A stretch of DNA of 64,000 nt. It comes from Fervidobacterium pennivorans. GTDB lineage: Bacteria; Thermotogota; Thermotogae; Thermotogales; Fervidobacteriaceae. Positions 1 to 64,000 of this stretch are shown in pieces. Positions within the stretch are counted from its first letter, which is position 1, and the number at the start of each line of letters is the position of its first letter. The position numbers and the translations under genes are program-made. The notes under the pieces are model-generated. The model worked only from the letters and a program-made list of their open reading frames with translations, made no database searches and was not told the origin of the DNA. Location of the stretch: contig NZ_CP011393.1 in NCBI RefSeq assembly GCF_001644665.1, positions 632,001-696,000 of the forward strand, in the 5' to 3' direction.

Positions 1-2331
1 AAGAGGGCTTGGCATTTGGAATCATCAGGAAATGAAGTGTCAGCTGCTGTTGCTTATCTAAAGTACGCAATGGAGCTTCTAAATTTTTACGCATCTCCAT
101 CAGTTATATACGCTGTGCTACAAAAAGCGAGAAAAATTCTTAAAAATCGAGAGTCTTACGCTTATTATAAATTCCTACTCGAACTTGCTGAACGAACAGA
201 AGACGAAAACTATATAAGAGACTTGGACATTCCGGATAAAAAGATATACGTCTATCTGAAATCGTTCAAATACTACTTAGTTTACGACTACAAGAACGCA
301 GTAGAACTTCTCAAAAATTCGCACGTCGAGCTTGGACCGTTTGGTAATTTGAAGCGTGAGTTTTTACTATTACGGTCCGAAGTGGGACAAGCTCCTGGAA
401 GAAAAGATTATTACGAAAGAGCAAAACGAATAATGGAACAACTTGACGAAAACAACCCGTTGCACGTGAGGCTTCTTATTGACATTTACATATTTATGTC
501 GGTTATAGCTCGTTCGAACCCATCAAAGGCTTTAGAGTACTTAAGAAAGGCTGAAAAGCTAGCACTTGATTGCAATGTTGCACATAAACTCCCATCGATT
601 TATAACAACATTGCTGTTGAGATTACAAACACCACTATTTCTATGCAGTACCTTGAACGAGCAGTAAAGGCTGCTGAAAACATTGGGTTGCCTGCTCGAA
701 GCTATTTATCAAGGTTAAACATACTTTCCCACGCACTTTATGCAGGTAAGATAGGAGAATTCATATCTGGTATTGCTGAATTAGAACCAAAACTTGAAAT
801 GTTAAACTTAAGAAATGAGATAATCTTTGCACAAACACTAGAGGCTTATTATCATAGTTATAATTTCGAAGTTGAAGAAGCTCTTCAACATATTGAGCGT
901 ATAAAAGAACGTTACGGGGTGGATAGTTCATTCGACATTTTTGCTGTTCACTTTATAACAAGAAACCTTCCTAAAGCAATGGAGTACAAACAAAGTGTCT
1001 TGAGTAGCGAGGAGTATGATGAAAACACAAAGGAGATTGTCGAGGTCATTTCTGCAGTCGGAACAGAGGAGTTTGCAATAAAATGGAAAAAGTATAGAGA
1101 TGCTGGTTCTAGGTATTTCAGGGAAGAAATAGTAGCAGTTTTGGGAAACGAATTGGCAAGAACTGTTCCTGAATTATTCAAAGAGGAACTTGAGTATCTC
1201 GAAACGAACTACGTGCTTGATGGAGCTTTGTTATCCTTGGCAATGGTGTACGAAGGATTTGGTCATTACTATAAAGCCCTCGGTAATGAATACAAATCAA
1301 AGTCATACTATTCTAAGGCGATAACTATTTATAAAGACATAGGACTTGAAAATGCTGCTAGAATGTTATGTGAACTCTACGGAGTCGAATTAGAAAAAGA
1401 CGAAAAAGAAAAGCATTCAAAACAACTGAGCACGCTTTCATATGATTTGCTCTCCAGTTTAAAAGCAATTGACCCGAAAACAGAGCCGGAGAAACTTTTA
1501 AATTACTTTGCCGCGAAAGTTTTGTCGCTGATACCAGCTAGAAGCCTTTTGCTTAGGCTTTACGATAAGGTTCTAGATAAAACATTCGAAACGAGCTTGG
1601 GAACAGCAGACAGAGAAAAACCAGTTAGAGAGACTTTAAGTGTGGCTCCATTGGAGCTATACGTTAACGATAAAATTGACAAGAACGCAACGTATGAACT
1701 TTGGCTTTCAAACCAAAATGTTCGATTTCCTGAAGAATACAAGAATGAGCTTTTACCAATCTTACAATTACTTGAGTATAGTTTCGTAGCAGTTATGAAG
1801 GGAACACTAACATGGCTAAGAAGCTTAATAGACCCTCTCACAAAACTCTATACGAGGTATCATTTCAGCGAAGTGTTGCAACATTACTTTGAAAAAGCTC
1901 AATCTGAGCAAGGGGAATTAAGTGTTGTTATGTGCGATATCGACAATTTCAAGAGGATAAACGATACATATGGTCACCTTACAGGTGACGCAGTCTTAAA
2001 GGAAGTGGCAAGAATATTGAGAGACAACGTGCGTTCAACAGATGTTGTAGGACGTTTTGGTGGCGAGGAATTCGTTTTACTCTTCCCGTCAACGGGTGAG
2101 GAAGAAGCAAAGACTGTTGTTGAAAGATTGAGAAGATTAACTAGGGATTTGAACAAATTCCCATTTAACATTACCCTTAGTTATGGAATAGCGGTTTATC
2201 CTGCATGCAAGGTCAACGATTCCGAAGAGTTGATACAAAAAGCGGATATTGCACTATACCATGCTAAGAACACAGGGAAAGACAAAATTGTTGTTTATAC
2301 GGAGGGAATGAGCGGTGGATTACACGCATGA
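1..2331 (+). CDS. TPR-GAF-GGDEF diguanylate cyclase (5' end may lie outside window)
   Basis: The frame is open to the left edge, so the N terminus may be outside; TTG at 16 is the first possible start inside. Numbering from that TTG, the first ~450 residues are helical TPR-like repeats, ~470-595 looks like a GAF fold, and ~605-765 is a GGDEF domain. The active loop reads GGEEF near residue 682 and an RSTD motif lies five residues before it, matching the RxxD inhibitory site of product-inhibited diguanylate cyclases. The family makes cyclic di-GMP from two GTP. No membrane segment is seen, so it is probably cytoplasmic, with the repeats sensing a ligand or partner. Its end overlaps murB by 17 bases. 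The input signal is unknown. Confidence 0.9.
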   Translation, partial: KRAWHLESSGNEVSAAVAYLKYAMELLNFYASPSVIYAVLQKARKILKNRESYAYYKFLLELAERTEDENYIRDLDIPDKKIYVYLKSFKYYLVYDYKNAVELLKNSHVELGPFGNLKREFLLLRSEVGQAPGRKDYYERAKRIMEQLDENNPLHVRLLIDIYIFMSVIARSNPSKALEYLRKAEKLALDCNVAHKLPSIYNNIAVEITNTTISMQYLERAVKAAENIGLPARSYLSRLNILSHALYAGKIGEFISGIAELEPKLEMLNLRNEIIFAQTLEAYYHSYNFEVEEALQHIERIKERYGVDSSFDIFAVHFITRNLPKAMEYKQSVLSSEEYDENTKEIVEVISAVGTEEFAIKWKKYRDAGSRYFREEIVAVLGNELARTVPELFKEELEYLETNYVLDGALLSLAMVYEGFGHYYKALGNEYKSKSYYSKAITIYKDIGLENAARMLCELYGVELEKDEKEKHSKQLSTLSYDLLSSLKAIDPKTEPEKLLNYFAAKVLSLIPARSLLLRLYDKVLDKTFETSLGTADREKPVRETLSVAPLELYVNDKIDKNATYELWLSNQNVRFPEEYKNELLPILQLLEYSFVAVMKGTLTWLRSLIDPLTKLYTRYHFSEVLQHYFEKAQSEQGELSVVMCDIDNFKRINDTYGHLTGDAVLKEVARILRDNVRSTDVVGRFGGEEFVLLFPSTGEEEAKTVVERLRRLTRDLNKFPFNITLSYGIAVYPACKVNDSEELIQKADIALYHAKNTGKDKIVVYTEGMSGGLHA

Positions 2332-3253
2332 TGCACTTAGCGAACAAATCAGGGGCTTTAACAGGAGGTTGGTTGAAAAACTTTGGGATTTAGGATGTGA
2401 TCTGTTTTTTAACGAACAGCTTTCACATCATGTTAGTTTTAGGCTTGGTGGAAGTGTTCCACTCTTCATAATTCCAAGTTCAATGGAAGGGTTTTTAGAT
2501 ACGTTAAGGCTTCTCAAAGAATATGAGGTCCCTTTCAGAATAATTGGTAAGGGAACGAATATAATTCCAACAGATGACGAAAAGGATTTTGCAGTTATCT
2601 CGACGGAAAGAATAGACTCCATAGAAATTCACGACGAATTGATTAACGTATCAGCTGGAATGTCATTCAAGACCCTTTGTTTAATAGCACTTGAACATTC
2701 ACTTTCAGGTTTGGAAAGGGCTTTTGGTTTGCCAGGTAGTGTTGGTGGAGCTGTCTACATGAACGCAGGTTGTTATGGTTGGGAAATGGCTCAAAACGTT
2801 GTTAGTCTCAAAGTGTTTGATGGAAAAAATGTTATAACCATAAGTCCTTCTGAGGCACAATTTGGTTACAGAGATAGTATATTCAAACACGAAAAATCTC
2901 TGATAATAATCTCAGCAGTTTTAAAACTAGCAAAAGGTAACAAGGAAAGTATCCGTGAAATAATGATTGATACCATGCGAAAACGTTACGAGAAGCAACC
3001 GTTAGAATATCCTAGTGCTGGTAGCGTTTTTAAAAGACCGAGGCCTGATTTTTACGTTGGGACAGCTATAGAATCTCTTGGTTTGAAGGGTTATCAAATA
3101 GGTGGTGCACAAGTTTCCGAAAAACACGCCGGGTTTATAATTAATAGGGGAAATGCAAAAGCCTCAGATGTTTTGAAATTGATTAACTTTATCAAAGGCA
3201 AAGTTAAAGAATATTACGGCGTGGAACTAGAAACAGAGGTCGAAATCTGGTAA
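2315..3253 (+). CDS. murB: UDP-N-acetylenolpyruvoylglucosamine reductase MurB
   Basis: MurB reduces UDP-GlcNAc-enolpyruvate to UDP-MurNAc with NADPH and FAD, the second committed step of peptidoglycan synthesis in the cytoplasm. The 312-residue protein shows the FAD-binding segment with GKGTNII and GLPGSVGGAVYMNAG, the substrate motif YRDSIFK, the serine proton donor in SAGSVFK, and the C-terminal GGAQVSEKHAGFIIN block. The short YRDS version and overall length fit type II MurB, as in Bacillus and Thermotoga. The GTG start at 2315 is supported by GGAGGG at 2301-2306; the start lies inside the end of the diguanylate cyclase gene, so the two are probably translationally coupled. Confidence 0.96.
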   Translation: MDYTHDALSEQIRGFNRRLVEKLWDLGCDLFFNEQLSHHVSFRLGGSVPLFIIPSSMEGFLDTLRLLKEYEVPFRIIGKGTNIIPTDDEKDFAVISTERIDSIEIHDELINVSAGMSFKTLCLIALEHSLSGLERAFGLPGSVGGAVYMNAGCYGWEMAQNVVSLKVFDGKNVITISPSEAQFGYRDSIFKHEKSLIIISAVLKLAKGNKESIREIMIDTMRKRYEKQPLEYPSAGSVFKRPRPDFYVGTAIESLGLKGYQIGGAQVSEKHAGFIINRGNAKASDVLKLINFIKGKVKEYYGVELETEVEIW

Positions 3254-3290
3254 ATTATATAAATCCTAAAAAACCTGGAGGTGGCTGAAA

Positions 3291-4634
3291 ATGGGACTGA
3301 ATGAACTAGTATGGAGAAAACGAACAAGGGAAGAGATTGAACATTTTTCCGATAGGTACAAGGAATTTATTGATTATGCTAAAACTGAGCGGTTAGCTAT
3401 CGAATATTTTGAAAAAATACTTTTGGAAAATGGATACATTCCTCTCGAAAAATACACAGGAAAGGAAAATAAAGTTTTCTACATAAATAGGGAAAAATCG
3501 CTGGTTGCAGTTAACGGAGAAATACTGAACGGTATTAATTTTGTTGCAGCACATGTCGATGCTCCAAGAATTGATTTGAGACCAAACCCATTGTATGAAG
3601 ATTCAGGGATAGCACTTGCGAAGACCCATTATTATGGTGGCGTTAAGAAATATCAATGGTTGAGTTTACCCCTGGCACTTGTAGGTGTTGTTGTAAAAGA
3701 AAACGGCGAAAAAATTAAAGTGTGCATAGGCTGTGAAGACAAAGACCCAGTTCTTGTTCTTCCCGATTTGCTCCCTCATCTGGATAAAGAAGACAAAAAG
3801 GTAAGTGAACAGTTCAAAGCAGAGAAAATGAACGTCATACTTGGTTCTATACCTTTAGAAGGTGAAGAAAAAGAACCGGTTAAGAAATACATCCTGAAGC
3901 TTTTGAAAGAGAAGTATAACATTGAAGAAGAAGACTTCATAAGCGCTGACTTAGAGCTTGTTCCCGCTTTGAAACCACGGGATGTGGGCATAGATAGCAG
4001 TTTTATTGGTGCATATGGTCACGATGATAGAATATGCGCTTTTGAGGGTGTTATGGCATTACTGAACGCACAACCAAAAAGTAAAGCTATAGGTGTTATT
4101 TTGTTTGACAGGGAAGAAATCGGTAGCGAAGGTGATGCAGGAGCTCAAGCAAGATTTTACAGAGCATTTTTGAGAAAGATGCTTTCTGTTAAGGGATTTA
4201 ATGATACCGAACAATTGCTAGATGAGATTATTGATAAGTCAACAGTTCTATCAGCTGATGTAACCGCCCTTTTTGACCCATCTTATCCGGATGTTCATGA
4301 TAAGCTCAATGTTGCTAAATCAGGTTACGGTGTTGCTATAGTAAAATACACTGGCAGAGGTGGAAAAGGTGGGGCAAGTGAAGCACATGCTGAACTGGTT
4401 GGCAAAGTAAGAGCTATACTCAATCGAAATGGTATCTCTTGGCAGGTTAGCCTCTTGGGTAAAGTTGACGTTGGTGGTGGCGGAACTGTTGCAAAGTTCC
4501 TTGCAAAAGAAGGATTTGATACAATTGATATAGGACCTGGGTTAATGAGCATGCACGCTCCCTTCGAACTAGTTTCAAAAGCGGACCTTTACGAAACTTA
4601 TCTCGCATTCAAAGTTCTTATGGAAGAGTTGTGA
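3291..4634 (+). CDS. apeA: M18 family aspartyl-type aminopeptidase
   Basis: This 447-residue protein is a zinc exopeptidase of family M18, which removes N-terminal acidic or neutral residues from peptides and forms large tetrahedral dodecamers. Seen motifs include AAHVDAPRIDLRP (metal-binding His and Asp), YGHDDRICAFEG, the catalytic/metal glutamates in DREEIGSEGDAG, and the C-terminal SMHAPFELVSKADLYETY with the final metal histidine. All metal ligands appear present and the length is normal, so the enzyme should be active in the cytoplasm. A GGAGGTGG site lies just before the ATG. It follows murB by 37 bases and is followed closely by the marR gene, suggesting one transcript. Substrate preference cannot be read from sequence. 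Confidence 0.93.
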   Translation: MGLNELVWRKRTREEIEHFSDRYKEFIDYAKTERLAIEYFEKILLENGYIPLEKYTGKENKVFYINREKSLVAVNGEILNGINFVAAHVDAPRIDLRPNPLYEDSGIALAKTHYYGGVKKYQWLSLPLALVGVVVKENGEKIKVCIGCEDKDPVLVLPDLLPHLDKEDKKVSEQFKAEKMNVILGSIPLEGEEKEPVKKYILKLLKEKYNIEEEDFISADLELVPALKPRDVGIDSSFIGAYGHDDRICAFEGVMALLNAQPKSKAIGVILFDREEIGSEGDAGAQARFYRAFLRKMLSVKGFNDTEQLLDEIIDKSTVLSADVTALFDPSYPDVHDKLNVAKSGYGVAIVKYTGRGGKGGASEAHAELVGKVRAILNRNGISWQVSLLGKVDVGGGGTVAKFLAKEGFDTIDIGPGLMSMHAPFELVSKADLYETYLAFKVLMEEL

Positions 4635-4651
4635 AAAACTGAGGTGGTTCG

Positions 4652-5116
4652 ATGTTCGGAGAAATAACTTATTCAGAGAGCGATTTGAAAAACGGGTTGC
4701 CTGCACACTTAGAACAATTGCTAAGGACCATATGTTTTAGAATACGAGTACACGGTCGTGAGGCTCTGAAGAACTACAGCATTACTGCAGCACAATTTGA
4801 CTTACTCCAAAGGGTCTATTTCAACGGTCCCCAGACGATGACGAAATTGAGTCAATCTTTAGGTATTGCAAAAAGTACAACTAGCGGCCTTGTTATGAGG
4901 CTTGTGAGGGATGGATTTTTAAATCGAAGAAGAGATGAAACGGATAGAAGAGTTTTTAAGGTAGAAATAACACCTCTTGGCGAACGAGTGATAAAAGCTG
5001 TTATAGAGATGCGAGTCAAATACATTGAAGAGGTTATCACGCAAATATCTGAGGATAAGACAAAGCTAATTCATGAGGCTTTAGACGCTCTTTACGAGGT
5101 TATAAGTTCTAAATAA
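4652..5116 (+). CDS. MarR family winged-helix regulator
   Basis: The 154-residue protein has the MarR layout: N-terminal dimerisation helix, then a winged helix-turn-helix with the recognition segment around MTKLSQSLGIAKSTTSGLVMRL, a wing with the conserved DETDRRVFKVEITPLGE stretch, and a C-terminal dimer helix. Members bind palindromic operators as dimers and release them on ligand binding. A GAGGTGG ribosome site precedes the ATG, 17 bases after the aminopeptidase stop. No clear operator is visible next to it, so its target is unknown. Local regulation of the envelope genes downstream is possible but unproven. Confidence 0.88.
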   Translation: MFGEITYSESDLKNGLPAHLEQLLRTICFRIRVHGREALKNYSITAAQFDLLQRVYFNGPQTMTKLSQSLGIAKSTTSGLVMRLVRDGFLNRRRDETDRRVFKVEITPLGERVIKAVIEMRVKYIEEVITQISEDKTKLIHEALDALYEVISSK

Positions 5117-5160
5117 TCTGAGATTCCGAAATTCTAAGTTCTAATAAGGGGCGAATCTCG

Positions 5161-6582
5161 TTGAGAGAAAATATGAAACTTGGAAGTTTGTTGAAGCTTG
5201 CTTTTCTACTAATAGCATTATTTTCAGACCTTGCTTTCTCGCTAACAGTTTACGCACCTAAAGGAAGTATGGTTTACTACAATGACAAATTTGTAGGGGT
5301 TGTGCAAAAAGACTCCATAAGTTTCAACGCAGAGTTTCCAGGAACTCTCAAGGTTGTAAAACCCGGTTTTGTGCCGTTTGAAAAAACTCTTACAGACGAT
5401 GCGACTGTAACCGTAGAACTCTCATTGCCATCATTCTTGAATCTAAAAGTAACTCCGAAAAATGCACGGGTTTTTGTCAATGGTCAATTGGTTGAGGTTG
5501 ATACTTTCAACGGTACCGCAAGACTTCAGATAAATTCTGGGGTTCACGAAATTAAAGCAGAAGCTCCGGGATATGCTACCAAAACTCTCAGAGTCGAAAT
5601 CAACCCGTATGAAGAAAAAGATTTGGAAATAACACTGAAAAGAACGGTAACATTGAAATTGGTTTCTGAAAAAAACATCGACAATGCTATCTTAGGCGGC
5701 ATGCTAATAAACTTACCTTCAACGATAGAGGTAGAGCCGGGTAAATACAAACTTTATTTACCAAATATCTTTTTGAAGAGCATTCAAGAAATTGAGGTAC
5801 CGTTTCTTGATGAATATGTGTACAAAGTCGACTCTACCCAGATGTTTAAATTGATAATTGATGGAAGCCCTGCTGGAGCTTATGCTTGGATATCAGGTCA
5901 AATTTGGAAACTTCCAACAACGATAGTACTACCGGAGAATAGTTATGATATTCGAATATTCTCCCAAAACTATGAAGATTATGAAACAAAGGTTGAGTTA
6001 AGGAAAGACACGAAGATTTTCTATAATCTGAAACCTAAATTGGAGGTAAGCCAAAGAACAGTTAACAACAACTATGTTATTGAGTATGATGGATATGTAA
6101 GGGACAGAGTGGTTGTCAAACCGTGGTTTACGACGATAAAAGATAATGCGGGAAATATAGTGTGGTATGGTTTCAGCGATGGAAGTCTTAAAAACCTGCC
6201 TAAGACCGTTCCTATCTTGATAAGTAAAGATATGATTTGCATGGTAGGAACTACGATATTCAAAGGACCCACGATTTTACAGGTGGCGTCAGGCACTAAT
6301 ATTCTCGTTTTCGACAATAGAAGAGCTAAGAGCGAAGAAAGGATACAAGTGGAAGGGCCCACAGTGATTGACACTGAGGACAGGGTTTTGGTGAATGTAT
6401 ATTCAAAAGATGTCTGTGAAGTTTACTGGGATGATGAATTTATAGGGAATACCCCGATATATTTCTTTGTCACATCAGCAGGTAAGCACAAGTTAACTTT
6501 TGTACGAAATGGTTTAAAGGTTAACGAACAAATTGTTGATGCAAAGCAAGGACAGCTCAACGAATTTCGCCAATCGTTTTGA
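5161..6582 (+). CDS. Exported PEGA-domain repeat protein
   Basis: The 473-residue protein starts with a signal peptide (hydrophobic core ~11-27, LAFS before the mature part). The body is a series of ~70-residue beta-rich repeats of the PEGA type: short elements such as VYAPKGSMVYYNDKFVG and VTPKNARVFVNGQ resemble the classic carrier of the PEGA motif in surface proteins. These domains usually sit outside the membrane in S-layer or envelope proteins and have no known catalysis. TTG at 5161 is preferred because AAGGGG at 5145-5150 is correctly spaced, while the ATG at 5173 would be too far. The next gene encodes an SLH/coiled-coil envelope protein, so a role in the toga or periplasm is likely. 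Confidence 0.75.
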   Translation: MRENMKLGSLLKLAFLLIALFSDLAFSLTVYAPKGSMVYYNDKFVGVVQKDSISFNAEFPGTLKVVKPGFVPFEKTLTDDATVTVELSLPSFLNLKVTPKNARVFVNGQLVEVDTFNGTARLQINSGVHEIKAEAPGYATKTLRVEINPYEEKDLEITLKRTVTLKLVSEKNIDNAILGGMLINLPSTIEVEPGKYKLYLPNIFLKSIQEIEVPFLDEYVYKVDSTQMFKLIIDGSPAGAYAWISGQIWKLPTTIVLPENSYDIRIFSQNYEDYETKVELRKDTKIFYNLKPKLEVSQRTVNNNYVIEYDGYVRDRVVVKPWFTTIKDNAGNIVWYGFSDGSLKNLPKTVPILISKDMICMVGTTIFKGPTILQVASGTNILVFDNRRAKSEERIQVEGPTVIDTEDRVLVNVYSKDVCEVYWDDEFIGNTPIYFFVTSAGKHKLTFVRNGLKVNEQIVDAKQGQLNEFRQSF

Positions 6583-6618
6583 AATATCATTTCCAGACCA
6601 CAACGTGAGGTGAAGGGC

Positions 6619-7893
6619 ATGAGTTATGTTTTCTATCGGTTGTTAAAATATCGAGGTATCATCCCTCTTTTCCTAATTTCCATTAGCATCTATGTTTTTT
6701 CTGCCACAATAAAAGACCTTTCTCCATCCGCAGCTGAATATAAAGCTGTGAATTTCCTTGTAGAACAAAGGATTATGGATGTAGATGCCAATGGAAACTT
6801 TAAACCTTCTTTGCTTATAACGAAATTGGACCTTGCACGCTATTTGTATGCAATTATAGATAGATATAATTTAACAAGTTTACAAAGTACCAAATCTGAT
6901 GATTTGGTAAAGCTTGAATCAAGGATTACTACATTGGAAAGGCAGATATCTAGTATTCCTTCCAGTCAGTTTCAAAGTGCTTCGGCTTTACAAAGTGAAT
7001 TGAATGATTTAAAAAGAAGGCTTTTAGCAGTTGAAAGTAAAGTTACGAACCTTGAAAATAAAAGTACTGATTCTTCAAAGGACCAGCAAACAATTACCTC
7101 ACTACAGAGTGAACTTTCGGCACTAAATAAAAGAGTTACTGCTGTTGAAAATAAAATTTCAGCACTTTCCCAATCAAAAGATTTTACTAAAGACATAGCG
7201 CAATTGACAGCTCAAATAAATAGTTTAGAAGCGAGACTAAATGAATACGCTCAACTTAAGTATTACGGTGATGAAATTGAAAAACTTAAAGCAAGGGCAA
7301 CAGATTTAGAAAAAAAGGTTAACCACGCAACAAATACTATTAATTCACTATCAGAAAAAGTTTCCAAACTAGAAGCAGGTACTTCGGAAGATATTAAGAA
7401 TTTGCAGAATTTAACTTTGGCGAATATAAACGATTTGAGAAATCAGGTATTAGCGGAAATTGAGAAATTAAAGTCTCGAATTGGAACTATTGAGGAAGTT
7501 TTGGGAAAAGGGCAAGACTTTTTACAACGTTTAGAAGCCTTGGATGCTTTGACAATAATCAATACATTCTCTAACTTGGAAGTACTTTCCAACCGATTTG
7601 ACCAACTTGAAGCAAGATTCAAAAAGCTTGAAGATGGTCTTTCACAAGTGGTCTTGGAGCAAAAATATATTCTAGACAAACTTGTCATTTCTCAGAATTC
7701 TGAGGAAAAGATAGACTCTTTAGAGCAAAAAGTTTCTCAACTTGAATCTTCTAATACAACTAATAACGAGAACTTGAAAAAACTTTCATCGCAAGTAGAG
7801 AACTTAAACAGTCAATTGATGACTATGCGAACAATAACTTACATTAGTTTGTTAGTTGCCATAGTCGCAGGAATTCTTGTACTTCTCAAATGA
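6619..7893 (+). CDS. SLH / coiled-coil / membrane-anchor envelope protein (Omp-alpha-like)
   Basis: Residues ~1-27 form a signal sequence, ~30-90 resemble an S-layer homology domain (DLSPSAAEYKAVNFLVEQRI, then a conserved second half), ~95-400 are heptad-rich coiled coil with repeated LESRITTLE-like units, and the last ~20 residues are a hydrophobic anchor ending in LVLLK. That order matches T. maritima Omp-alpha, the rod that spans the periplasm and tethers the outer toga. The ATG at 6619 is chosen because GAGG at 6607-6610 lies eight bases before it; the GTG at 6610 overlaps that site. It lies directly downstream of the PEGA protein. Function is inferred from layout, not from residue identity. 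Confidence 0.78.
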   Translation: MSYVFYRLLKYRGIIPLFLISISIYVFSATIKDLSPSAAEYKAVNFLVEQRIMDVDANGNFKPSLLITKLDLARYLYAIIDRYNLTSLQSTKSDDLVKLESRITTLERQISSIPSSQFQSASALQSELNDLKRRLLAVESKVTNLENKSTDSSKDQQTITSLQSELSALNKRVTAVENKISALSQSKDFTKDIAQLTAQINSLEARLNEYAQLKYYGDEIEKLKARATDLEKKVNHATNTINSLSEKVSKLEAGTSEDIKNLQNLTLANINDLRNQVLAEIEKLKSRIGTIEEVLGKGQDFLQRLEALDALTIINTFSNLEVLSNRFDQLEARFKKLEDGLSQVVLEQKYILDKLVISQNSEEKIDSLEQKVSQLESSNTTNNENLKKLSSQVENLNSQLMTMRTITYISLLVAIVAGILVLLK

Positions 7894-7923
7894 ATGTAGA
7901 ATAACCAGAAAGGAATTGTGATT

Positions 7924-8706
7924 ATGGTTGGACTTGCTCTTCAAGCCGGAGGCGTAAAGGGATTTTCGCATATCGCAACACTGAAAGTTTTTGAAGAATG
8001 CAACGTCAAACCTGATGTTATTTCAGGTTCATCGGCAGGTTCTATTGTTGGTGCGTTATATGCATTACATGGCAGTTCAGAAATTGCTTACAAGGTCTTT
8101 GCTGAAACAGTTCGTAAATTTCTCAAAAAACAAAGAACAAAACCTGAGCCAATAATGAATTTAGAGATGGTTATAAAAGATGCTCTTTACAGCCTGGATG
8201 AGTTCTACCAGTTTTTCAAAGAAATGTTTGGTAAGAAAAAATTTTCAGAGATAAAGACCAAACTTTTAGTCGTAGCTTTCGATATTGAAACTTGGAAGAG
8301 TTTCGTTATAGATGAAGGTTATCTTGTCGATGCGGTTCTAGCAAGTTGCACTGTTCCCGGAGTGTTTGAGCCTACGTACATTGCGGGTGCTCGAATGCTT
8401 GATGGTGGTGTTTTATCACCAATTCCTACTTTTGAATTAAAAGACTACGGGGCTGATACCATAGTAGCTAGCGCTTTTGAAGAACTAATACCACCGTACG
8501 CAACACATACGGAACTCATGCTTACCGTAGATGCAGTTAAAGAGTCGTACATTGTGCAAAACGAACTCAGTGAAGCGGATTTCACATTTTTTTATCCCGT
8601 AAGTGTTAACTGGCAGGATTTTGCTAAATACGAAGAAGTTTATAAAAATGCTTTAATTGTTGCAAGGAGAGTGAAGGATGAGTTTGAGAATTTCATTAGG
8701 CGGTGA
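7924..8706 (+). CDS. Patatin-like phospholipase
   Basis: The protein carries the complete patatin catalytic set: a glycine-rich oxyanion loop (QAGGVKGFSH near the N terminus), the GxSxG nucleophile elbow in SGSSAGSIVGAL, and the catalytic aspartate in LDGGVLSP. Patatin-like enzymes hydrolyse phospholipids or other acyl esters with a Ser-Asp dyad. There is no signal peptide or anchor. ATG 7924 is preferred over GTG 7918 because AGGA at 7911-7914 is too close to the GTG. The 3' end overlaps the next gene, a degenerate relative, by 29 bases, so the two are probably made together. Substrate and cellular target are unknown. Confidence 0.87.
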   Translation: MVGLALQAGGVKGFSHIATLKVFEECNVKPDVISGSSAGSIVGALYALHGSSEIAYKVFAETVRKFLKKQRTKPEPIMNLEMVIKDALYSLDEFYQFFKEMFGKKKFSEIKTKLLVVAFDIETWKSFVIDEGYLVDAVLASCTVPGVFEPTYIAGARMLDGGVLSPIPTFELKDYGADTIVASAFEELIPPYATHTELMLTVDAVKESYIVQNELSEADFTFFYPVSVNWQDFAKYEEVYKNALIVARRVKDEFENFIRR

Positions 8707-9433
8707 TATTCCACATTATTTGGGAGCTATTGGACTCTTAAATGCTCTTTCGGAAAAGAAGGTTACAGAAAGAGAAGATTTAGAGATACATTGTAGCGGT
8801 TTTTCTTGTATCCCTTTGATTTTATGGACATATCAAAGAAATAATTCATACAACATTCTTTCAACAATGTGGGGTGAAGCTTCCAAGTTTTTCAAAGGTA
8901 TCTCTAAACCTTCCTTACCAGACATTGGGAAAGACATTCTGCTTTTGTATAAGATGCAGAAAAAGGTAGATTTAGAGTCATCAAGACAAAAACTCAGTGA
9001 ATTTGTTGAGAAGTGGATTCCAAATGTGGAAATTGAAGAGCATGACAAAATAAAAATACATGCTTTTAATTTAGATAAAAAACAGAATGAAATTCTTTAC
9101 GGCAATGCAAGAGAAGTTTTAATACATGCTCTTCCTTATCCTATTGATTTTGCTCCTGTTGACGGGTATATTTCTTCAAGTTGGGTCGTTGGAATTCCTG
9201 AAGGTGATGGTATAATATACATTGATTGGTATGTTCCTTTTGAACCTCGTAGGGCCACTGACTTCCTTCTGATGGCTACCTTTGCCAGGACATCTTCTCT
9301 TATTAAGCGTGTAACTGAAAAAGCAAAAGCAACAGTAAGTATCAGACTTAGTGGTTCCGCTTTTACGGATTTTAGATACGTCAGTAATCGTTTTTATTTA
9401 GCTGGTAAAGAGCTCATAGAAAAGTGTTTGTGA
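8678..9433 (+). CDS. Degenerate patatin-like protein, probable partner of the upstream patatin
   Basis: At 251 residues it has the length and landmarks of a patatin domain but altered catalytic features. The N terminus (SLGGDIPHYLGAIGLLNAL) resembles the oxyanion loop, but the elbow reads SGFSCI, lacking the final glycine of GxSxG, and the DGG motif is replaced by GDGIIYIDW. It may be inactive or changed in chemistry. A GGAGAGTGAAGG site inside the patatin gene precedes ATG 8678, and the 29-base overlap indicates coupling. A regulatory or structural subunit of the active patatin is the simplest reading; this is inference. I recognise no named family beyond the fold-level resemblance. Confidence 0.6.
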   Translation: MSLRISLGGDIPHYLGAIGLLNALSEKKVTEREDLEIHCSGFSCIPLILWTYQRNNSYNILSTMWGEASKFFKGISKPSLPDIGKDILLLYKMQKKVDLESSRQKLSEFVEKWIPNVEIEEHDKIKIHAFNLDKKQNEILYGNAREVLIHALPYPIDFAPVDGYISSSWVVGIPEGDGIIYIDWYVPFEPRRATDFLLMATFARTSSLIKRVTEKAKATVSIRLSGSAFTDFRYVSNRFYLAGKELIEKCL

Positions 9434-9484
9434 TCAGCAATATCGAAATCTAAAGAAAAATTAATACACTTCGGAGGGATGCTT

Positions 9485-10153
9485 ATGAAAAGGTTTTTTA
9501 GGATAGCTGGCATTATTATTTTATTGGTTGCCGTTGTAGTAGTTTTGACTTCTCAAACCTCAACAACGGCAACTCAGAAAAAATCTAAGACAGTGCGGGT
9601 TTCAGCAGATTATGTTGAACCAAAAAGTGACGTTATTTACTACAAAGGTCGTGTTTTTGTAAATATCGATGAGGATAAGGTAAGTCTTAGAACAACGGAG
9701 ATGTACGTTAAAAAGGTTGGAGACAAGTGGAAAATCGTAGAAATTCCAACTAAGGTCGAATTCACATTTGATGGTGGTAGCGCCGTTGCCGATAAAATGA
9801 CCTATGACTTAGATAACAGAACGGGTGTTCTGACCAACTCGACAGTCACTATTATTGATACGAAAAGTAATGAGAAAATAATTGTGGTTACGGACAACCT
9901 AAGTTACGACCTTGAAAACGACAAATACAGTGGAACTAAAAAAGGCGGGGTAAGTATTACAAAAGGTGACATAACCGCTGTGGCTGACAGGTTCGAATAT
10001 GACAAAAAGAAAGGAGAAGTTTATCTTTACGGAGCGGTGGTAATTAACGACCCGAAAAAAGGTATTAAGATGACAGCATCAGATGCTGTTATATACACCG
10101 AAAAGAACGACATGAAAGCTAACAATGTTAGCATTGAACTGAAGGTTGATTAA
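9485..10153 (+). CDS. LptA/OstA-like periplasmic protein
   Basis: An N-terminal membrane segment (about residues 5-24) is followed by a beta-rich region with repeated patterns typical of the OstA/LptA fold: VSADYVEPKSDVIYYKGRV, VADKMTYDLDNRTGVL, VTDNLSYDLENDKYSG and AVADRFEYDKKKGEVYLYG. In diderm bacteria LptA-type proteins form a bridge carrying lipopolysaccharide across the periplasm; Thermotogales have an outer sheath but no classical LPS, so the cargo here is unclear. The second ATG (9485) is preferred because GGAGG at 9473-9477 lies almost on top of ATG 9479. Downstream lies miaA after a 64-base gap. Confidence 0.65.
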   Translation: MKRFFRIAGIIILLVAVVVVLTSQTSTTATQKKSKTVRVSADYVEPKSDVIYYKGRVFVNIDEDKVSLRTTEMYVKKVGDKWKIVEIPTKVEFTFDGGSAVADKMTYDLDNRTGVLTNSTVTIIDTKSNEKIIVVTDNLSYDLENDKYSGTKKGGVSITKGDITAVADRFEYDKKKGEVYLYGAVVINDPKKGIKMTASDAVIYTEKNDMKANNVSIELKVD

Positions 10154-10217
10154 ACGTTATTCACCAAACCCAGAATAAGAAAATTTTGAAGACTCTTCAA
10201 AAAGATGGGGGATTAAG

Positions 10218-11126
10218 GTGAAGAGGATAATAATTTCCGGACCAACCGCTTCAGGAAAAACCGAATTTTCGATCCAGCTCGCAGAACACTTACCGATAGA
10301 AGTCATCTCCATGGATTCTAGGCAGATATATAAATACATGGACATTGGAACGGCAAAACCGGATCCATACCAGTTATCGTTAGTAAAGCACCACATGATT
10401 GACATTATCGAACCAAACGAGTATTTTAACGCCTTTCTGTATCAAAAAATGGCAAAGGAGAAGGAAGAAGAGGTTAAAAAAGCTGGTAAAATACCAATAT
10501 ACGTAGGAGGCACAGGTCTATACATAGATGCCTTAGTAAAAGGCTTCTTTGAAGGTGTCTCTCGTGATGAAAACATTAGGAAAGAACTCAGTAAGCTAAA
10601 TGAGCAAGAACCGGGGATTCTAAGAAAGATGCTTGAGGAATTCGACCCAGAAGCTGCAGCCAGAATACATCCACAAGATGTGAAGCGTACGATAAGGGCA
10701 TTAGAGGTATACCTAAAAACAGGTAAAAGAATTTCTGAATTGCAGACCCAAAAAGCAAATTACGATGATTTCATTCTTATTGTTTTGAACCCGAAAAGGG
10801 AAGAACTTTACGAAAGAATAAATCAACGCGCTGAAAAGATGATAGAACACGGACTTATCGATGAAGTAAAGATGCTTGTGGAAAAATACGGTAAGAACCT
10901 TGATGCTTTCAAAACTATAGGTTACAGAGAGATAATCGACTACTTGGATGGAATTTACAGTCTAGAATTGGCTTTGCACTTAATAAAAAGAAATACTCGC
11001 CATTACGCAAGAAGACAGATAATTTACCTTAGAAGGTTTCCAAATGCTGTATGGCTTGAACCTGGTAAACAGGCTTTGGAAACAGTGCTTAAAATCATAC
11101 AAAAAGAAGTCCAATCGATCTTGTGA
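10218..11126 (+). CDS. miaA: tRNA dimethylallyltransferase MiaA
   Basis: MiaA transfers a dimethylallyl group to N6 of A37 in tRNAs reading UNN codons. The 302-residue protein has the P-loop GPTASGKT, the conserved SMDSRQIYKYMDIGTAKP block, HHMIDIIEPNEYFNAF, the VGGTGLYIDAL substrate channel motif, and the C-terminal TRHYARRQIIYLRRF tRNA-binding stretch. Length and all blocks are normal. GTG 10218 follows a G-rich site (GGGGG at 10207-10211). Its stop overlaps the possible upstream frame of dnaX, so miaA and dnaX are likely in one transcript. Confidence 0.96.
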   Translation: MKRIIISGPTASGKTEFSIQLAEHLPIEVISMDSRQIYKYMDIGTAKPDPYQLSLVKHHMIDIIEPNEYFNAFLYQKMAKEKEEEVKKAGKIPIYVGGTGLYIDALVKGFFEGVSRDENIRKELSKLNEQEPGILRKMLEEFDPEAAARIHPQDVKRTIRALEVYLKTGKRISELQTQKANYDDFILIVLNPKREELYERINQRAEKMIEHGLIDEVKMLVEKYGKNLDAFKTIGYREIIDYLDGIYSLELALHLIKRNTRHYARRQIIYLRRFPNAVWLEPGKQALETVLKIIQKEVQSIL

Positions 11127-11167
11127 AATTTACATCAGTATTTCAGCGTTTAGCAGAGGTGGAGCAT

Positions 11168-12763
11168 ATGGAAGCGCTGTATAGAAAATATAGGCCTACA
11201 AGGTTCTCAGAAATAGTGGGACAAGAACATATCAAGAGGTTGTTAAAAAACGCCCTTGAAAAACGAAGAATTAGTCATGCATATATCTTTGCTGGTCCTC
11301 GTGGAACAGGAAAAACAACGACTGCAAGAATTATTGCAAAATCATTAAATTGTGAGAAGAATCAATATGGGGAACCATGCAACGAGTGTGTTTCTTGTAA
11401 AGCAATCGACAGTGGTTCGCATTTAGATGTTATAGAACTTGACGCTGCATCAAACAGAGGAATTGACGAAGTAAGGAGAATTAGAGATGGTGTCAATTTC
11501 ACACCAGTTATGGGGAAATATAAAGTTTATATTATTGACGAGGTTCATATGCTTACGAAAGAAGCATTCAATGCTCTTTTGAAGACCCTTGAAGAACCTC
11601 CCGAACATGTTGTCTTTATCCTAGCCACTACAAACCCTGAAAAGATACCTCCAACTATCATTTCTCGATGCCAGGTTTTGGAATTCCGAAACATATCAAA
11701 CGAAGAAATTAAAAACAGGCTCAGAGAGATTTGTATTAAAGAAGGTTACGACGTGACAGAAGATGCTTTAGAGAAAATAGTGAAAAAGGCCGCAGGTGGG
11801 CTTAGAGATGCACTTTCCATCCTGGAACAAGTAGTGAGGTACTCAGGTGGTGAAGTTACTGCAGAAACTGTGAACGAGGCTTTGGGATTAGTAAGCGAGG
11901 AAACAATCGATAAATTTATCGAGGCTATAATCACTGGGAATTTGGAAAGTATTGAAAGTATTATCGATGAAGTTTACACCGAAAGAGGAGATTTTGATAC
12001 ATTTTTGACACAAGTTATGGAAAAGCTATTGGAAAAGAAAAGCGGTCAAGGTATTAAATTAGCTTCTGAAATTTATAGAATACAAAAAGAGTTAAAACTT
12101 GCCGAAGAAAAACTACTGTTAGCAAAAGTGTTGTTAATTAATTTGGCGTTGCCATCCACTAAAGCAATTGGAACAACAACTTTAGAGATAACCTCGACAG
12201 TTTCAGCAAAAGGTGAAAGAATAACCAGCAACAATCAAGTCACAAATGAGAAGCAAGCGTTAACTCCTACGGAGCACGATAGAAAAGTCGGAGGAAATAA
12301 CCAAGAAAAAGAAGAAGTTATAGAAGTTATGCAACCAAGAGTAGAAATGCCACTTGAGCAATCTGGTGACGTCAAGCAAGAAGAAAATACGAGAGAATCT
12401 CCAAAACTTGTCGAATTTTCAACTTCAGATAAGAAAGATGTAGAACATTCTGCTTCAGAAAACGCCTCTCAACTAAATCAAACATTTGTAACAAAAGAAA
12501 TATTAGAAGAGTTAAAACTCAATGGAGACTTATCCATTTTTGTTGGTTTGTCGCTTGCGACAGTCTATGAACTCGACGATGTTGTAAGAATTGTCTTTGA
12601 CAAATCAAAACAGTTCAGTTATGAGGTAATGAAAGAAAAGAAAGACCAAATAGCTCTACTTTACCAGAAAAAATCAGGCAAGAACAGAGAAGTTGTTGTA
12701 GAGCTTTCGGATGATGAGCACGACCCTGTTTTGGAGAAGTTAAAGATTCTGCTCACGGACTAA
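11168..12763 (+). CDS. dnaX: DNA polymerase III subunit gamma/tau DnaX
   Basis: DnaX is the clamp-loader ATPase that holds the replicative polymerase together. The N terminus begins MEALYRKYRP, followed by Walker A GPRGTGKTT, a zinc module with cysteines in CEKNQYGEPCNECVSC, Walker B in IIDEVHMLTKEAFNALL, and the SRC sensor motif in TIISRCQVLEF. Beyond residue ~360 the sequence is a low-complexity acidic linker and a C-terminal domain, so this is a tau-like full-length form of 531 residues. The start at 11168 fits GAGGTGGAG at 11156-11164; an upstream in-frame GTG at 11123 lacks a site. I saw no convincing programmed frameshift signal for a gamma form. Confidence 0.95.
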   Translation: MEALYRKYRPTRFSEIVGQEHIKRLLKNALEKRRISHAYIFAGPRGTGKTTTARIIAKSLNCEKNQYGEPCNECVSCKAIDSGSHLDVIELDAASNRGIDEVRRIRDGVNFTPVMGKYKVYIIDEVHMLTKEAFNALLKTLEEPPEHVVFILATTNPEKIPPTIISRCQVLEFRNISNEEIKNRLREICIKEGYDVTEDALEKIVKKAAGGLRDALSILEQVVRYSGGEVTAETVNEALGLVSEETIDKFIEAIITGNLESIESIIDEVYTERGDFDTFLTQVMEKLLEKKSGQGIKLASEIYRIQKELKLAEEKLLLAKVLLINLALPSTKAIGTTTLEITSTVSAKGERITSNNQVTNEKQALTPTEHDRKVGGNNQEKEEVIEVMQPRVEMPLEQSGDVKQEENTRESPKLVEFSTSDKKDVEHSASENASQLNQTFVTKEILEELKLNGDLSIFVGLSLATVYELDDVVRIVFDKSKQFSYEVMKEKKDQIALLYQKKSGKNREVVVELSDDEHDPVLEKLKILLTD

Positions 12764-12789
12764 ATTAAAAGAAAGGATGTGAGCATCAC

Positions 12790-13847
12790 ATGGTTGATAT
12801 CTATGAAATCATAAGTAAAGCAAAAAATGCAAGGGCTACCGATGTTCATATATCTGTGGGAAATCCTCCGATAATTCGTGTGGACGGTTATCTAACAAAA
12901 ATGCAAGGTTATCCAACACTTTCTTATGGTGAGGTAAAGGAAATTGTAACTCGACTTTTGGAAGAACATGACATCATGAGTCATAATAAAGAAGTAGACT
13001 TTTCTTTCGGATTCGAAGATGTTAGGATTAGGGCAAATCTCTACTACGAACGTGGTAACCCTGCACTTGCCTTAAGAATTATTACCAAACGTATAAGAAC
13101 TTTCGAAGAACTCGGGCTGCCAACAACAATTCGAGATTTTTGTGACAGGGATACAGGGTTAATTATTATAACAGGTCCTACGGGTAGTGGTAAATCAACG
13201 ACCCTTGCAGCCATGGTTGATTACATTAACTCTAAATACGCTTACCACATTATTACAATAGAAGACCCCATAGAATACGTTTTCGAAAACAAGAACTCAT
13301 TGATCCATCAACGCGAAGTTGGAAGGGACACGGAGTCATTTGCAGATGGTCTCAAATACGCTCTCAGACAGGACCCTGATATAATTCTCGTTGGTGAAAT
13401 GAGGGATTTAGAGACGATATCATTAGCTTTAACTGCTGCCGAAACGGGACATCTTGTGCTTGGAACTCTTCACACAAATTCCGCCGCAACAGCTCCTGAG
13501 AGAATCGTTGATGTTTTTCCTGCACATCAGCAAAAACAAGTTTCTCTGCAACTTGCCAACACACTGGTTGGCGTTATCTATCAAAGACTTGTCCCAAAGA
13601 AAACGATAGGAATGATGCCAATTGCCGAAATTCTTGTAGCTAACGCTGCTGTAAAAAATCTCATAAGAGAGGGAAAGATACACCAAATAGAAAGTATCAT
13701 GCAAACTGCTCAAAAGCTTGGTAACGTGCTTTTTGACGACGCTTTACTAAAAGCATATTTCACTGGAGAAATAACGAAAGAAACAGTAATCGGTTTTGCT
13801 CGCAATCCAGAGGAGGTGGCTAAAAAGATAGGATGGACAGGAATTTA

Positions 13848-13848
<1 letters not shown>
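12790..13848 (+). CDS. pilT: Type IV pilus retraction ATPase PilT
   Basis: PilT is the hexameric cytoplasmic ATPase that depolymerises type IV pili for twitching motility and DNA uptake. The 352-residue protein has Walker [11 protein letters not shown], the Asp box TIEDPIEYV, Walker [11 protein letters not shown], and the His box [11 protein letters not shown]. The C-terminal [10 protein letters not shown] resembles the AIRNLIRE motif that separates PilT from PilB. Length is typical. The stop TAA overlaps the start of prfA in the sequence TAATG, giving tight translational coupling. No other pilus genes are adjacent, apart from a small pilin-like protein far away at 45511. Confidence 0.94.
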
Positions 13849-15523
<1,675 letters not shown>

Positions 15524-15577
15524 CGGTTTTTTATCATGGGTTAATGATTTTTTTGATTTTTAGGAGGTGGCTAATAA

Positions 15578-16846
15578 TTGAGCGAAGGTATCAGCATGAA
15601 ACAACTTGAAGAAATGACAATGAAAGAATTGTATGAGCTAGCGAGAAAATACGACATTCCAAGATATACTAGTATGAGGAAACAGGATTTAATATTCGAA
15701 ATTCTCGAAGCGAAAGCAAAAGCTGAAGGATACTTTTTTGGAGAAGGTGTACTTGAAATAGCCCCGGATGGCTATGGCTTTTTGAGAAGTTTGGAAACGA
15801 TGCTTTCAGGACCAAAAGACATATATGTTTCACAGTCGCAAATTCGAAAATTTAATCTGAATACCGGAGACATTGTTTCTGGTGTTATCCGTCCTCCAAA
15901 AGAGGGTGAACGTTTCAACGCAATGATTAAGATTGAAGCAATAAATTATAAACCACCAGAATTTGCCAACGAACGTGTCAATTTTGAAAACCTTACTCCA
16001 GATTATCCAAAAGAGCGATATATACTTGAAACCAAACCTGACGTTTTCTCTACAAGGCTTATAGATTTATTTGCTCCAATAGGAAAAGGGCAACGAGGTA
16101 TGATTGTTGCACCACCAAAAGCTGGGAAAACAACAATCCTTAAAGAGATTGCGAATGGAATTGCGGAAAATCATCCGGATACATTCAGAATAGTTTTGCT
16201 AATTGATGAAAGACCGGAAGAGGTAACCGATATTAAAGAATCTGTTGATGCAAAAGTAATTGCCGCTCCCTTTGATATGCCATCTGAAAAGCAAATAAAA
16301 ATAGCTGAATTAACATTGGAAATGTGTAAGCGACTTGTGGAGTACGGCAATCACGTTGTTGTGCTTTTGGATAGTTTGACAAGGCTTGCAAGAGTCTACA
16401 ATGTAACGGTACCACCGAGTGGGAAATTATTAACTGGTGGTGTTGACCCTGCTGCGCTTCATAAACCTAAGCAATTCTTCGGAGCTGCCCGTAACACTCG
16501 TGAGGGTGGAAGTTTGACCATAATAGCAACCGCACTTGTTGAAACCGGTTCAAAAATGGACGAAGTAATATTCGAAGAATTCAAAGGAACAGGTAACATG
16601 GAGCTGGTTTTGTCAAGACAACTTGCAAACAAAAGGATATTCCCAGCAATTAACATTACACTTTCTGGAACTAGAAGAGAGGAACTGCTCATTGAGCAGT
16701 CCAACCTTAAGAAAATCTGGTTATTGAGACGTATGCTTGATTCCATGAGCGAAGAAGAAGGTCTGAAATTACTTCTAAACAAGCTTAAAGATACGAAAAC
16801 AAATGCAGAATTCTTAGCACTCATAGATGCTCAAAAAAATGTTTAG
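15578..16846 (+). CDS. rho: Transcription termination factor Rho (intact copy)
   Basis: Rho is a hexameric RNA helicase that ends transcription at untranslated C-rich RNA. The 422-residue protein has the N-terminal helix bundle (MTMKELYELARKYDIP), the cold-shock-like primary RNA-binding domain, Walker A in APPKAGKTT, Walker B in [12 protein letters not shown], and the Q/R-loop region [23 protein letters not shown] 15578 follows AGGAGGTGG at 15562-15570 with normal spacing. A second, 5'-truncated and closely similar rho lies at 48101-48910 beside an IS110 element; this copy is the complete one. Confidence 0.96.
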   Translation: MSEGISMKQLEEMTMKELYELARKYDIPRYTSMRKQDLIFEILEAKAKAEGYFFGEGVLEIAPDGYGFLRSLETMLSGPKDIYVSQSQIRKFNLNTGDIVSGVIRPPKEGERFNAMIKIEAINYKPPEFANERVNFENLTPDYPKERYILETKPDVFSTRLIDLFAPIGKGQRGMIVAPPKAGKTTILKEIANGIAENHPDTFRIVLLIDERPEEVTDIKESVDAKVIAAPFDMPSEKQIKIAELTLEMCKRLVEYGNHVVVLLDSLTRLARVYNVTVPPSGKLLTGGVDPAALHKPKQFFGAARNTREGGSLTIIATALVETGSKMDEVIFEEFKGTGNMELVLSRQLANKRIFPAINITLSGTRREELLIEQSNLKKIWLLRRMLDSMSEEEGLKLLLNKLKDTKTNAEFLALIDAQKNV

Positions 16847-16875
16847 ATTTATTGAGCGGTGTGAGAGGTGCATTT

Positions 16876-18045
16876 ATGTCTTCTGAACGCTCCTACTTAC
16901 TGTGGGAACAACCCAATGGAAGATTTTTGGTTTTTCTAATCACATTTGTGATATTTTTAAGTCATGTGACCTTACTGTTAGCAGTTTCACAGAAGGCAAT
17001 AGAATATTACTCTGCTGCGGAACTTTCCTATAAATCCGGGGACTATTCGACTGCTTTGAAAAATTACGAGTTAGCGCTCTCGACCGATCCTACAATAGAA
17101 GGATACGATTCTCAGATAAAGTTTAAAATGGGTATATCTGCCTATATGGTGGGTGACTACGACAAAGCAAGAAGTTATCTTGCCGGTTACAACAATGAAT
17201 TTGTCAGAGCCCTGCTTGATTCTATAAGCCAGCGAAAAGCTCAGGATGAATGGAAAAAATGGATTTCAACCTACAGACCAACAACTGTAGAAGAAGCTAC
17301 ACAAGTAGCTTCTCAAGTGGAGAAAAAATCTAAAAGTAACTTTTTACCTATTTTTCTCATCTTTGTGATAACATTTGCTGTTCTTTTGATTGCAGAGTTT
17401 AGAATTTACAAAGCTAGAAGGATGGTAATTGAGCTTCCTAAAAAACCTGCCGAAGCCACCTTGCCACCCTCGACCGTTGGTCAAAATGTTTCTGAAAGTT
17501 TTGTAGAGCCTTCTGAAAAATTGTTTTCTGAGGAGTTCGAACTTATACCAAAAGAAGCAAGAATTGTTGATTTTGAACAACTATTGCAAAGTGAAATTGA
17601 TGTTTTCAAAGATATCTTCGAACAAATACCTCAAAAAGAGGAAACAAAGCAAAAACCAACAGAAGCTAAAGGTGCAGAAGAAATTGAAAAGGAACGTCTC
17701 GCTGAAGCAGCCGATAAAGCGGTTGAAAGAGAGAAAATCGTTGAGGAAATACTGGGTGAAACTAAGGAACTAATCGAGGATTTGGGGAAAGAAATCGTTG
17801 AACAACCTCAAGAAGAGGTACCTCAAACAGAACAAATAGAAATAGAAAGCATTGAAGCAGAACTTTTGAGTAAATTAAGGACTCAAAGAGATAGCTGGGC
17901 TGAAGAGAGCCAGCCCTCAGCCGAATTCTACGAGGAGATACAAAAAGATTTCTCAGAATATGACACTTTGGAAAAAATAACAGAAGAAGAAACTAAAATA
18001 TTAGTTGAAAAACTCATTAAACTTAGGCAGGGGGAGAATAATTGA
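16876..18045 (+). CDS. Membrane-anchored TPR protein with acidic C-terminal tail
   Basis: The protein has a membrane segment near residues 14-38, a short extracytoplasmic TPR-like region with AIEYYSAAELSYKSGDYSTALKN-type helices (only a fragment is quoted), a second membrane segment near 150-170, and a long cytoplasmic tail very rich in Glu and Lys. I do not recognise a named family. TPR repeats usually bind proteins. ATG 16876 is preferred to the TTG at 16852 because AGAGG at 16864-16868 is well placed. The stop overlaps the start of the next permease gene by four bases, so this is probably a single operon with the two permeases. Confidence 0.65.
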   Translation: MSSERSYLLWEQPNGRFLVFLITFVIFLSHVTLLLAVSQKAIEYYSAAELSYKSGDYSTALKNYELALSTDPTIEGYDSQIKFKMGISAYMVGDYDKARSYLAGYNNEFVRALLDSISQRKAQDEWKKWISTYRPTTVEEATQVASQVEKKSKSNFLPIFLIFVITFAVLLIAEFRIYKARRMVIELPKKPAEATLPPSTVGQNVSESFVEPSEKLFSEEFELIPKEARIVDFEQLLQSEIDVFKDIFEQIPQKEETKQKPTEAKGAEEIEKERLAEAADKAVEREKIVEEILGETKELIEDLGKEIVEQPQEEVPQTEQIEIESIEAELLSKLRTQRDSWAEESQPSAEFYEEIQKDFSEYDTLEKITEEETKILVEKLIKLRQGENN

Positions 18046-19289
18046 TTGGAATAGTTTTGCTTTTGTATGCAGTAGCTTACGCTTACATAATTTTTTTGCC
18101 TCAAATTTCTTCTGTAACAACGTTTTTGTTCGGCTTAACGTCTGTCTTAGTTATTGGTAACTTTGACTTTTCACGGTTATCCTTAATCATCGATTTTAAC
18201 ACTTTGTTTATTCTTCTTGGAATGATGACATTGATTTCCATTTTAAAGGGAAACGGTGTTTTTGTTGAAATCTCCAAAATAATCCTAAAAGCCAGTAGAG
18301 GAAGGGTTTACGTAGCTATATTCTTCATATACATCGCTATATTCTTCCTCTCGAGTTTCTTGGATAATGTCACTACTATTTTGATTTTCATACCGATACT
18401 TTTCTATATTTCCGACGCGCTTCAAATAGATTCTAAATTGCTCCTTATAAATGCTGTGCTTTTTTCCAACCTAGGTGGAATGACAACAGCCATAGGCGAC
18501 CCTCCAAACATAATTATTTACAGCGTGTCCCGTTTAAGTTTCATATCTTTTATAACCCATCTAATGCCTGTTGGTATAGCACTGCTGCTTGTACAATTTA
18601 TATTCTTAGGGAGAAAACTCCGTGCAGAAGCTGTAAATACGATATTCCAATCAAGTGTGGAGAACGATACTTCTCAAAACCGTAAATGGCAGTATTATCT
18701 ACTTGCATTTGTTTTTATTGTTACTTTGATGGTCTTTCACGAAGAACTTGGTATTGAGCTTGGAACAATAACAATGCTAGGAGCGATGAGCGTTTTGTTT
18801 GTTGAAGGGAAAAGTTTTCAGTCGGTTGTAGATGAAATTGACTGGGACACATTAATACTCATATCAGGTTTGTACCTTTTGAATTTTTCAATAGAGCACC
18901 TTAATTTTTATAGACCTTTTGTCTCTGTACTTTCCAAAATAAACAGCCCGTATTTGCTTGTTTTGTCTGTTCTGTGGTCTTCAATTTTCTTGACAGGATT
19001 TCTAAGCGCCCTACCAGTTACCCTAATGTATTTGGTCATCATTAAAAAATTAGTCCTTATGGGAGCACCCAATACACTGTACTGGGCCCTTGCCATTGGA
19101 GTTGGCATCGGGGGGAACTTGACCCCGATAGCATCTATGTGTAATATCGTTGGTAACAACCTTTTCAAGAATTTAAAAAACGAACGATTAACGTTTCTTC
19201 AGTTCACAAAGAATATGTTGAAGCCGGTTTTGCTTAGTGGTATAATCTCAAGTGTGTTTTTGTTAGTGTTTTCATTCACTGGGTTTTAA
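18042..19289 (+). CDS. ArsB/NhaD-type anion or sodium permease, copy 1
   Basis: The 415-residue integral membrane protein has about ten or eleven hydrophobic segments and the twin signatures of the ion transporter superfamily (ArsB/NhaD/CitMHS): DNVTTILIFIPIL and GDPPNIII in the first half, GGNLTPIASMCNIVG in the second half. Relatives exchange sodium for protons or move arsenite, citrate or silicon across the inner membrane. TTG 18042 follows GGGGGAG and overlaps the previous stop. A paralogue follows after a 26-base gap. Substrate cannot be assigned from sequence; no arsenic genes lie nearby. Confidence 0.82.
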   Translation: MIGIVLLLYAVAYAYIIFLPQISSVTTFLFGLTSVLVIGNFDFSRLSLIIDFNTLFILLGMMTLISILKGNGVFVEISKIILKASRGRVYVAIFFIYIAIFFLSSFLDNVTTILIFIPILFYISDALQIDSKLLLINAVLFSNLGGMTTAIGDPPNIIIYSVSRLSFISFITHLMPVGIALLLVQFIFLGRKLRAEAVNTIFQSSVENDTSQNRKWQYYLLAFVFIVTLMVFHEELGIELGTITMLGAMSVLFVEGKSFQSVVDEIDWDTLILISGLYLLNFSIEHLNFYRPFVSVLSKINSPYLLVLSVLWSSIFLTGFLSALPVTLMYLVIIKKLVLMGAPNTLYWALAIGVGIGGNLTPIASMCNIVGNNLFKNLKNERLTFLQFTKNMLKPVLLSGIISSVFLLVFSFTGF

Positions 19290-19315
19290 AGTAGCATTTT
19301 TAGGAGGTGACGCAG

Positions 19316-20599
19316 TTGAAATTAGTAGTAGCCTTGACGTTTTCGTTAGTTTTGTACTTTGTTGTTACTGGAAAACTCAACAAAACCATTGCCGCTATGG
19401 TTGGAGGATTAACATTATTAGCTATAAGAGTTTTTCCTGACCCGTATGAAGGTTTAAAAGAATCTATAGATATCAACACCTTACTCTTCCTCATTGGCAT
19501 GATGATATTTGTACGCGTAATGGAAACCTCGGGAATATTTGAATACATAGCTATTAAGACTGTCAAAATTGCTGGCACAAGCTTACCAAAATTGTTCTTT
19601 GCCTTAACTTTTGTTGTTGGTTTTGTCTCGGCTTTTATCGATAACGTAACAACGATTTTAATATTCGTTCCTGTTACATTTGCAATCAGTGATATTTTAA
19701 ACATAGACCCTGTTCCTTTTGTTCTTGGAGAGATATTCGCTTCTAACATTGGTGGTACAATGACCCCAATAGGAGACCCACCGAACATATTAATTACTTC
19801 CGCAGCTAAGATTCCATTCATTGAGTTCATAAAATATATGGTTCCAGTGAATTTAATTATACTGTTTTTAGCCGATGTTTCATTGCTCGTTATTTTCAAA
19901 AAGGAATTCAGCAGGCAATTTTCAAGAGATTTTCTGGAAGCGTTTGATGAAGCAAAGGTTGTTAAAAGCAGAAAACGGTTTGTATTAGCATCCGGATTCA
20001 TGTTTTTCATAATCTTTTTGTTTTTGCTGCAAAAACCTTTGAAGCTTGAAAGTTCCATTATAGGTTTGATTGCTGGCTTTTTCGGTTTGCTAATATTTGA
20101 ACCTCAAGAGATTACACCATTTTTGGAAAAGGTGGAGTGGGAAGTCATATTCTTTTTCTTAGGTCTCTTCATAATAACGGGTGCTATGGAAAAAGTTGGG
20201 ATAATGAAAGACATAGCAAATTTTCTTGTTAAAATAGCATCAGGTTCCGCGGTTACCTTAGTTTCCGTCATAGTGTGGGCATCTGGTATTGTTTCCGGAT
20301 TTGTAGACAACATACCATTTGCAGCAACAATGATTCCAGTGATAAAAGGCTTACCAACAATTAGTCCCCAATTTTCTAACATAACGCCGCTTTGGTACGC
20401 ACTGTCTTTGGGAGTTTGTCTAGGTGGTAATCTCACGCCTGTTGGCGCATCGGCAAATGTTGTTGGACTCACACTCCTGAAAAAGTACAAAGGAAAAGAG
20501 ATAGCGTTTCGCAGTTTTATTAAATATTCTTTTGCTGTTGTTACCATAAGTTTGGTAGTGTCAAATGTTTTTTCACTAATACTCCTCAAAATTCTTTAA
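19316..20599 (+). CDS. ArsB/NhaD-type anion or sodium permease, copy 2
   Basis: This paralogue of the preceding gene is 427 residues with the same inverted-repeat fold and landmarks: DNVTTILIFVPVTF, GDPPNILITS and GGNLTPVGASANVVG. The last motif is closer to the family consensus than in copy 1 (IASMCN). TTG 19316 is chosen because AGGAGGTGA at 19302-19310 overlaps the alternative GTG at 19307. The tandem arrangement could reflect a duplication with later change of substrate, or two subunits acting together. Function as a sodium/proton antiporter or an anion exporter remains open. Confidence 0.82.
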   Translation: MKLVVALTFSLVLYFVVTGKLNKTIAAMVGGLTLLAIRVFPDPYEGLKESIDINTLLFLIGMMIFVRVMETSGIFEYIAIKTVKIAGTSLPKLFFALTFVVGFVSAFIDNVTTILIFVPVTFAISDILNIDPVPFVLGEIFASNIGGTMTPIGDPPNILITSAAKIPFIEFIKYMVPVNLIILFLADVSLLVIFKKEFSRQFSRDFLEAFDEAKVVKSRKRFVLASGFMFFIIFLFLLQKPLKLESSIIGLIAGFFGLLIFEPQEITPFLEKVEWEVIFFFLGLFIITGAMEKVGIMKDIANFLVKIASGSAVTLVSVIVWASGIVSGFVDNIPFAATMIPVIKGLPTISPQFSNITPLWYALSLGVCLGGNLTPVGASANVVGLTLLKKYKGKEIAFRSFIKYSFAVVTISLVVSNVFSLILLKIL

Positions 20600-20620
20600 A
20601 AACATATTTTGGATATTGGA

Positions 20621-21292
20621 ATGAAAAGTATGGTTGATATTTCAAATTTTTTGTACCCAAAGACTCTAGAGGAAGCAGAAAGGATACAAAAAGAATTTTT
20701 GAAAAAACTTGTCTTACTTCCTCTTGATTTTTCTAAGGTGACTTTGATTGCCGGTGTTGATGTCAGCTATGTTGGAGATCAAGCATTAGGAGTCGTTGTT
20801 GTGATAAATAAAAACTTTGAGGTAATTGAAGTAATTCATGAGACATTGAAGGTTACATTTCCGTATGTTCCCGGGTTTCTTGCTTTTCGAGAAGCACCCG
20901 TAATTTTAAAATGTTTCGAAAAGCTTAAAAGCAAGCCTGATGTTGTATTATTCGATGGTCAAGGAATTGCACACCCTCGAAGACTTGGAATAGCATCTCA
21001 TGTTGGTATACTCTTAGATATCCCTACAATCGGAGTAGCAAAGAGTATATTATATGGAAAGTGTGAAAAACCATCCGATGTCGGACAAGCTACAGAACTA
21101 AAGGATAGAAATGGAGAGGTTATAGGTTTCTGTTATCTTTCAAAGAAAAACACAAAACCCATAGTAATCTCTCCGGGATATAAAACAAACTTGGAGAGTT
21201 CCCTCTACATCGTTAAATCCCTCATCAATGGTTTTAAGCTTCCGGAACCTGTAAGACTAGCTCATCACTATTCACAGAAATTAAAATCCTGA
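20621..21292 (+). CDS. nfi: Endonuclease V (deoxyinosine 3' endonuclease)
   Basis: Endonuclease V nicks DNA one base 3' of deoxyinosine, starting repair of deaminated adenine, which is common at high temperature. The T. maritima enzyme is the structural model, and its key residues are visible here: Asp in AGVDVSY, the wedge PYVPG, Glu in FREAPVI, and Asp in VLFDGQGIAHPR. The C-terminal GVAKSILYG and PGYKTNLESS are also conserved. The start is uncertain: ATG 20621 is used, with TTG 20609 and ATG 20630 as alternatives, none with a strong ribosome site. A 19-base palindrome begins immediately after the stop. Confidence 0.94.
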   Translation: MKSMVDISNFLYPKTLEEAERIQKEFLKKLVLLPLDFSKVTLIAGVDVSYVGDQALGVVVVINKNFEVIEVIHETLKVTFPYVPGFLAFREAPVILKCFEKLKSKPDVVLFDGQGIAHPRRLGIASHVGILLDIPTIGVAKSILYGKCEKPSDVGQATELKDRNGEVIGFCYLSKKNTKPIVISPGYKTNLESSLYIVKSLINGFKLPEPVRLAHHYSQKLKS

Positions 21293-21311
21293 TTGTGTAC
21301 ATTGTACACAA
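21293..21311. promoter_or_regulatory. 19-base perfect palindrome (candidate operator)
   Basis: TTGTGTACATTGTACACAA has two nine-base arms around a single T and begins at the base after the nfi stop codon. It has no T-tract after it and no loop, so it is not a good terminator. It lies about 65 bases before a possible -10 (TATAAT at 21376-21381) for the next gene, which suggests a protein-binding operator. The regulator is unknown; the MarR at 4652 is one untested candidate. Confidence 0.5.
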
Positions 21312-21438
21312 CAGTACTAGCCAAAGCACCGGAGATTATCCATAGCTTTCTAAGGATTTTCTAAGCTTCAATGGATATAATCATCAGTGGTAGTTGAAAG
21401 ATGAACTACTATTTATTCTTAGAAGGGGAGGTGTTGCC

Positions 21439-22101
21439 ATGAGAAAAGTATTACCGTTACTCTTTGTGCTGCTTACATCACTCTTAGTATTTTCAGCTAC
21501 CCAACCGCAGATGAAAGCTCTTTTAAACAACTTTATTTTAGAAAAGGAGCCCTTTGAAATTACAGGAACAGTTAAGGAAGTTGTATACAGACCTGGAAGG
21601 TTTGGATATTTGGTTTTGACAACAGAGGCAACAGAGGTTAAAGTGCCAGTTGACGAAAAACTTTCATTGGTAGTAAAACCTGATGAAAAAGTAACTGTCA
21701 AAGGCTCAAAGATTACGGCTTTCATACCTATTAGCTTGGAAACAAAGGGCTACAGACTTGTTTTCAGAAATAAGGTTCCAAAAAACGTTCAATTAACAGA
21801 ACTTAAAGCCAAAATCAAGAAAATCGAAGTTGGTAAAAACTATGCAAACATTGTAATCCTGGACGAGAACAACAAAGAGTACAAATTCCCCGCTGGTTTA
21901 GTCCCGTTCTGGAGGAATTTAAAAGAAGGCGATGAAGTTAACATCTCAGGTTTCGAAAGAGTATTTGAAATCAAAGAAAGCATCACTGTCAATGGAAAGA
22001 CATACATATTACCTGCTAAAGAACTTTTGACAAATCTTAGTCGACGCACTATTGTGTTTAAGCAAAGATTCACGCCGAGATTTTTCAGACATAGACTCTG
22101 A
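21439..22101 (+). CDS. Secreted protein of unknown function
   Basis: The 220-residue protein begins with a clean signal peptide (MRKVLPLLFVLLTSLLVFSA). The mature part looks beta-rich, with two repeated segments built around EITGTVKEVVYRPGRFGYLVL and LKAKIKKIEVGKNYANIVI (each an IxGxVxxV...Y..L pattern), reminiscent of tandem OB-like folds in periplasmic proteins. It ends with a basic tail (RFTPRFFRHRL). ATG 21439 is supported by GGGGAGG at 21425-21431. I do not recognise the family. It ends against a bidirectional terminator shared with the ferritin gene. Confidence 0.7.
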   Translation: MRKVLPLLFVLLTSLLVFSATQPQMKALLNNFILEKEPFEITGTVKEVVYRPGRFGYLVLTTEATEVKVPVDEKLSLVVKPDEKVTVKGSKITAFIPISLETKGYRLVFRNKVPKNVQLTELKAKIKKIEVGKNYANIVILDENNKEYKFPAGLVPFWRNLKEGDEVNISGFERVFEIKESITVNGKTYILPAKELLTNLSRRTIVFKQRFTPRFFRHRL

Positions 22102-22110
22102 TGATAAAAG

Positions 22111-22149
22111 CAAAACAAAAGCCAGGCTTCATGCCTGGCTTTTGTTTTG
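22111..22149. terminator. Bidirectional intrinsic terminator
   Basis: A 17-base-pair perfect stem (22111-22127 with 22133-22149) encloses the loop TTCAT. A-rich and T-rich flanks on either side of the GCCAGGC core allow it to end the plus-strand secreted-protein gene and the minus-strand peroxiredoxin-ferritin operon. Confidence 0.9.
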
Positions 22150-22172
22150 AATTTTATGATTTCCTTGGTCAA

Positions 22173-22658
22173 TTATTCTCTACTTCCAAGTTCTCTATCG
22201 AGCATATATAAACCTGTTGGGCTATCTTGGAGCTTTTTAAGTTTTCTAACTATCAGGTCTGTTTGAGCCTCTTCTTCAACCTGCTCTTTTATAAACCATG
22301 CAAGGAACTGTTCGGTAGCATAGTCTTTCTCTTTCCTTGCGATTTCCAGTATATTGTTGATGCTCTTTGTTATGGATTTTTCATGTTCATACGCTGCTTC
22401 AAATGCTTCTAACGGGCTTTTCCAAGTGCTCTTAGGTTTTTCCAAAGCAGGAAGTTCAACCTTTGACCCGCGTTCATAAAGAAAATCATAAATTTTCATT
22501 GCGTGTCCTAATTCTTCCTTGGCTTGCACTTTCATCCATTTTGCAAAACCTGGCAAATCCATAGCATCAAAGTAGGTTGCCATTGAAAGATATAAATATG
22601 CTGAGAAAATTTCCTTACCTACCTGCTCGTTTAAAGCCTTAAGTACCTTTTCATTCAT
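22173..22658 (-). CDS. ftn: Non-haem ferritin
   Basis: Ferritin oxidises Fe(II) and stores it in a 24-subunit shell, protecting this anaerobe from iron-driven damage. The protein shows the di-iron residues in the first helix pair (KEIFSAYLYLSMATYF, then KVQAKEELGHAMKIYDFL with the ExxH motif) and the second set around EQFLAWFIKEQVEEEAQ. Length of 161 residues is typical. The ATG at 22658 has GGGTGGG upstream; an earlier in-frame start at 22709 would overlap the peroxiredoxin gene and lacks a site. It lies 25 bases after the peroxiredoxin gene and shares its promoter. Confidence 0.95.
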   Translation of the reverse strand: MNEKVLKALNEQVGKEIFSAYLYLSMATYFDAMDLPGFAKWMKVQAKEELGHAMKIYDFLYERGSKVELPALEKPKSTWKSPLEAFEAAYEHEKSITKSINNILEIARKEKDYATEQFLAWFIKEQVEEEAQTDLIVRKLKKLQDSPTGLYMLDRELGSRE

Positions 22659-22683
22659 GCTAAATCCCACCCTTTCATAGTTT

Positions 22684-23136
22684 TCAAAGTACCTTTTCAA
22701 TTTCATCATACGATGGTTCTATTCTTGGGTCTTCGGTAACCCAAGCGTAAATTACTTGTCCGTTTTCAACAACAAAAACAGCTCTCTTAGCAACTGTGTA
22801 ATTTGGAATACCGACAAAGTTCTCATGCACACCACCGTATTGCCGAGCAACAATGCCTCCAAAATCTGAGAGCAACCTAAAATTCAGTCTGTTTTTCTCG
22901 GCAAATGCTTTGTTAGCAAACGGGCTATCAACACTGATTCCAAGCACAGTTGCATTCAAATTGTTGAATCTTACTAGCATGTCTCGGAAAGTACAAAGCT
23001 CCTTTTCACAGACACTCGTAAATGCACCGGGATAAAAGGCCAAAACTACCTTACCCTGAATTTCGGAAAGTTTCACTTTTTGTAGATTAGTATCGAATAA
23101 TTCAAAATCTGGGGCTATTGAACCTTTTTGAACCAT
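22684..23136 (-). CDS. bcp: Peroxiredoxin, Bcp/AhpC-TSA type
   Basis: Peroxiredoxins reduce hydrogen and organic peroxides with a reactive cysteine. The peroxidatic cysteine lies in PGAFTSVCEKELC, which matches PxxxTxxC; a second cysteine five residues later is in the place of the resolving cysteine of Bcp-type enzymes. The 150-residue length is normal and no signal peptide is present. ATG 23136 has GGAGG at 23145-23149. It leads a two-gene peroxide and iron protection operon with ferritin, under the promoter at 23180-23208. Confidence 0.94.
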   Translation of the reverse strand: MVQKGSIAPDFELFDTNLQKVKLSEIQGKVVLAFYPGAFTSVCEKELCTFRDMLVRFNNLNATVLGISVDSPFANKAFAEKNRLNFRLLSDFGGIVARQYGGVHENFVGIPNYTVAKRAVFVVENGQVIYAWVTEDPRIEPSYDEIEKVL

Positions 23137-23179
23137 AAACTCAACCTCCTCGTGGTAAAAAATTTGTATCACCTAACAT

Positions 23180-23208
23180 ATTATACCAAATATAAATTTG
23201 TAAGTCAA
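23180..23208 (-). promoter_or_regulatory. Promoter of the peroxiredoxin-ferritin operon
   Basis: On the minus strand, TTGACT (23208-23203) and TATAAT (23185-23180) are separated by exactly 17 bases, a near-consensus sigma-70 promoter about 45 bases before the peroxiredoxin start. Confidence 0.85.
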
Positions 23209-23351
23209 CCAATTTTGAAAAACAAAATCGTTGGCTAGACTGGTGCGTAAATCCAATCGACAGAGATATTGAGTTTGAAAAAGAAAATTACAGTAATTTA
23301 CACTAATCTTCCTTTCCTCACTTTAAGTCACTGAAAACTTCAAAGTAACAA

Positions 23352-23381
23352 TTGCAACTTTTTTGAAATGTGTGGTATAAT
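23352..23381 (+). promoter_or_regulatory. Promoter of the peptide-binding protein gene
   Basis: TTGCAA at 23352-23357 and TATAAT at 23376-23381 are 18 bases apart. The resulting leader of about 55 bases contains a small hairpin (AACCC 23389-23393 with GGGTT 23401-23405) before the AGGGGGGA ribosome site. Confidence 0.7.
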
Positions 23382-23445
23382 ATAGCTGAACCCACTGTGC
23401 GGGTTAATAGTCTCTCATCACATCCTTTTTGAAGGGGGGATTTTT

Positions 23446-25293
23446 GTGAAAAAGGTAGTAGTAGCATTCCTAAGTGTTTTCCTCGCGGTAGTGCTCCTTG
23501 CGTTTGACCCTACGGTCTACGTGGCGGCAACCATAGGTGAACCAGACACACTCGACCCACATCTAGCTTATGACACTGCAAGCGGTGAAGTTATCTACAA
23601 CGTATATGAAAACCTTATTCAGTACAAAGGCAGAAGCGTTAGTGAATTTGAACCAAGGCTTGCAACGGAAGTTCCAACAGTCAAGAACGGACTCATTAAA
23701 GACGGCGGGAAGACATATGTATTTCCAATCAGAAAAGGCGTAAAGTTCCACAATGGCAATCCGCTGACACCAGAAGATGTTGAATACTCATTTGAACGCG
23801 GTCTTCTTTACGACCCAGAAGGCGGTCCAATGTGGATGCTTTGGTATGCAATCTTTGGTGTGCACTCAAGAGATGAGGCTCTCGAAGAGTTTGTTGGAAA
23901 ACCAGTTAGTGAAATATTCGATAAAAGCGGAGAGCCAAAACCAGAATATAAACAAAAACTGATAGACTTTTACAAACAAGTTGTCGATCCAGCAATAGAA
24001 GTCCAGGGAGACAACGTAATTATTAAGCTCAAAAGACCATACGGTCCATTCCTCAACATCATTGCACAAAGTGCAAACTGGGCAGCAATCCTTGACAAAG
24101 AAACATGTATTAAACTTGGCCTTTGGGATGGAAAACCAGATACATGGTGGAAATACAAGGATATGCAAAAAGAACAATCACCACTCTATGCATGGGCAAT
24201 GGGTACTGGACCTTTCAAATTTGTAGAATGGGACAGAAAGCAACAAAAAATCACGCTTGTTGCTAATGAAAATTACTGGAGAGAACCTCCAAAACTTAAG
24301 AAAGTAATAATCTGGGGTATTGACGAATGGTCAACAAGAAAAGCAATGCTTGAGAAAGGTGACGCAGATTCTATAGCTGTTGTTCTTGAATACCTCGACC
24401 AACTCAGAGGTAACAAGGATATTCAGATTATCGAAAACATTCCAACACTCTCTGTGACAGTTGTTGGTTTCAACTGGTCCATCAACCCATCAAGTAAGTA
24501 TGTTGGAAGTGGAAAACTGGACGGTAACGGAATACCTCTTGACTTCTTCAGCGACGTATATGCCAGAAAAGCTGTTGCAGCAGCTATTAACTACGATGCA
24601 CTCATTAGGGATGTTCTAAAAGGTTTCGGTAAGAGAATTCCAACGGCGTTGCCAGAAGGATTACTTGGATTTGACCCAACTCTTCCACTTTACAAATTTA
24701 ATTTGAACGAAGTGCGCGCAAATCTCCAGAAAGCTTGGAAAGGAGAAGCATTGAAGAAAGGAATCAAGTTCAGTGTTGCTTACAACCAGGGTAACGTTGC
24801 AAGACAAAGAATTGCAGAAATGATAAAGATGTACATGGAAATGGCAGCGCCGGGAAAAGTTAAGATAGATGTTCAACCACTTCAGTGGCCAACATTCTTG
24901 GATGCAACGAAACGCGGCGAACTGCCAGTGTTTATACTCGGATGGCTTGCTGACTTCCCAGACCCAGATAACTTCATCTTTACATACTACCACAGCAACG
25001 GTGACTACTCATCAAGACAAGGTGAGAACTTCAGAAAATTCGTAAGCACTCCAAGAAAAGAACTTGGCGGTAAGAGCCTTGACGATCTCATCGAACAAGC
25101 CGCAGCAGAAACAGATCCAGCAGTTAGGGCAAAACTTTACTTGCAGATTCAAAAGTTCGTTATTGACAACTGTATCAGTGTTCCAGTTTACCAACCAGTT
25201 GGTGTTCGTGTCCAAAGAACGTGGGTAAAAGGTTGGTATGACAACCCAATGAGACCTGGTAACGACTTCTACATACTCTACAAAGCAAAATAA
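23446..25293 (+). CDS. ABC transporter substrate-binding protein, peptide/oligosaccharide type (family 5)
   Basis: The 615-residue protein has a signal peptide (KKVVVAFLSVFLAVVLLAF) without a lipobox cysteine, then the SBP_bac_5 fold: IGEPDTLDPHLAYDTASGEV near the mature start, KTYVFPIRKGVKFHNGNPLT with the conserved KGVKFHNG motif, and ...TPEDVEYSF. Members bind oligopeptides or, in Thermotogales, often oligosaccharides, and deliver them to an ABC permease. No permease or ATPase genes are adjacent, so it is an orphan that presumably serves a transporter elsewhere. GTG 23446 follows AGGGGGGA. Its own promoter and terminator make it a single-gene unit, typical of highly expressed binding proteins. 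Confidence 0.92.
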   Translation: MKKVVVAFLSVFLAVVLLAFDPTVYVAATIGEPDTLDPHLAYDTASGEVIYNVYENLIQYKGRSVSEFEPRLATEVPTVKNGLIKDGGKTYVFPIRKGVKFHNGNPLTPEDVEYSFERGLLYDPEGGPMWMLWYAIFGVHSRDEALEEFVGKPVSEIFDKSGEPKPEYKQKLIDFYKQVVDPAIEVQGDNVIIKLKRPYGPFLNIIAQSANWAAILDKETCIKLGLWDGKPDTWWKYKDMQKEQSPLYAWAMGTGPFKFVEWDRKQQKITLVANENYWREPPKLKKVIIWGIDEWSTRKAMLEKGDADSIAVVLEYLDQLRGNKDIQIIENIPTLSVTVVGFNWSINPSSKYVGSGKLDGNGIPLDFFSDVYARKAVAAAINYDALIRDVLKGFGKRIPTALPEGLLGFDPTLPLYKFNLNEVRANLQKAWKGEALKKGIKFSVAYNQGNVARQRIAEMIKMYMEMAAPGKVKIDVQPLQWPTFLDATKRGELPVFILGWLADFPDPDNFIFTYYHSNGDYSSRQGENFRKFVSTPRKELGGKSLDDLIEQAAAETDPAVRAKLYLQIQKFVIDNCISVPVYQPVGVRVQRTWVKGWYDNPMRPGNDFYILYKAK

Positions 25294-25310
25294 TAGTTTT
25301 CATTAGTTTA

Positions 25311-25344
25311 AAAGGGTCGCCTTGCAAGGCGACCCTTTCTTTTT
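25311..25344 (+). terminator. Intrinsic terminator of the binding-protein gene
   Basis: An 11-base-pair stem AAAGGGTCGCC (25311-25321) with GGCGACCCTTT (25328-25338) is followed by CTTTTT. The group II intron begins directly after the T-tract. Confidence 0.93.
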
Positions 25345-25752
25345 GTGTGCCCGGCATGAGCGGCAGCTTGGCGGTAAAAGTTTTGCTATGGGCTTGGTAG
25401 TGGGAACGTAAATGTGGCAAGTAAATGGGATGAAAGTGGGCGTTCTTACCCCAGGACGGATACACCTATTGTTAACCTACTCATTGATGTGTAGCTGAAT
25501 CGTCAGAAATCAGCAAAGCTCAGTAGCCGAAAGGTGATGGGAAGCAGAAAACCGAAGAGTGATAGCTTGGAGAAAAAATGGTGGAACCCGGGCATAACCA
25601 AGCAGTGTTAATGCCATCAACGACAGTTCCAGAATCACAAGCCAGTGTGCAGTAGCGCAAATCAACTAAGAAACCGCCGTATACCGCACGGTACGTACGG
25701 TGGTGTGAGAGAACATTGGGTAAATTACCTAATTACCTAGCTCCTACTCGAT
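25345..25752 (+). mobile_element. ORF-less group II intron, bacterial class C type
   Basis: The stretch begins GTGTGC, matching the GUGYG 5' end of group II introns, and contains a typical domain V at about 25672-25707: ACCGCCG-TATACC pairs with GGTACGTACGGTGGT around a GCAC loop, with a two-base bulge. The triad reads CGC, as in class C, rather than AGC. The segment that follows can be read as domain VI and ends CTCCTACTCGAT at 25741-25752, the usual class C 3' end. It sits right after a terminator hairpin and T-tract, the known target preference of class C introns. There is no reverse transcriptase, so at about 408 bases it would need an intron protein supplied in trans. Exact boundaries are inferred. 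It explains the stretch between the binding protein and the radical SAM gene. Confidence 0.82.
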
Positions 25753-25755
25753 TAT

Positions 25756-26598
25756 TTACATTATCTTAGCCCTTTTGCCTTGGTAAGTATCTTTTTCTAT
25801 CAATCTATTTTCTATCAAGTTAACGATCTCGGTTTTTGTCCTTCCCCAATTTCCAAAAAGTGTACCAGTTAAGGGTGGGGCTGCAACAAGTCTGTGAATA
25901 ACTATCCGTGGCGACAGATTCTCGAGGAAAGTAACCGCTCGTTCAACGTATTCTTCAAGGGTTCCTACCTGTAATTTTCCTGACTTAAACATTTCACCAA
26001 AAACAGACCCCTCGACAATATACAGAGAGTGAAGTTTTACACCATCCACTCCAAGTGCGGAAATTATCTTTGCACTTTCTACAACATCTAATGTATTATC
26101 TCCTGGCAAATTCAAAATTACGTGCGATACAACTTCAAATCCATATCTTTTTAGAAGATTCACAGCGTAGATGTATTCTCCCAGGGTATGACCTCTGTTT
26201 ATCTTAACCAGAGTATGATAATTCGCGGTTTGTAAACCTACATCAAAAGAGACTTGAATACCGTGCCCTTTCCTTATATCATCAACCATATTTAAAATTT
26301 CTTCGTTTATGCAGTCTGGTCTTGTTGCGATATCAAGTTGAACAACATCTTCGTCTATTGCCTCTGTATAGGTCTTCCTCAAGACGTCTAATGGGGCGTA
26401 AGTGTTTGTATAGTTTTGAAAATACGCAATGAATTTTCTAATACCCTTTTTTCGATACTTCTCCTTCATTTTCTCTAACTGTTCTTTAACACTTAATCCT
26501 GCAAAAGTGCTAAAACCACTACCCGTTTCATCACAGAAAAAACAACCTGGTCTTCCATTTTCTCTATTTGGACATGTGAAACCTGCATTGAGTGGCAA
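25756..26598 (-). CDS. Radical SAM protein, YhcC/YtqA family (TIGR01212)
   Basis: The Fe-S ligands lie in FTCPNRENGRPGCFFC, the unusual C-x8-C-x2-C spacing of the YhcC/YtqA family, followed by family blocks IAYFQNYTNTYAP, LDIATRPDC, and VSFDVGLQTANYHTLVKINRGHT. These are uncharacterised radical SAM enzymes, probably acting on RNA or a small molecule. The annotated TTG start at 26598 is probably too late: the frame is open upstream to about 26697, and residues KKFGEKVQRLPLNAGF just before and across it match the conserved family N terminus. No ATG, GTG or TTG with a clear site is seen there; GGAGGT at 26697-26692 precedes an ATT at 26682. The upstream part would overlap the deaminase gene. Confidence 0.85.
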   Translation of the reverse strand: MPLNAGFTCPNRENGRPGCFFCDETGSGFSTFAGLSVKEQLEKMKEKYRKKGIRKFIAYFQNYTNTYAPLDVLRKTYTEAIDEDVVQLDIATRPDCINEEILNMVDDIRKGHGIQVSFDVGLQTANYHTLVKINRGHTLGEYIYAVNLLKRYGFEVVSHVILNLPGDNTLDVVESAKIISALGVDGVKLHSLYIVEGSVFGEMFKSGKLQVGTLEEYVERAVTFLENLSPRIVIHRLVAAPPLTGTLFGNWGRTKTEIVNLIENRLIEKDTYQGKRAKIM

Positions 26599-26639
26599 TC
26601 TTTGAACCTTTTCTCCAAATTTTTTCTTTAGTTCAACGC

Positions 26640-27872
26640 TTAGCTTTCTATACCTGTAACCATCCTCGAGAAAGTCGAAAATTTTTCCAGCACCTCCTCA
26701 ACGTCAACCGTCGGATATGAGCCGTTAATATAGACGAATCTACCATTTACCATTGTTGCATAAACTCTATCCGTGTAAGCATGAATGAGGTTCTGCAAAA
26801 AGTTATCGACTGGTTGTAACTGGATGTGTGAGGCTTCAAAAATTGCAAAATCTGCCGGGCTTCCCACTTCAATTGTCCCACCAGTCAAACGAAGTGCCGA
26901 ATAACCGTTCTTTGTTAAGGCGTTAAATGCCTCTTCAACTTTGAAATTCTCAGGTGAATAGCTCTTCTGAGCCAAAACGGATATACGCAAATCAAGGAGC
27001 AAATTTTGTGAGTTGTTGCTTGCAGGTCCATCTGTTCCAATTGTAATTTTGATTCCATTTTTGAGCATTTCAGTGACAGGTGGTATTCCATTCCCGAGTT
27101 TCATATTACTTACTGTGTTTATTGACGGAAATGAGCCATCAAGCAAACGTATATCTTCACGCTTTAACTGCGTGCAGTGGACGGGAATGAAGTGTACTTC
27201 GTGGAATCCTATGTCCATGATTTCCCTGGGAGTATACATTTCGTATTCCCATGCATTTTCAAAAAAATGCATTGTTACTGGAACATCTTCAGTTTTTGCG
27301 ATATCTACAATCTTTGAAAGATAACTTTTGGAACAGCTGTAAGGAGCATGTGGACCAAGTCCAACGTAGATTCTATCTTCATATCCATTCCACTTTCTGA
27401 ATAATTTCAAATTCTCTTCAAGTCTACCGTTGTCATCACCGCCAATGTCAACAAGACCTCTTGTCAGCAATGCCTTCAAACCAAAATCTGCAACAGCTTT
27501 TGCCACCATATCTTCATGGAAATACATGTCGCAAAAGGCAACAACACCATGCGCTGCCATTTCCATCATCGAGACTAGGGAACCGTAGTAGACGGCTTCA
27601 GGAGTGAGTTTTTCTTCTGCTGGGAGTATTTTACCAAAGAGCCACTCTTTGAACGGAAGGTCTTCCGCATATCCTCTGAGTAAGGACATAGCAACATGGG
27701 TGTGAGTGTTAACAAAGCCAGGAGTAATTATCTTCCCTGTAAGGTCAACAACCTCTTCATTGTCTAGTGGAACCAAATTTTCCGATATTTCCTTTATTAT
27801 TCCATTCTCTATTCTGATATCACACTTTTTAAGTTCTAATCCAATAAGAGCTTTCCCATTCTTCAAAAGCAT
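26640..27872 (-). CDS. mtaD: Amidohydrolase, S-adenosylhomocysteine/methylthioadenosine deaminase type
   Basis: The 410-residue protein is similar throughout to the T. maritima TM0936 SAH/MTA deaminase: NTHTHVAMSLLRG (two metal histidines), PVTMHFFENAWE, PVHCTQL and GTDGPASNN (metal aspartate) are all visible. Such enzymes convert SAH or MTA to inosyl products in methyl-cycle salvage. A difference is seen in the conserved HNPASN segment of TM0936, here NTVSN, which removes a substrate-site histidine. The reading is continuous, so this is not a frameshift. Activity on another substrate is possible. The ATG overlaps the rsfS stop region by one base. Confidence 0.85.
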   Translation of the reverse strand: MLLKNGKALIGLELKKCDIRIENGIIKEISENLVPLDNEEVVDLTGKIITPGFVNTHTHVAMSLLRGYAEDLPFKEWLFGKILPAEEKLTPEAVYYGSLVSMMEMAAHGVVAFCDMYFHEDMVAKAVADFGLKALLTRGLVDIGGDDNGRLEENLKLFRKWNGYEDRIYVGLGPHAPYSCSKSYLSKIVDIAKTEDVPVTMHFFENAWEYEMYTPREIMDIGFHEVHFIPVHCTQLKREDIRLLDGSFPSINTVSNMKLGNGIPPVTEMLKNGIKITIGTDGPASNNSQNLLLDLRISVLAQKSYSPENFKVEEAFNALTKNGYSALRLTGGTIEVGSPADFAIFEASHIQLQPVDNFLQNLIHAYTDRVYATMVNGRFVYINGSYPTVDVEEVLEKFSTFSRMVTGIES

Positions 27873-28228
27873 TAAAAAACAACCCTTTCTGCATCAATCC
27901 ATAGGTGCTCTAAATCGTAGAACTCTCGAGCACTTTTAGTGAATATGTGTACCACAATATCGCCAGCATCGATAAGAACCCAATCGTAACCTTCTCCTCG
28001 GTCGTAATAGATAATTTCTTTACCTTTTTCATTAAAAAACTCAACAACTTCATCTCTAAGGCTTTTCATATGGATATTACTGTTTGCCGTGCAAATGACA
28101 AAATAGTCAGTTAAGAGTCTTGTTTTACTCATATTAAGCACAACAGGTTCAATTGCTTCCTTTTTTTCAAGTAATACAAGTAAATCTTTGATTAAGCTGA
28201 TTTCACTTTTTTCTTTGCTCACCAACAC
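27872..28228 (-). CDS. rsfS: Ribosome silencing factor RsfS
   Basis: RsfS binds ribosomal protein uL14 and blocks joining of the subunits when nutrients are short. The 118-residue protein has the DUF143 pattern: KTRLLTDYFVICTANSNIHMKSL, then YDRGEGYDWVLIDAGDIVVHIFTKSAR in pieces, and REFYDLEHLWIDAE. GTG 28228 has GGAGGTG upstream. It abuts folC by one base and overlaps mtaD, as part of the valS-folC-rsfS-mtaD string. Confidence 0.94.
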   Translation of the reverse strand: MLVSKEKSEISLIKDLLVLLEKKEAIEPVVLNMSKTRLLTDYFVICTANSNIHMKSLRDEVVEFFNEKGKEIIYYDRGEGYDWVLIDAGDIVVHIFTKSAREFYDLEHLWIDAERVVF

Positions 28229-29539
28229 TTACGCACCTCCTATCGTTAGTTCTTCACTTATCTTTCCATTCAATAGATAATCGCGAACATACCCAACCAG
28301 ATAAAATGAACCAGTCACAAATTTAACATCTTCATCTGTTTCTTTTAGCAAGTCGACGGCTCTAATATAGTCTGGTTCAAGAATCACGTTTGGATTATAT
28401 CTCTTCGCAATTTCGTAGGTTTCAGCTACTTTTTCGGCCCTTTTTGAAGGTGGCTTTGTGACTATTATTAGATCGAATTTCGGAGCAATTACTTTTAGCA
28501 CACCCTCTTTATCTTTGTCATCTACTATACCAAAAACTGAAGCTCTTCTTTTTCCAGGGAAGTATAAATCTAGATTTTCGGCGAATTTTTCGGCCGCTTG
28601 TGGATTATGCGAACCATCTAATACTACTCCGTTCACCATTTCAAATCTGCCGGGTATAAATGCTTCTTCAAATGCTTTTTTTACAGCTTTTTCATTAATT
28701 CTGTGCGTAACTTCAAAAGCTTTTAATGCCAGTCCAACGTTGTATAGCTGGTGCTTTCCATTCAACCGAACTTTTATACCTTTGATGGTTGTATCACCGT
28801 AGTAATCATAGACATTTTCGTTAAACGAAAACTGAACAGGTTCCACATAGAAATCTTTCCCGTATTCGTATACTTTAGAATTTTTCTGTTTGGCAATTTG
28901 CCTTATTACTTCTAATGCCGAATCTGCCATTAAACCAACGACGACAGGCTTCTTTTCTTTTATGATTCCGGCTTTTTCAAAGGCAATTTGCTCAACAGTA
29001 TTACCGAGAACGTTCGTATGTTCTAAAGAGACGGTGCAAATTACGGAAATTTCTGGTATTATAACGTTCGTTGAATCAAACCTTCCTCCCAATCCAACTT
29101 CAACACTTCCATATTCTGCGTTCTTTTTTTTCGTTATGTAAAAATACATCGCAGTCATATACTCAAAGAAACTCGGAGAGAATTCTTCACCAAGTTTATC
29201 CATCTCTTCCGCATGTTTTTTGACCTCAAATGCTGCTTCCACAAATTCTTCTTGACTTATATTCTGTGTGTTGTAATGGAACCGCTCCAGGATTGTTGAT
29301 AAGTGTGGTGAGTAAAATCCCGTTACATTATGCCCATGGTGATATGTCAAGTATTCAAGAAAAGTTGTAACACTCCCTTTTCCATTTGAACCAGTCACAT
29401 GGAAATATTTAACTCCAGAATGGGGGTTACCCATTCTGGAGAGGAGATTTTCTATTCTGAACAAACCAAGCTTCATTGTGTTGTAAGGGCGTGTGAAGTA
29501 TAGATATTTTAGAGTGTCTAAAAATGTTGCGGAAATCAT
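28229..29539 (-). CDS. folC: Folylpolyglutamate synthase/dihydrofolate synthase
   Basis: FolC adds glutamate to folates, and in bifunctional forms to dihydropteroate. The 436-residue protein has the P-loop VTGSNGKGSV, the Mg/substrate segment SVEVGLGGRFDSTNVI, and DGSHNPQAAEKF in the C-terminal domain. All blocks of the Mur ligase fold are present. The ATG at 29539 overlaps the valS stop as ATGA, so translation is coupled. Whether this copy does one or both reactions cannot be read directly. Confidence 0.94.
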   Translation of the reverse strand: MISATFLDTLKYLYFTRPYNTMKLGLFRIENLLSRMGNPHSGVKYFHVTGSNGKGSVTTFLEYLTYHHGHNVTGFYSPHLSTILERFHYNTQNISQEEFVEAAFEVKKHAEEMDKLGEEFSPSFFEYMTAMYFYITKKKNAEYGSVEVGLGGRFDSTNVIIPEISVICTVSLEHTNVLGNTVEQIAFEKAGIIKEKKPVVVGLMADSALEVIRQIAKQKNSKVYEYGKDFYVEPVQFSFNENVYDYYGDTTIKGIKVRLNGKHQLYNVGLALKAFEVTHRINEKAVKKAFEEAFIPGRFEMVNGVVLDGSHNPQAAEKFAENLDLYFPGKRRASVFGIVDDKDKEGVLKVIAPKFDLIIVTKPPSKRAEKVAETYEIAKRYNPNVILEPDYIRAVDLLKETDEDVKFVTGSFYLVGYVRDYLLNGKISEELTIGGA

Positions 29540-32139
29540 CCCTGAGCCTCCAAGTCGGAAATTATCAATTCAATTCTATTTATCTGTTCTAAGAATGTCC
29601 TTTGCTTTTCTTTTGTTTCTTCGACGATATCCTCAGGAGCATTCTTAAGGAAGTTTTCATCTTCCAGTTTCTTTGCAAATTTTTCTAAATCTGCCTTTAG
29701 TTTTTCAACCTTTTTCTTGAGCCTTTGAACTTCCGCATTCACATCGATAAGTTCTCCAAGAGAAACGTAAGCTTCTAAGTTTAATGACACGTAAGCTGTT
29801 GCACAAAGCTTTGGCCTTGATTCTGTAAACTGAATGTTTGAAACATTGCCAAGGAATCTTATATATTCTTGCTCTTCTTCATTTAGCATTCCTTTGATAA
29901 AGAGATCTACTTTTGTTGATTGCGGAACATTTACTTCGGCTCTAACATTTCTGACGCCTCTAATGAGAGCCATTATTTCTTCGAATCTCTTCTCGGCAGT
30001 TTCGTCAACATATTCCTCTGCTACCTTTGGCCAGGGAGCAACAACTATTGATTCACCAGCAGTTGGAAGTTTTGTCCACAATTCCTCCGTCAAGAACGGC
30101 ATAAATGGATGCAACAGTCTTAAGCTCATATCGAGTACGTAAACAAGCACGTTTTGTACAATTTTCTTGTCCTCAGATTTAAGCCTATTCTTTACAGCCT
30201 CGATATACCAGTCGCAGAGTTCATCCCAGAAGAAGTTATAAATTTCTCCCGCCGCTATATTGAAATCATAGTTATCAAGTGCCTCTGTCACTTTTTTAAT
30301 CGTTTTCTGTAGCCTCGAGAGAATCCATTTATCTGACAATTTCAGGTGCTCTTTCTGAATTTCCATCTTTTCAAAGTCATCAAGGTTCATGAATACGAAT
30401 CGAGAGGCGTTCCATATCTTATTAGCAAATTTCTTGTATGTATCAAAGAATCGTACATCAAGTTTTAGGTCCCTTCCTTGTGCGGCAAGGATAGCAAGTG
30501 TAAACCTCATAGGATCGGCACCATATTCATCAATAACTTCGAGCGGATCGATTCCGTTTCCAAGAGACTTGCTCATCTTTCTACCGTATTTATCTCTTAC
30601 AAGTTGGTGTATATACACTTCACTGAACGGTTTTTCCTTCATGAATTCATAGCCCATCATTATCATTCTTGCAACCCAGAAGAAGATAATGTCAAAACCT
30701 GTGACTAAAACATCGGTTGGATAGTATCGTTTCAAGTCTTCTGTCTCCTCAGGCCAGCCCATTGTACTAAATGGCCAAAGTGCTGAGCTGAACCACGTGT
30801 CAAGTACATCTTCGTCTTGTCTTAGATTTGCGCTACCACATTTTTCACAAACCTTCGGTTCATCTTCTGAAACGTTGTAATGTCCACAATCTTGACATTG
30901 CCAGACAGGAATCCTGTGTCCCCACCAAAGTTGTCTGCTTATACACCAATCTCTGATTTCATACATCCAATTTAGATAAACTTTCTTCCATCTTTCAGGA
31001 ATGAACCTGACTTCGTCATTTTCAACAGCTTCTATCGCTCTCTTTGCCAGTGGTTTCATACTCACAAACCATTGGTCCATCAACCTTGGTTCTACAACAG
31101 TGTCACATCTGTAACAATGTCCGACTGAGTGTTTAATCTTTTCAATCTTTACAAGGTATCCCTGCGCTTCCAACTCAGCAATGACCGCCTTCCTTGCTTC
31201 AGATGCGGTTAATCCCTTGAATTTACCACCATTTTCGTTGATAACAATATTTTCGTCGAATATATCAACAAACGGCAAGTTATGCCTTTGACCTATGAGA
31301 TAGTCGTTTGGATCGTGCGCTGGTGTTACCTTCAGTGCACCAGTCCCAAACGATGGGTCAACGTAATTATCGGCTATGATTGGTAACTCTCTTCCAACTA
31401 ACGGCAATATCGCAGTCTTTCCTACGTAATTTTTGTATCTCTCATCTGACGGATGAACTGCAACAGCGGTATCACCAAGCATAGTTTCAGGTCTTGTGGT
31501 AGCTATCACCAAATAATCCTCTTCGCCTTTGATTGGATATTTGATATAGTAAAGAGCTCCCTCTTCCTCGTGATATTCCACTTCCTCATCTGAAAGCACT
31601 GTTCCACATCTGTGACACCAATTAACTATGTACTTACCTTTATAGATTAAACCCTTCTTATATAACTCTACAAAAACCTTTCTGACTGCCTTGGACAAAC
31701 CTTCATCTAGCGTGAAACGTTCACGAGTCCAGTCAACGGACGCACCAATTGACATTATTTGCTTTTTTATCTCTTCTCTGTATTTATTTGCCCAATCCCA
31801 TACAATCCTTAAGAACTCTTCTCGAGTAAAGTCTCTCCTACTTTTGCCCTGAGTAGCAATGTATTTCTCAACAGCTGTTTGCGTTGCAATACCTGCGTGG
31901 TCTTCACCAGGAAGCCATAGTACGTCGAAACCTTGCATGCGCTTGTAACGACTTAAAATATCTTGAATAGTGATATTAAGGGCATGTCCCATGTGAATTC
32001 TGCCCGTGATATTTGGCGGTGGAATAACAATTGAGTACTTTGGACCACTCCCCTTTGGCGTAAAATAACCTTTTTCAAGCCACTTTTTGTACCACTTCAT
32101 CTCAATATTTGTTGGGTCATATCGCGTTCCTATCTCCAT
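29536..32139 (-). CDS. valS: Valine-tRNA ligase
   Basis: ValRS charges tRNA-Val. The 867-residue class I enzyme has the HIGH-type motif in NITGRIHMGHAL, KMSKS in GRKMSKSLGNG, a large editing insertion (TTRPETMLGDTAVAVHP), zinc-type cysteine pairs (CHRCGTVLSDEE, CQDCGHYNV and CEKCG), and the C-terminal coiled-coil arm (EVQRLKKKVEKLKADLEKF). ATG 32139 has GGAGGTG at normal spacing; an earlier in-frame ATG would overlap further into the GGDEF gene. It follows the degenerate GGDEF gene with a 23-base overlap and precedes folC. Confidence 0.97.
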   Translation of the reverse strand: MEIGTRYDPTNIEMKWYKKWLEKGYFTPKGSGPKYSIVIPPPNITGRIHMGHALNITIQDILSRYKRMQGFDVLWLPGEDHAGIATQTAVEKYIATQGKSRRDFTREEFLRIVWDWANKYREEIKKQIMSIGASVDWTRERFTLDEGLSKAVRKVFVELYKKGLIYKGKYIVNWCHRCGTVLSDEEVEYHEEEGALYYIKYPIKGEEDYLVIATTRPETMLGDTAVAVHPSDERYKNYVGKTAILPLVGRELPIIADNYVDPSFGTGALKVTPAHDPNDYLIGQRHNLPFVDIFDENIVINENGGKFKGLTASEARKAVIAELEAQGYLVKIEKIKHSVGHCYRCDTVVEPRLMDQWFVSMKPLAKRAIEAVENDEVRFIPERWKKVYLNWMYEIRDWCISRQLWWGHRIPVWQCQDCGHYNVSEDEPKVCEKCGSANLRQDEDVLDTWFSSALWPFSTMGWPEETEDLKRYYPTDVLVTGFDIIFFWVARMIMMGYEFMKEKPFSEVYIHQLVRDKYGRKMSKSLGNGIDPLEVIDEYGADPMRFTLAILAAQGRDLKLDVRFFDTYKKFANKIWNASRFVFMNLDDFEKMEIQKEHLKLSDKWILSRLQKTIKKVTEALDNYDFNIAAGEIYNFFWDELCDWYIEAVKNRLKSEDKKIVQNVLVYVLDMSLRLLHPFMPFLTEELWTKLPTAGESIVVAPWPKVAEEYVDETAEKRFEEIMALIRGVRNVRAEVNVPQSTKVDLFIKGMLNEEEQEYIRFLGNVSNIQFTESRPKLCATAYVSLNLEAYVSLGELIDVNAEVQRLKKKVEKLKADLEKFAKKLEDENFLKNAPEDIVEETKEKQRTFLEQINRIELIISDLEAQG

Positions 32140-32548
32140 CCTTGACACCTCCGGTAGCACTTATTTCTATGTCACAATCTATCTGTATTCTCTCTGAACC
32201 GTAGGTTAACAGAAGGTAGTGCAAAGAATCCTTTATTCTATTAGAAATCTTCATGACCTCATTTTCTCCTACCCCGTGGAGAACTATACAAAAATCGTTC
32301 CCTTCAAGTTTGCAAACAAAATCCTTGGGTATCCTCACACTGTGTTTTATAACAGAAGAAACTCTAGAGAGCACAAAATTTCTTAAATCTTCGGTGCTAG
32401 CTTGAAATTTCAGTGTGATGTGCAAAACATAAAATTTTTCATTGCTTTGCCTAAGTTCTTCAAATACGTTTTTTACGAACTCCTGATTTGGAAGTCTCGT
32501 AATTGGATCAACCCATTCGCCTGTTAATAACTTGTGAATACCCTTCAT
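32117..32548 (-). CDS. Short degenerate GGDEF-like protein
   Basis: The protein of about 143 residues begins near WVDPITRLPNQEFV, matching the D-x-LT-x-LxN start of GGDEF domains, and continues with helices of that fold, but the signature loop is CKLEGNDFCIVL instead of GGDEF. The catalytic glycines and acidic pair are missing, so cyclase activity is unlikely. Degenerate GGDEF domains often bind c-di-GMP or GTP as sensors. It has GGGAGGT before ATG 32548 and overlaps valS by 23 bases, an odd pairing for a signalling protein. The promoter candidate is at 32579-32607. Confidence 0.72.
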   Translation of the reverse strand: MKGIHKLLTGEWVDPITRLPNQEFVKNVFEELRQSNEKFYVLHITLKFQASTEDLRNFVLSRVSSVIKHSVRIPKDFVCKLEGNDFCIVLHGVGENEVMKISNRIKDSLHYLLLTYGSERIQIDCDIEISATGGVKDGDRNAI

Positions 32549-32578
32549 CCGAATACCTCCCACTTTCCTGTTTAAATT

Positions 32579-32607
32579 ATTTTACCACATTTGTCATATT
32601 GTGAGAA
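32579..32607 (-). promoter_or_regulatory. Candidate promoter of the GGDEF-valS-folC-rsfS-mtaD operon
   Basis: Minus-strand TTCTCA (32607-32602) and TAAAAT (32584-32579) are 17 bases apart, about 30 bases before the GGDEF-like start. The -35 matches four of six consensus bases. Confidence 0.45.
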
Positions 32608-32715
32608 TATGGCATGTGTGATAGAATAAGTAACGAAATTTAAATTGTTCGCATGACAAACTTTTAAATGACTAAAAGTGATAAACAAGAACCTAGAAAG
32701 GAGTGTAAAAATTTT

Positions 32716-33831
32716 ATGGGGTTTAATTTAATGTCGCTACTTTCAATATTTTCACACTTCTTTTTAGACTTTTACGTTTCTTTCTTCAATCCCTTGGGAC
32801 CGTTCATTATTCAGAAATTTCCAATAGAAATTCGCATACTCACCTCTTTTTTGGCATTATCATCAGCGATAGCTAGCCTTTTGCAGATATTCTTTGGATT
32901 CTTTTTTGACAGAGTCAAATACACCAAGAGTTTGCTCTTTACAATGTATGTTTTGGAAGCGATAGGTGTATCACTGATAGGTATTTCCACAAACTTTTGG
33001 ATGTTCATATCCGCGGTTTTTGTTGTTAGAATTGCAAACTCTGCCTTTCATCCTTTAGGTGCTTCTATGGCTGGCGAGGTTGGTGGTCGGAGTGTTGCAT
33101 TCTTCTCTATTGCAGGAACAATTGGTGCTGCACTCGGACCTGTTTTTATATCCATTTATGTATCACATTTTCCGATAGAATCACTTTGGGTTGTATCACT
33201 ACCGGCATTTATTTTAGCTAGTTTCTTACTCAGACTTAATATTCCAAACAGGACTGTGCACAACTCAAAATTCGACTTAAGAGAGGTTGCAAAACTATTG
33301 CCCATACTATTAGTTGTCACGGTTCGAAGTTTTCTCATGTCTGTTGTCCACGCTTATACACCTATATACGTCACAAAAATACGCTCTTATTCGATTTCTC
33401 TCTCAGGTTTGTTAATAACAAGTGGAATGATTGCAGGCGTCTTTGCAAACTACCTCGGAGTTATTTTAATGGAGAAAATAGGTGCGAAGAAACAAGATTT
33501 AGCAGCATTTATAGGTATGGGGTTAGCGATATGCTGGTTAATATCCAGTAAAAGTGTTTTACCAATTTTCATTTCCTTTGTCCTTTTTGACTTTTTTGGA
33601 TTTTTGCTCATGTCAGCAAATGTTGTTCAAGCACAGAAAATATTACCGAATAGGAAAGCCTTAGCATCATCTGTTGCTATGGGGTTTGCATGGTCATTGG
33701 GGGATTTCATAGCAACTGGTTATAATTCTGTATTCGGCAACGATGTGGTTTTATCATTAGGGCTTGCTATACCCGTAGCTTTTGTAGCGTCGATATATTT
33801 CGGGATCGTCCAAAAATTTGATACAAAATAA
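32716..33831 (+). CDS. MFS transporter, fosmidomycin-resistance-like
   Basis: A 12-helix major facilitator protein. The N-terminal LLSIFSHFFLDFYVSFFNPLG and the AFHPLGASMAGEVGG segment resemble the Fsr fosmidomycin/drug efflux branch. It would export a small molecule using the proton gradient. The start is uncertain: ATG 32716 has AAGGAG at 32697-32702 (12-base gap), while the first ATG at 32668 has no site. It stands alone between divergent valS operon and rlmD, so no substrate is suggested by context. Confidence 0.82.
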   Translation: MGFNLMSLLSIFSHFFLDFYVSFFNPLGPFIIQKFPIEIRILTSFLALSSAIASLLQIFFGFFFDRVKYTKSLLFTMYVLEAIGVSLIGISTNFWMFISAVFVVRIANSAFHPLGASMAGEVGGRSVAFFSIAGTIGAALGPVFISIYVSHFPIESLWVVSLPAFILASFLLRLNIPNRTVHNSKFDLREVAKLLPILLVVTVRSFLMSVVHAYTPIYVTKIRSYSISLSGLLITSGMIAGVFANYLGVILMEKIGAKKQDLAAFIGMGLAICWLISSKSVLPIFISFVLFDFFGFLLMSANVVQAQKILPNRKALASSVAMGFAWSLGDFIATGYNSVFGNDVVLSLGLAIPVAFVASIYFGIVQKFDTK

Positions 33832-33891
33832 TCTGTGTGTTAAAATTGGGTAAGAATGACTTAGACACGATAAAGCAGGAGGAAGATGGTT

Positions 33892-35262
33892 ATGACTGAT
33901 AAAGACTTTTACAAAAAAAGTGAAAAAGTTGAGCAACTTTACACAGTTTACATAGAAAGGTACGCTTACGGAGGGTACGGTATTGGAAAACTGCCCGGTG
34001 GTAAATTGGTTTTTGTTGAGGGGACATATCCGGGTGATTTGGCTGAAATAGAAGTCGTGCAAGAAAAATCTGATGTGGCTTTTGGAAGGTTGAAAACTTT
34101 ACTTGAAAAGTCAGAGTTTCGAAGAACACCTAGGTGTAAATATTACGGTATTTGTGGCGGATGTCAGATGATGGACGTCAAGTACGAAAAGCAACTTGAA
34201 TTAAAGACCCTGGTTGTAAAGGAACAGTTGAAACGGATAGGAAAGATTGATGTCGATGTAAATCCAACTATTCCAAGTGATTTAGAATTCGGATACAGGA
34301 ATAAAATGGAATTTGCGTTTTTTTACAGCAATACTGAAGGAGTTATACTGGGATTGAAAATGAGAAATAGCAACAAGGTAATAAATATAAAGGAATGTCC
34401 TATTTCGCCTTCTTCATTTAACAAGGTGCTCGAAGTCGCGCCTGAAATTGTTGAATTGAGCAAAGCTAAGATTTACAATCCGAGAACGGGTTCTGGTATG
34501 CTTAAGCATTTGGTTATGAGGTATTCCCATTCAAATAATCAAACTATGGCAATATTCGTAACAAAAACCGAAAGGTTTGATGAGGCAAAATTTATACGTG
34601 CTGAACTACTTAGAAGAGTTCCACAAGTAAACTCTATTATCCATGTTATGAACTCTTCCGACAGCGTAGTTTTAAGAGGACCGTATAAAACACTTTATGG
34701 TTCAGGCGTTTTGGAAGTGGAGATGGATTATGAAAAATTCCAAATTCCACCAACCGCTTTCTTCCAAAATAATTACCATATAGCAGCTAAGATGATAGAA
34801 TACGTTACTAAGCAACTTGACCTAAAAGGAAACGAAAAGGTCTTAGATTTATACGCAGGCGTAGGAACGTTTACAATGAGGTTGGCGATGCTTTCGAAAT
34901 ATGTTGTCGCTGTTGAAAGTTCGCATATAGCGGTCAAAGCAGGGAGAGCAAACGCCAATATAAACAACTTGAGAAATGTAAAATATGAAGAAACAGATGT
35001 TGAGGAATTCATTCGTTCTTACGATGATAAAGCAAATGTAATCGTGCTCGACCCTCCAAGAGGAGGCGCAGGAAAGTCCGTATGTGAACATATAATAAGA
35101 GTTAAACCCGAGAAAATCGCATATATTTCTTGCGATCCATCAACACTTGCAAGGGACTTGGCCGTTTTGAAAGAACACTACAACATACTAGCCGTTCAAC
35201 CATTTGACATGTTTCCTCAAACGTATCATGTTGAGACGGTGGTATTGATGTCAAGGGTATAA
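33892..35262 (+). CDS. rlmD: 23S rRNA (uracil-C5)-methyltransferase, RlmD/RumA family
   Basis: The protein has an N-terminal TRAM RNA-binding domain (YTVYIERYAYGGYGIGKL), a 4Fe-4S cysteine set in CKYYGICGGC plus an upstream Cys, a SAM-binding motif LDLYAGVGTFTMRLA, LDPPRGGAGKS, and the catalytic cysteine in SCDPSTLARDL. It methylates uracil C5 in 23S rRNA. ATG 33892 is preferred because AGGAGG at 33877-33882 is only three bases from ATG 33886. A terminator follows at 35294. A short divergent copy of its 3' end is found 2.6 kb downstream at 37852. Confidence 0.92.
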   Translation: MTDKDFYKKSEKVEQLYTVYIERYAYGGYGIGKLPGGKLVFVEGTYPGDLAEIEVVQEKSDVAFGRLKTLLEKSEFRRTPRCKYYGICGGCQMMDVKYEKQLELKTLVVKEQLKRIGKIDVDVNPTIPSDLEFGYRNKMEFAFFYSNTEGVILGLKMRNSNKVINIKECPISPSSFNKVLEVAPEIVELSKAKIYNPRTGSGMLKHLVMRYSHSNNQTMAIFVTKTERFDEAKFIRAELLRRVPQVNSIIHVMNSSDSVVLRGPYKTLYGSGVLEVEMDYEKFQIPPTAFFQNNYHIAAKMIEYVTKQLDLKGNEKVLDLYAGVGTFTMRLAMLSKYVVAVESSHIAVKAGRANANINNLRNVKYEETDVEEFIRSYDDKANVIVLDPPRGGAGKSVCEHIIRVKPEKIAYISCDPSTLARDLAVLKEHYNILAVQPFDMFPQTYHVETVVLMSRV

Positions 35263-35293
35263 AAATAAGGTGTATTTAAAACATTGATAAATC

Positions 35294-35366
35294 AAGGGTT
35301 TCCAAGTGTAGTTAGTTTTTCTAGATTATTTTCTAGAGCTGATAATGCTGGGAAACCCTTATTTTT
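35294..35366 (+). terminator. Terminator after rlmD, with an inner hairpin
   Basis: AAGGGTTTCC (35294-35303) pairs perfectly with GGAAACCCTT (35351-35360), followed by ATTTTTA. The 47-base loop contains a second hairpin, TCTAGA on both sides of TTATTT. The rest of 35367-35582 is AT-rich with no gene that I can support. Confidence 0.75.
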
Positions 35367-35582
35367 AGTGGTTGAGGAAACATATCAAAGACTAAAATTG
35401 CCATAGGGTTGAGTTGACAGATTAGATGGATTGGTAGGGTTGTGGAGATAGGATAGATGTGATAAGATATTTTAAATAGCCTACATATCATAAATAATGT
35501 TTTGCTATATGTTGAATAGTCAGTGTGTACGTTTATAAAATTTTAAGGCTTTATTTTATATGAATTGGAAGTGGGGATCAGC

Positions 35583-35843
35583 ATGTTTAAAAAAATAAAT
35601 AATTTCTTGAATTGTTTAATTGGTTCATTTATCGGTGTGTTTATTGCTCATAGTATATATACATATTTTGATTTTAGAAATAATCCAGGTTTATATGAGA
35701 TTCAATCGACACCTTGGCACATGAGTATTCAAGTATATGGGTGGGGTACTGCTGTAATAATATTTATTGCTATTATTCTTAAGTTATTAATAAAAAAGAA
35801 AATGAAAGAAATTAATAATACTTTTTATGTTGATTGTTTATAA
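35583..35843 (+). CDS. Small membrane protein of clostridial type
   Basis: The 86-residue protein has two membrane helices (about 9-29 and 55-77) and a short loop with PGLYEIQSTPWHMSIQVYG, then a basic end. It resembles small proteins that I associate with Firmicutes regulatory or resistance loci, but function is unknown. ATG 35583 has a GGGGA site shortly before it. AT content and codon use resemble the next two genes and differ from the flanking core genes, suggesting transfer as one cassette. Confidence 0.6.
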   Translation: MFKKINNFLNCLIGSFIGVFIAHSIYTYFDFRNNPGLYEIQSTPWHMSIQVYGWGTAVIIFIAIILKLLIKKKMKEINNTFYVDCL

Positions 35844-35867
35844 AAAATATTAATTTGGAGGTAGAAC

Positions 35868-36794
35868 ATGTCTAAAAACCCAAAAGTTCATTTTATACCA
35901 CCTAAACCTCCAAAACGAGAGAAAAGAGTAGGTATTTACTGCCGGGTCAGTAGTAATAGTTTTGAACAATTGAAAAGCCTTACTGCTCAAGTATCTGCCC
36001 TTACAAGGGTAACTGCGGCCACGCCTCAATGGTTACTTGTTGATGTTTATATGGATATTGCCTCTGGGAAAACCGGTTCTTCTCGCAAAGAGTTCTCTCG
36101 TATGCTTGAAGATTGCAACTCCCATAATCTAGATATAATACTCACTAAGAGTATTAGCCGATTTGGTAGAGATACAGTGGATACACTTGAAGCATTAAAT
36201 CAACTAAAAACGTTAGGAGTTCGTGTAATATTTGAGCAAGAAGATCTAGATACTGCAAATACAGATAGTGACCTTATGATATCTATCATCGAAGCTATTG
36301 CACAGGCGGAAAATGAATCTAGAAGTGATAATATAAAATGGGGTATTAAACAAAGAGCGGCACAAGGCACTTCAAAGCTGTATAACCGTAAATGTTATGG
36401 CTATAAAAATGATGTTGATGGCAGTCTTATTATAGATGATGAAGAGGCTAAAAATGTACAGCTAATATTTGATTTTTACCTTCAAGGCAAAAGTATTATA
36501 GGAATAATTGAAGAGTTAGAAAAGCTTGGTATTAAATCCCCAACTGGAAAAGATAAGTGGAGTAAAAGGACAATTGATGTAATGTTAAGTAATGAAAAAT
36601 ATATAGGAATAGTTCGACTATTAAATTCAGGGAAGTACGAAGCTCATTATATTTCTGAAGATAATAATCCTTCTATTATAAGTGATGAACAGTTTAAGGC
36701 AGTACAGATTGAGAAGGCAAATAGAAGTAATGTTATAAAGGGTGAAGATGGCAACCAGAGAAAAAATAAAAAGTACAGTTCTAAGAGAAAATAG
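35868..36794 (+). CDS. Large serine recombinase, C-terminally truncated
   Basis: The N-terminal resolvase domain has YCRVSSN with the catalytic serine near residue 28, then the arginine-containing SKSISRFGRDTVDTL segment. It continues into the recombinase DNA-binding domain (YNRKCYGYKND, LNSGKYEAHYISE). The protein stops at residue 308 in a KKYSSKRK segment, just where a zinc ribbon and coiled coil normally begin. It is thus a truncated large serine integrase, or a naturally short variant. It may have brought in the cassette and since lost function. AGGT-type ribosome site GGAGGT precedes the ATG. Confidence 0.8.
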   Translation: MSKNPKVHFIPPKPPKREKRVGIYCRVSSNSFEQLKSLTAQVSALTRVTAATPQWLLVDVYMDIASGKTGSSRKEFSRMLEDCNSHNLDIILTKSISRFGRDTVDTLEALNQLKTLGVRVIFEQEDLDTANTDSDLMISIIEAIAQAENESRSDNIKWGIKQRAAQGTSKLYNRKCYGYKNDVDGSLIIDDEEAKNVQLIFDFYLQGKSIIGIIEELEKLGIKSPTGKDKWSKRTIDVMLSNEKYIGIVRLLNSGKYEAHYISEDNNPSIISDEQFKAVQIEKANRSNVIKGEDGNQRKNKKYSSKRK

Positions 36795-36823
36795 CAAATT
36801 TGGATTTATGGAGGTTATTTGGA

Positions 36824-37690
36824 TTGAAAAAAATGAAAAATAATAATAAATCAAAAAGAATCATCATAATTACAATTCTAATCTTATTGGCTGTTTTTGG
36901 AGGTATAACCGTCTGGGGTAATCTTACAGTAGGCACCACTCGTTATAAGATAACTTTGGAGCGTTTGCCAGTTGCATTTGAAGGATATAAGATTGCACAG
37001 ATTGCAGATTTGCATAATTCAGAATTTGGAGAGGATAATTCGAAAACAATTAAAATCTTGAAAGAGGAGAATCCTGATATCATTGTTATTACTGGTGATC
37101 TGGTAGATTCAAATCACATGGACATAGACATTGCAATAAAGTTTATTCAACAGGCGGTAAAAATTTCTCCGTGCTATTATGTGACAGGCAACCATGAGGC
37201 ATGGATTGGAGATATCTACTATGAACTGGAAGAACAATTGCTCGACGCAGGTGTCACTGTATTACGTGATGAGGTGATTACAATATCGAATGATAAAGAC
37301 AGCATTCAACTGATTGGTTTGGACGATCCTGATTTTTCAGATCAGGCTCCTTACCTTCAAGAGAGCATGCTAGAGGCTAAACTTTACAATATGAATTTAA
37401 AAGATGGGTTCAAGATTTTATTGTCGCACAGACCAGAATTCTTTGGAGTATATGTAAAAAATGACATTGATTTAGTTCTCAGTGGTCATGCACATGGCGG
37501 GCAGTTCAGAATTCCTTTTATAGGGGGCGTTATTGCTCCAAATCAGGGGTTTTTCCCAAAATATGATGCAGGAGAATATCATGAAGCCAATACTACGATG
37601 ATTGTCAGTCGTGGTATTGGAAACAGCATAATTCCTGTAAGAATTAATAACAGGCCAGAAGTGGTTATTGTCCAATTATATTCTCAATGA
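36824..37690 (+). CDS. Membrane-anchored metallophosphoesterase, YkuE-like
   Basis: An N-terminal membrane anchor (IIIITILILLAVFGGITV) is followed by a calcineurin-like phosphoesterase domain with all metal motifs: IADLHN, GDLVDS, GNHEAW, LLSHRPE and SGHAHGGQ. Family members hydrolyse phosphomonoesters or lipid phosphates at the outer face of the membrane; UDP-diacylglucosamine-type substrates are typical for close folds but not proven here. TTG 36824 fits GGAGG at 36810-36814. It overlaps nothing but begins 29 bases after the recombinase stop; composition suggests shared foreign origin. Confidence 0.82.
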   Translation: MKKMKNNNKSKRIIIITILILLAVFGGITVWGNLTVGTTRYKITLERLPVAFEGYKIAQIADLHNSEFGEDNSKTIKILKEENPDIIVITGDLVDSNHMDIDIAIKFIQQAVKISPCYYVTGNHEAWIGDIYYELEEQLLDAGVTVLRDEVITISNDKDSIQLIGLDDPDFSDQAPYLQESMLEAKLYNMNLKDGFKILLSHRPEFFGVYVKNDIDLVLSGHAHGGQFRIPFIGGVIAPNQGFFPKYDAGEYHEANTTMIVSRGIGNSIIPVRINNRPEVVIVQLYSQ

Positions 37691-37851
37691 TAAAACCTAG
37701 CTTACAGGGTCTTTTGAAGCATAAAAACAAAATAGCCTACTTTCTTAAAGGTAAGCATAGATGACATAGAAAAGAAAAACGACGAGTAAACATTGATAAA
37801 TAAAGATATCTTACGATTTATTGACTTATTCCATAAATAGCCTAAGTATTT

Positions 37852-37893
37852 CACGTTGAGACGGTGGTCTTGATGTCGCGGGTAGATAAGTAA
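37852..37893 (+). pseudogene. 3' remnant of a second rlmD-like methyltransferase gene
   Basis: The 14-codon end of a frame reads HVETVVLMSRVDK then TAA. This matches the end of rlmD at 35222-35262 (HVETVVLMSRV), with 14 identical bases GTTGAGACGGTGGT and several changes nearby, so it is a diverged paralogue rather than an exact att duplication. The rest of that gene is missing. A hairpin AAAAGCC/GGCTTTC at 37902-37924 follows. From 37691 to here no gene is seen. Confidence 0.5.
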
Positions 37894-38018
37894 GAGTGTA
37901 GAAAAGCCTTGAAATAAGGGCTTTCCGGGGTTAGAGCGCAATAATCCGATGAGTAAAAATCATGAAAATATCGGCTCAAGGGAACAAGTCCAAAGGCATG
38001 ATTTCGAACGTGACAGAG

Positions 38019-38110
38019 CGATTTAGATAACATACGTTTGCGTGTGGTCGATTTAGATAACGTGGGCTTGAAGTGGTCGATTTAGATGCCATTTTTCAAG
38101 TTTCCAAATT
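38019..38110. repeat. Array of ~30-base spaced repeats (CGATTTAGATAAC)
   Basis: CGATTTAGATAAC occurs at 38019-38031 and 38049-38061, with shorter CGATTTAGAT at 38078-38087 and a diverged CAAATTAGATATC soon after. Copies 2 and 3 share GTGGT in front, and the period is 29-30 bases. Ends of IS21-family elements often carry such multiple transposase-binding repeats, so this may be a solo end of an IS21-type element other than the istA remnant at 39537. Regulatory binding sites are the alternative. The surrounding 37894-38139 has no gene. Confidence 0.45.
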
Positions 38111-38139
38111 AGATATCTTGGGAGCAAGGAGTTGTGTAA

Positions 38140-38700
38140 ATGGGGAGAAACTATAATGTTATTGAAATTATAAAAGTATATATTTTGGGGAGCATAGCCT
38201 ATTTAATTGGCGGTATCACTTCTTTATCGTTTGAATGGATCAGAGAAAATACATTTTTATATCCAAGAGTACCGTTAATTGCTGCAGGTTTGGGTGGCTT
38301 ATTAGTAGGAATTTTGCTTAATGGATGTAGAAAACAAGACTTGCTCAGATTCTTGATCATATCAATTACTTCATATTTGGCAGTAATTCTTATCAATTTT
38401 ATGTTGTTGACGAGCACATTTGGGCAAGAGTTTTCATTAGCCCAAATCGTATTTCGAATTATGCTACCTGTTATTGTTTACAGTGTAGTCTTTGGAATTC
38501 AATTGCACGGATGGCAATCGATACCCCACTTTTTGATTTCGAGCTTTTTTTCAACGTTGCCAATTTTAATACTCGTTTTTGTTTTCTACTTAAATAAAAA
38601 TACACCATTAGGCTTTGAAAGCCTTTGGATGTACATCTCTTTAGGTGCCTCTGTTGCTGTATCTATAAAGTCCTACAATATAGCAGATGTCAAGGACTAA
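38140..38700 (+). CDS. Multi-spanning membrane protein of unknown function
   Basis: The 186-residue protein has about five hydrophobic helices (near 12-30, 45-62, 70-92, 105-122, 135-152, with one more toward the end) and no motif that I recognise. A GGAG-type site is seen before ATG 38140. Low GC and location between mobile DNA suggest it is accessory. It could be intact, as the length and stop look normal. A CCCAGGATG motif shared with ends of the IS481-like element lies just after it at 38721. Confidence 0.5.
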   Translation: MGRNYNVIEIIKVYILGSIAYLIGGITSLSFEWIRENTFLYPRVPLIAAGLGGLLVGILLNGCRKQDLLRFLIISITSYLAVILINFMLLTSTFGQEFSLAQIVFRIMLPVIVYSVVFGIQLHGWQSIPHFLISSFFSTLPILILVFVFYLNKNTPLGFESLWMYISLGASVAVSIKSYNIADVKD

Positions 38701-38828
38701 TAAAAGTTTCGGATTTATTCCCAGGATGTAAACATGAGACCTATCGATATCTATCTAGCCCCCTAATAGATTTGGAGAAAAAATGCGTAATATGTTAGCA
38801 TAAATAATAGAAATAGGGGGTAATTGAA

Positions 38829-39083
38829 TTGGCTAAAAAACAATATAGTTTAGAATTTATAGAACAAATAATAAATGAGTGTCAGGAGACTGGTAATGTT
38901 GCAATAGTTGCCCGTAGACATAATATATCAGCAAGTACAATACACACCTGGATTAGTAAAAAACGCCAAAGAGGCTCTGTAGCATCACTACCTAAAACTA
39001 AAGAAGCAAGATATAAGACAATGGAAAAACAATTAAAAGAAATAAGCACTGAAAACGATATGTTAAAACGTCTAATAGCCTAA
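38829..39083 (+). CDS. IS3-family OrfA (transposase helix-turn-helix subunit)
   Basis: The 84-residue protein has an N-terminal helix-turn-helix (EFIEQIINECQETGNVAIVA, then HNISASTIHTWISKK) and a C-terminal leucine-zipper-like helix ending LKRLIA, the usual OrfA layout. TTG 38829 follows AGGGGG. The downstream OrfB is broken, so the element is dead. The left end probably begins near 38757 (AGCCCCCTAATAGATTTGGAG is longer than the usual IR; its inner part resembles IS3 ends). Confidence 0.75.
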   Translation: MAKKQYSLEFIEQIINECQETGNVAIVARRHNISASTIHTWISKKRQRGSVASLPKTKEARYKTMEKQLKEISTENDMLKRLIA

Positions 39084-39097
39084 AAATAATTAGATTT

Positions 39098-39570
39098 AGC
39101 AATTTTAAGGGAACTAAGGGATAAGACAAACTCTCGGTAGCCGACAAAGTTGCTATTGCTAAAAGGTGGATCCAAAAAGGATATAGAGTAACTATTGTCC
39201 TTGGCTTTGTCGGTTTATCTTTATCCACCTACTACTGTATTGCTAGAAATAATATAAATAACAAAAATAAAGCACAACAGCATAAACCAGGACGCAAAAT
39301 TTCTGGTTATACCCAGGATAAAAAGGGTAATAAGATACCTGATGAAAGTGTAAAAGAACATCTCTGTGAGCTTATAACTGGTGATGGCTATCCCTATGGT
39401 TATAAGAAGCTGACCACTTGTTTACAAGAGGATTATAAGCTGGTAATTAACCACAAGAAAGTATATAGATTATGTAAAGAACTAGATATTTTGCGTCCCA
39501 AGAGAAAAACATACCCTAATCGTCCCAGGAAGTTAGCTAAACGCGAGAAAATAACTGGCTCCAATCAACT
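39098..39570 (+). pseudogene. IS3-family OrfB fragment, frameshifted and truncated
   Basis: Translated pieces such as LAILRELRDK, then in another frame VADKVAIAKRWIQKGYRV and GYPYGYKKLTTCLQEDYKL, VYRLCKELDILRPKRK and REKITGSNQL, follow the order of IS3 OrfB N-terminal domains. A frameshift lies near 39130. The gene stops at about 39570, where an istA fragment on the other strand begins, so the catalytic DDE domain is lost. Confidence 0.75.
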
Positions 39571-40766
39571 TTCAACAGATTATCAAATTTCTTTAGGTTC
39601 TCCTCACATATCTTGTTAAGCTCTTCTTTTTGACCAACTCTCATTAGCATTAGCTGTTTGTAATCTTCATCGTGATAATTGATACTTTTTTCATCAATAA
39701 CATGTATCCTTAACAGGTTTGTGTTATAATAAATATAAATTTTGTTTTCCACCTCCTTTACTTGGACTGTTTTTCCTATGTATTCGGGTGGAACAGAGTA
39801 TTTACTTCCCTTGTAGTAAATCAGAGAGTCCTTTTGGACTTTAACTGACTTGTAGGAATTTAGGTAACTCTCTATTAACCTTTTGTCTGGCAAGGGTTGT
39901 AAATACTCTTTTTCTTTTTGAAACAGAAGAGCAGGTGGGACTTGAGTTGTTTGATTTGGCTGCATACTGACCTTTGCGTTTATCTCTTTTATTATCCTTA
40001 CTAAGTCCTCTTCTGTTTCAAATTCACCCTGTTATGGCAGTATCCAATCTATAAACTTGTTTGCTGCTTCAACTTTTCCTTTTGTGTACGAATGTCTTGG
40101 TTTGCACAGTTTCACTTCAAACCCAAAGTCTTTTGCAAAACTTTTAAATCTTGAATTTACTTTAATTTTCTCACCTGTTATATCAACAACTGCTGCTGCA
40201 TTGTCAAATAAAATCTCTTTAGGTACTCCGCCTATATCTTTGAATATTCTTATTAGACTTTCTATTAATTCTTCTTGAGTTTTTGTCCTGTTTATCTCAA
40301 AGCAGCAATATCTTGAATAACCTAATTTAAAATCAAGAACATTAATAACAAACTCCTCTCCATTTCTTGAGACAAGCTTTATATTCTCTTTCCAATCAAC
40401 TTGCGCTTGCTCACCTGGATCTGTCTCAAATCTTGGGTGACCTTTTACTTTCTTCTCTGGCTTTAATCCTTTTTTCTTAACATACTTATTGAAATTTGAG
40501 TATGTTCCTATTGTCTCATCTTTTGATTTTAAATACTCATAAACACCCTTGACTGTAACTCCTTTGATAGCAAGCTTTGATTTTATCTCATCATAGTATT
40601 TGTCCAATTTACTTGGTTTATTTCTATTCTTAGGTTTTCCTTCATAACCCTCATAATACTTTTTTACTGTTCTTCTGTCTATCCCATATATTCTTGCAAG
40701 TTCTGAAAAGTTAGGTTTCATTTTCATCGCCCTTATCATGTTTAAATGTGCTGTTAAGTTCTGCAT
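39537..40766 (-). pseudogene. IS21-family istA, with an in-frame stop and lost 3' end
   Basis: The frame beginning at 40766 encodes the IstA helix-turn-helix (MKPNFSELARIYGIDRRTVKKYY), the DDE segment (FETDPGEQAQVDWKENI, ILFDNAAAVV, SYTKGKVEAANKF) and continues in the same frame after a TAA at 40032-40034 (WILP-stop-QGEFETEEDLV). The C-terminal end, VDWSQLFSRV, is read from IS3 sequence, so the junction is near 39570. istB is absent. The element is non-functional without outside help. Confidence 0.85.
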
Positions 40767-40863
40767 TTGATATCCCTCCTCACTATGAGAAAGGATATCA
40801 TATCAATGTACAATTTTGTACATCCTTATATTCCACTTTCAGTACATTTTTATTTTATCATTA
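40767..40863 (-). mobile_element. IS21-family end region
   Basis: Upstream of istA lie an 8-base-arm inverted repeat ATGTACAA-TT-TTGTACAT at 40807-40824 and a further AGTACAT near 40843, typical of multiple binding sites in IS21 ends. The element appears to end near 40863, where a LacI frame begins directly after TAA. Confidence 0.5.
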
Positions 40864-41458
40864 ACACGTCGTTATAGACTTTCGAGTTGATGAGATCGAT
40901 TTCGATGTGGTCAACGTGGATAACGTAACCGGTGGTTATCTGGCTATGAAATATCTTTACGACCACGGACACAGAGATATATTGTTTATCCCTGGTCCTG
41001 AGTTATCTCCAGCAGCGCAAGACAGGGAAAAAGGTATTCGCAAGTTCCTCGATAAAATATCAAAGAAAGATGAAGTAAAGGTGTACCTTGGTGAACACCG
41101 TGGGTACGACTCCGAGCATGGATGGGTTAGTGTAACACAACATCTAAACAAATACGGATTGAACTTCACCGCAATATTTGCCGTAAACGATTGGGCGGCT
41201 CTTGGCGCAATAGATGCACTGAAAGATTACGGTATAAAGGTACCTGACGAAGTATCGATAATAGGTTTCGACGATGCACCGTTTGCACAATACACAAACC
41301 CGAGATTAACAACTGTGATGCAACCACGCTGGGAGATGGGCACAACCGCAGCACAACTTTTGATAGAACGTATCCTTGACAAACATCTCAGATTACCAAG
41401 AAACGTTATATTACCCACAAAAATAATCGAACGAGAATCTGTGAAAAAGATAATGTGA
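40864..41458 (+). pseudogene. LacI-family regulator, C-terminal fragment cut by IS21
   Basis: The open frame starts HVVIDFRVDEIDFDVVNVDN without a start codon and covers about 198 residues of the periplasmic-binding-like effector domain, with DHGHRDILFIPGP, AAQDREKGIRKFL, FAVNDWAALGAIDALKDYG and VSIIGFDDAPFAQYTNPRLTT. The DNA-binding helix-turn-helix and hinge are missing and are not found elsewhere in the window. This was probably a sugar-responsive repressor. An ATG at about 40943 would give only part of the effector domain. Confidence 0.85.
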
Positions 41459-41471
41459 TCATATGAAAACA

Positions 41472-41521
41472 AAACCATCCCCGGAAAGATTGTTTGATAG
41501 TCTCTGGGGATGGTTTATTTT
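41472..41521 (+). terminator. Terminator after the LacI fragment
   Basis: AAACCATCCCC (41472-41482) pairs with GGGGATGGTTT (41506-41516), followed by ATTTTT. It is placed between convergent genes and may also affect the minus-strand ABC operon that ends at 41532. Confidence 0.85.
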
Positions 41522-41531
41522 TGCAAACATT

Positions 41532-42347
41532 TTAAAACCCATGTACTCCTTTTTGGCGTGCTTTGTGTTGGAGTATAACGTAACTCAAGTAACCAGCGAT
41601 AATATAGAGAAAAGATATCACTGTGAAAATCATAAACTCACTTTTCAAATCAAAAATCGTTTTTGTACCCATCAGAAAATGTCTTGATAAATCTAAGCCC
41701 CACGTAAAAGGAAAGACGTACGAAACGTAACGTAAGAACTTCGGTAATACGGTCACTGGAAAGAACATCCCACCTATCAAAGGTGCAGCGTTTCCTACCA
41801 AGCTTACCAGTTCATCGGCGTCCTTTAAAAGTAACGTTAACCCAAAGAAAAGGAAGACAAATCCGAACGATGCAATAATGGAAATAACAAATGAACATAT
41901 AAAAAGTAACAAGTTTAGTGGTTTTATTGTCAATAAATTGCTCAAAAGTGCAAGTATTAATATAGGTACAGATTCTATGGTTACTCTTGAAATGCCGAAC
42001 ACACTCCAAGATAGAATGTACTCAAGTCCGCTCACTGGTGTTAAGAAAATTTCTTCAAATTGTCCTATTCTCATGTAACGTCTCAATGTGAAGATTACTC
42101 CCCACAGAATTTCAACGTAATTCCAGTAGGCAGCACCAAGCGCAAGGTAACCGAAGATATTCGTTGTATTCGATGTCCCATAGAAAAACTTTACGATATT
42201 CGATTTACTACCAAGATAGTACAAGAATAATAACGGAATTATTGTGAGCAATGGCACGAAGAACGAACCGTAAAAATCTATCTTGTACCTTTTAGCCGAA
42301 AGAAATTGTGCTTTAATCAAGTACAAACCTCTTACCATTCTTCCCAT
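41532..42347 (-). CDS. ABC-2 type permease, second copy, of the peptide cluster
   Basis: The 271-residue protein has six membrane helices in the ABC-2 (DrrB/NodJ) layout, with MGRMVRGLYLIKAQFLSAKRY at the cytoplasmic N terminus and a central YILSWSVFGISRVTIESVPI helix. It would form a heterodimer with the 42332 permease and use the 43117 ATPase to export a substrate. It overlaps the preceding gene by 16 bases and ends the operon. In context with the peptide and maturase genes, export of the modified peptide, or immunity to it, is the most economical role. Confidence 0.82.
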   Translation of the reverse strand: MGRMVRGLYLIKAQFLSAKRYKIDFYGSFFVPLLTIIPLLFLYYLGSKSNIVKFFYGTSNTTNIFGYLALGAAYWNYVEILWGVIFTLRRYMRIGQFEEIFLTPVSGLEYILSWSVFGISRVTIESVPILILALLSNLLTIKPLNLLLFICSFVISIIASFGFVFLFFGLTLLLKDADELVSLVGNAAPLIGGMFFPVTVLPKFLRYVSYVFPFTWGLDLSRHFLMGTKTIFDLKSEFMIFTVISFLYIIAGYLSYVILQHKARQKGVHGF

Positions 42348-43120
42348 TCTCCTTTTTGCCTTATCAAGTGTTCTGCTTTTTTCAACATCGCAACACCGAC
42401 AACAAGATACACTACACTAATGATACTCACTGTAAGTAAATTAAAGAAAAACTTCGTAACATCGTTGGAGTTTAAGATTACCCTTCCAGCTTCGATTAAA
42501 TACGTTAATGGCAGTAAGTAACTTGCTATACGAATATAGAACGGGAAATTGCTAACAGGATTTACCATACCAGATAGAAGACCTATTCCGTACTGAATCG
42601 AATAATTTAAAGTTCCGATGCGTTTGTACAGAAGATTCAAACCAGCAAAAAATATCGAAAAGAAAGTAATATAAAGCCCACTCACAAGTAACAATAAAAA
42701 GAAATAGAACGATAAATAAATATCTATGCCAAGCAACCAAAAAAACAAGAGTGTGAAAAGTGTTATGTACAAATTCATAATGAATGTATCAATTGCTTTT
42801 GAAAATAAAAATGCAACTGTGGAAATCGGTGATAAAACAATTGTTACAAGTGTTCCTTCCATACGTTCTTCCGAAAAGCCATCACCAACACCGAAAAAGT
42901 ATTGATTCAACCAATACCAAAGGAGTGTACCAATAAGTATGTTGTTTACTATATCTTGCTGAGTTGTTATCTTTGCACTGAAAACGTACGGTGCAATCAT
43001 AAAAAATGGAGTGAGCGCCATATTTATCCAGACAAATTTGTACTTCCTACGCACTTTCAAGTCTTTCATCGCTAAGATAAACACACTTTTTAAAGTATCC
43101 AGCACGTTCTTCACCTTCAT
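42332..43120 (-). CDS. ABC-2 type permease, first copy, of the peptide cluster
   Basis: The 262-residue integral membrane protein has about six helices and the ABC-2 pattern (ILIGTLLWYWLNQYFFGVGDGF, then FSEERMEGTLVTIVLSP, where the EGTL-type coupling segment is conserved). It starts ATG 43120 overlapping the ATPase stop as ATGA, so translation is coupled. It is a paralogue of the next permease only at the fold level. Role as in the neighbour: half of an exporter pore for the peptide product. Confidence 0.82.
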   Translation of the reverse strand: MKVKNVLDTLKSVFILAMKDLKVRRKYKFVWINMALTPFFMIAPYVFSAKITTQQDIVNNILIGTLLWYWLNQYFFGVGDGFSEERMEGTLVTIVLSPISTVAFLFSKAIDTFIMNLYITLFTLLFFWLLGIDIYLSFYFFLLLLVSGLYITFFSIFFAGLNLLYKRIGTLNYSIQYGIGLLSGMVNPVSNFPFYIRIASYLLPLTYLIEAGRVILNSNDVTKFFFNLLTVSIISVVYLVVGVAMLKKAEHLIRQKGEWEEW

Positions 43121-43854
43121 TCGTTTTCAGCATATTCGGAAGATTGCAAAAAGAGTTCAGAAAGCTGGTTGTAAACATCTTTACTTGCGAAAATATCACC
43201 GTACCTTGAAATAAGCTCAATTTTTCCATTTTTCAGAAGTACTATCTTTGCATCCTCACTCAAATTGTGCAGTATGTGACTTACCATAACGACAGTCACA
43301 CCATCTTTGCTCGACTTTTCTAAAAAAGAATTAACCTGAATGACGGCGTTAACATCGAGACCATTCAAAATCTCATCTATGAAGAGAATCTTTGGTTGAT
43401 GAATTAAAGCTTTACAAAGTAACAATTTCTTACGCATTCCAGTTGAATAATCTTCAACGAGCTTATCTTTGTCATCGTATAAACCAAAAAAGTTAAGTAA
43501 CTCTTCGGCACGTTCTATTCGCTTCTTTTTTGGAACATTGTAAATTCCACCGAATATGTCAAGGTTTTCCCAAGCCGTTAGCTTCCAATATAAACTTCTT
43601 TCGTTAGCAAGCACAACACCGATATACCTTGCGAGTTTTTTCCAGTGCTTTTTTACGTCAAAACCTAAGATGTTCACTTCACCTTCATCTGGTAAAAGTA
43701 AACCTACCATGATTCGCAAAAGCGTACTCTTACCAGCGCCGTTTGGACCTACCAATACGGTGAATTCACCTTCTGAAATGTTCAAACTTACATTTTCAAG
43801 CACTCTTTGGTCTCCAAAGGATTTACTAACACCTTTCAATAAAACAAGACTCAA
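43117..43854 (-). CDS. ABC transporter ATPase of the peptide cluster
   Basis: The 245-residue nucleotide-binding domain has Walker A GPNGAGKSTLL, a Q-loop region, the signature YSTGMRKKL (an LSGGQ variant typical of DrrA/CcmA-like exporters), Walker B ILFIDEIL and the H-loop VSHILH. No peptidase domain is fused, so it cannot itself cleave a leader. TTG 43854 overlaps the maturase stop as TTGA. It energises the two ABC-2 permeases that follow. Confidence 0.9.
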   Translation of the reverse strand: MSLVLLKGVSKSFGDQRVLENVSLNISEGEFTVLVGPNGAGKSTLLRIMVGLLLPDEGEVNILGFDVKKHWKKLARYIGVVLANERSLYWKLTAWENLDIFGGIYNVPKKKRIERAEELLNFFGLYDDKDKLVEDYSTGMRKKLLLCKALIHQPKILFIDEILNGLDVNAVIQVNSFLEKSSKDGVTVVMVSHILHNLSEDAKIVLLKNGKIELISRYGDIFASKDVYNQLSELFLQSSEYAENE

Positions 43855-45098
43855 GGAACGATCACCCTTTCTTGATTTAATACATATAATTCAATTAAAT
43901 CTGAACTATACAATGTTTCTAAAAATTCTTTCCAACAATCTTTCGGAGTTTGCTTTAAAAATGAGTTGTATTTACAGCCACCATCACAAATTGGAAGAAA
44001 AGTACAACTCATACAAGTTTTATCATGAGAAATGGATTCTAAGAAATTAGCATATTTTTTAATGAATATCTCTTCGTTAGACATTATCTCTTCGTAATTT
44101 GCGATTTTGAAATTACTTACTCCAATTCCAGAAATACAATTGTATACATCACCATTCGGAGCTAAGACAAGGTCGGATTCTTTTTTGTATGTGCAAGGCC
44201 AAACATTTAGAAAATCGATGATCCTAAAGCCAAAATTAATCACAGATTTGACTGCTTCAACGTATTTTTCGGCGTACTCTTTTTGACAAATATTGATTCC
44301 TTTTAATGATAATCCACCATTTTCTGGATTCGTTAATAAACCAATATTAAAAATAACCCTTTCTGATAATACTTTCACTCCGAATATCTCAACGAGCTCG
44401 TCTAGCATCTTCTTGTAATAAAAATTAGAGTTTGTCTCATCTAAAACGGTATGAATCACCACAGTTGAATTTGAATAACAAAATATTTTACTCATGTTAT
44501 CCATTATTCTGTCCCAACTACTTGCCCCATCTTTTCGTGGACGTCTTGCATTATGGAGCTCTCTTGGACCATCTAATGTCAACTGAATAACTCCAAATTT
44601 TCTGTGGTTTAATATTGAAAACAAATCATCAAAAACAAAATTTCCATTTGATATTATATTAAACTGTTTAAACTTTTCTTCAGATTCAATTTGTTCAAGA
44701 ACCTGCTGCAAATAATCAATTTTTAGCGAAGGTTCCCCGCCAAAAAATGTAATAATAAATGATTTTGGATTGAAGATACTGAGAAGTTTTCTGTAAAGTT
44801 CCACTTTCTTCACAGTTTCAATTTCCAGTTGGGTTTTGTCTATTTTTGGTCCATTTTGCATGCAATATACACAACTTAAATTACAATCATAGGTAATTGC
44901 ATCTGTTATTGACAAAGTATCGTTTGAATATTTTATCTTATTATTAATATAATTCATTAATGCAATTCTTTCATCTGAATCATAACTTTCGAATTTTGTG
45001 TTCAATGAGTTCTTATTTACTATCTTAATTTCACGCATTAAAAGATCATAATATATTATCTTATCATATTTATCAATTTTTACAACAAATCTACTCAT
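43851..45098 (-). CDS. Radical SAM/SPASM peptide maturase
   Basis: The 415-residue protein has the radical SAM cluster motif CNLSCVYC (Cys 72, 76, 79), FFGGEPSL in the SAM-binding part, TLDGPRELHNARRP, and a C-terminal SPASM domain with cysteines in CISG, CMSCTFLPICDGGC and CW, which hold auxiliary 4Fe-4S clusters. This layout is characteristic of enzymes that modify ribosomal peptides by thioether, C-C or other radical links. The N-terminal ~60 residues may be a peptide-binding RRE-like part. A 32-codon peptide gene is 108 bases upstream. GGAGG at 45110-45106 marks the start. Confidence 0.9.
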   Translation of the reverse strand: MSRFVVKIDKYDKIIYYDLLMREIKIVNKNSLNTKFESYDSDERIALMNYINNKIKYSNDTLSITDAITYDCNLSCVYCMQNGPKIDKTQLEIETVKKVELYRKLLSIFNPKSFIITFFGGEPSLKIDYLQQVLEQIESEEKFKQFNIISNGNFVFDDLFSILNHRKFGVIQLTLDGPRELHNARRPRKDGASSWDRIMDNMSKIFCYSNSTVVIHTVLDETNSNFYYKKMLDELVEIFGVKVLSERVIFNIGLLTNPENGGLSLKGINICQKEYAEKYVEAVKSVINFGFRIIDFLNVWPCTYKKESDLVLAPNGDVYNCISGIGVSNFKIANYEEIMSNEEIFIKKYANFLESISHDKTCMSCTFLPICDGGCKYNSFLKQTPKDCWKEFLETLYSSDLIELYVLNQERVIVP

Positions 45099-45117
45099 TT
45101 CGGTTCCTCCCTATTTC

Positions 45118-45187
45118 GAATTTCAGTTATTTATTCTGAAATTCAAGTCTTCTAATTCGATCCAATAAAATATTAGACCCGGGTCTA
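45118..45187 (-). promoter_or_regulatory. Two hairpins between peptide and maturase genes
   Basis: GAATTTCAG (45118-45126) pairs with CTGAAATTC (45136-45144) around nine bases, just before the maturase ribosome site. TAGACCCGGGTCTA (45174-45187) is a perfect palindrome soon after the peptide stop. In peptide-maturase operons such elements often reduce downstream expression so that peptide is made in excess; here that is an inference. Confidence 0.5.
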
Positions 45188-45206
45188 GTAACATTAAACC
45201 ATTAGG

Positions 45207-45305
45207 TTATTTTTTACTAATCTCAATGCTCGCACATCTTTGACTTCTATTTATACAACCACCAAGTGGAACATTACCATTGATTAATCTTTTCAAAATA
45301 TTCAT
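45207..45305 (-). CDS. Candidate RiPP precursor peptide (32 residues)
   Basis: A complete small frame is read on the minus strand, with AAGGAGG at 45319-45313 and ATG at 45305. The peptide has a basic amphipathic start (MNILKRLING), a Gly-Gly at 15-16, Cys17 and Cys24 (GGCINRSQRC), and the tail ASIEISKK. Length, a Gly-Gly before the first Cys, and two cysteines six residues apart fit a leader plus a 16-residue core. The gene is first in the operon with a radical SAM/SPASM enzyme. The modification type cannot be stated; a Cys-based thioether is one option. I recall that T. maritima has a comparable peptide-rSAM-ABC locus around TM1316, which should be compared. Confidence 0.78.
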   Translation of the reverse strand: MNILKRLINGNVPLGGCINRSQRCASIEISKK

Positions 45306-45349
45306 CTGTTATACCTCCTTGTAAGAATCAATAATTTTTAACACGATTT

Positions 45350-45407
45350 ACTCTGCGCAGAGTTATTTTAATTATATCAAAAAAAAAAAAAAAAAAAAAA
45401 AAGTCAA
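45350..45407 (-). promoter_or_regulatory. Promoter of the peptide cluster with a 24-T spacer run and start-site palindrome
   Basis: On the minus strand, TTGACT (45407-45402) and TATAAT (45376-45371) are separated by 25 bases, nearly all T (24 T in total at 45402-45379). The normal spacing is 17, so loss of about eight T would give a consensus promoter. Just beyond the -10, ACTCTGCGCAGAGT at 45363-45350 is a perfect 14-base palindrome at the expected start point, a good operator position. No other promoter for the operon is seen. Confidence 0.65.
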
Positions 45408-45462
45408 TACTGTAACACCATATTCGTTGAATAGAAATAAAATCACCTATAAGATATAAAAA

Positions 45463-45497
45463 ATCCCCCGACGAAGTTAAATGTGTTTCCGGGGGAT
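45463..45497 (-). terminator. Terminator of the nfnAB operon
   Basis: On the minus strand ATCCCCCG (45497-45490) pairs with CGGGGGAT (45470-45463), followed by six T. It separates the nfn operon from the peptide cluster promoter. Confidence 0.88.
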
Positions 45498-45510
45498 GTT
45501 CATTTCTCAA

Positions 45511-45783
45511 TTACTTTTGCCTTTGAAATTTTTCCGCACTGATGGTGACGATGTATTTGTTGCCATCAACTTCAACTTGGTAATTTATCGAAAAAGTATC
45601 AGGTAGGTTTTTCAAAACCGTGTCATCGATCGTTTCCCAAAAGATATTTTCCGCTTTTAATTGGGCTTTCTCTTGCCTTAGTGCTTCTTCAAGCATGTTT
45701 CTTTGCATGGGGATAGTTGATAAGACTATTGCAACGAGTATTAGAAGAACAATTATCGCAGATAGTATTTCGATGTAAATCAC
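45511..45783 (-). CDS. Small single-span membrane protein, pilin-like N terminus
   Basis: The 90-residue protein starts MIYIEILSAIIVLLILVAIVLST, a hydrophobic helix with a Glu at position 5, which recalls the mature start of type IV pilin-like proteins, although no prepilin leader or cleavage glycine is present. The remaining ~60 residues are soluble with VDGNKYIVTISAEKF at the end. GTG 45783 has AAGGTG upstream and follows nfnB by 13 bases, so it is in the same transcript. No family is recognised. Confidence 0.6.
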   Translation of the reverse strand: MIYIEILSAIIVLLILVAIVLSTIPMQRNMLEEALRQEKAQLKAENIFWETIDDTVLKNLPDTFSINYQVEVDGNKYIVTISAEKFQRQK

Positions 45784-45796
45784 ATCATCTTCACCT

Positions 45797-48054
<2,258 letters not shown>

Positions 48055-48100
48055 TGATAATTCCTCCTATACTTAGGTGAGCAAAGAAAAAAATGTATTG

Positions 48101-48910
48101 TTATACTGTTTTCTGGGCGTCTATTAAAGCTAAGAACTCTTCGTTCGATTTCGTTTCTTTCAATTTTGAAAGTATGAGTTTGAGACCTTCTTCTTCAGAC
48201 ATAGAGCTCAACATACGCCTAAGGATCCACACTTTCTTCAATTCGTTTTGCCCAATCAATAATTCTTCTTTTCTTGTACCCGAAAGTGCAAGATTGATGG
48301 CTGGGAAAATCCTTTTGTTAGCAAGCTGTCTTGAAAGCACAAGTTCCATATTACCTGTACCTTTGAATTCTTCAAATATCACTTCATCCATCTTCGATCC
48401 AGTCTCTATGAGTGCGGTTGCGATGATGGTTAAACTTCCACCTTCTCTTGTGTTTCTTGCAGCACCGAAGAAATGTTTGGGTTTGTAAAGTGCAGCCGGA
48501 TCAACACCACCAGTCAACAGTTTACCACTTGGTGGAACGGTTATGTTATAAACCCTTCCAAGTCGTGTAAGACTATCAAGGAGCACAACAACGTGATTTC
48601 CATATTCAACAAGTCTTTTGCACATTTCAAGCGTAAGTTCAGCAATTTTTATCTGCTTATCGGAAGGCATATCAAACGGGGCTGCTATAACCTTTGCATC
48701 TACCGATTCTTTGATATCTGTAACTTCTTCAGGTCGTTCATCGATGAGTAATACGATTCTAATTGTATCAGGATGGTTAGTTGCAATTCCGTTGGCAATT
48801 TCTTTGAGTATCGTGGTCTTACCGGTCTTCGGTGGAGCGACGATCATTCCCCTTTGTCCTTTACCTATCGGTGTGAACAAGTCAATCAACCTTTGGTGGT
48901 AAACCTTTCT
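48101..48910 (-). pseudogene. Second rho gene, 5'-truncated beside IS110
   Basis: The C-terminal ~265 residues of Rho are intact and almost identical to the copy at 15578, including [22 protein letters not shown] and [15 protein letters not shown]. The frame is open upstream to [19 protein letters not shown], then the IS110 end begins around 48911-48928. The N-terminal RNA-binding domain is missing and is not seen on the far side of the element. A TTG at 48889 could start a fragment with ATPase but no primary RNA site. Differences such as A to T and R to K show that it diverged before truncation. Confidence 0.88.
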
Positions 48911-48928
48911 TGATATATTTGACCAGGG

Positions 48929-50128
48929 CTAGAGCATTGCAAAGATCAAAGGAATTAAGCGTCTTGCGGTGAGGACGAGGGCACGTTTATGCTGATGCTT
49001 GGTAACCTCTGAGAACTTCTTGTTGTAGAAGGCTTTGTAACGTACTGTGTGCACCCTTACACAGTTAGCAGCTTCAACAAGATAGTATCTCAGGTATTGG
49101 TTACCACACTTAGCTAATGAGACATCTTGGGCATTGAAATTGCCTGATTGATATTGAGTCCAAACCAGGCCAGAGTATTTAGCTAAAGCAGCTTCATTTT
49201 TGAAGCGCTTGATATCACCGATTTCAGCGCAGATAGCGGCTGCGAGAACGTCACCTATGCCAGGGACGGTTGTTAATGTTTGAGAGAAAGCTTTAAGAAG
49301 TTTTGAGATTTCTTTGTCAAGTTTTTTGAGTTGTTCTTGCATAAATCTAATGTTTTCAAGTGTCATAGACAAAGCTAAATCATTTGCCTCAGCCAACAGA
49401 GGATGTAATCTAAAAGAGCGATTAGCAGCAGTTTTAAGTATTTCAGCAATTTTATTAACATCTGAGAGTCTGTTATTGCCGTTATCGGATACGAATTTAA
49501 TTAAGTCTTCTAAAGGCATAGAAGCGATATCATCAGGTGTAAAGTTTTCGATGATAGCGCAAGATGCCTTACCGAAGATATCTGAAAATGGACAGTCTTG
49601 AGAGTAAGTAGAGAATTTAAGGTATATGAGATTGAGAGCTCTGTTTTTTTCACGAGTTAGATTATGAACAAGGTGGTAGCGCATTCTGGTAAGACGTTGT
49701 AGTGCAGCATATTTAAAGTCTGGTAAAGGAGTAGGATTGAGTTTGCTGAACCTGACACATTCAGCGATAATGATGGCATCGATGTTATCTGTTTTAGGCA
49801 AGAAAGTGTAGATTTTTTTAAATCCTTTGACGATGCTTGGGTTAAGTACGTAGAAGGTTGGTTTGTAAGGTAGTAGTTCAGAAGAAGAAGCAAGATGAAG
49901 GTGAAGGTGCCATGTGTAATGTGAAGTAGCTTCCATGCCAAACTTAATACAGGATAGATTATACTGGCTGAGACAATCAATAACTCTTTTGATTAATTCG
50001 TTAGCGCCTTCTTGATCGTTAGGCAAGGAAAAAGGTTTTTTAATCAAGTGATTACCGGCATCATCGATGAAGAAGATAGAATTTGACTGACTACTTATAT
50101 CAATGCCCACAATTAAAGTGTTTGGCAA
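48929..50128 (-). CDS. IS110-family transposase (DEDD recombinase), full length
   Basis: The 399-residue protein has the N-terminal DEDD/RuvC-like domain with VGIDISSQS (Asp 10), KFGMEATSHY and PKTDNIDAIIIAE, and the C-terminal Transposase_20 domain (TTVPGIGDVLAAAICAEIG, YSGLVWTQYQSGNF, GNQYLRYYLVEAAN) with its catalytic serine region. TTG 50128 has AAAGGAGG. IS110 elements are cut and joined without long inverted repeats and use a bridge RNA encoded in the element to choose target and donor. The 50160-50465 region upstream fits that. It has truncated the second rho. Confidence 0.93.
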   Translation of the reverse strand: MPNTLIVGIDISSQSNSIFFIDDAGNHLIKKPFSLPNDQEGANELIKRVIDCLSQYNLSCIKFGMEATSHYTWHLHLHLASSSELLPYKPTFYVLNPSIVKGFKKIYTFLPKTDNIDAIIIAECVRFSKLNPTPLPDFKYAALQRLTRMRYHLVHNLTREKNRALNLIYLKFSTYSQDCPFSDIFGKASCAIIENFTPDDIASMPLEDLIKFVSDNGNNRLSDVNKIAEILKTAANRSFRLHPLLAEANDLALSMTLENIRFMQEQLKKLDKEISKLLKAFSQTLTTVPGIGDVLAAAICAEIGDIKRFKNEAALAKYSGLVWTQYQSGNFNAQDVSLAKCGNQYLRYYLVEAANCVRVHTVRYKAFYNKKFSEVTKHQHKRALVLTARRLIPLIFAML

Positions 50129-50159
50129 TTGAAAGACCTCCTTTCTAAAGTGTGGTGTT

Positions 50160-50465
50160 AGGAAAAGAGTTAAGCCCTTTATCCCTGGGGATTACATGAC
50201 AATAGCAGCCTCGCCGATATTAGAGCTACGGAGCAGTTTACAGGGTGCACACATCTGATATGCTCAAATCAGATGTGGTAAACTGACCGTGCACAGCAAA
50301 CGAGTAAACATTACTCATGTAATCCTTTGGGGTTCAGTCTCTCGCAAGCTGTGGCGTGCAGTTATCAAAGCACGTCCAGCAGGGGTGAGCCAAAAATATC
50401 CAACAAACTAAAATCAGGCTTAACTTTTTTCTGATTTTAGTTTACCAAAGATAAAGGGCAAATTT
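50160..50465 (-). ncRNA. Candidate IS110 bridge RNA region
   Basis: The roughly 300 bases upstream of the IS110 transposase have no gene but are rich in perfect pairing: GCCCTTTATC (50174-50183) with GATAAAGGGC (50450-50459); GGATTACATGA (50189-50199) with TCATGTAATCC (50315-50325); CAGTTTAC and CACATCTGAT (50234-50259) with ATCAGATGTG and GTAAACTG (50268-50285); AACTAAAATCAG (50406-50417) with CTGATTTTAGTT (50431-50442). Known IS110-group elements encode the bridge RNA upstream of the recombinase. Strand and ends are not certain. Confidence 0.6.
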
Positions 50466-50657
50466 AAGCTGTAGCAGTCAATTTTAATATTCAATTTTTA
50501 AGAAGTGAGTGTTTAGGGAAGAGAATTTAATTTAATGAATTTCCAGTAATCAATTGGTACTAATAATTTAATGTACCAATTGAGAAATAAATTTTTTATT
50601 GATTTGATAATCATATTATACGAGCATTCCTGTAAGGAAAAATAGATTTTGAAAAAA

Positions 50658-50714
50658 GTATCGCCTCCTGATAATATATAATTACCCCATCACACTAAAA
50701 TCAGGAGGCGATAC
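50658..50714 (+). promoter_or_regulatory. Inverted repeat that hides the ribosome site of the IS110 fragment
   Basis: GTATCGCCTCCTGAT (50658-50672) is the exact complement of ATCAGGAGGCGATAC (50700-50714), which holds the AGGAGG of the 50716 gene. In a transcript read through from outside the stem would cover the site, a common way for elements to avoid being translated from host promoters. It may equally be the element end. Confidence 0.6.
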
Positions 50715-50715
50715 C

Positions 50716-51162
50716 ATGGAACAAAAGTATGTTAATCCAAAAGTTTCAAGAATTTCTCAAGACACTCTAATTGTCGGTATTGATGTTGCTAAAAGAAATC
50801 ATTGGGTTAGGATGACTGATTATCGTGGAATTGATTTGATTAGCCCTTTCAAGATTAATAATACCATAGATGGTATTAAAATGTTAGAGGAAAAAATAAG
50901 AATTATTAAGCAAAAGGAAGGGTTAAACAACGTAATCTTAGGCATGGAACCATCAGGGCATTATTGGAAGGTTTTAGCTTGGCAAATGAAATCTAACGAG
51001 CAAGTAAATTATCTTGTTGGAGTAAATCCATATCATGTGAAGAAAAGCAAAGAATTTGATGATAACTCACCTAGTAAAAATGACAAGAAAGATGCAGGAT
51101 TAATAGCCAAATTAATCAAAGATGGAAGATATTTCGATATGCATTTCATATTCACCCCATGA
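50716..51162 (+). pseudogene. IS110-family transposase, N-terminal fragment of a different subtype
   Basis: The 148-residue frame has the DEDD domain start (DTLIVGIDVAKRNHWVRM), NVILGMEPSGHYWKVLAWQM, and SKNDKKDAGLIAKLIKDGRYFDMHF before it stops in sequence of the next element, an IS3 copy that begins near 51160. The C-terminal domain is missing. It is not closely similar to the 48929 transposase. The fragment at 63747, also IS110, has only the C-terminal part, but I cannot show they belong to the same copy. Confidence 0.85.
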
Positions 51163-51218
51163 AGGATTTGGAGGGAAATTAGGAGAGTGATAAAATTCAT
51201 CTTAGAGGGGTGAGTCGT

Positions 51219-51635
51219 ATGCAGAGCAGGAAAGAGTATTCTCCAGAGTTCAAACTTACTGTCGTCAAGGAATATCTTAACGGTGATAAGTCACAAGCGC
51301 AGATTTGTGAGAAATATTCAATCTCTCCCAGCATATTCTTCAGATGGTTGAAGAATTACAAGGAATCAGGATACGATGATTCAGTATTCAATGTCAGCAG
51401 AGGAAGGCCGGGATCAATCATATCAGATTATTCAAAGATACCGCCATTCATCTTTGAATCGGCAGGTGTTCGGAGAGACGATTCAACCAATCCGAACGAC
51501 ACAATTGCCTTGAAACGGAAACTTGAATACTACGAGAAGATACTGCTCGAGAAGGAAGTACAATTGAGGATAGCATTAGACCAAATAGAGTTATTAAAAA
51601 AAACAAACAGCAAGAAAGAGAATCAACAAAAGTAA
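51219..51635 (+). CDS. IS3-family OrfA
   Basis: The protein of 138 residues has the helix-turn-helix YSPEFKLTVVKEYLNGDKS, then YSISPSIFFRWLKNY, and a long C-terminal coiled helix ending in a lysine-rich tail. ATG 51219 is preferred because GAGGGG at 51205-51210 lies on the GTG alternative at 51210. Near the end, A_AAA_AAA at 51596-51602 can act as a slippery heptamer for a -1 shift into OrfB, giving the OrfAB transposase; the -1 frame is open from there to OrfB. Confidence 0.85.
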   Translation: MQSRKEYSPEFKLTVVKEYLNGDKSQAQICEKYSISPSIFFRWLKNYKESGYDDSVFNVSRGRPGSIISDYSKIPPFIFESAGVRRDDSTNPNDTIALKRKLEYYEKILLEKEVQLRIALDQIELLKKTNSKKENQQK

Positions 51636-51655
51636 AATCGACAAATGTTGGAGAA

Positions 51656-52618
51656 TTGTTAATAAGTTTGAAGTACAAGAGAATTGGAGTATGCCTAAGA
51701 TATCTTTTAGGGAAGTTTCAAATGAGTTCAAGCACATTTTACGCAACAACACGAACGTTCTTTTCAATAGATTGGATAAAGGGAAAGAGCAAAAGAAGAT
51801 GCAAAGGCTACTCAACAAAGGTAACAGGGGAAACAATCAGCGACGAAGAAATAGAGGGACTTTTAGTTACGATATACGAGAATGAGAACTGTAATGATCC
51901 AGAATACTACATCAAGACACTTGGAGACAAGAAGCTCTCGAAAGTACTGAAGAGAAGATACGGAATAATAGTAAATCACAAGAAAATATACAGAATGAGG
52001 AAAGAACTCGGACTAATACGTAAGTACAAGAAACATGCAAAACATCCAAAGAAAAGGCCAAAGGATCATGAAATAGGAGAGACAAATAGATATTGGGAAG
52101 CAGACATTAAATTCATACCGACAAAGAAAGACGGATACGTACCGATGCTTGACATAATAGACGTGAGAGACAAAACGATAGTAGGGACACATTTGGGACA
52201 GAAGAGCAAATCGAAGAACTTCATAGAATGCATAGAAAGAGCGATAGAATACAGGAAAGTAGATACGAAGAAACTGACGATAAGGACAGACAATGGGCCA
52301 CAATTCAAATCAAAAGCAACGGAAGGATACCTGGAAGAAATGGGAATAGAGCATGAATTTGGATACAAGAACAATCCAAACAGCCAAGCATACATAGAGT
52401 CACATCATTCAGTAGTAGAGAGAGAATTCGTACAAATGAATGAATTTGAGTACATAGAAGACGTATACAATGCATACAAAGCATACATATACTTCTACCA
52501 AGAGATAAGGCCGCACGGATCATTAGGATATATGACACCGAGCGAATATGATGAACTATTAAACGAGCAAGAAAGTAGGAAAGGCGCAATTAACAGAGTG
52601 GTGGTTGTGAAAAAATGA
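51656..52618 (+). CDS. IS3-family OrfB, DDE transposase
   Basis: The 320-residue frame has the HTH_21 region (GDKKLSKVLKRRYGIIVNHKK) and an rve DDE core: EADIKFIPTKKDG (D), RTDNGPQF (D), and NSQAYIESHHSVVERE (E), then RPHGSLGYMTPSEY. The triad is intact, so the copy may be active. It is probably not started independently but as an OrfAB fusion by -1 frameshift from OrfA; TTG 51656 is only the first start-like codon of the frame, and the frame is open upstream to about 51594. Confidence 0.88.
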   Translation: MLISLKYKRIGVCLRYLLGKFQMSSSTFYATTRTFFSIDWIKGKSKRRCKGYSTKVTGETISDEEIEGLLVTIYENENCNDPEYYIKTLGDKKLSKVLKRRYGIIVNHKKIYRMRKELGLIRKYKKHAKHPKKRPKDHEIGETNRYWEADIKFIPTKKDGYVPMLDIIDVRDKTIVGTHLGQKSKSKNFIECIERAIEYRKVDTKKLTIRTDNGPQFKSKATEGYLEEMGIEHEFGYKNNPNSQAYIESHHSVVEREFVQMNEFEYIEDVYNAYKAYIYFYQEIRPHGSLGYMTPSEYDELLNEQESRKGAINRVVVVKK

Positions 52619-52658
52619 GACTCGCTTAATTATTCTCCAAAAACAGGGGGTTTAACCG

Positions 52659-52934
52659 GTGATAAGCGGGATATTATTTGGAAGTGGAGTGTACCATGAG
52701 ATAGAAAAAGAAGTATCCGGAGGGATAATAGACATTCTGATAGAAAACAACGGGGTTGCGTATATAATTGAGCTGAAGGTTGACAAAAGTGCAAAAGAAG
52801 CGCTTGAACAGATAAAGGAAAGAAGATATTATGAAGGATTCACAAGCAAGAAATGTTATCTTATAGGTGTGAGTATAGATAGTCGGTTAAAAAACATAAA
52901 GGAATGGACCTACGAAGTTATCGAGGCAAAGTAA
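52659..52934 (+). pseudogene. PD-(D/E)XK nuclease-like C-terminal fragment
   Basis: The 91-residue frame has GGIIDILIENNGVAYIIELKV, the D...ExK signature of the PD-(D/E)XK fold found at the C terminus of AAA-ATPase/DUF1703 proteins common in Thermotogales, followed by SAKEALEQIKERRYYEGF. The ATPase part is missing, cut off by the IS3 right end at 52645. The GTG at 52659 is only the first start codon after the junction. It is probably not functional. Confidence 0.75.
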
Positions 52935-52952
52935 AAAGCGAGGTTGATAACG

Positions 52953-53423
52953 ATGGAGAAATTTCCACCTATGCGTAGAAAAGATAGAGAATTACCAGAA
53001 CAACAAACGTTTGAAATACTCAAATCCGGTGATTATGGTGTCTTAGCAACATTTAACGGCGAATATCCATATGGGATACCAGTAAACTATGCATTTGATG
53101 GAGAGTATATCTATATTCACTGTGCTAAAGAAGGTCATAAGATAGAAAACATAAAAAAATTTTCAAACGTATGCTTTACTATTGTCAAAAGCTACGAAAT
53201 TTTGCCTGATGAACTATCAACTGCATATGAAAGCGTAATTGCCTTTGGAAAAGCTTCAATAGTTGAAAATGAAGACGAAAAGCGCGGAGCACTTGAACTG
53301 ATAGGAAAGAAATATTCAAATAACTTAGAGAAAATAAAAGGCGAAATCGCAGATTCAATACAGAGAGTGAGCATTATAAAAATAGAAATCGAACACATAT
53401 CTGGTAAATCAAGAAAAAGATAG
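52953..53423 (+). CDS. Pyridoxamine 5'-phosphate oxidase-like flavoprotein, NimA-type
   Basis: The 156-residue protein has the split-barrel flavin-binding fold of the NimA branch: MRRKDRELPEQQTFEILKSG at the N terminus, YGVLATFNGEYPYGIPVNYAFDGEYIYIHCAKEGHKI in pieces, and KASIVENEDEKRGALELI. Relatives bind FMN or haem and reduce nitro compounds or unknown substrates. ATG 52953 follows GAGG at 52940-52943. It is a complete gene within the mobile region and ends in a strong terminator. Confidence 0.85.
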   Translation: MEKFPPMRRKDRELPEQQTFEILKSGDYGVLATFNGEYPYGIPVNYAFDGEYIYIHCAKEGHKIENIKKFSNVCFTIVKSYEILPDELSTAYESVIAFGKASIVENEDEKRGALELIGKKYSNNLEKIKGEIADSIQRVSIIKIEIEHISGKSRKR

Positions 53424-53424
53424 T

Positions 53425-53465
53425 ATATCGCAAAATGCGATATCGCATTTTGCGATATTTTTTTC
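53425..53465 (+). terminator. Terminator formed by a 34-base perfect palindrome
   Basis: Positions 53425-53458 are a perfect palindrome (arms of 17 bases with ATATCGCAAAATGCGAT as the left arm), followed by a run of T. It ends the NimA-like gene. From 53466 to 53522 a CCATCCTGG motif (53481-53489) resembles ends of the IS481-like element at 57633; 53523-53744 is the left end of the next insertion sequence with no gene. Confidence 0.85.
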
Positions 53466-53522
53466 ATTTGTCAGAAATTTCCATCCTGGGTGTCTATATA
53501 TATGAAAAGGAAAAAATCCCAA

Positions 53523-54847
53523 TAGACTGTTCGGTGATATGAAAAAGTAGGGCAAAAAAGTAAAATTCTTGTTCTTCATCAAGATTTGTTTCTGAAAACC
53601 TTTGTCGTTTTTCTTCGTCGGTTTTTGAAATTGGTAATTTTCGTTCTTTGATAGTCAATTTCTAAGCTTTTTTCACTAAAAAATATCTTCACTGTCTCCA
53701 CATTGCTTTTTTACTTGGATTTGATTTTTCTTTACTTGTTTGTTTTACTGTAGTGCAAATAGTTCTTGATGGTGTTCAAACAAGTAATTCAGTAACGGTT
53801 TTTGTATCTTTGTCCAGTTTTTTGCTTGATGTTTTATTCTTAGTTCTCTTTTGATATTGTGCATTACCACAAACGCTTTGATGTAATAAAACACATTCGA
53901 TAATTTTTTGAATCCTCTTCTAACTTGAGTAAACATTGCAAGAAGACTATTTCTTGATTCAGCTGGTTGATTTTTCTTTGAATCGATGATTTTGTGCTTG
54001 ATATTGAGTTTTTCGCAAGCTACAGCATAGGAAGGTAGACCGTCAGAGTAAACAAGTTTAGGTTTACATGGAAAGATTAGTTGCAAAGCTTCAAAAGTAT
54101 CACGATTAGTGGAAACAACAAAGTTAACGATTCTGTACTTACTCACGGCAAAGAAAATGTACAAATTACGTCTTTCATCACCGATTTTGATTTTCTCAAA
54201 CTTCTCATCGACGTTGATAATATCAGACAGGATAGGAGAAAATACGATAGCTTTAGAAAGATTGATGATCCACTGATAAATAGTAGATACACTTGGAGAG
54301 TAACCTTGAGAAATTAAAACATTTCTAATTTGTCTGATAGACAAATTAGAATAGAAAAGCTCAAAGGCATGCAAGCAGACAGAAATAGGATACTTAGGCG
54401 AAAAACGGATAGAAGAGAAATACTCAACCAAAGAAAGAGTAAAAAGGTCAACGTTAGTTTTGAAATCACAAGTGCGACAACGGAAACGGACGTAAGAATG
54501 ACGGACTTTGGAGATTTTCATGGGGCGATCACAATGAGGGCAGCGAGGATAAGGGAAATCGAAGCGTTTCTTACGCTGAGCTTTAGGGAAAGAGAAAGTG
54601 CGTTTACATTCAGAACAGATGAAACTGGTAACTTGAACCAAAGAACCATCGGGAGCACGACGATGATAGTGAGCGTTGATGTAGACTTTAGTTGGATGAT
54701 CGCAGTAAGGACAGCGAGGACGATTGGAGAAGTCGGATTTACGTGGCATAGGGTAATCTACTTTCGTGAGGATGGAGGGGGGTGTACCCCTCTTTAAGAA
54801 TTATACAACGAATTCGGATGGTTATCATAATTTTATCGAACAGTCTA
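53523..54847 (-). mobile_element. Insertion sequence with zinc-ribbon DDE transposase, copy A
   Basis: The ends are 11-base inverted repeats TAGACTGTTCG at 53523-53533 and its complement at 54837-54847, extended by weaker similarity. Inside is one transposase gene on the minus strand. The right end lies in glgP; a second AGACTGTTC stands directly outside at 54848-54856, so the end may have been re-used or the site duplicated. No target duplication matches across the element, and the missing 3' two thirds of glgP point to a deletion next to it. Confidence 0.75.
53745..54749 (-). CDS. Zinc-ribbon DDE transposase A
   Basis: The 334-residue protein starts with two CxxC zinc-ribbon pairs (RCPYCDHPTKVY, FICSECKRTF; then RCPHCDRPMKI, FRCRTCDF), a helix-turn-helix (GYSPSVSTIYQWI), and a DDE core with NVDEKFEKI, VYSDGLPSY and QPAESRNSL. 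It resembles IS6/IS1-like transposases with Zn-ribbons, but I cannot place it in a named family. No strong ribosome site precedes ATG 54749. A relative is at 58613; both are preceded by a GGGG(T)ACACCCC hairpin. Confidence 0.85.
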   Translation of the reverse strand: MPRKSDFSNRPRCPYCDHPTKVYINAHYHRRAPDGSLVQVTSFICSECKRTFSFPKAQRKKRFDFPYPRCPHCDRPMKISKVRHSYVRFRCRTCDFKTNVDLFTLSLVEYFSSIRFSPKYPISVCLHAFELFYSNLSIRQIRNVLISQGYSPSVSTIYQWIINLSKAIVFSPILSDIINVDEKFEKIKIGDERRNLYIFFAVSKYRIVNFVVSTNRDTFEALQLIFPCKPKLVYSDGLPSYAVACEKLNIKHKIIDSKKNQPAESRNSLLAMFTQVRRGFKKLSNVFYYIKAFVVMHNIKRELRIKHQAKNWTKIQKPLLNYLFEHHQELFALQ

Positions 54848-55467
54848 GAACAGTCTCTAAATTTCAAATTACCCTTTTCATCTGTATAAGGTTCACTTCT
54901 GCCAAAAAATCTAACCTTTACCGCTTCTTCCGGCTTTGGAAATTCCCATGGATATCCATTCTTTAGCCAATCATCTGGGAGTTCCTTTTGAAATCCATTT
55001 TCGATAGCTTGTTTAAACAGGCCGTATTGATACCTAATCGTGTATCCGTAAGAAAGGCAACCGAGGGTGGCTAAGGAATCGAGAAAACAGGCGGCAAGTC
55101 TTCCAAGTCCACCGTTACCAAGCGCTGCATCTTCTTCCAAAAGCGCAATTTCATCGAGAGATACGTTGTATTTACTCAAAAGTTCTTTAACTTCATCTTC
55201 CGCTTTCAAGTTCAAGATATTGTTGTACAACAACCTACCTATCAAAAATTCCATCGATAGATAATTGACTATTTTCAGATCTTTCTTTTTGTAGATTATC
55301 TCTTCTGTGTTGAGCCATTTTTCGGCAATCAGGTCTCTAACAGAGTAGGAAAGTGCAAAGAATTTCTGTAGCAACGTGGAATACTCCGTTTTTTCCGCCA
55401 AGGAATGATGCATGTGGTACTTAAATTGCGTCGATAAGTCTAGTTTTTTGCTATTTCTTGCCACCAT
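54848..55467 (-). pseudogene. glgP: Glycogen phosphorylase, N-terminal fragment cut by an IS
   Basis: About 205 residues remain, including NYLSMEFLIGRLLYNNILNL and EEDAALGNGGLGRLAACFLDSLATL, the nucleotide/glucan-site segment of GlgP/MalP, and RYQYGLFKQ. The last normal residues are FRDCSRLF, after which the frame runs into the insertion sequence and stops at 54739. The catalytic lysine-PLP domain is gone. ATG 55467 has AAAGGGG upstream. Another full copy may exist elsewhere in the genome. Confidence 0.88.
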
Positions 55468-55520
55468 CCGCACCCCTTTTCTAAAACTTCAGAACCGTTT
55501 CCAACAAAAATCCATCTTAA

Positions 55521-55548
55521 AATTTACACTAAATTCGAAAAATGTCAA
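55521..55548 (-). promoter_or_regulatory. Promoter of the glgP remnant
   Basis: Minus-strand TTGACA (55548-55543) and TAAATT (55526-55521) are 16 bases apart, 54 bases before the glgP start. Confidence 0.7.
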
Positions 55549-55617
55549 ATACACAAGGAAAAACGAACATACTCTTGAATTCTCAAATTTTAGACGATTA
55601 AATGTTGTTTTGTGATG

Positions 55618-55806
55618 CTAATGCCTCCTAATCAGTTCATTTACAAATTCACTCCATTCAATATCCTTCGCCGACAACAGTAACGTGAGGTGGTACTTCA
55701 AATCGGCTAATTTGTATATCAAATGCTCTCTATCTTCTCCCATGGCTGCCAATACAACTTCGATACTTTCTTCACCGAATTTTTTGAATCGTATTATAAC
55801 AAGAAC
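55618..55806 (-). pseudogene. hisE: Phosphoribosyl-ATP pyrophosphatase fragment (hisE)
   Basis: Reading the minus strand, about 58 residues match the C-terminal part of HisE: RFKKFGEESIEVVLAAMGED, then REHLIYKLADLKYHLTLLL and SAKDIEWSEFVNELIRRH before TAG at 55620-55618. The EExxE and the D of ADLxYH metal motifs of the MazG-like fold are present. Similarity stops near 55790 and a stop codon lies at 55812, so the 5' part is lost. The rest of a his operon is not in this window. Confidence 0.75.
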
Positions 55807-55901
55807 CTTCTACAAGCCAAAATAATAAATAATCATAAGATTAGAAAATATATTGAGCATTAATTAATTAGATTTCTTTTTTTTTTTACAATTACTCGCG
55901 A

Positions 55902-55961
55902 TTGTCATCAAAAGAAGTTGTACTATAATAAAATTAGTCAGAACATCAAACCGGTTTGATG
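55902..55961 (+). promoter_or_regulatory. Promoter and palindromic operator of the secreted protein-CPBP pair
   Basis: TTGTCA (55902-55907) and TATAAT (55924-55929) are 16 bases apart. CATCAAACCGGTTTGATG at 55944-55961 is a perfect 18-base palindrome just downstream of the predicted start, a place where a repressor would block transcription. A central CCGG with AAA/TTT arms recalls LacI-type operators, but the regulator is not known. 55812-55901 shows no gene. Confidence 0.72.
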
Positions 55962-55993
55962 GATATAAATCAATATTACGGGGAGGAAGTATT

Positions 55994-56404
55994 ATGAAGA
56001 TTCAAGAAAGAAGTAGATTTCTTTTGATAATGGTAACATTATTTTTTTTGTTCATTAATGGCTCTGTCCTAAAAGCGGAAACTCTGAGATTGCAAAATAA
56101 TTCGTTCAATAATTCGTTCTCTGATTATCAATTAAATTCACCTTGGCAAGGATTTATAGTGGTAGCAAAGTATGTGTATAAATTTTTTAATATCGTAGGT
56201 GTAGTAGAAACTGGAATCAAGACTGTCAGAGCAATTGGGCAAACTACAGAAGAAGCTATATGGAAGCTTTACAATGCAATTCAAGAGGAAGAGATGATGG
56301 AGTATAACAAAAAGGTTATTTCAAGTACATTGACTATAGAACAAATATATCCAATCTCTTACTTCACAATGAATAACTTTGAAAAAACCGAAAATGGAGA
56401 GTGA
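55994..56404 (+). CDS. Small secreted protein of unknown function
   Basis: The 136-residue protein has a signal peptide (RFLLIMVTLFFLFINGSVLKA) and a short mature chain rich in Asn, Ser and Tyr, with an amphipathic central helix (VETGIKTVRAIGQTTEEAIWKLYNAI). No cysteine is seen in the mature part and no family is recognised. GGGGAGGA precedes the ATG. It ends one base before the CPBP start, so the two proteins are probably made together and may act as a pair. Confidence 0.6.
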   Translation: MKIQERSRFLLIMVTLFFLFINGSVLKAETLRLQNNSFNNSFSDYQLNSPWQGFIVVAKYVYKFFNIVGVVETGIKTVRAIGQTTEEAIWKLYNAIQEEEMMEYNKKVISSTLTIEQIYPISYFTMNNFEKTENGE

Positions 56405-56405
56405 A

Positions 56406-57650
56406 ATGAAACAGTCAAAGGATAGTTTTTTAAACCGATTTTTGAGCCATCGTGGTAGAATTTTTGAATATGTAATTTTCGTAACCTTATTTGTAATATT
56501 CTTTTCTTTAATAAACGGAGCACAAGAAAGCTTTGTCCCCACATATGGTGGGGTATTTTATATGTTTGTTATTGCATTTTTTGAAGAGCTTATATTCAGG
56601 AAATTTTTGTATGGTTTTTTAAGAAAAAGGAAAAATTCCATAATCGCCGCTATATTTTCGTCAGTTATCTTTTCAATTGCGCACACACAATATTATTCTT
56701 CACCTCTTTTGTTATTTAACATTTTCATTTTGGGGTTAAAGTATTGTGTAATATTTGACTATACGAATTCCGTTCTTTTTACTTCCTTAATGCACTTTTT
56801 GGAAAATGTATTTAGGCAAAAAATTCCAAAACAATTTTTCCCTATTATATCAGTTTCCTATTCAGATTCTGCAGTTATATCTTTTGTTTCGTTCTTTTTA
56901 GTTTTGTACTTTTATTATAAGAAAAATTCAACTTTACCTATTCAAAAAGAAGAAAGAAAAAAGCTCAATTTTATGGATTTTTTGCAATGGTGTTATCTTC
57001 AATCTCAGCATTTTCTCATTATTTTGTCAATTCCGTTTTTGTACGGGTATGATTTAAAAAAAGAAGAGATATTTATTGATCCTAAGTATAACAATATTCA
57101 AACGTACGTGAGCGTTCTTTTTGTTTTAACATCAGTATCGATCTTTATTTTCTACTTCTCTGAAAAATTCAAAAATTTCTTTTCGGTGTTTATGGCATAC
57201 ACTTACACAACATTTTGGTACATATTTTTAAACCTCTTTCTGAATGTAAAAGAAGGAAAAAACATTATAAACTTTTCTATTTTATACATATTTCTTTATG
57301 TTCACCTAAGAAAACAAAAGATTATACATAAGCTTGAATACATTCTTATTCCAAGCCTAAGCACTGTATTAATAGTAATCGAAATTGTTTTGAAAATGAA
57401 ACTTAGTGTAATACTTCTATCAGTAGCAATTTTAGTAGCAATTCTCGTACGTGAAAACGGTTTGTTGTATAATTTTTTAGCTTTTACAATTTCATCACTT
57501 ATTTCAAGGTTCAGTGGGGATGAATTTCAAATTTTTTACGCTTACTTTTGGGTAATTTATTCTTCAATACTGGTTTTTATTTTTTCATTGAAGTATTTAA
57601 AACTTGCATCAAATTCTTCAAAAGTTACTGTCTCCCAGGATGCCTGCTAA
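56406..57650 (+). CDS. CPBP-family intramembrane protease-like protein, 3' end altered
   Basis: About 414 residues with a dozen hydrophobic segments. The CPBP (Abi/CAAX protease) motifs are in the first third: FFEELIFRKFLYGFLRKR (EExxxR, near 60-65), FSIAHTQ (His near 92) and LMHFLENVF (HxxxN type, near 129). The C-terminal 250 residues are extra helices. These membrane proteins act as proteases or as self-immunity factors to bacteriocins. ATG 56406 is preferred to the TTG at 56379 because GGAGAG is well placed. The last residues, SQDAC, are read from the end of an IS481-like element, so the true C terminus is lost. Confidence 0.78.
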   Translation: MKQSKDSFLNRFLSHRGRIFEYVIFVTLFVIFFSLINGAQESFVPTYGGVFYMFVIAFFEELIFRKFLYGFLRKRKNSIIAAIFSSVIFSIAHTQYYSSPLLLFNIFILGLKYCVIFDYTNSVLFTSLMHFLENVFRQKIPKQFFPIISVSYSDSAVISFVSFFLVLYFYYKKNSTLPIQKEERKKLNFMDFLQWCYLQSQHFLIILSIPFLYGYDLKKEEIFIDPKYNNIQTYVSVLFVLTSVSIFIFYFSEKFKNFFSVFMAYTYTTFWYIFLNLFLNVKEGKNIINFSILYIFLYVHLRKQKIIHKLEYILIPSLSTVLIVIEIVLKMKLSVILLSVAILVAILVRENGLLYNFLAFTISSLISRFSGDEFQIFYAYFWVIYSSILVFIFSLKYLKLASNSSKVTVSQDAC

Positions 57651-58510
57651 TTAACTGGTGGTGGTGAAGACATATTTACCAGTTAATTTATTGAAAAGAT
57701 GATACAAACTCCCCACTTTTCTGAATACCTCCTCAAGTAATACCACAGGATATTCGTATACATGTCCTGATACCATTATTTTGCTTTCTGTAAATTTTTC
57801 ATATGGCGTCATCCCTTTCATCCCTTTTCCGTTGCTTGGTCTGGCTTTGTTCCACGTGTCTTGCCATCTTTGTGCCTTGTCTAAAAATTCAACCTTATTC
57901 TTGCATCTTTCAGCATGGTTCATCAAAAAGTATTCATCATCCGCTCTATGGCTGTTCTCTATTACTCCCATCAAGTGTTTTGCTCTCGGTGGTATTGGAC
58001 TTAACTGTAAATCTAACTTTTCAAATATCTCGTTCCATTCGTTCAATTTCCTTTCGCTTCCTGCGCAAAACTCCATTCCGTTATCCATCCGTATTTTCAT
58101 TCTCCATCTTACATTGTGCACTCTTAACCATAACGCTACTATCGAAATGAACATAAATCCAAACGTTGAATTTAATTCATATGAGTATGCTGTAAATCTT
58201 GTCCTGGTTGCTACGTCTATCATATTCCATTCGTATCTTGGCAATCTGTAATTTTTCATGTGCTGATATACTTCTTTGGGTAAGCTTTCTTTGTCTAATG
58301 GGAGTTTTTCGGTCTTCTTGACTTATCTTCCAAACAATCGTATACAGCTCTTCTTACTGTTGCTCTTGCAATACCTAATATCTTTGCTGTCTTTGATACA
58401 TTCTGGTTGTTAGCTTCAAAAACTTTACGAACAACTTCTCTTGCTTTTTGAGGGGACAGTTTTCTTAGTTCATGATATGATTATTCATAGGCTGACCTCC
58501 CATCCTGGAA
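57633..58510 (-). mobile_element. IS481-like insertion sequence
   Basis: The element of about 0.88 kb carries one broken transposase and ends that share CCAGGATG (57635-57642 and, on the other strand, 58508-58501). Its right end touches the left repeat of the next element at 58512. Similar CCAGGATG motifs stand alone at 38721 and 53485, perhaps solo ends of the same family. Confidence 0.6.
57651..58493 (-). pseudogene. IS481-like DDE transposase, frameshifted
   Basis: The C-terminal 202 residues (57651-58259) hold the DDE core: MIDVATRTRFTAYSYE (D), KIRMDNGMEFC (D) and MGVIENSHRADDEYF (E). The N-terminal part in another frame has the HTH SKTAKILGIARATVRRAVYD. A shift lies at the A5 run near 58317 (between KSRRP and the following EKLPLDKE) and a second one near the start (58475-58485). 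The gene is not readable without repair. Confidence 0.8.
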
Positions 58511-58511
58511 G

Positions 58512-59571
58512 GGATAATGTTAACTAAAAGTATTGAAACTTTCCAAAAACCGCATTATCCTTATAAAGAGGGGACACCCCCAACCAACTCTCGACAAAGG
58601 AGGTATCCCGATATGAACAACTCAACGCTCTCTTGTCCAAAATGCGGTTCCACCAGCTTATACAAAAACGGTCATGACAAATACGGTAACCAACAATTCC
58701 TTTGCAAACTCTGCCATCATTCTTTCAAACTTTCCCATTCTCACAAACGCAAAAACTTCTCTTTCCCTTATCCCAAATGCACTTCTTGTGGTAAATCTAT
58801 GCAAATTTACAAAGTCCGTCGCTCTTTCGTTGTCTTCCGTTGTAGAACTTGTCATACCAAAGATAGAGTTCCTTTTAACCTTCCTGAACCAGTCACTCTT
58901 ATTCCTGAGAAATTTAAATATTTCCGTTTTCCTATCTACTTCATCTTAAAAGCTTTCGTTTTGTATATGAAACACAATATGTCTTATCGCTCTCTTGCTC
59001 ATTCTCTTAATATCAAAGTATCTCATGTCACCATATACAAATGGGTTATTAAATTGTGTACTTTATTCTCTGTACTTTTTCCAACATTTACCATCGAAAA
59101 TGTTTTCTCAGTTCATGCTGATGAAACTGTTCTTGTGTTCAAAGAACAAAAGTACTATGTTTGGCTATTAGTTGATCACGAAACTAATTTTATCCTTTGT
59201 TGGCATGTCTCAAAGTATCGTGATATGGGACAAGTCAAAGTATTACTCGAGAAGTTCTTTGGTGATTCAAAACCTAAAAACATTGAACTTATTACTGATG
59301 GACTTGGTGCATATGAAAGTGCAGTAAAGCTGTTGTTCAGAAATATCAATCACGTAGTGGTACCGCTCGGTAAAAACAATCAATGTGAATCTAAGTTTTC
59401 ATTGTTGAAAGACTTTTTCCGACTCAAGCGAGGGCTGAAGAATACGAAGAACTTAGCGAAATATATTCAAGGATTTTGTGTAGTGAAGAATCTTTGGAAA
59501 ACGCACAATGGCAATATCAATCGCATTCTTTCACAATTACACTCTTTCATCACTACAAGTTAACACTATCC
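58512..59571 (+). mobile_element. Insertion sequence with zinc-ribbon DDE transposase, copy B
   Basis: Inverted repeats GGATAATGTTAACT (58512-58525) and AGTTAACACTATCC (59558-59571), one mismatch in 14, bound an element of 1060 bases. The right repeat overlaps the transposase stop codon. It carries a related but distinct transposase and a different end sequence from copy A, so it is a separate IS type of the same broad group. Confidence 0.78.
58613..59563 (+). CDS. Zinc-ribbon DDE transposase B
   Basis: The 316-residue protein has two zinc ribbons (SCPKCGSTSLYKNG with FLCKLCHHSF; KCTSCGKSMQI with FRCRTCHTK), a helix-turn-helix (HSLNIKVSHVTIYKWV) and a DDE core with VHADETVLV, LITDGLGAYE and NNQCESKFSL. 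ATG 58613 has AAAGGAGGT; an open frame to 58517 lacks a site. All catalytic residues are present, so the copy may be active. It is related to transposase A at 53745. Confidence 0.85.
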   Translation: MNNSTLSCPKCGSTSLYKNGHDKYGNQQFLCKLCHHSFKLSHSHKRKNFSFPYPKCTSCGKSMQIYKVRRSFVVFRCRTCHTKDRVPFNLPEPVTLIPEKFKYFRFPIYFILKAFVLYMKHNMSYRSLAHSLNIKVSHVTIYKWVIKLCTLFSVLFPTFTIENVFSVHADETVLVFKEQKYYVWLLVDHETNFILCWHVSKYRDMGQVKVLLEKFFGDSKPKNIELITDGLGAYESAVKLLFRNINHVVVPLGKNNQCESKFSLLKDFFRLKRGLKNTKNLAKYIQGFCVVKNLWKTHNGNINRILSQLHSFITTS

Positions 59572-59748
59572 GATATCTTATAAGTATTTCTATTATTTAT
59601 TATAATCAAACTGGCTGATAATTCAAGATTCAGAGTGTTAAATTCTTTAAATCTATCTTGACAAAATGAAGAAGTTAGGTTATGATTTTTAGCGCAAAGG
59701 AAAGGAAAACGAAGAAAAGCTTAAATAAAGAAATTTAAGAAAAGGTTC

Positions 59749-59776
59749 TTGACACTAAACGGAAATGTGATATAAT
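59749..59776 (+). promoter_or_regulatory. Promoter of tRNA-Asn
   Basis: TTGACA (59749-59754) and TATAAT (59771-59776), both consensus, are 16 bases apart and end 20 bases before the tRNA. Between 59572 and 59748 no gene is seen. Confidence 0.9.
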
Positions 59777-59796
59777 AGATAACGATATGTGTGAGT

Positions 59797-59872
59797 TCCG
59801 GCGTAGCTCAACCGGTAGAGCGGGTGGCTGTTAACCACTAGGCTGGGGGTTCGAGTCCCTCCGCCGGAGCCA
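59797..59872 (+). tRNA. tRNA-Asn (anticodon GTT)
   Basis: A 76-base cloverleaf is read: acceptor TCCGGCG with CGCCGGA, D arm AGCTCAACCGGTAGAGC, anticodon arm with loop CTGTTAA (anticodon GTT), T arm with GGTTCGAGTC, and an encoded CCA. It is a common integration target type, and the mobile zone ends about 220 bases upstream. Confidence 0.97.
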
Positions 59873-59880
59873 ACAAAGAG

Positions 59881-59910
59881 AAAGCAGAGTCGAAAGGCTC
59901 CGCTTTTTTG
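59881..59910 (+). terminator. Terminator of tRNA-Asn
   Basis: AAAGCAGAG (59881-59889) pairs with CTCCGCTTT (59898-59906), with one mismatch, followed by a T run. Confidence 0.75.
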
Positions 59911-59958
59911 TTTTAATGGTTGTATTCTAAAACTCAATGAACTGTTCTTGAAAAAGTG

Positions 59959-59967
59959 TGCTATAAT
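59959..59967 (+). promoter_or_regulatory. Extended -10 promoter of the HD-GYP gene
   Basis: TGCTATAAT (59959-59967) is an extended -10 element about 40 bases before the start; no good -35 is seen. Confidence 0.6.
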
Positions 59968-60007
59968 AAAAAAAGAGAATTATTTCCCTTTTAAGTGGGT
60001 GAGTTGA

Positions 60008-61714
60008 ATGAGAGAAAATAAGCAAAAAAGCCTGATGAGAATAATCAAGAGAAATAGATTTGTTTTTATTACATTTGTGGTCATTATAGCTATAATAGCT
60101 ATAACTTCACTTATTCACGAATGGCTACATATGAATTCCTACATGAAAAACAGGGAAACGTTTCGAGTGATCAATGACGTCATTGCTGGCAGGCGAGAGT
60201 TTAACAGTATTCTCCCGTACATGAAAGAATATGGATTTGATTATCGTTCTTATGAAGAATTGCTTGATGTTTATAAGAACGATGAATCTATTAAGAATGA
60301 GATACTGACCGAAATTTGCAAATTTGCTGAATTCGTACGAAAATCAGAGGAGAATGATTTCAAGGAATCATACAAAATACTGACTTTTTCAATGATATTC
60401 ATCGTATTTGGACTCTCAATTGGAATGCTTTTCTCTCATCGAAACTATAAATTAGTGAAATGCTATATAAAGGATTCTAAAGAAAGGTTCAACGAGCTTG
60501 CGGACAATATATACGTGGCAAAGCTCAATGAAGCGAATGTAGTGAGGTATTCGGAGGATGAGGATATCCAGAGAGCGGTGTATAAAATAAATCTGGTTCA
60601 CGATATATTAGAAAGTCTGAAGCACGTGCCAATGACCGCGAGTATTGAAGATTTTATTAGCGAAACAGGTAGTGCGCTGTGCAGATATTTTGATTCCGAA
60701 AGATTCTCTGTAGCACTTATAGACCACGAAGAATCAAAGATAGTAGCTGAAACGGCGTATTTTACTGACAAGCGAATTCAGATAAAGCTCGGACCAGGTT
60801 TTTCTCAGAAGTTCTCAGAAACATCTCTTGGAAAAATGATAACCGAGAGAACTAATTGGAGAATCATAAATGATTTGGAGGAATTCTATAGTTATACCAA
60901 ATCGAAGTCTATGAAATTGCTTCTGGAAGAAGGATTTAAATCTAACCTTACAGTCCTCGCAAGCATTAACACTGTACCTTTTGGATTCTTTTTCCTGACG
61001 TCCAGTAGACCTAATAATTTTACAGAAGATGATGCTAAGCTATTTTTCAGCGTTTCGGACATACTTTCACATAGGCTTTACTACACCCTCAACTTGCAGA
61101 AAGCATTATCGGCGTTTGCTCATAGTTTAACAGACTTAGTGGAATTCAAAGATAATGAAACTGGCAATCACATTAAGAGAGTGTCTCTATACACTAAATT
61201 GATAGCAAGCAACATGAATTTGCCACCTAAACTGATAAGAATCCTGTACGATTTTGCCCCTTTACATGATATAGGTAAGGTTGGAATTCCAGATAGTATC
61301 TTGTTGAAGCCAGGTAGACTTGATTCAGATGAATGGAAGATAATGCAGACACATGTGGGTATTGGAATGCATATAATAGACAGGTTGGCTGAGAACACAA
61401 ATGGTATAATTGACGCGGAGACAATAAATAGTATGAGGAACATAGTTCAAGATCATCACGAACGTTGGGATGGCAAGGGCTATCCGAATGGGAAACGTGG
61501 TGAAGAGATAAGCATAGAAGGTCGAATACTTGCAATTGCCGATGTATTCGACGCACTCACAACAAGGCGACCTTATAAGGAATCTATTCCTTTCGATGTG
61601 GCGGTCGATATGATTGTGAAAGAAAAAGGTAGGCACTTCGACCCAGCGGTTGTAAATGCTTTTACGAATTGCCTGGAAGAAATTAGAAGCGTGTATGAAA
61701 TGCTTAAAGATTAG
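60008..61714 (+). CDS. Membrane GAF/HD-GYP cyclic di-GMP phosphodiesterase
   Basis: The 568-residue protein has an N-terminal helix (FVFITFVVIIAIIAITSLI), a ~90-residue outer segment, a second helix (ILTFSMIFIVFGLSIGMLFS), a GAF-like region (~205-360) and an HD-GYP domain: HIKRVSLYTKLIA, LHDIGKVGIPD (HD near 420), HHERWDGKGYPNG (GYP near 491) and IADVFDALTTRRPYK. All metal residues are present. HD-GYP enzymes break c-di-GMP to pGpG or GMP. It balances cyclases such as the one at position 1. Its stop overlaps the convergent CapA gene by four bases. Confidence 0.93.
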   Translation: MRENKQKSLMRIIKRNRFVFITFVVIIAIIAITSLIHEWLHMNSYMKNRETFRVINDVIAGRREFNSILPYMKEYGFDYRSYEELLDVYKNDESIKNEILTEICKFAEFVRKSEENDFKESYKILTFSMIFIVFGLSIGMLFSHRNYKLVKCYIKDSKERFNELADNIYVAKLNEANVVRYSEDEDIQRAVYKINLVHDILESLKHVPMTASIEDFISETGSALCRYFDSERFSVALIDHEESKIVAETAYFTDKRIQIKLGPGFSQKFSETSLGKMITERTNWRIINDLEEFYSYTKSKSMKLLLEEGFKSNLTVLASINTVPFGFFFLTSSRPNNFTEDDAKLFFSVSDILSHRLYYTLNLQKALSAFAHSLTDLVEFKDNETGNHIKRVSLYTKLIASNMNLPPKLIRILYDFAPLHDIGKVGIPDSILLKPGRLDSDEWKIMQTHVGIGMHIIDRLAENTNGIIDAETINSMRNIVQDHHERWDGKGYPNGKRGEEISIEGRILAIADVFDALTTRRPYKESIPFDVAVDMIVKEKGRHFDPAVVNAFTNCLEEIRSVYEMLKD

Positions 61715-62745
61715 TCTTCAGACATAAGATTCTTTTTCGAGACATCATAAAGTTTTTCCAAAGTTTGTGAATTGATAAATTTGTCCGGTTTTTTTATAAA
61801 ATCGTTAACGGGAATTATTCTGAATAGAAGTTTCTCATTGTCGTAGTATTTCTGAACGAGCGTTAAGACGGGAGTCACTTGAGTGACTCCTTTTACTTTA
61901 TGGTACGTTATGTTTAGAATAACACCCTCATCTGTACCTGGATCTGTCATGTTTGAAAGGAAATTTCCGAGTGAATAAGCAATTAGTTTTGTTTTTAGTC
62001 CGTCTTTAACTAGTTCTATTTCTTGCAATACATGCGGATGACTTGCTATGACCAAATCAGCACCGCTTTTCAAAGCTAAATGAGCTAATTCTCTTTGTTC
62101 TTTTGTTGGTGTTGTTTGATATTCATTCCCGTAGTGGAGATAAACTATCACTATGTCGGATTCTTTCCTCATACTTTGTACTATGTTCATTATTACATCC
62201 TTGGATATGTATGTAAACATATATGCACGTTCCTTGTCCAGTTGTATGCCGTTGGTTGAATATGTGAAGGATGCAAGAGAAACTTTGATGTCTTTGACGT
62301 CTACAATTGTATATTCCTTCTCAAGTGGATTTAACCGAGCTCCGACGCATGTTAATCCGCTCTCAGAAACTTTCTTTATCGTTCTAATAAGCCCGCTTGC
62401 ACCTCTATCGAGCATGTGGTTGTTAGCGACATTAACGACATCAAAACCTGCATATTTTATAGCATCTAAAACTTCGTCCGGGGAGGAGAATCTTGGATAT
62501 CCTGTGTATGGCTTTCCTCCTAATGTGGTTTCGAGGTTGCAAAATGCCAGGTCAGTCTTTTCTATGTACGTCTTCACATATTTAAAGATGTTTTTGAAGT
62601 CGTATTTCCCGTTGGAAAGGGCAGAATCTATTATCGGTTTATGGAACATGATGTCACCAACAAAAGATAACGTTATCTCCATCCCGAATAGAGAGATAGT
62701 GATAAAGAATATAAAAAAGACACAAGTTAAGAAACGTCTATCCAT
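61711..62745 (-). CDS. CapA-family metallophosphatase-like secreted protein
   Basis: A signal peptide (LTCVFFIFFITISLFG) is followed by a PGA_cap/CapA domain: SFVGDIMFHKPIID, FCNLETTLGGKP, VVNVANNHMLDRGASGL and YLHYGNEYQTTPTKEQRELAH, then ASHPHVLQEIE. These motifs hold a metal centre of the calcineurin-like fold. CapA proteins are linked to poly-gamma-glutamate synthesis and export, but solitary copies are common and of unknown role. No capB/capC is nearby. GAGAGGA precedes ATG 62745. Confidence 0.87.
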   Translation of the reverse strand: MDRRFLTCVFFIFFITISLFGMEITLSFVGDIMFHKPIIDSALSNGKYDFKNIFKYVKTYIEKTDLAFCNLETTLGGKPYTGYPRFSSPDEVLDAIKYAGFDVVNVANNHMLDRGASGLIRTIKKVSESGLTCVGARLNPLEKEYTIVDVKDIKVSLASFTYSTNGIQLDKERAYMFTYISKDVIMNIVQSMRKESDIVIVYLHYGNEYQTTPTKEQRELAHLALKSGADLVIASHPHVLQEIELVKDGLKTKLIAYSLGNFLSNMTDPGTDEGVILNITYHKVKGVTQVTPVLTLVQKYYDNEKLLFRIIPVNDFIKKPDKFINSQTLEKLYDVSKKNLMSED

Positions 62746-62769
62746 AGGTTCCTCTCAATAGAAAAATTC

Positions 62770-62799
62770 AAAACCCGGTGCAGAACCGGGTTTTGATTA
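62770..62799 (-). terminator. Terminator of the rubrerythrin-like gene
   Basis: AAAACCCGGT (62770-62779) pairs with ACCGGGTTTT (62785-62794). On the minus strand it follows the stop at 62816 and ends in TTTTG. Confidence 0.85.
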
Positions 62800-62815
62800 T
62801 TAGTGCTTAGCAACA

Positions 62816-63295
62816 TTAAATCATGCTTCCCTCGCTGTAAGTTGATAAATCTTCACTCTGCAGTTTTTCGGATAATTTTCTGAGGTGTTCCTTTTCTTCT
62901 TTGATTATCTCTTCAACAGCTTTTGTGTCTGGAACGAGTAATTTGATCTCATTATAGTAAATTATTGAATCTTTTTCAACTTCTATAGCTTTTCTGAGTG
63001 CTCCAATAAGAGTCTCTGGCATTTTCTCCTCTTCAATTTCCGGGAAAATGAATGCTTTTGCGTATGTTTCAGCATAGCCGCCGACTTCTTCATTTTGCCA
63101 CGTTGCCATCGTTGGTTCATCGGCGTATTTCTTCATGATTTCTTCAAAACGATGAGCATGTTCTCTTTCTTGATTAGCGAGTTCTTTGAAGAACTCTTTC
63201 AATTGACCTTGTGCCTTGTCAGCAAGCTTTGAATAGTATGAATATCCGGACCCTTCGATTTTAACCGCTATTTGTAATAGTTCCTTTCCTGTCAT
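62816..63295 (-). CDS. Rubrerythrin-like ferritin-fold protein without rubredoxin domain
   Basis: The 159-residue four-helix protein has two di-iron motif pairs: KIEGSGYSYYSKLAD with EREHAHRFEEIM, and IEVEKDSIIYYNEIK with EEKEHLRKL. This matches the erythrin domain (COG1633), which reduces peroxide at a di-iron site. The C-terminal rubredoxin of classic rubrerythrin is absent, so electrons must come from elsewhere. ATG 63295 has GAGGTGAG. It is expressed from an extended -10 promoter through a long structured leader, so it may be under RNA-level control. Confidence 0.88.
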   Translation of the reverse strand: MTGKELLQIAVKIEGSGYSYYSKLADKAQGQLKEFFKELANQEREHAHRFEEIMKKYADEPTMATWQNEEVGGYAETYAKAFIFPEIEEEKMPETLIGALRKAIEVEKDSIIYYNEIKLLVPDTKAVEEIIKEEKEHLRKLSEKLQSEDLSTYSEGSMI

Positions 63296-63300
63296 AAGCT

Positions 63301-63420
63301 CACCTCATTCTAAACTGCACGCAAACACCAAAATTAATAAAGTGCAGTTTAGGCTGGGGTATTTCTTATCCGCCTTATACGCTTCCCCATCCCCAGCAGG
63401 CGGTATTATGGGACAATTCA
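63301..63420 (-). promoter_or_regulatory. Structured leader RNA of the rubrerythrin-like gene
   Basis: On the minus strand a continuous segment CCGCCT-GCTGGGG (63403-63391) can pair with AGGCGG (63375-63370) and with CCCCAGC (63359-63353). The order a-b-a'-b' gives a pseudoknot or two exclusive folds. An 11-base-pair stem, CTAAACTGCAC (63352-63342) with GTGCAGTTTAG (63320-63310), follows, ending three bases before the ribosome site. The layout looks like a riboswitch, but no known class is recognised. Confidence 0.5.
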
Positions 63421-63426
63421 CTTGAA

Positions 63427-63435
63427 ATTATACCA
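63427..63435 (-). promoter_or_regulatory. Extended -10 promoter of the rubrerythrin-like gene
   Basis: TGGTATAAT on the minus strand (63435-63427) gives a start near 63420 and a leader of about 125 bases. From 63436 to 63746 I see no gene; TGACTGAAATAGTCA near 63526 is a short inverted repeat. Confidence 0.6.
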
Positions 63436-63746
63436 TATTGGAACTCTAATCCGAAATCAAGTGTAAATCAAAAAACTAAGTGCACACAAGAATTGGCAAG
63501 ACAATTCTACTTTATTGGTAATAATTGACTGAAATAGTCAGAAAATGGGGGCCATAACATAAATGAACGATTTGATATAATAACAATGACCTTTACAAGT
63601 TTCCGTATTGAGAACACCAAAAAGATTTCCGGTAATAAGTCAAGAGGAGAAAAAATAGAAAAATAAAAAACCTAGTCAACACTTTGACTTTCAATAACTT
63701 AATATTTCACTTTCATTCTTCACATACTTGATTTCGTTCTTTTTAC

Positions 63747-64000
63747 CTATTTCATCGGTACATACGGTACGTTGTTCTTTAGTAAATAATACACTAAATT
63801 TACTAATTTCCTTGCAGTTAATATTAGCGCTCTCATGTGTTTGTGTGTTGTTGCTTCTGCGTACTTTTTGCGATAATATTCTTTGTATACAGGATCGTAT
63901 GTCTTTACTCCGTTCGCTGCCATTACTAGGTATGTTCTTAGATACTTGTTCCCTTTTTTCGTTAGTTGGTTGTTTTCTGATTTGTAATTTCCACTTTGAT
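63747..64000 (-). CDS. IS110-family transposase, C-terminal part (continues past window)
   Basis: The minus-strand frame runs from the right edge to TAG at 63749-63747 and encodes 83 residues: SGNYKSENNQLTKKGNKYLR, then YLVMAANGVKTYDPVYKEYY, and HKHMRALILTARKLVNLVYY. The GNKYLR...L and HKRALILTAR patterns match the Transposase_20 domain of IS110 elements, as in 48929-50128. Whether the whole gene is intact cannot be judged. Confidence 0.88.
   Translation of the reverse strand, partial: QSGNYKSENNQLTKKGNKYLRTYLVMAANGVKTYDPVYKEYYRKKYAEATTHKHMRALILTARKLVNLVYYLLKNNVPYVPMK

Follow-up and report, generated by a model that had tools for sequence, protein, structure and literature searches.

A probable TM1316-type RiPP operon of Fervidobacterium pennivorans with relatives in Bacillota, an apparently recent transfer and a candidate length-variable promoter

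In Bacillus subtilis, SkfA, SkfB and SkfEF combine a short precursor, one SPASM-type maturase and an ABC ATPase plus permease, and the product, the sporulation killing factor, carries one thioether and one disulfide. Other chemistry is known from related SPASM enzymes, namely C-C bond formation, epimerisation and decarboxylation. In Thermotoga maritima, the TM1316 peptide is reportedly encoded by one of the most strongly induced genes in stationary phase and is said to have been followed with antibodies raised against the unmodified synthetic peptide; we know of no structure or function for it. TM1316 is the subject of Frock et al. 2013 (AEM 79:6637).

The window, a 64,000-nt stretch of the F. 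pennivorans genome, carries on its minus strand, in this order, a 32-aa peptide gene, a radical SAM/SPASM enzyme gene, an ABC ATPase gene and two ABC-2 permease genes, with the following parts:

45314-45320, minus strand: ribosome binding site AAGGAGG, 8 nt 5' of the peptide ATG (from sequence)
45207-45305, minus strand: precursor peptide gene, 32 aa, MNILKRLINGNVPLGGCINRSQRCASIEISKK, kept beside the maturase in 11 genomes; pN/pS of the window peptide against other lineages 0.20-0.30
45118-45187, minus strand: intergenic stretch separating the peptide and maturase genes; contains palindrome TAGACCCGGGTCTA (45174-45187) and, at 45118-45144, a hairpin of 9-11 bp; folding z -2.4
43851-45098, minus strand: radical SAM/SPASM peptide maturase, 415 aa (Pfam/NCBIfam, Cys sets, structure matches, tree)
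43117-43854, minus strand: ABC transporter ATPase, 245 aa, without a peptidase domain (ABC_tran)
42332-43120, minus strand: ABC-2 permease 1, 262 aa (PF01061)
41532-42347, minus strand: ABC-2 permease 2, 271 aa (PF01061)

This is the five-gene layout given in the preliminary description: every frame was found in its place and orientation, and Pfam and NCBIfam searches returned the domains it had named (Radical_SAM, SPASM, ABC_tran and two ABC2_membrane proteins). The frames of the maturase, the ATPase and both permeases overlap by 4-16 nt. The ribosome site that had been called strong is the AAGGAGG listed above, and equivalents (AAAGGAGG, AAAGGGGGG) are present in most relatives. Likewise, no leader peptidase had been visible, and none is fused to the ATPase or encoded beside the operon. 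Hairpins between peptide and maturase genes were also detected in loci L068 (z -2.1) and L080 (z -4.7); in L071 and L079 folding against shuffled sequences gave no significant hairpin at this position. Hairpins are common 3' of RiPP precursor genes, and the one in the window would allow more peptide than enzyme to be made.

A similar T. maritima locus in the TM1316 area had been mentioned in the preliminary description, and this is borne out by L069, which we take to be the locus of T. maritima MSB8 and which holds an operon of orthologous genes with HicA/HicB genes beside it. Given these neighbours, the layout and the presumed identity of the genome, the L069 operon is very probably TM1316. 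A review of HicAB systems places a T. maritima hicAB pair under the reference Frock et al. 2013. The window and T. maritima operons share an orthologous peptide and the five-gene order, with identities of 62% for the peptide, 42% for the maturase, 59% for the ATPase and 60-64% for both permeases. They differ in that the window peptide has a tail 3 aa longer, the window maturase has an N-terminus shorter than that of T. maritima, as also of the other relatives, and the poly-T promoter and the location on a recently transferred block belong to the window copy; the T. maritima copy has a decayed neighbour gene upstream. The operon itself is thus of a known kind, the TM1316 type. What is new is the core motif, shared with relatives in Bacillota, together with the promoter run of variable length and the recent transfer.

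The precursor peptide contains Gly15-Gly16 directly before Cys17, and Cys24 with six residues between the two Cys, as first described. The 16-residue two-cysteine core proposed on this basis can be refined: conservation runs from Pro13-Leu14 to Ala25, beyond which the C-terminal tail varies, and one relative lacks the second Cys. Seventeen residues are invariant in the peptide alignment, among them PLGGC-x-NRSQRCA, and the N-terminus (MN-I/V-LKR) is conserved as well. Judging from its sequence evolution the frame is translated and under purifying selection, because pN/pS between lineages was 0.06-0.33.

Among 151 genomes, drawn from the class and from outside it, the identical 11 held the peptide (E < 1e-8) and the full-length maturase (E < 1e-100), an agreement with a chance of 6e-17 if the genomes were independent, which they are not. 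The locus therefore shows one feature of a RiPP system of the radical SAM/SPASM type: a short precursor gene lies next to the gene of a modifying enzyme and is conserved together with it. The order peptide, maturase, ATPase, permease, permease was found in the Thermotogota families f1, f3, f8 and f9 wherever contigs were complete enough (the L066 contig stops at the maturase). Conservation, pN/pS and co-occurrence with the maturase rule out a chance ORF. Since five sibling species of the same genus have neither peptide nor maturase, the distribution of the system is patchy.

The maturase, 42-46% identical across the relatives from the 11 genomes, has the radical SAM motif CX3CX2C at Cys72/76/79 and seven SPASM cysteines (302, 321, 362, 365, 371, 375, 388), all of them invariant in six relatives, and matched the SPASM model TIGR04085 with 51.6 bits (cut-off 27). 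Its nearest curated families are all peptide maturases (CefB, Clo7bot, geopeptide and PapB-type). CefB (153 bits) and Clo7bot (CtpM; 124 bits) were the best NCBIfam matches, but both scores are far below the cut-offs of 600; the PapB-type model NF047865 gave 88.5 bits against a cut-off of 340 and the SCIFF maturase model TIGR03974 83 bits against 425. With scores this far under the cut-offs, membership in the CefB, Clo7bot, geopeptide, PapB and SCIFF families was ruled out, and the maturases of the clade as a whole score under every curated NCBIfam maturase-family cut-off. Nor does the enzyme group with anaerobic sulfatase maturases, which the preliminary description had named as a refuting outcome: TIGR03942 has a cut-off of 349 and gave 78 bits. 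An anSME-like or other non-peptide enzyme is excluded by the NCBIfam scores, the tree and the conservation of the partner peptide.

Among solved structures CteB is nearest, both by sequence (E 1.5e-20) and by fold, the fold search having used an AlphaFold model of moderate quality (pLDDT 67). The N-terminal regions of both AlphaFold models are mostly below pLDDT 50, too weak for a test of an RRE. Despite the closeness of the enzymes the substrates are unlike: SCIFF has six Cys in 45 residues, the window peptide two. Clo7bot precursors, at the one locus examined, are Cys-rich and multi-copy, whereas the window precursor is single and has two Cys. The Skf system resembles the window operon in composition, but the sequence relation of SkfB to the window maturase is remote (E 1.7e-10) and the window operon has no thioredoxin or protease genes.

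Relatives outside Thermotogota came from an alignment-based search: a single-sequence search of wider genome contigs found none, whereas the maturase profile retrieved relatives in Ezakiella, Fenollaria, an Erysipelotrichaceae MAG and a Clostridiales MAG (28-31% identity). Directly upstream of each Bacillota maturase lies a short frame (MISRVRKFLRNQQTIYSGCTCRSQRCTS, ...IYGGCTCRSQRCAN, MCEFIEIVVDDGEMDYACTIRTQRA and MISRLKRIRAGGFAECSGCVSGGQRCLNLS...), encoding precursors of only 25-28 aa. The peptides of Thermotogota and of the four Bacillota share the motif C-[TIV]-x-[RG]-[STG]-Q-R-[CA], which first-order random upstream sequence produced in 0-2 of 5000 trials. In the motif scan of the loci examined, no such peptide was found directly upstream of other SPASM maturases, and all maturases linked to the motif fall into one clade of a quick tree (support 97). 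Peptide conservation beside homologous maturases, whose absence would have counted against the preliminary description by its own terms, thus extends from the 11 genomes to these Bacillota. Gly-Gly is mostly not kept in the Bacillota peptides, which do not support it as a predicted cleavage site. No relative has lost Cys17, but the L080 peptide has Ala in place of the second Cys; because of this replacement Cys17 appears the likelier thioether donor of the two. The L080 exporter also consists of an ATPase and two ABC-2 permeases (27-37% identity), and those of L078, L079 and L081 are pairs of full-length ABC proteins. Viral contigs yielded only remote radical SAM relatives (22-33%), none with a motif peptide, and on plasmids the matches were confined to remote enzymes, Clo7bot-like ones among them. 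When the classes to which the Bacillota hosts belong were sampled more widely, a broken copy in G585 was the one additional close member.

We consider it likely that the locus, as the orthologue of the T. maritima TM1316 locus, is a RiPP operon in which a thioether would be formed from Cys17 and the product exported, and whose transcription probably starts at a promoter with a spacer of variable length. That the peptide is a RiPP is supported by its strict co-occurrence with the maturase, by their adjacency in two phyla and by the single clade of the maturases. The radical SAM/SPASM enzyme would bind the conserved N-terminus of the peptide as a leader and would most likely link Cys17 by a thioether to one of the residues in the conserved C-x-N-R-S-Q-R segment; Cys24 would be a second donor or would take part in a disulfide. 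Cleavage, if any, would be carried out by a protease encoded elsewhere, and the modified peptide would leave the cell through the ATPase/ABC-2 permease complex. Analogy with CteB makes thioether chemistry the most likely, and a bond from Cys to C-alpha, or to C-beta or C-gamma, would make the product a sactipeptide or ranthipeptide; leader recognition, any cleavage and export we infer.

All relatives have in common only C-x-x-[RG]-[STG]-Q-R, so that Cys17 is no better conserved than Gln and Arg; L080 lacks Cys24, and SkfB and EpeE are among the structural matches of the maturase model. These observations would suit a RiPP whose maturase makes a different change, such as a C-C crosslink, an epimerisation or an oxidation at Arg, Gln or Ser, with Cys forming a disulfide or serving otherwise. 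We regard this as rather unlikely, given that no relative lacks Cys17 and that CteB, the nearest solved structure, is a thioether-forming maturase. It is highly improbable that the peptide stays unmodified, as a small envelope or signal peptide, while the SPASM enzyme acts on something else: the missing leader peptidase, the short and basic peptide and the unmodified synthetic peptide to which TM1316 antibodies were reportedly raised would agree with such a role, but strict co-occurrence and adjacency in two phyla with one shared maturase clade argue against it.

Returning to the thioether-forming RiPP operon that we favour, its promoter upstream of the peptide gene has the layout TTGACT - poly-T - GA - TATAAT:

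45402-45407, minus strand: -35 hexamer TTGACT (from sequence)
45379-45402, minus strand: poly-T run T24 filling the -35/-10 spacer (from length comparison of copies)
45371-45376, minus strand: -10 hexamer TATAAT (from sequence)
45351-45362, no strand assigned: palindrome CTCTGCGCAGAG immediately 3' of the -10 and 5' of the peptide ribosome binding site (from sequence)

The length of the tract between -35 and -10 varies between close copies: T24 in the window, T19 in G006, T17 in G007 and T12 in both G004 copies, which gives spacers of 25, 20, 18 and 13 nt, respectively. The rest of the 8-kb block around the operon differs by 1-2 substitutions; the two G004 copies additionally carry single-base insertions, and at 44752 one of these disrupts the maturase frame. 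T24 is the longest such run in the 2.06-Mb genome, where just a single further T/A run has 13 or more, and none of the other long runs examined in these genomes lies in such a promoter. This layout is that of known spacer-length phase-variable promoters (Bordetella fim, Neisseria), and the poly-T spacer is by its sequence a candidate phase-variable promoter. The 18-nt spacer would be near the optimum and those of 13, 20 and 25 nt weak or off, so that slippage in the run might let operon output vary between cells. This reading is based on five tract lengths from four genomes, and long homopolymers are prone to assembly error. Indeed, runs above 12 are mutable and hard to assemble, and relatives in other genera have no poly-T run, which is confined to this lineage; that the run is a neutral homopolymer or an assembly artefact and no switch, an objection to the promoter part only, is a real possibility, if not the one we prefer. 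Against it, the run sits exactly between a near-perfect -35 and a perfect -10, has hardly a counterpart of comparable length in the genome, and differs in length in every species while the flanking 8 kb are almost invariant.

At a place similar to that of the palindrome 3' of the -10, L065, L066, L068 and L071 have palindromes whose sequence differs from lineage to lineage (CCAACCGGTTGG, CAGCCGGCTG, GCCTCGCGAGGC). By their sequence these palindromes may be operators or 5' hairpins; because the region in the window folds no better than shuffled sequences, we make no claim for it at the RNA level.

The operon and its promoter are part of a larger segment:

40867-48905, no strand assigned: block shared with three other species at 99.8-99.9% identity; holds the operon, a 90-aa ORF, nfnAB-like genes, a rho fragment and a lacI fragment

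Outside this block (window 2000-8000) identity is 88% to G004, 71% to G006 and 70% to G007. Because the block is nearly identical while this second region is only 70-88% identical, the operon appears to lie on a block recently transferred between species; the diverged region also rules out that the four matching genomes are near-identical strains. G006 and G007 share 18.5 kb at 99.9%. All four genomes hold, besides the block copies, a second, diverged rho (76-77%), which in G006 falls within a 73% match spanning rho and nfnAB, and diverged nfnAB-like genes (69-73%), and the block is therefore seen as an extra, recently acquired piece. In the window a transposase gene with an rve domain, IS21-like in its layout, cuts the block off at its left end and an IS110-family element does so at its right end; in the other three genomes the rho fragment has serine recombinase genes next to it. 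Transfer linked to transposases has been reported for Fervidobacterium (PMC5398504). The other rho match of the window genome is at 16076-16838, the rho fragment of the block being a second, foreign one. The 90-aa ORF (45511-45783), between peptide and nfnAB, has a hydrophobic N-terminus and no Pfam match. G004 has two peptide copies (L063 9416-10664; L064 8609-8707), one beside the maturase broken by a one-base insertion, the other followed directly by a transposase gene and lacking a maturase.

SPASM peptide-maturase loci in Thermotogota (L067 10623-12053 and 4466-5890; L071 534-2102; L175; L176) have beside them members of a family of proteins, about 475-540 aa long, that matched nothing in Pfam, NCBIfam or the PDB. 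The L067 copy is divergent from the TM1316-type peptide, a match in L065 is divergent and close upstream, T. maritima retains a decayed remnant (L069, about 7415-7684), and the genome of the window has none. The family could be a peptide sensor or regulator. In two lineages the TM1316-type operon has a further neighbour, a SPASM maturase of a different kind accompanied by full-length ABC proteins (L077 1735-3018 / L071 2780-7233; L067 850-3692).

Searching the full text of open-access papers for the combination of phase variation in such a thermophilic phylum with a RiPP operon returned nothing relevant. We put forward with more doubt than conviction the wider proposal of a cross-phylum RiPP family recognised by its core, C-[TIV]-x-R-[ST]-Q-R. 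One ring would be closed inside this heptapeptide, the second Cys would be optional, and in Fervidobacterium-like bacteria the family would have become a mobile, phase-variable trait acting at the population level through its poly-T promoter. With the Bacillota relatives and the conserved core, small substrates are at hand and the important residues are indicated. Should the run prove to be a true switch, it would provide an example of phase variation in a deep-branching phylum of thermophiles, and of a RiPP operon controlled in this way.
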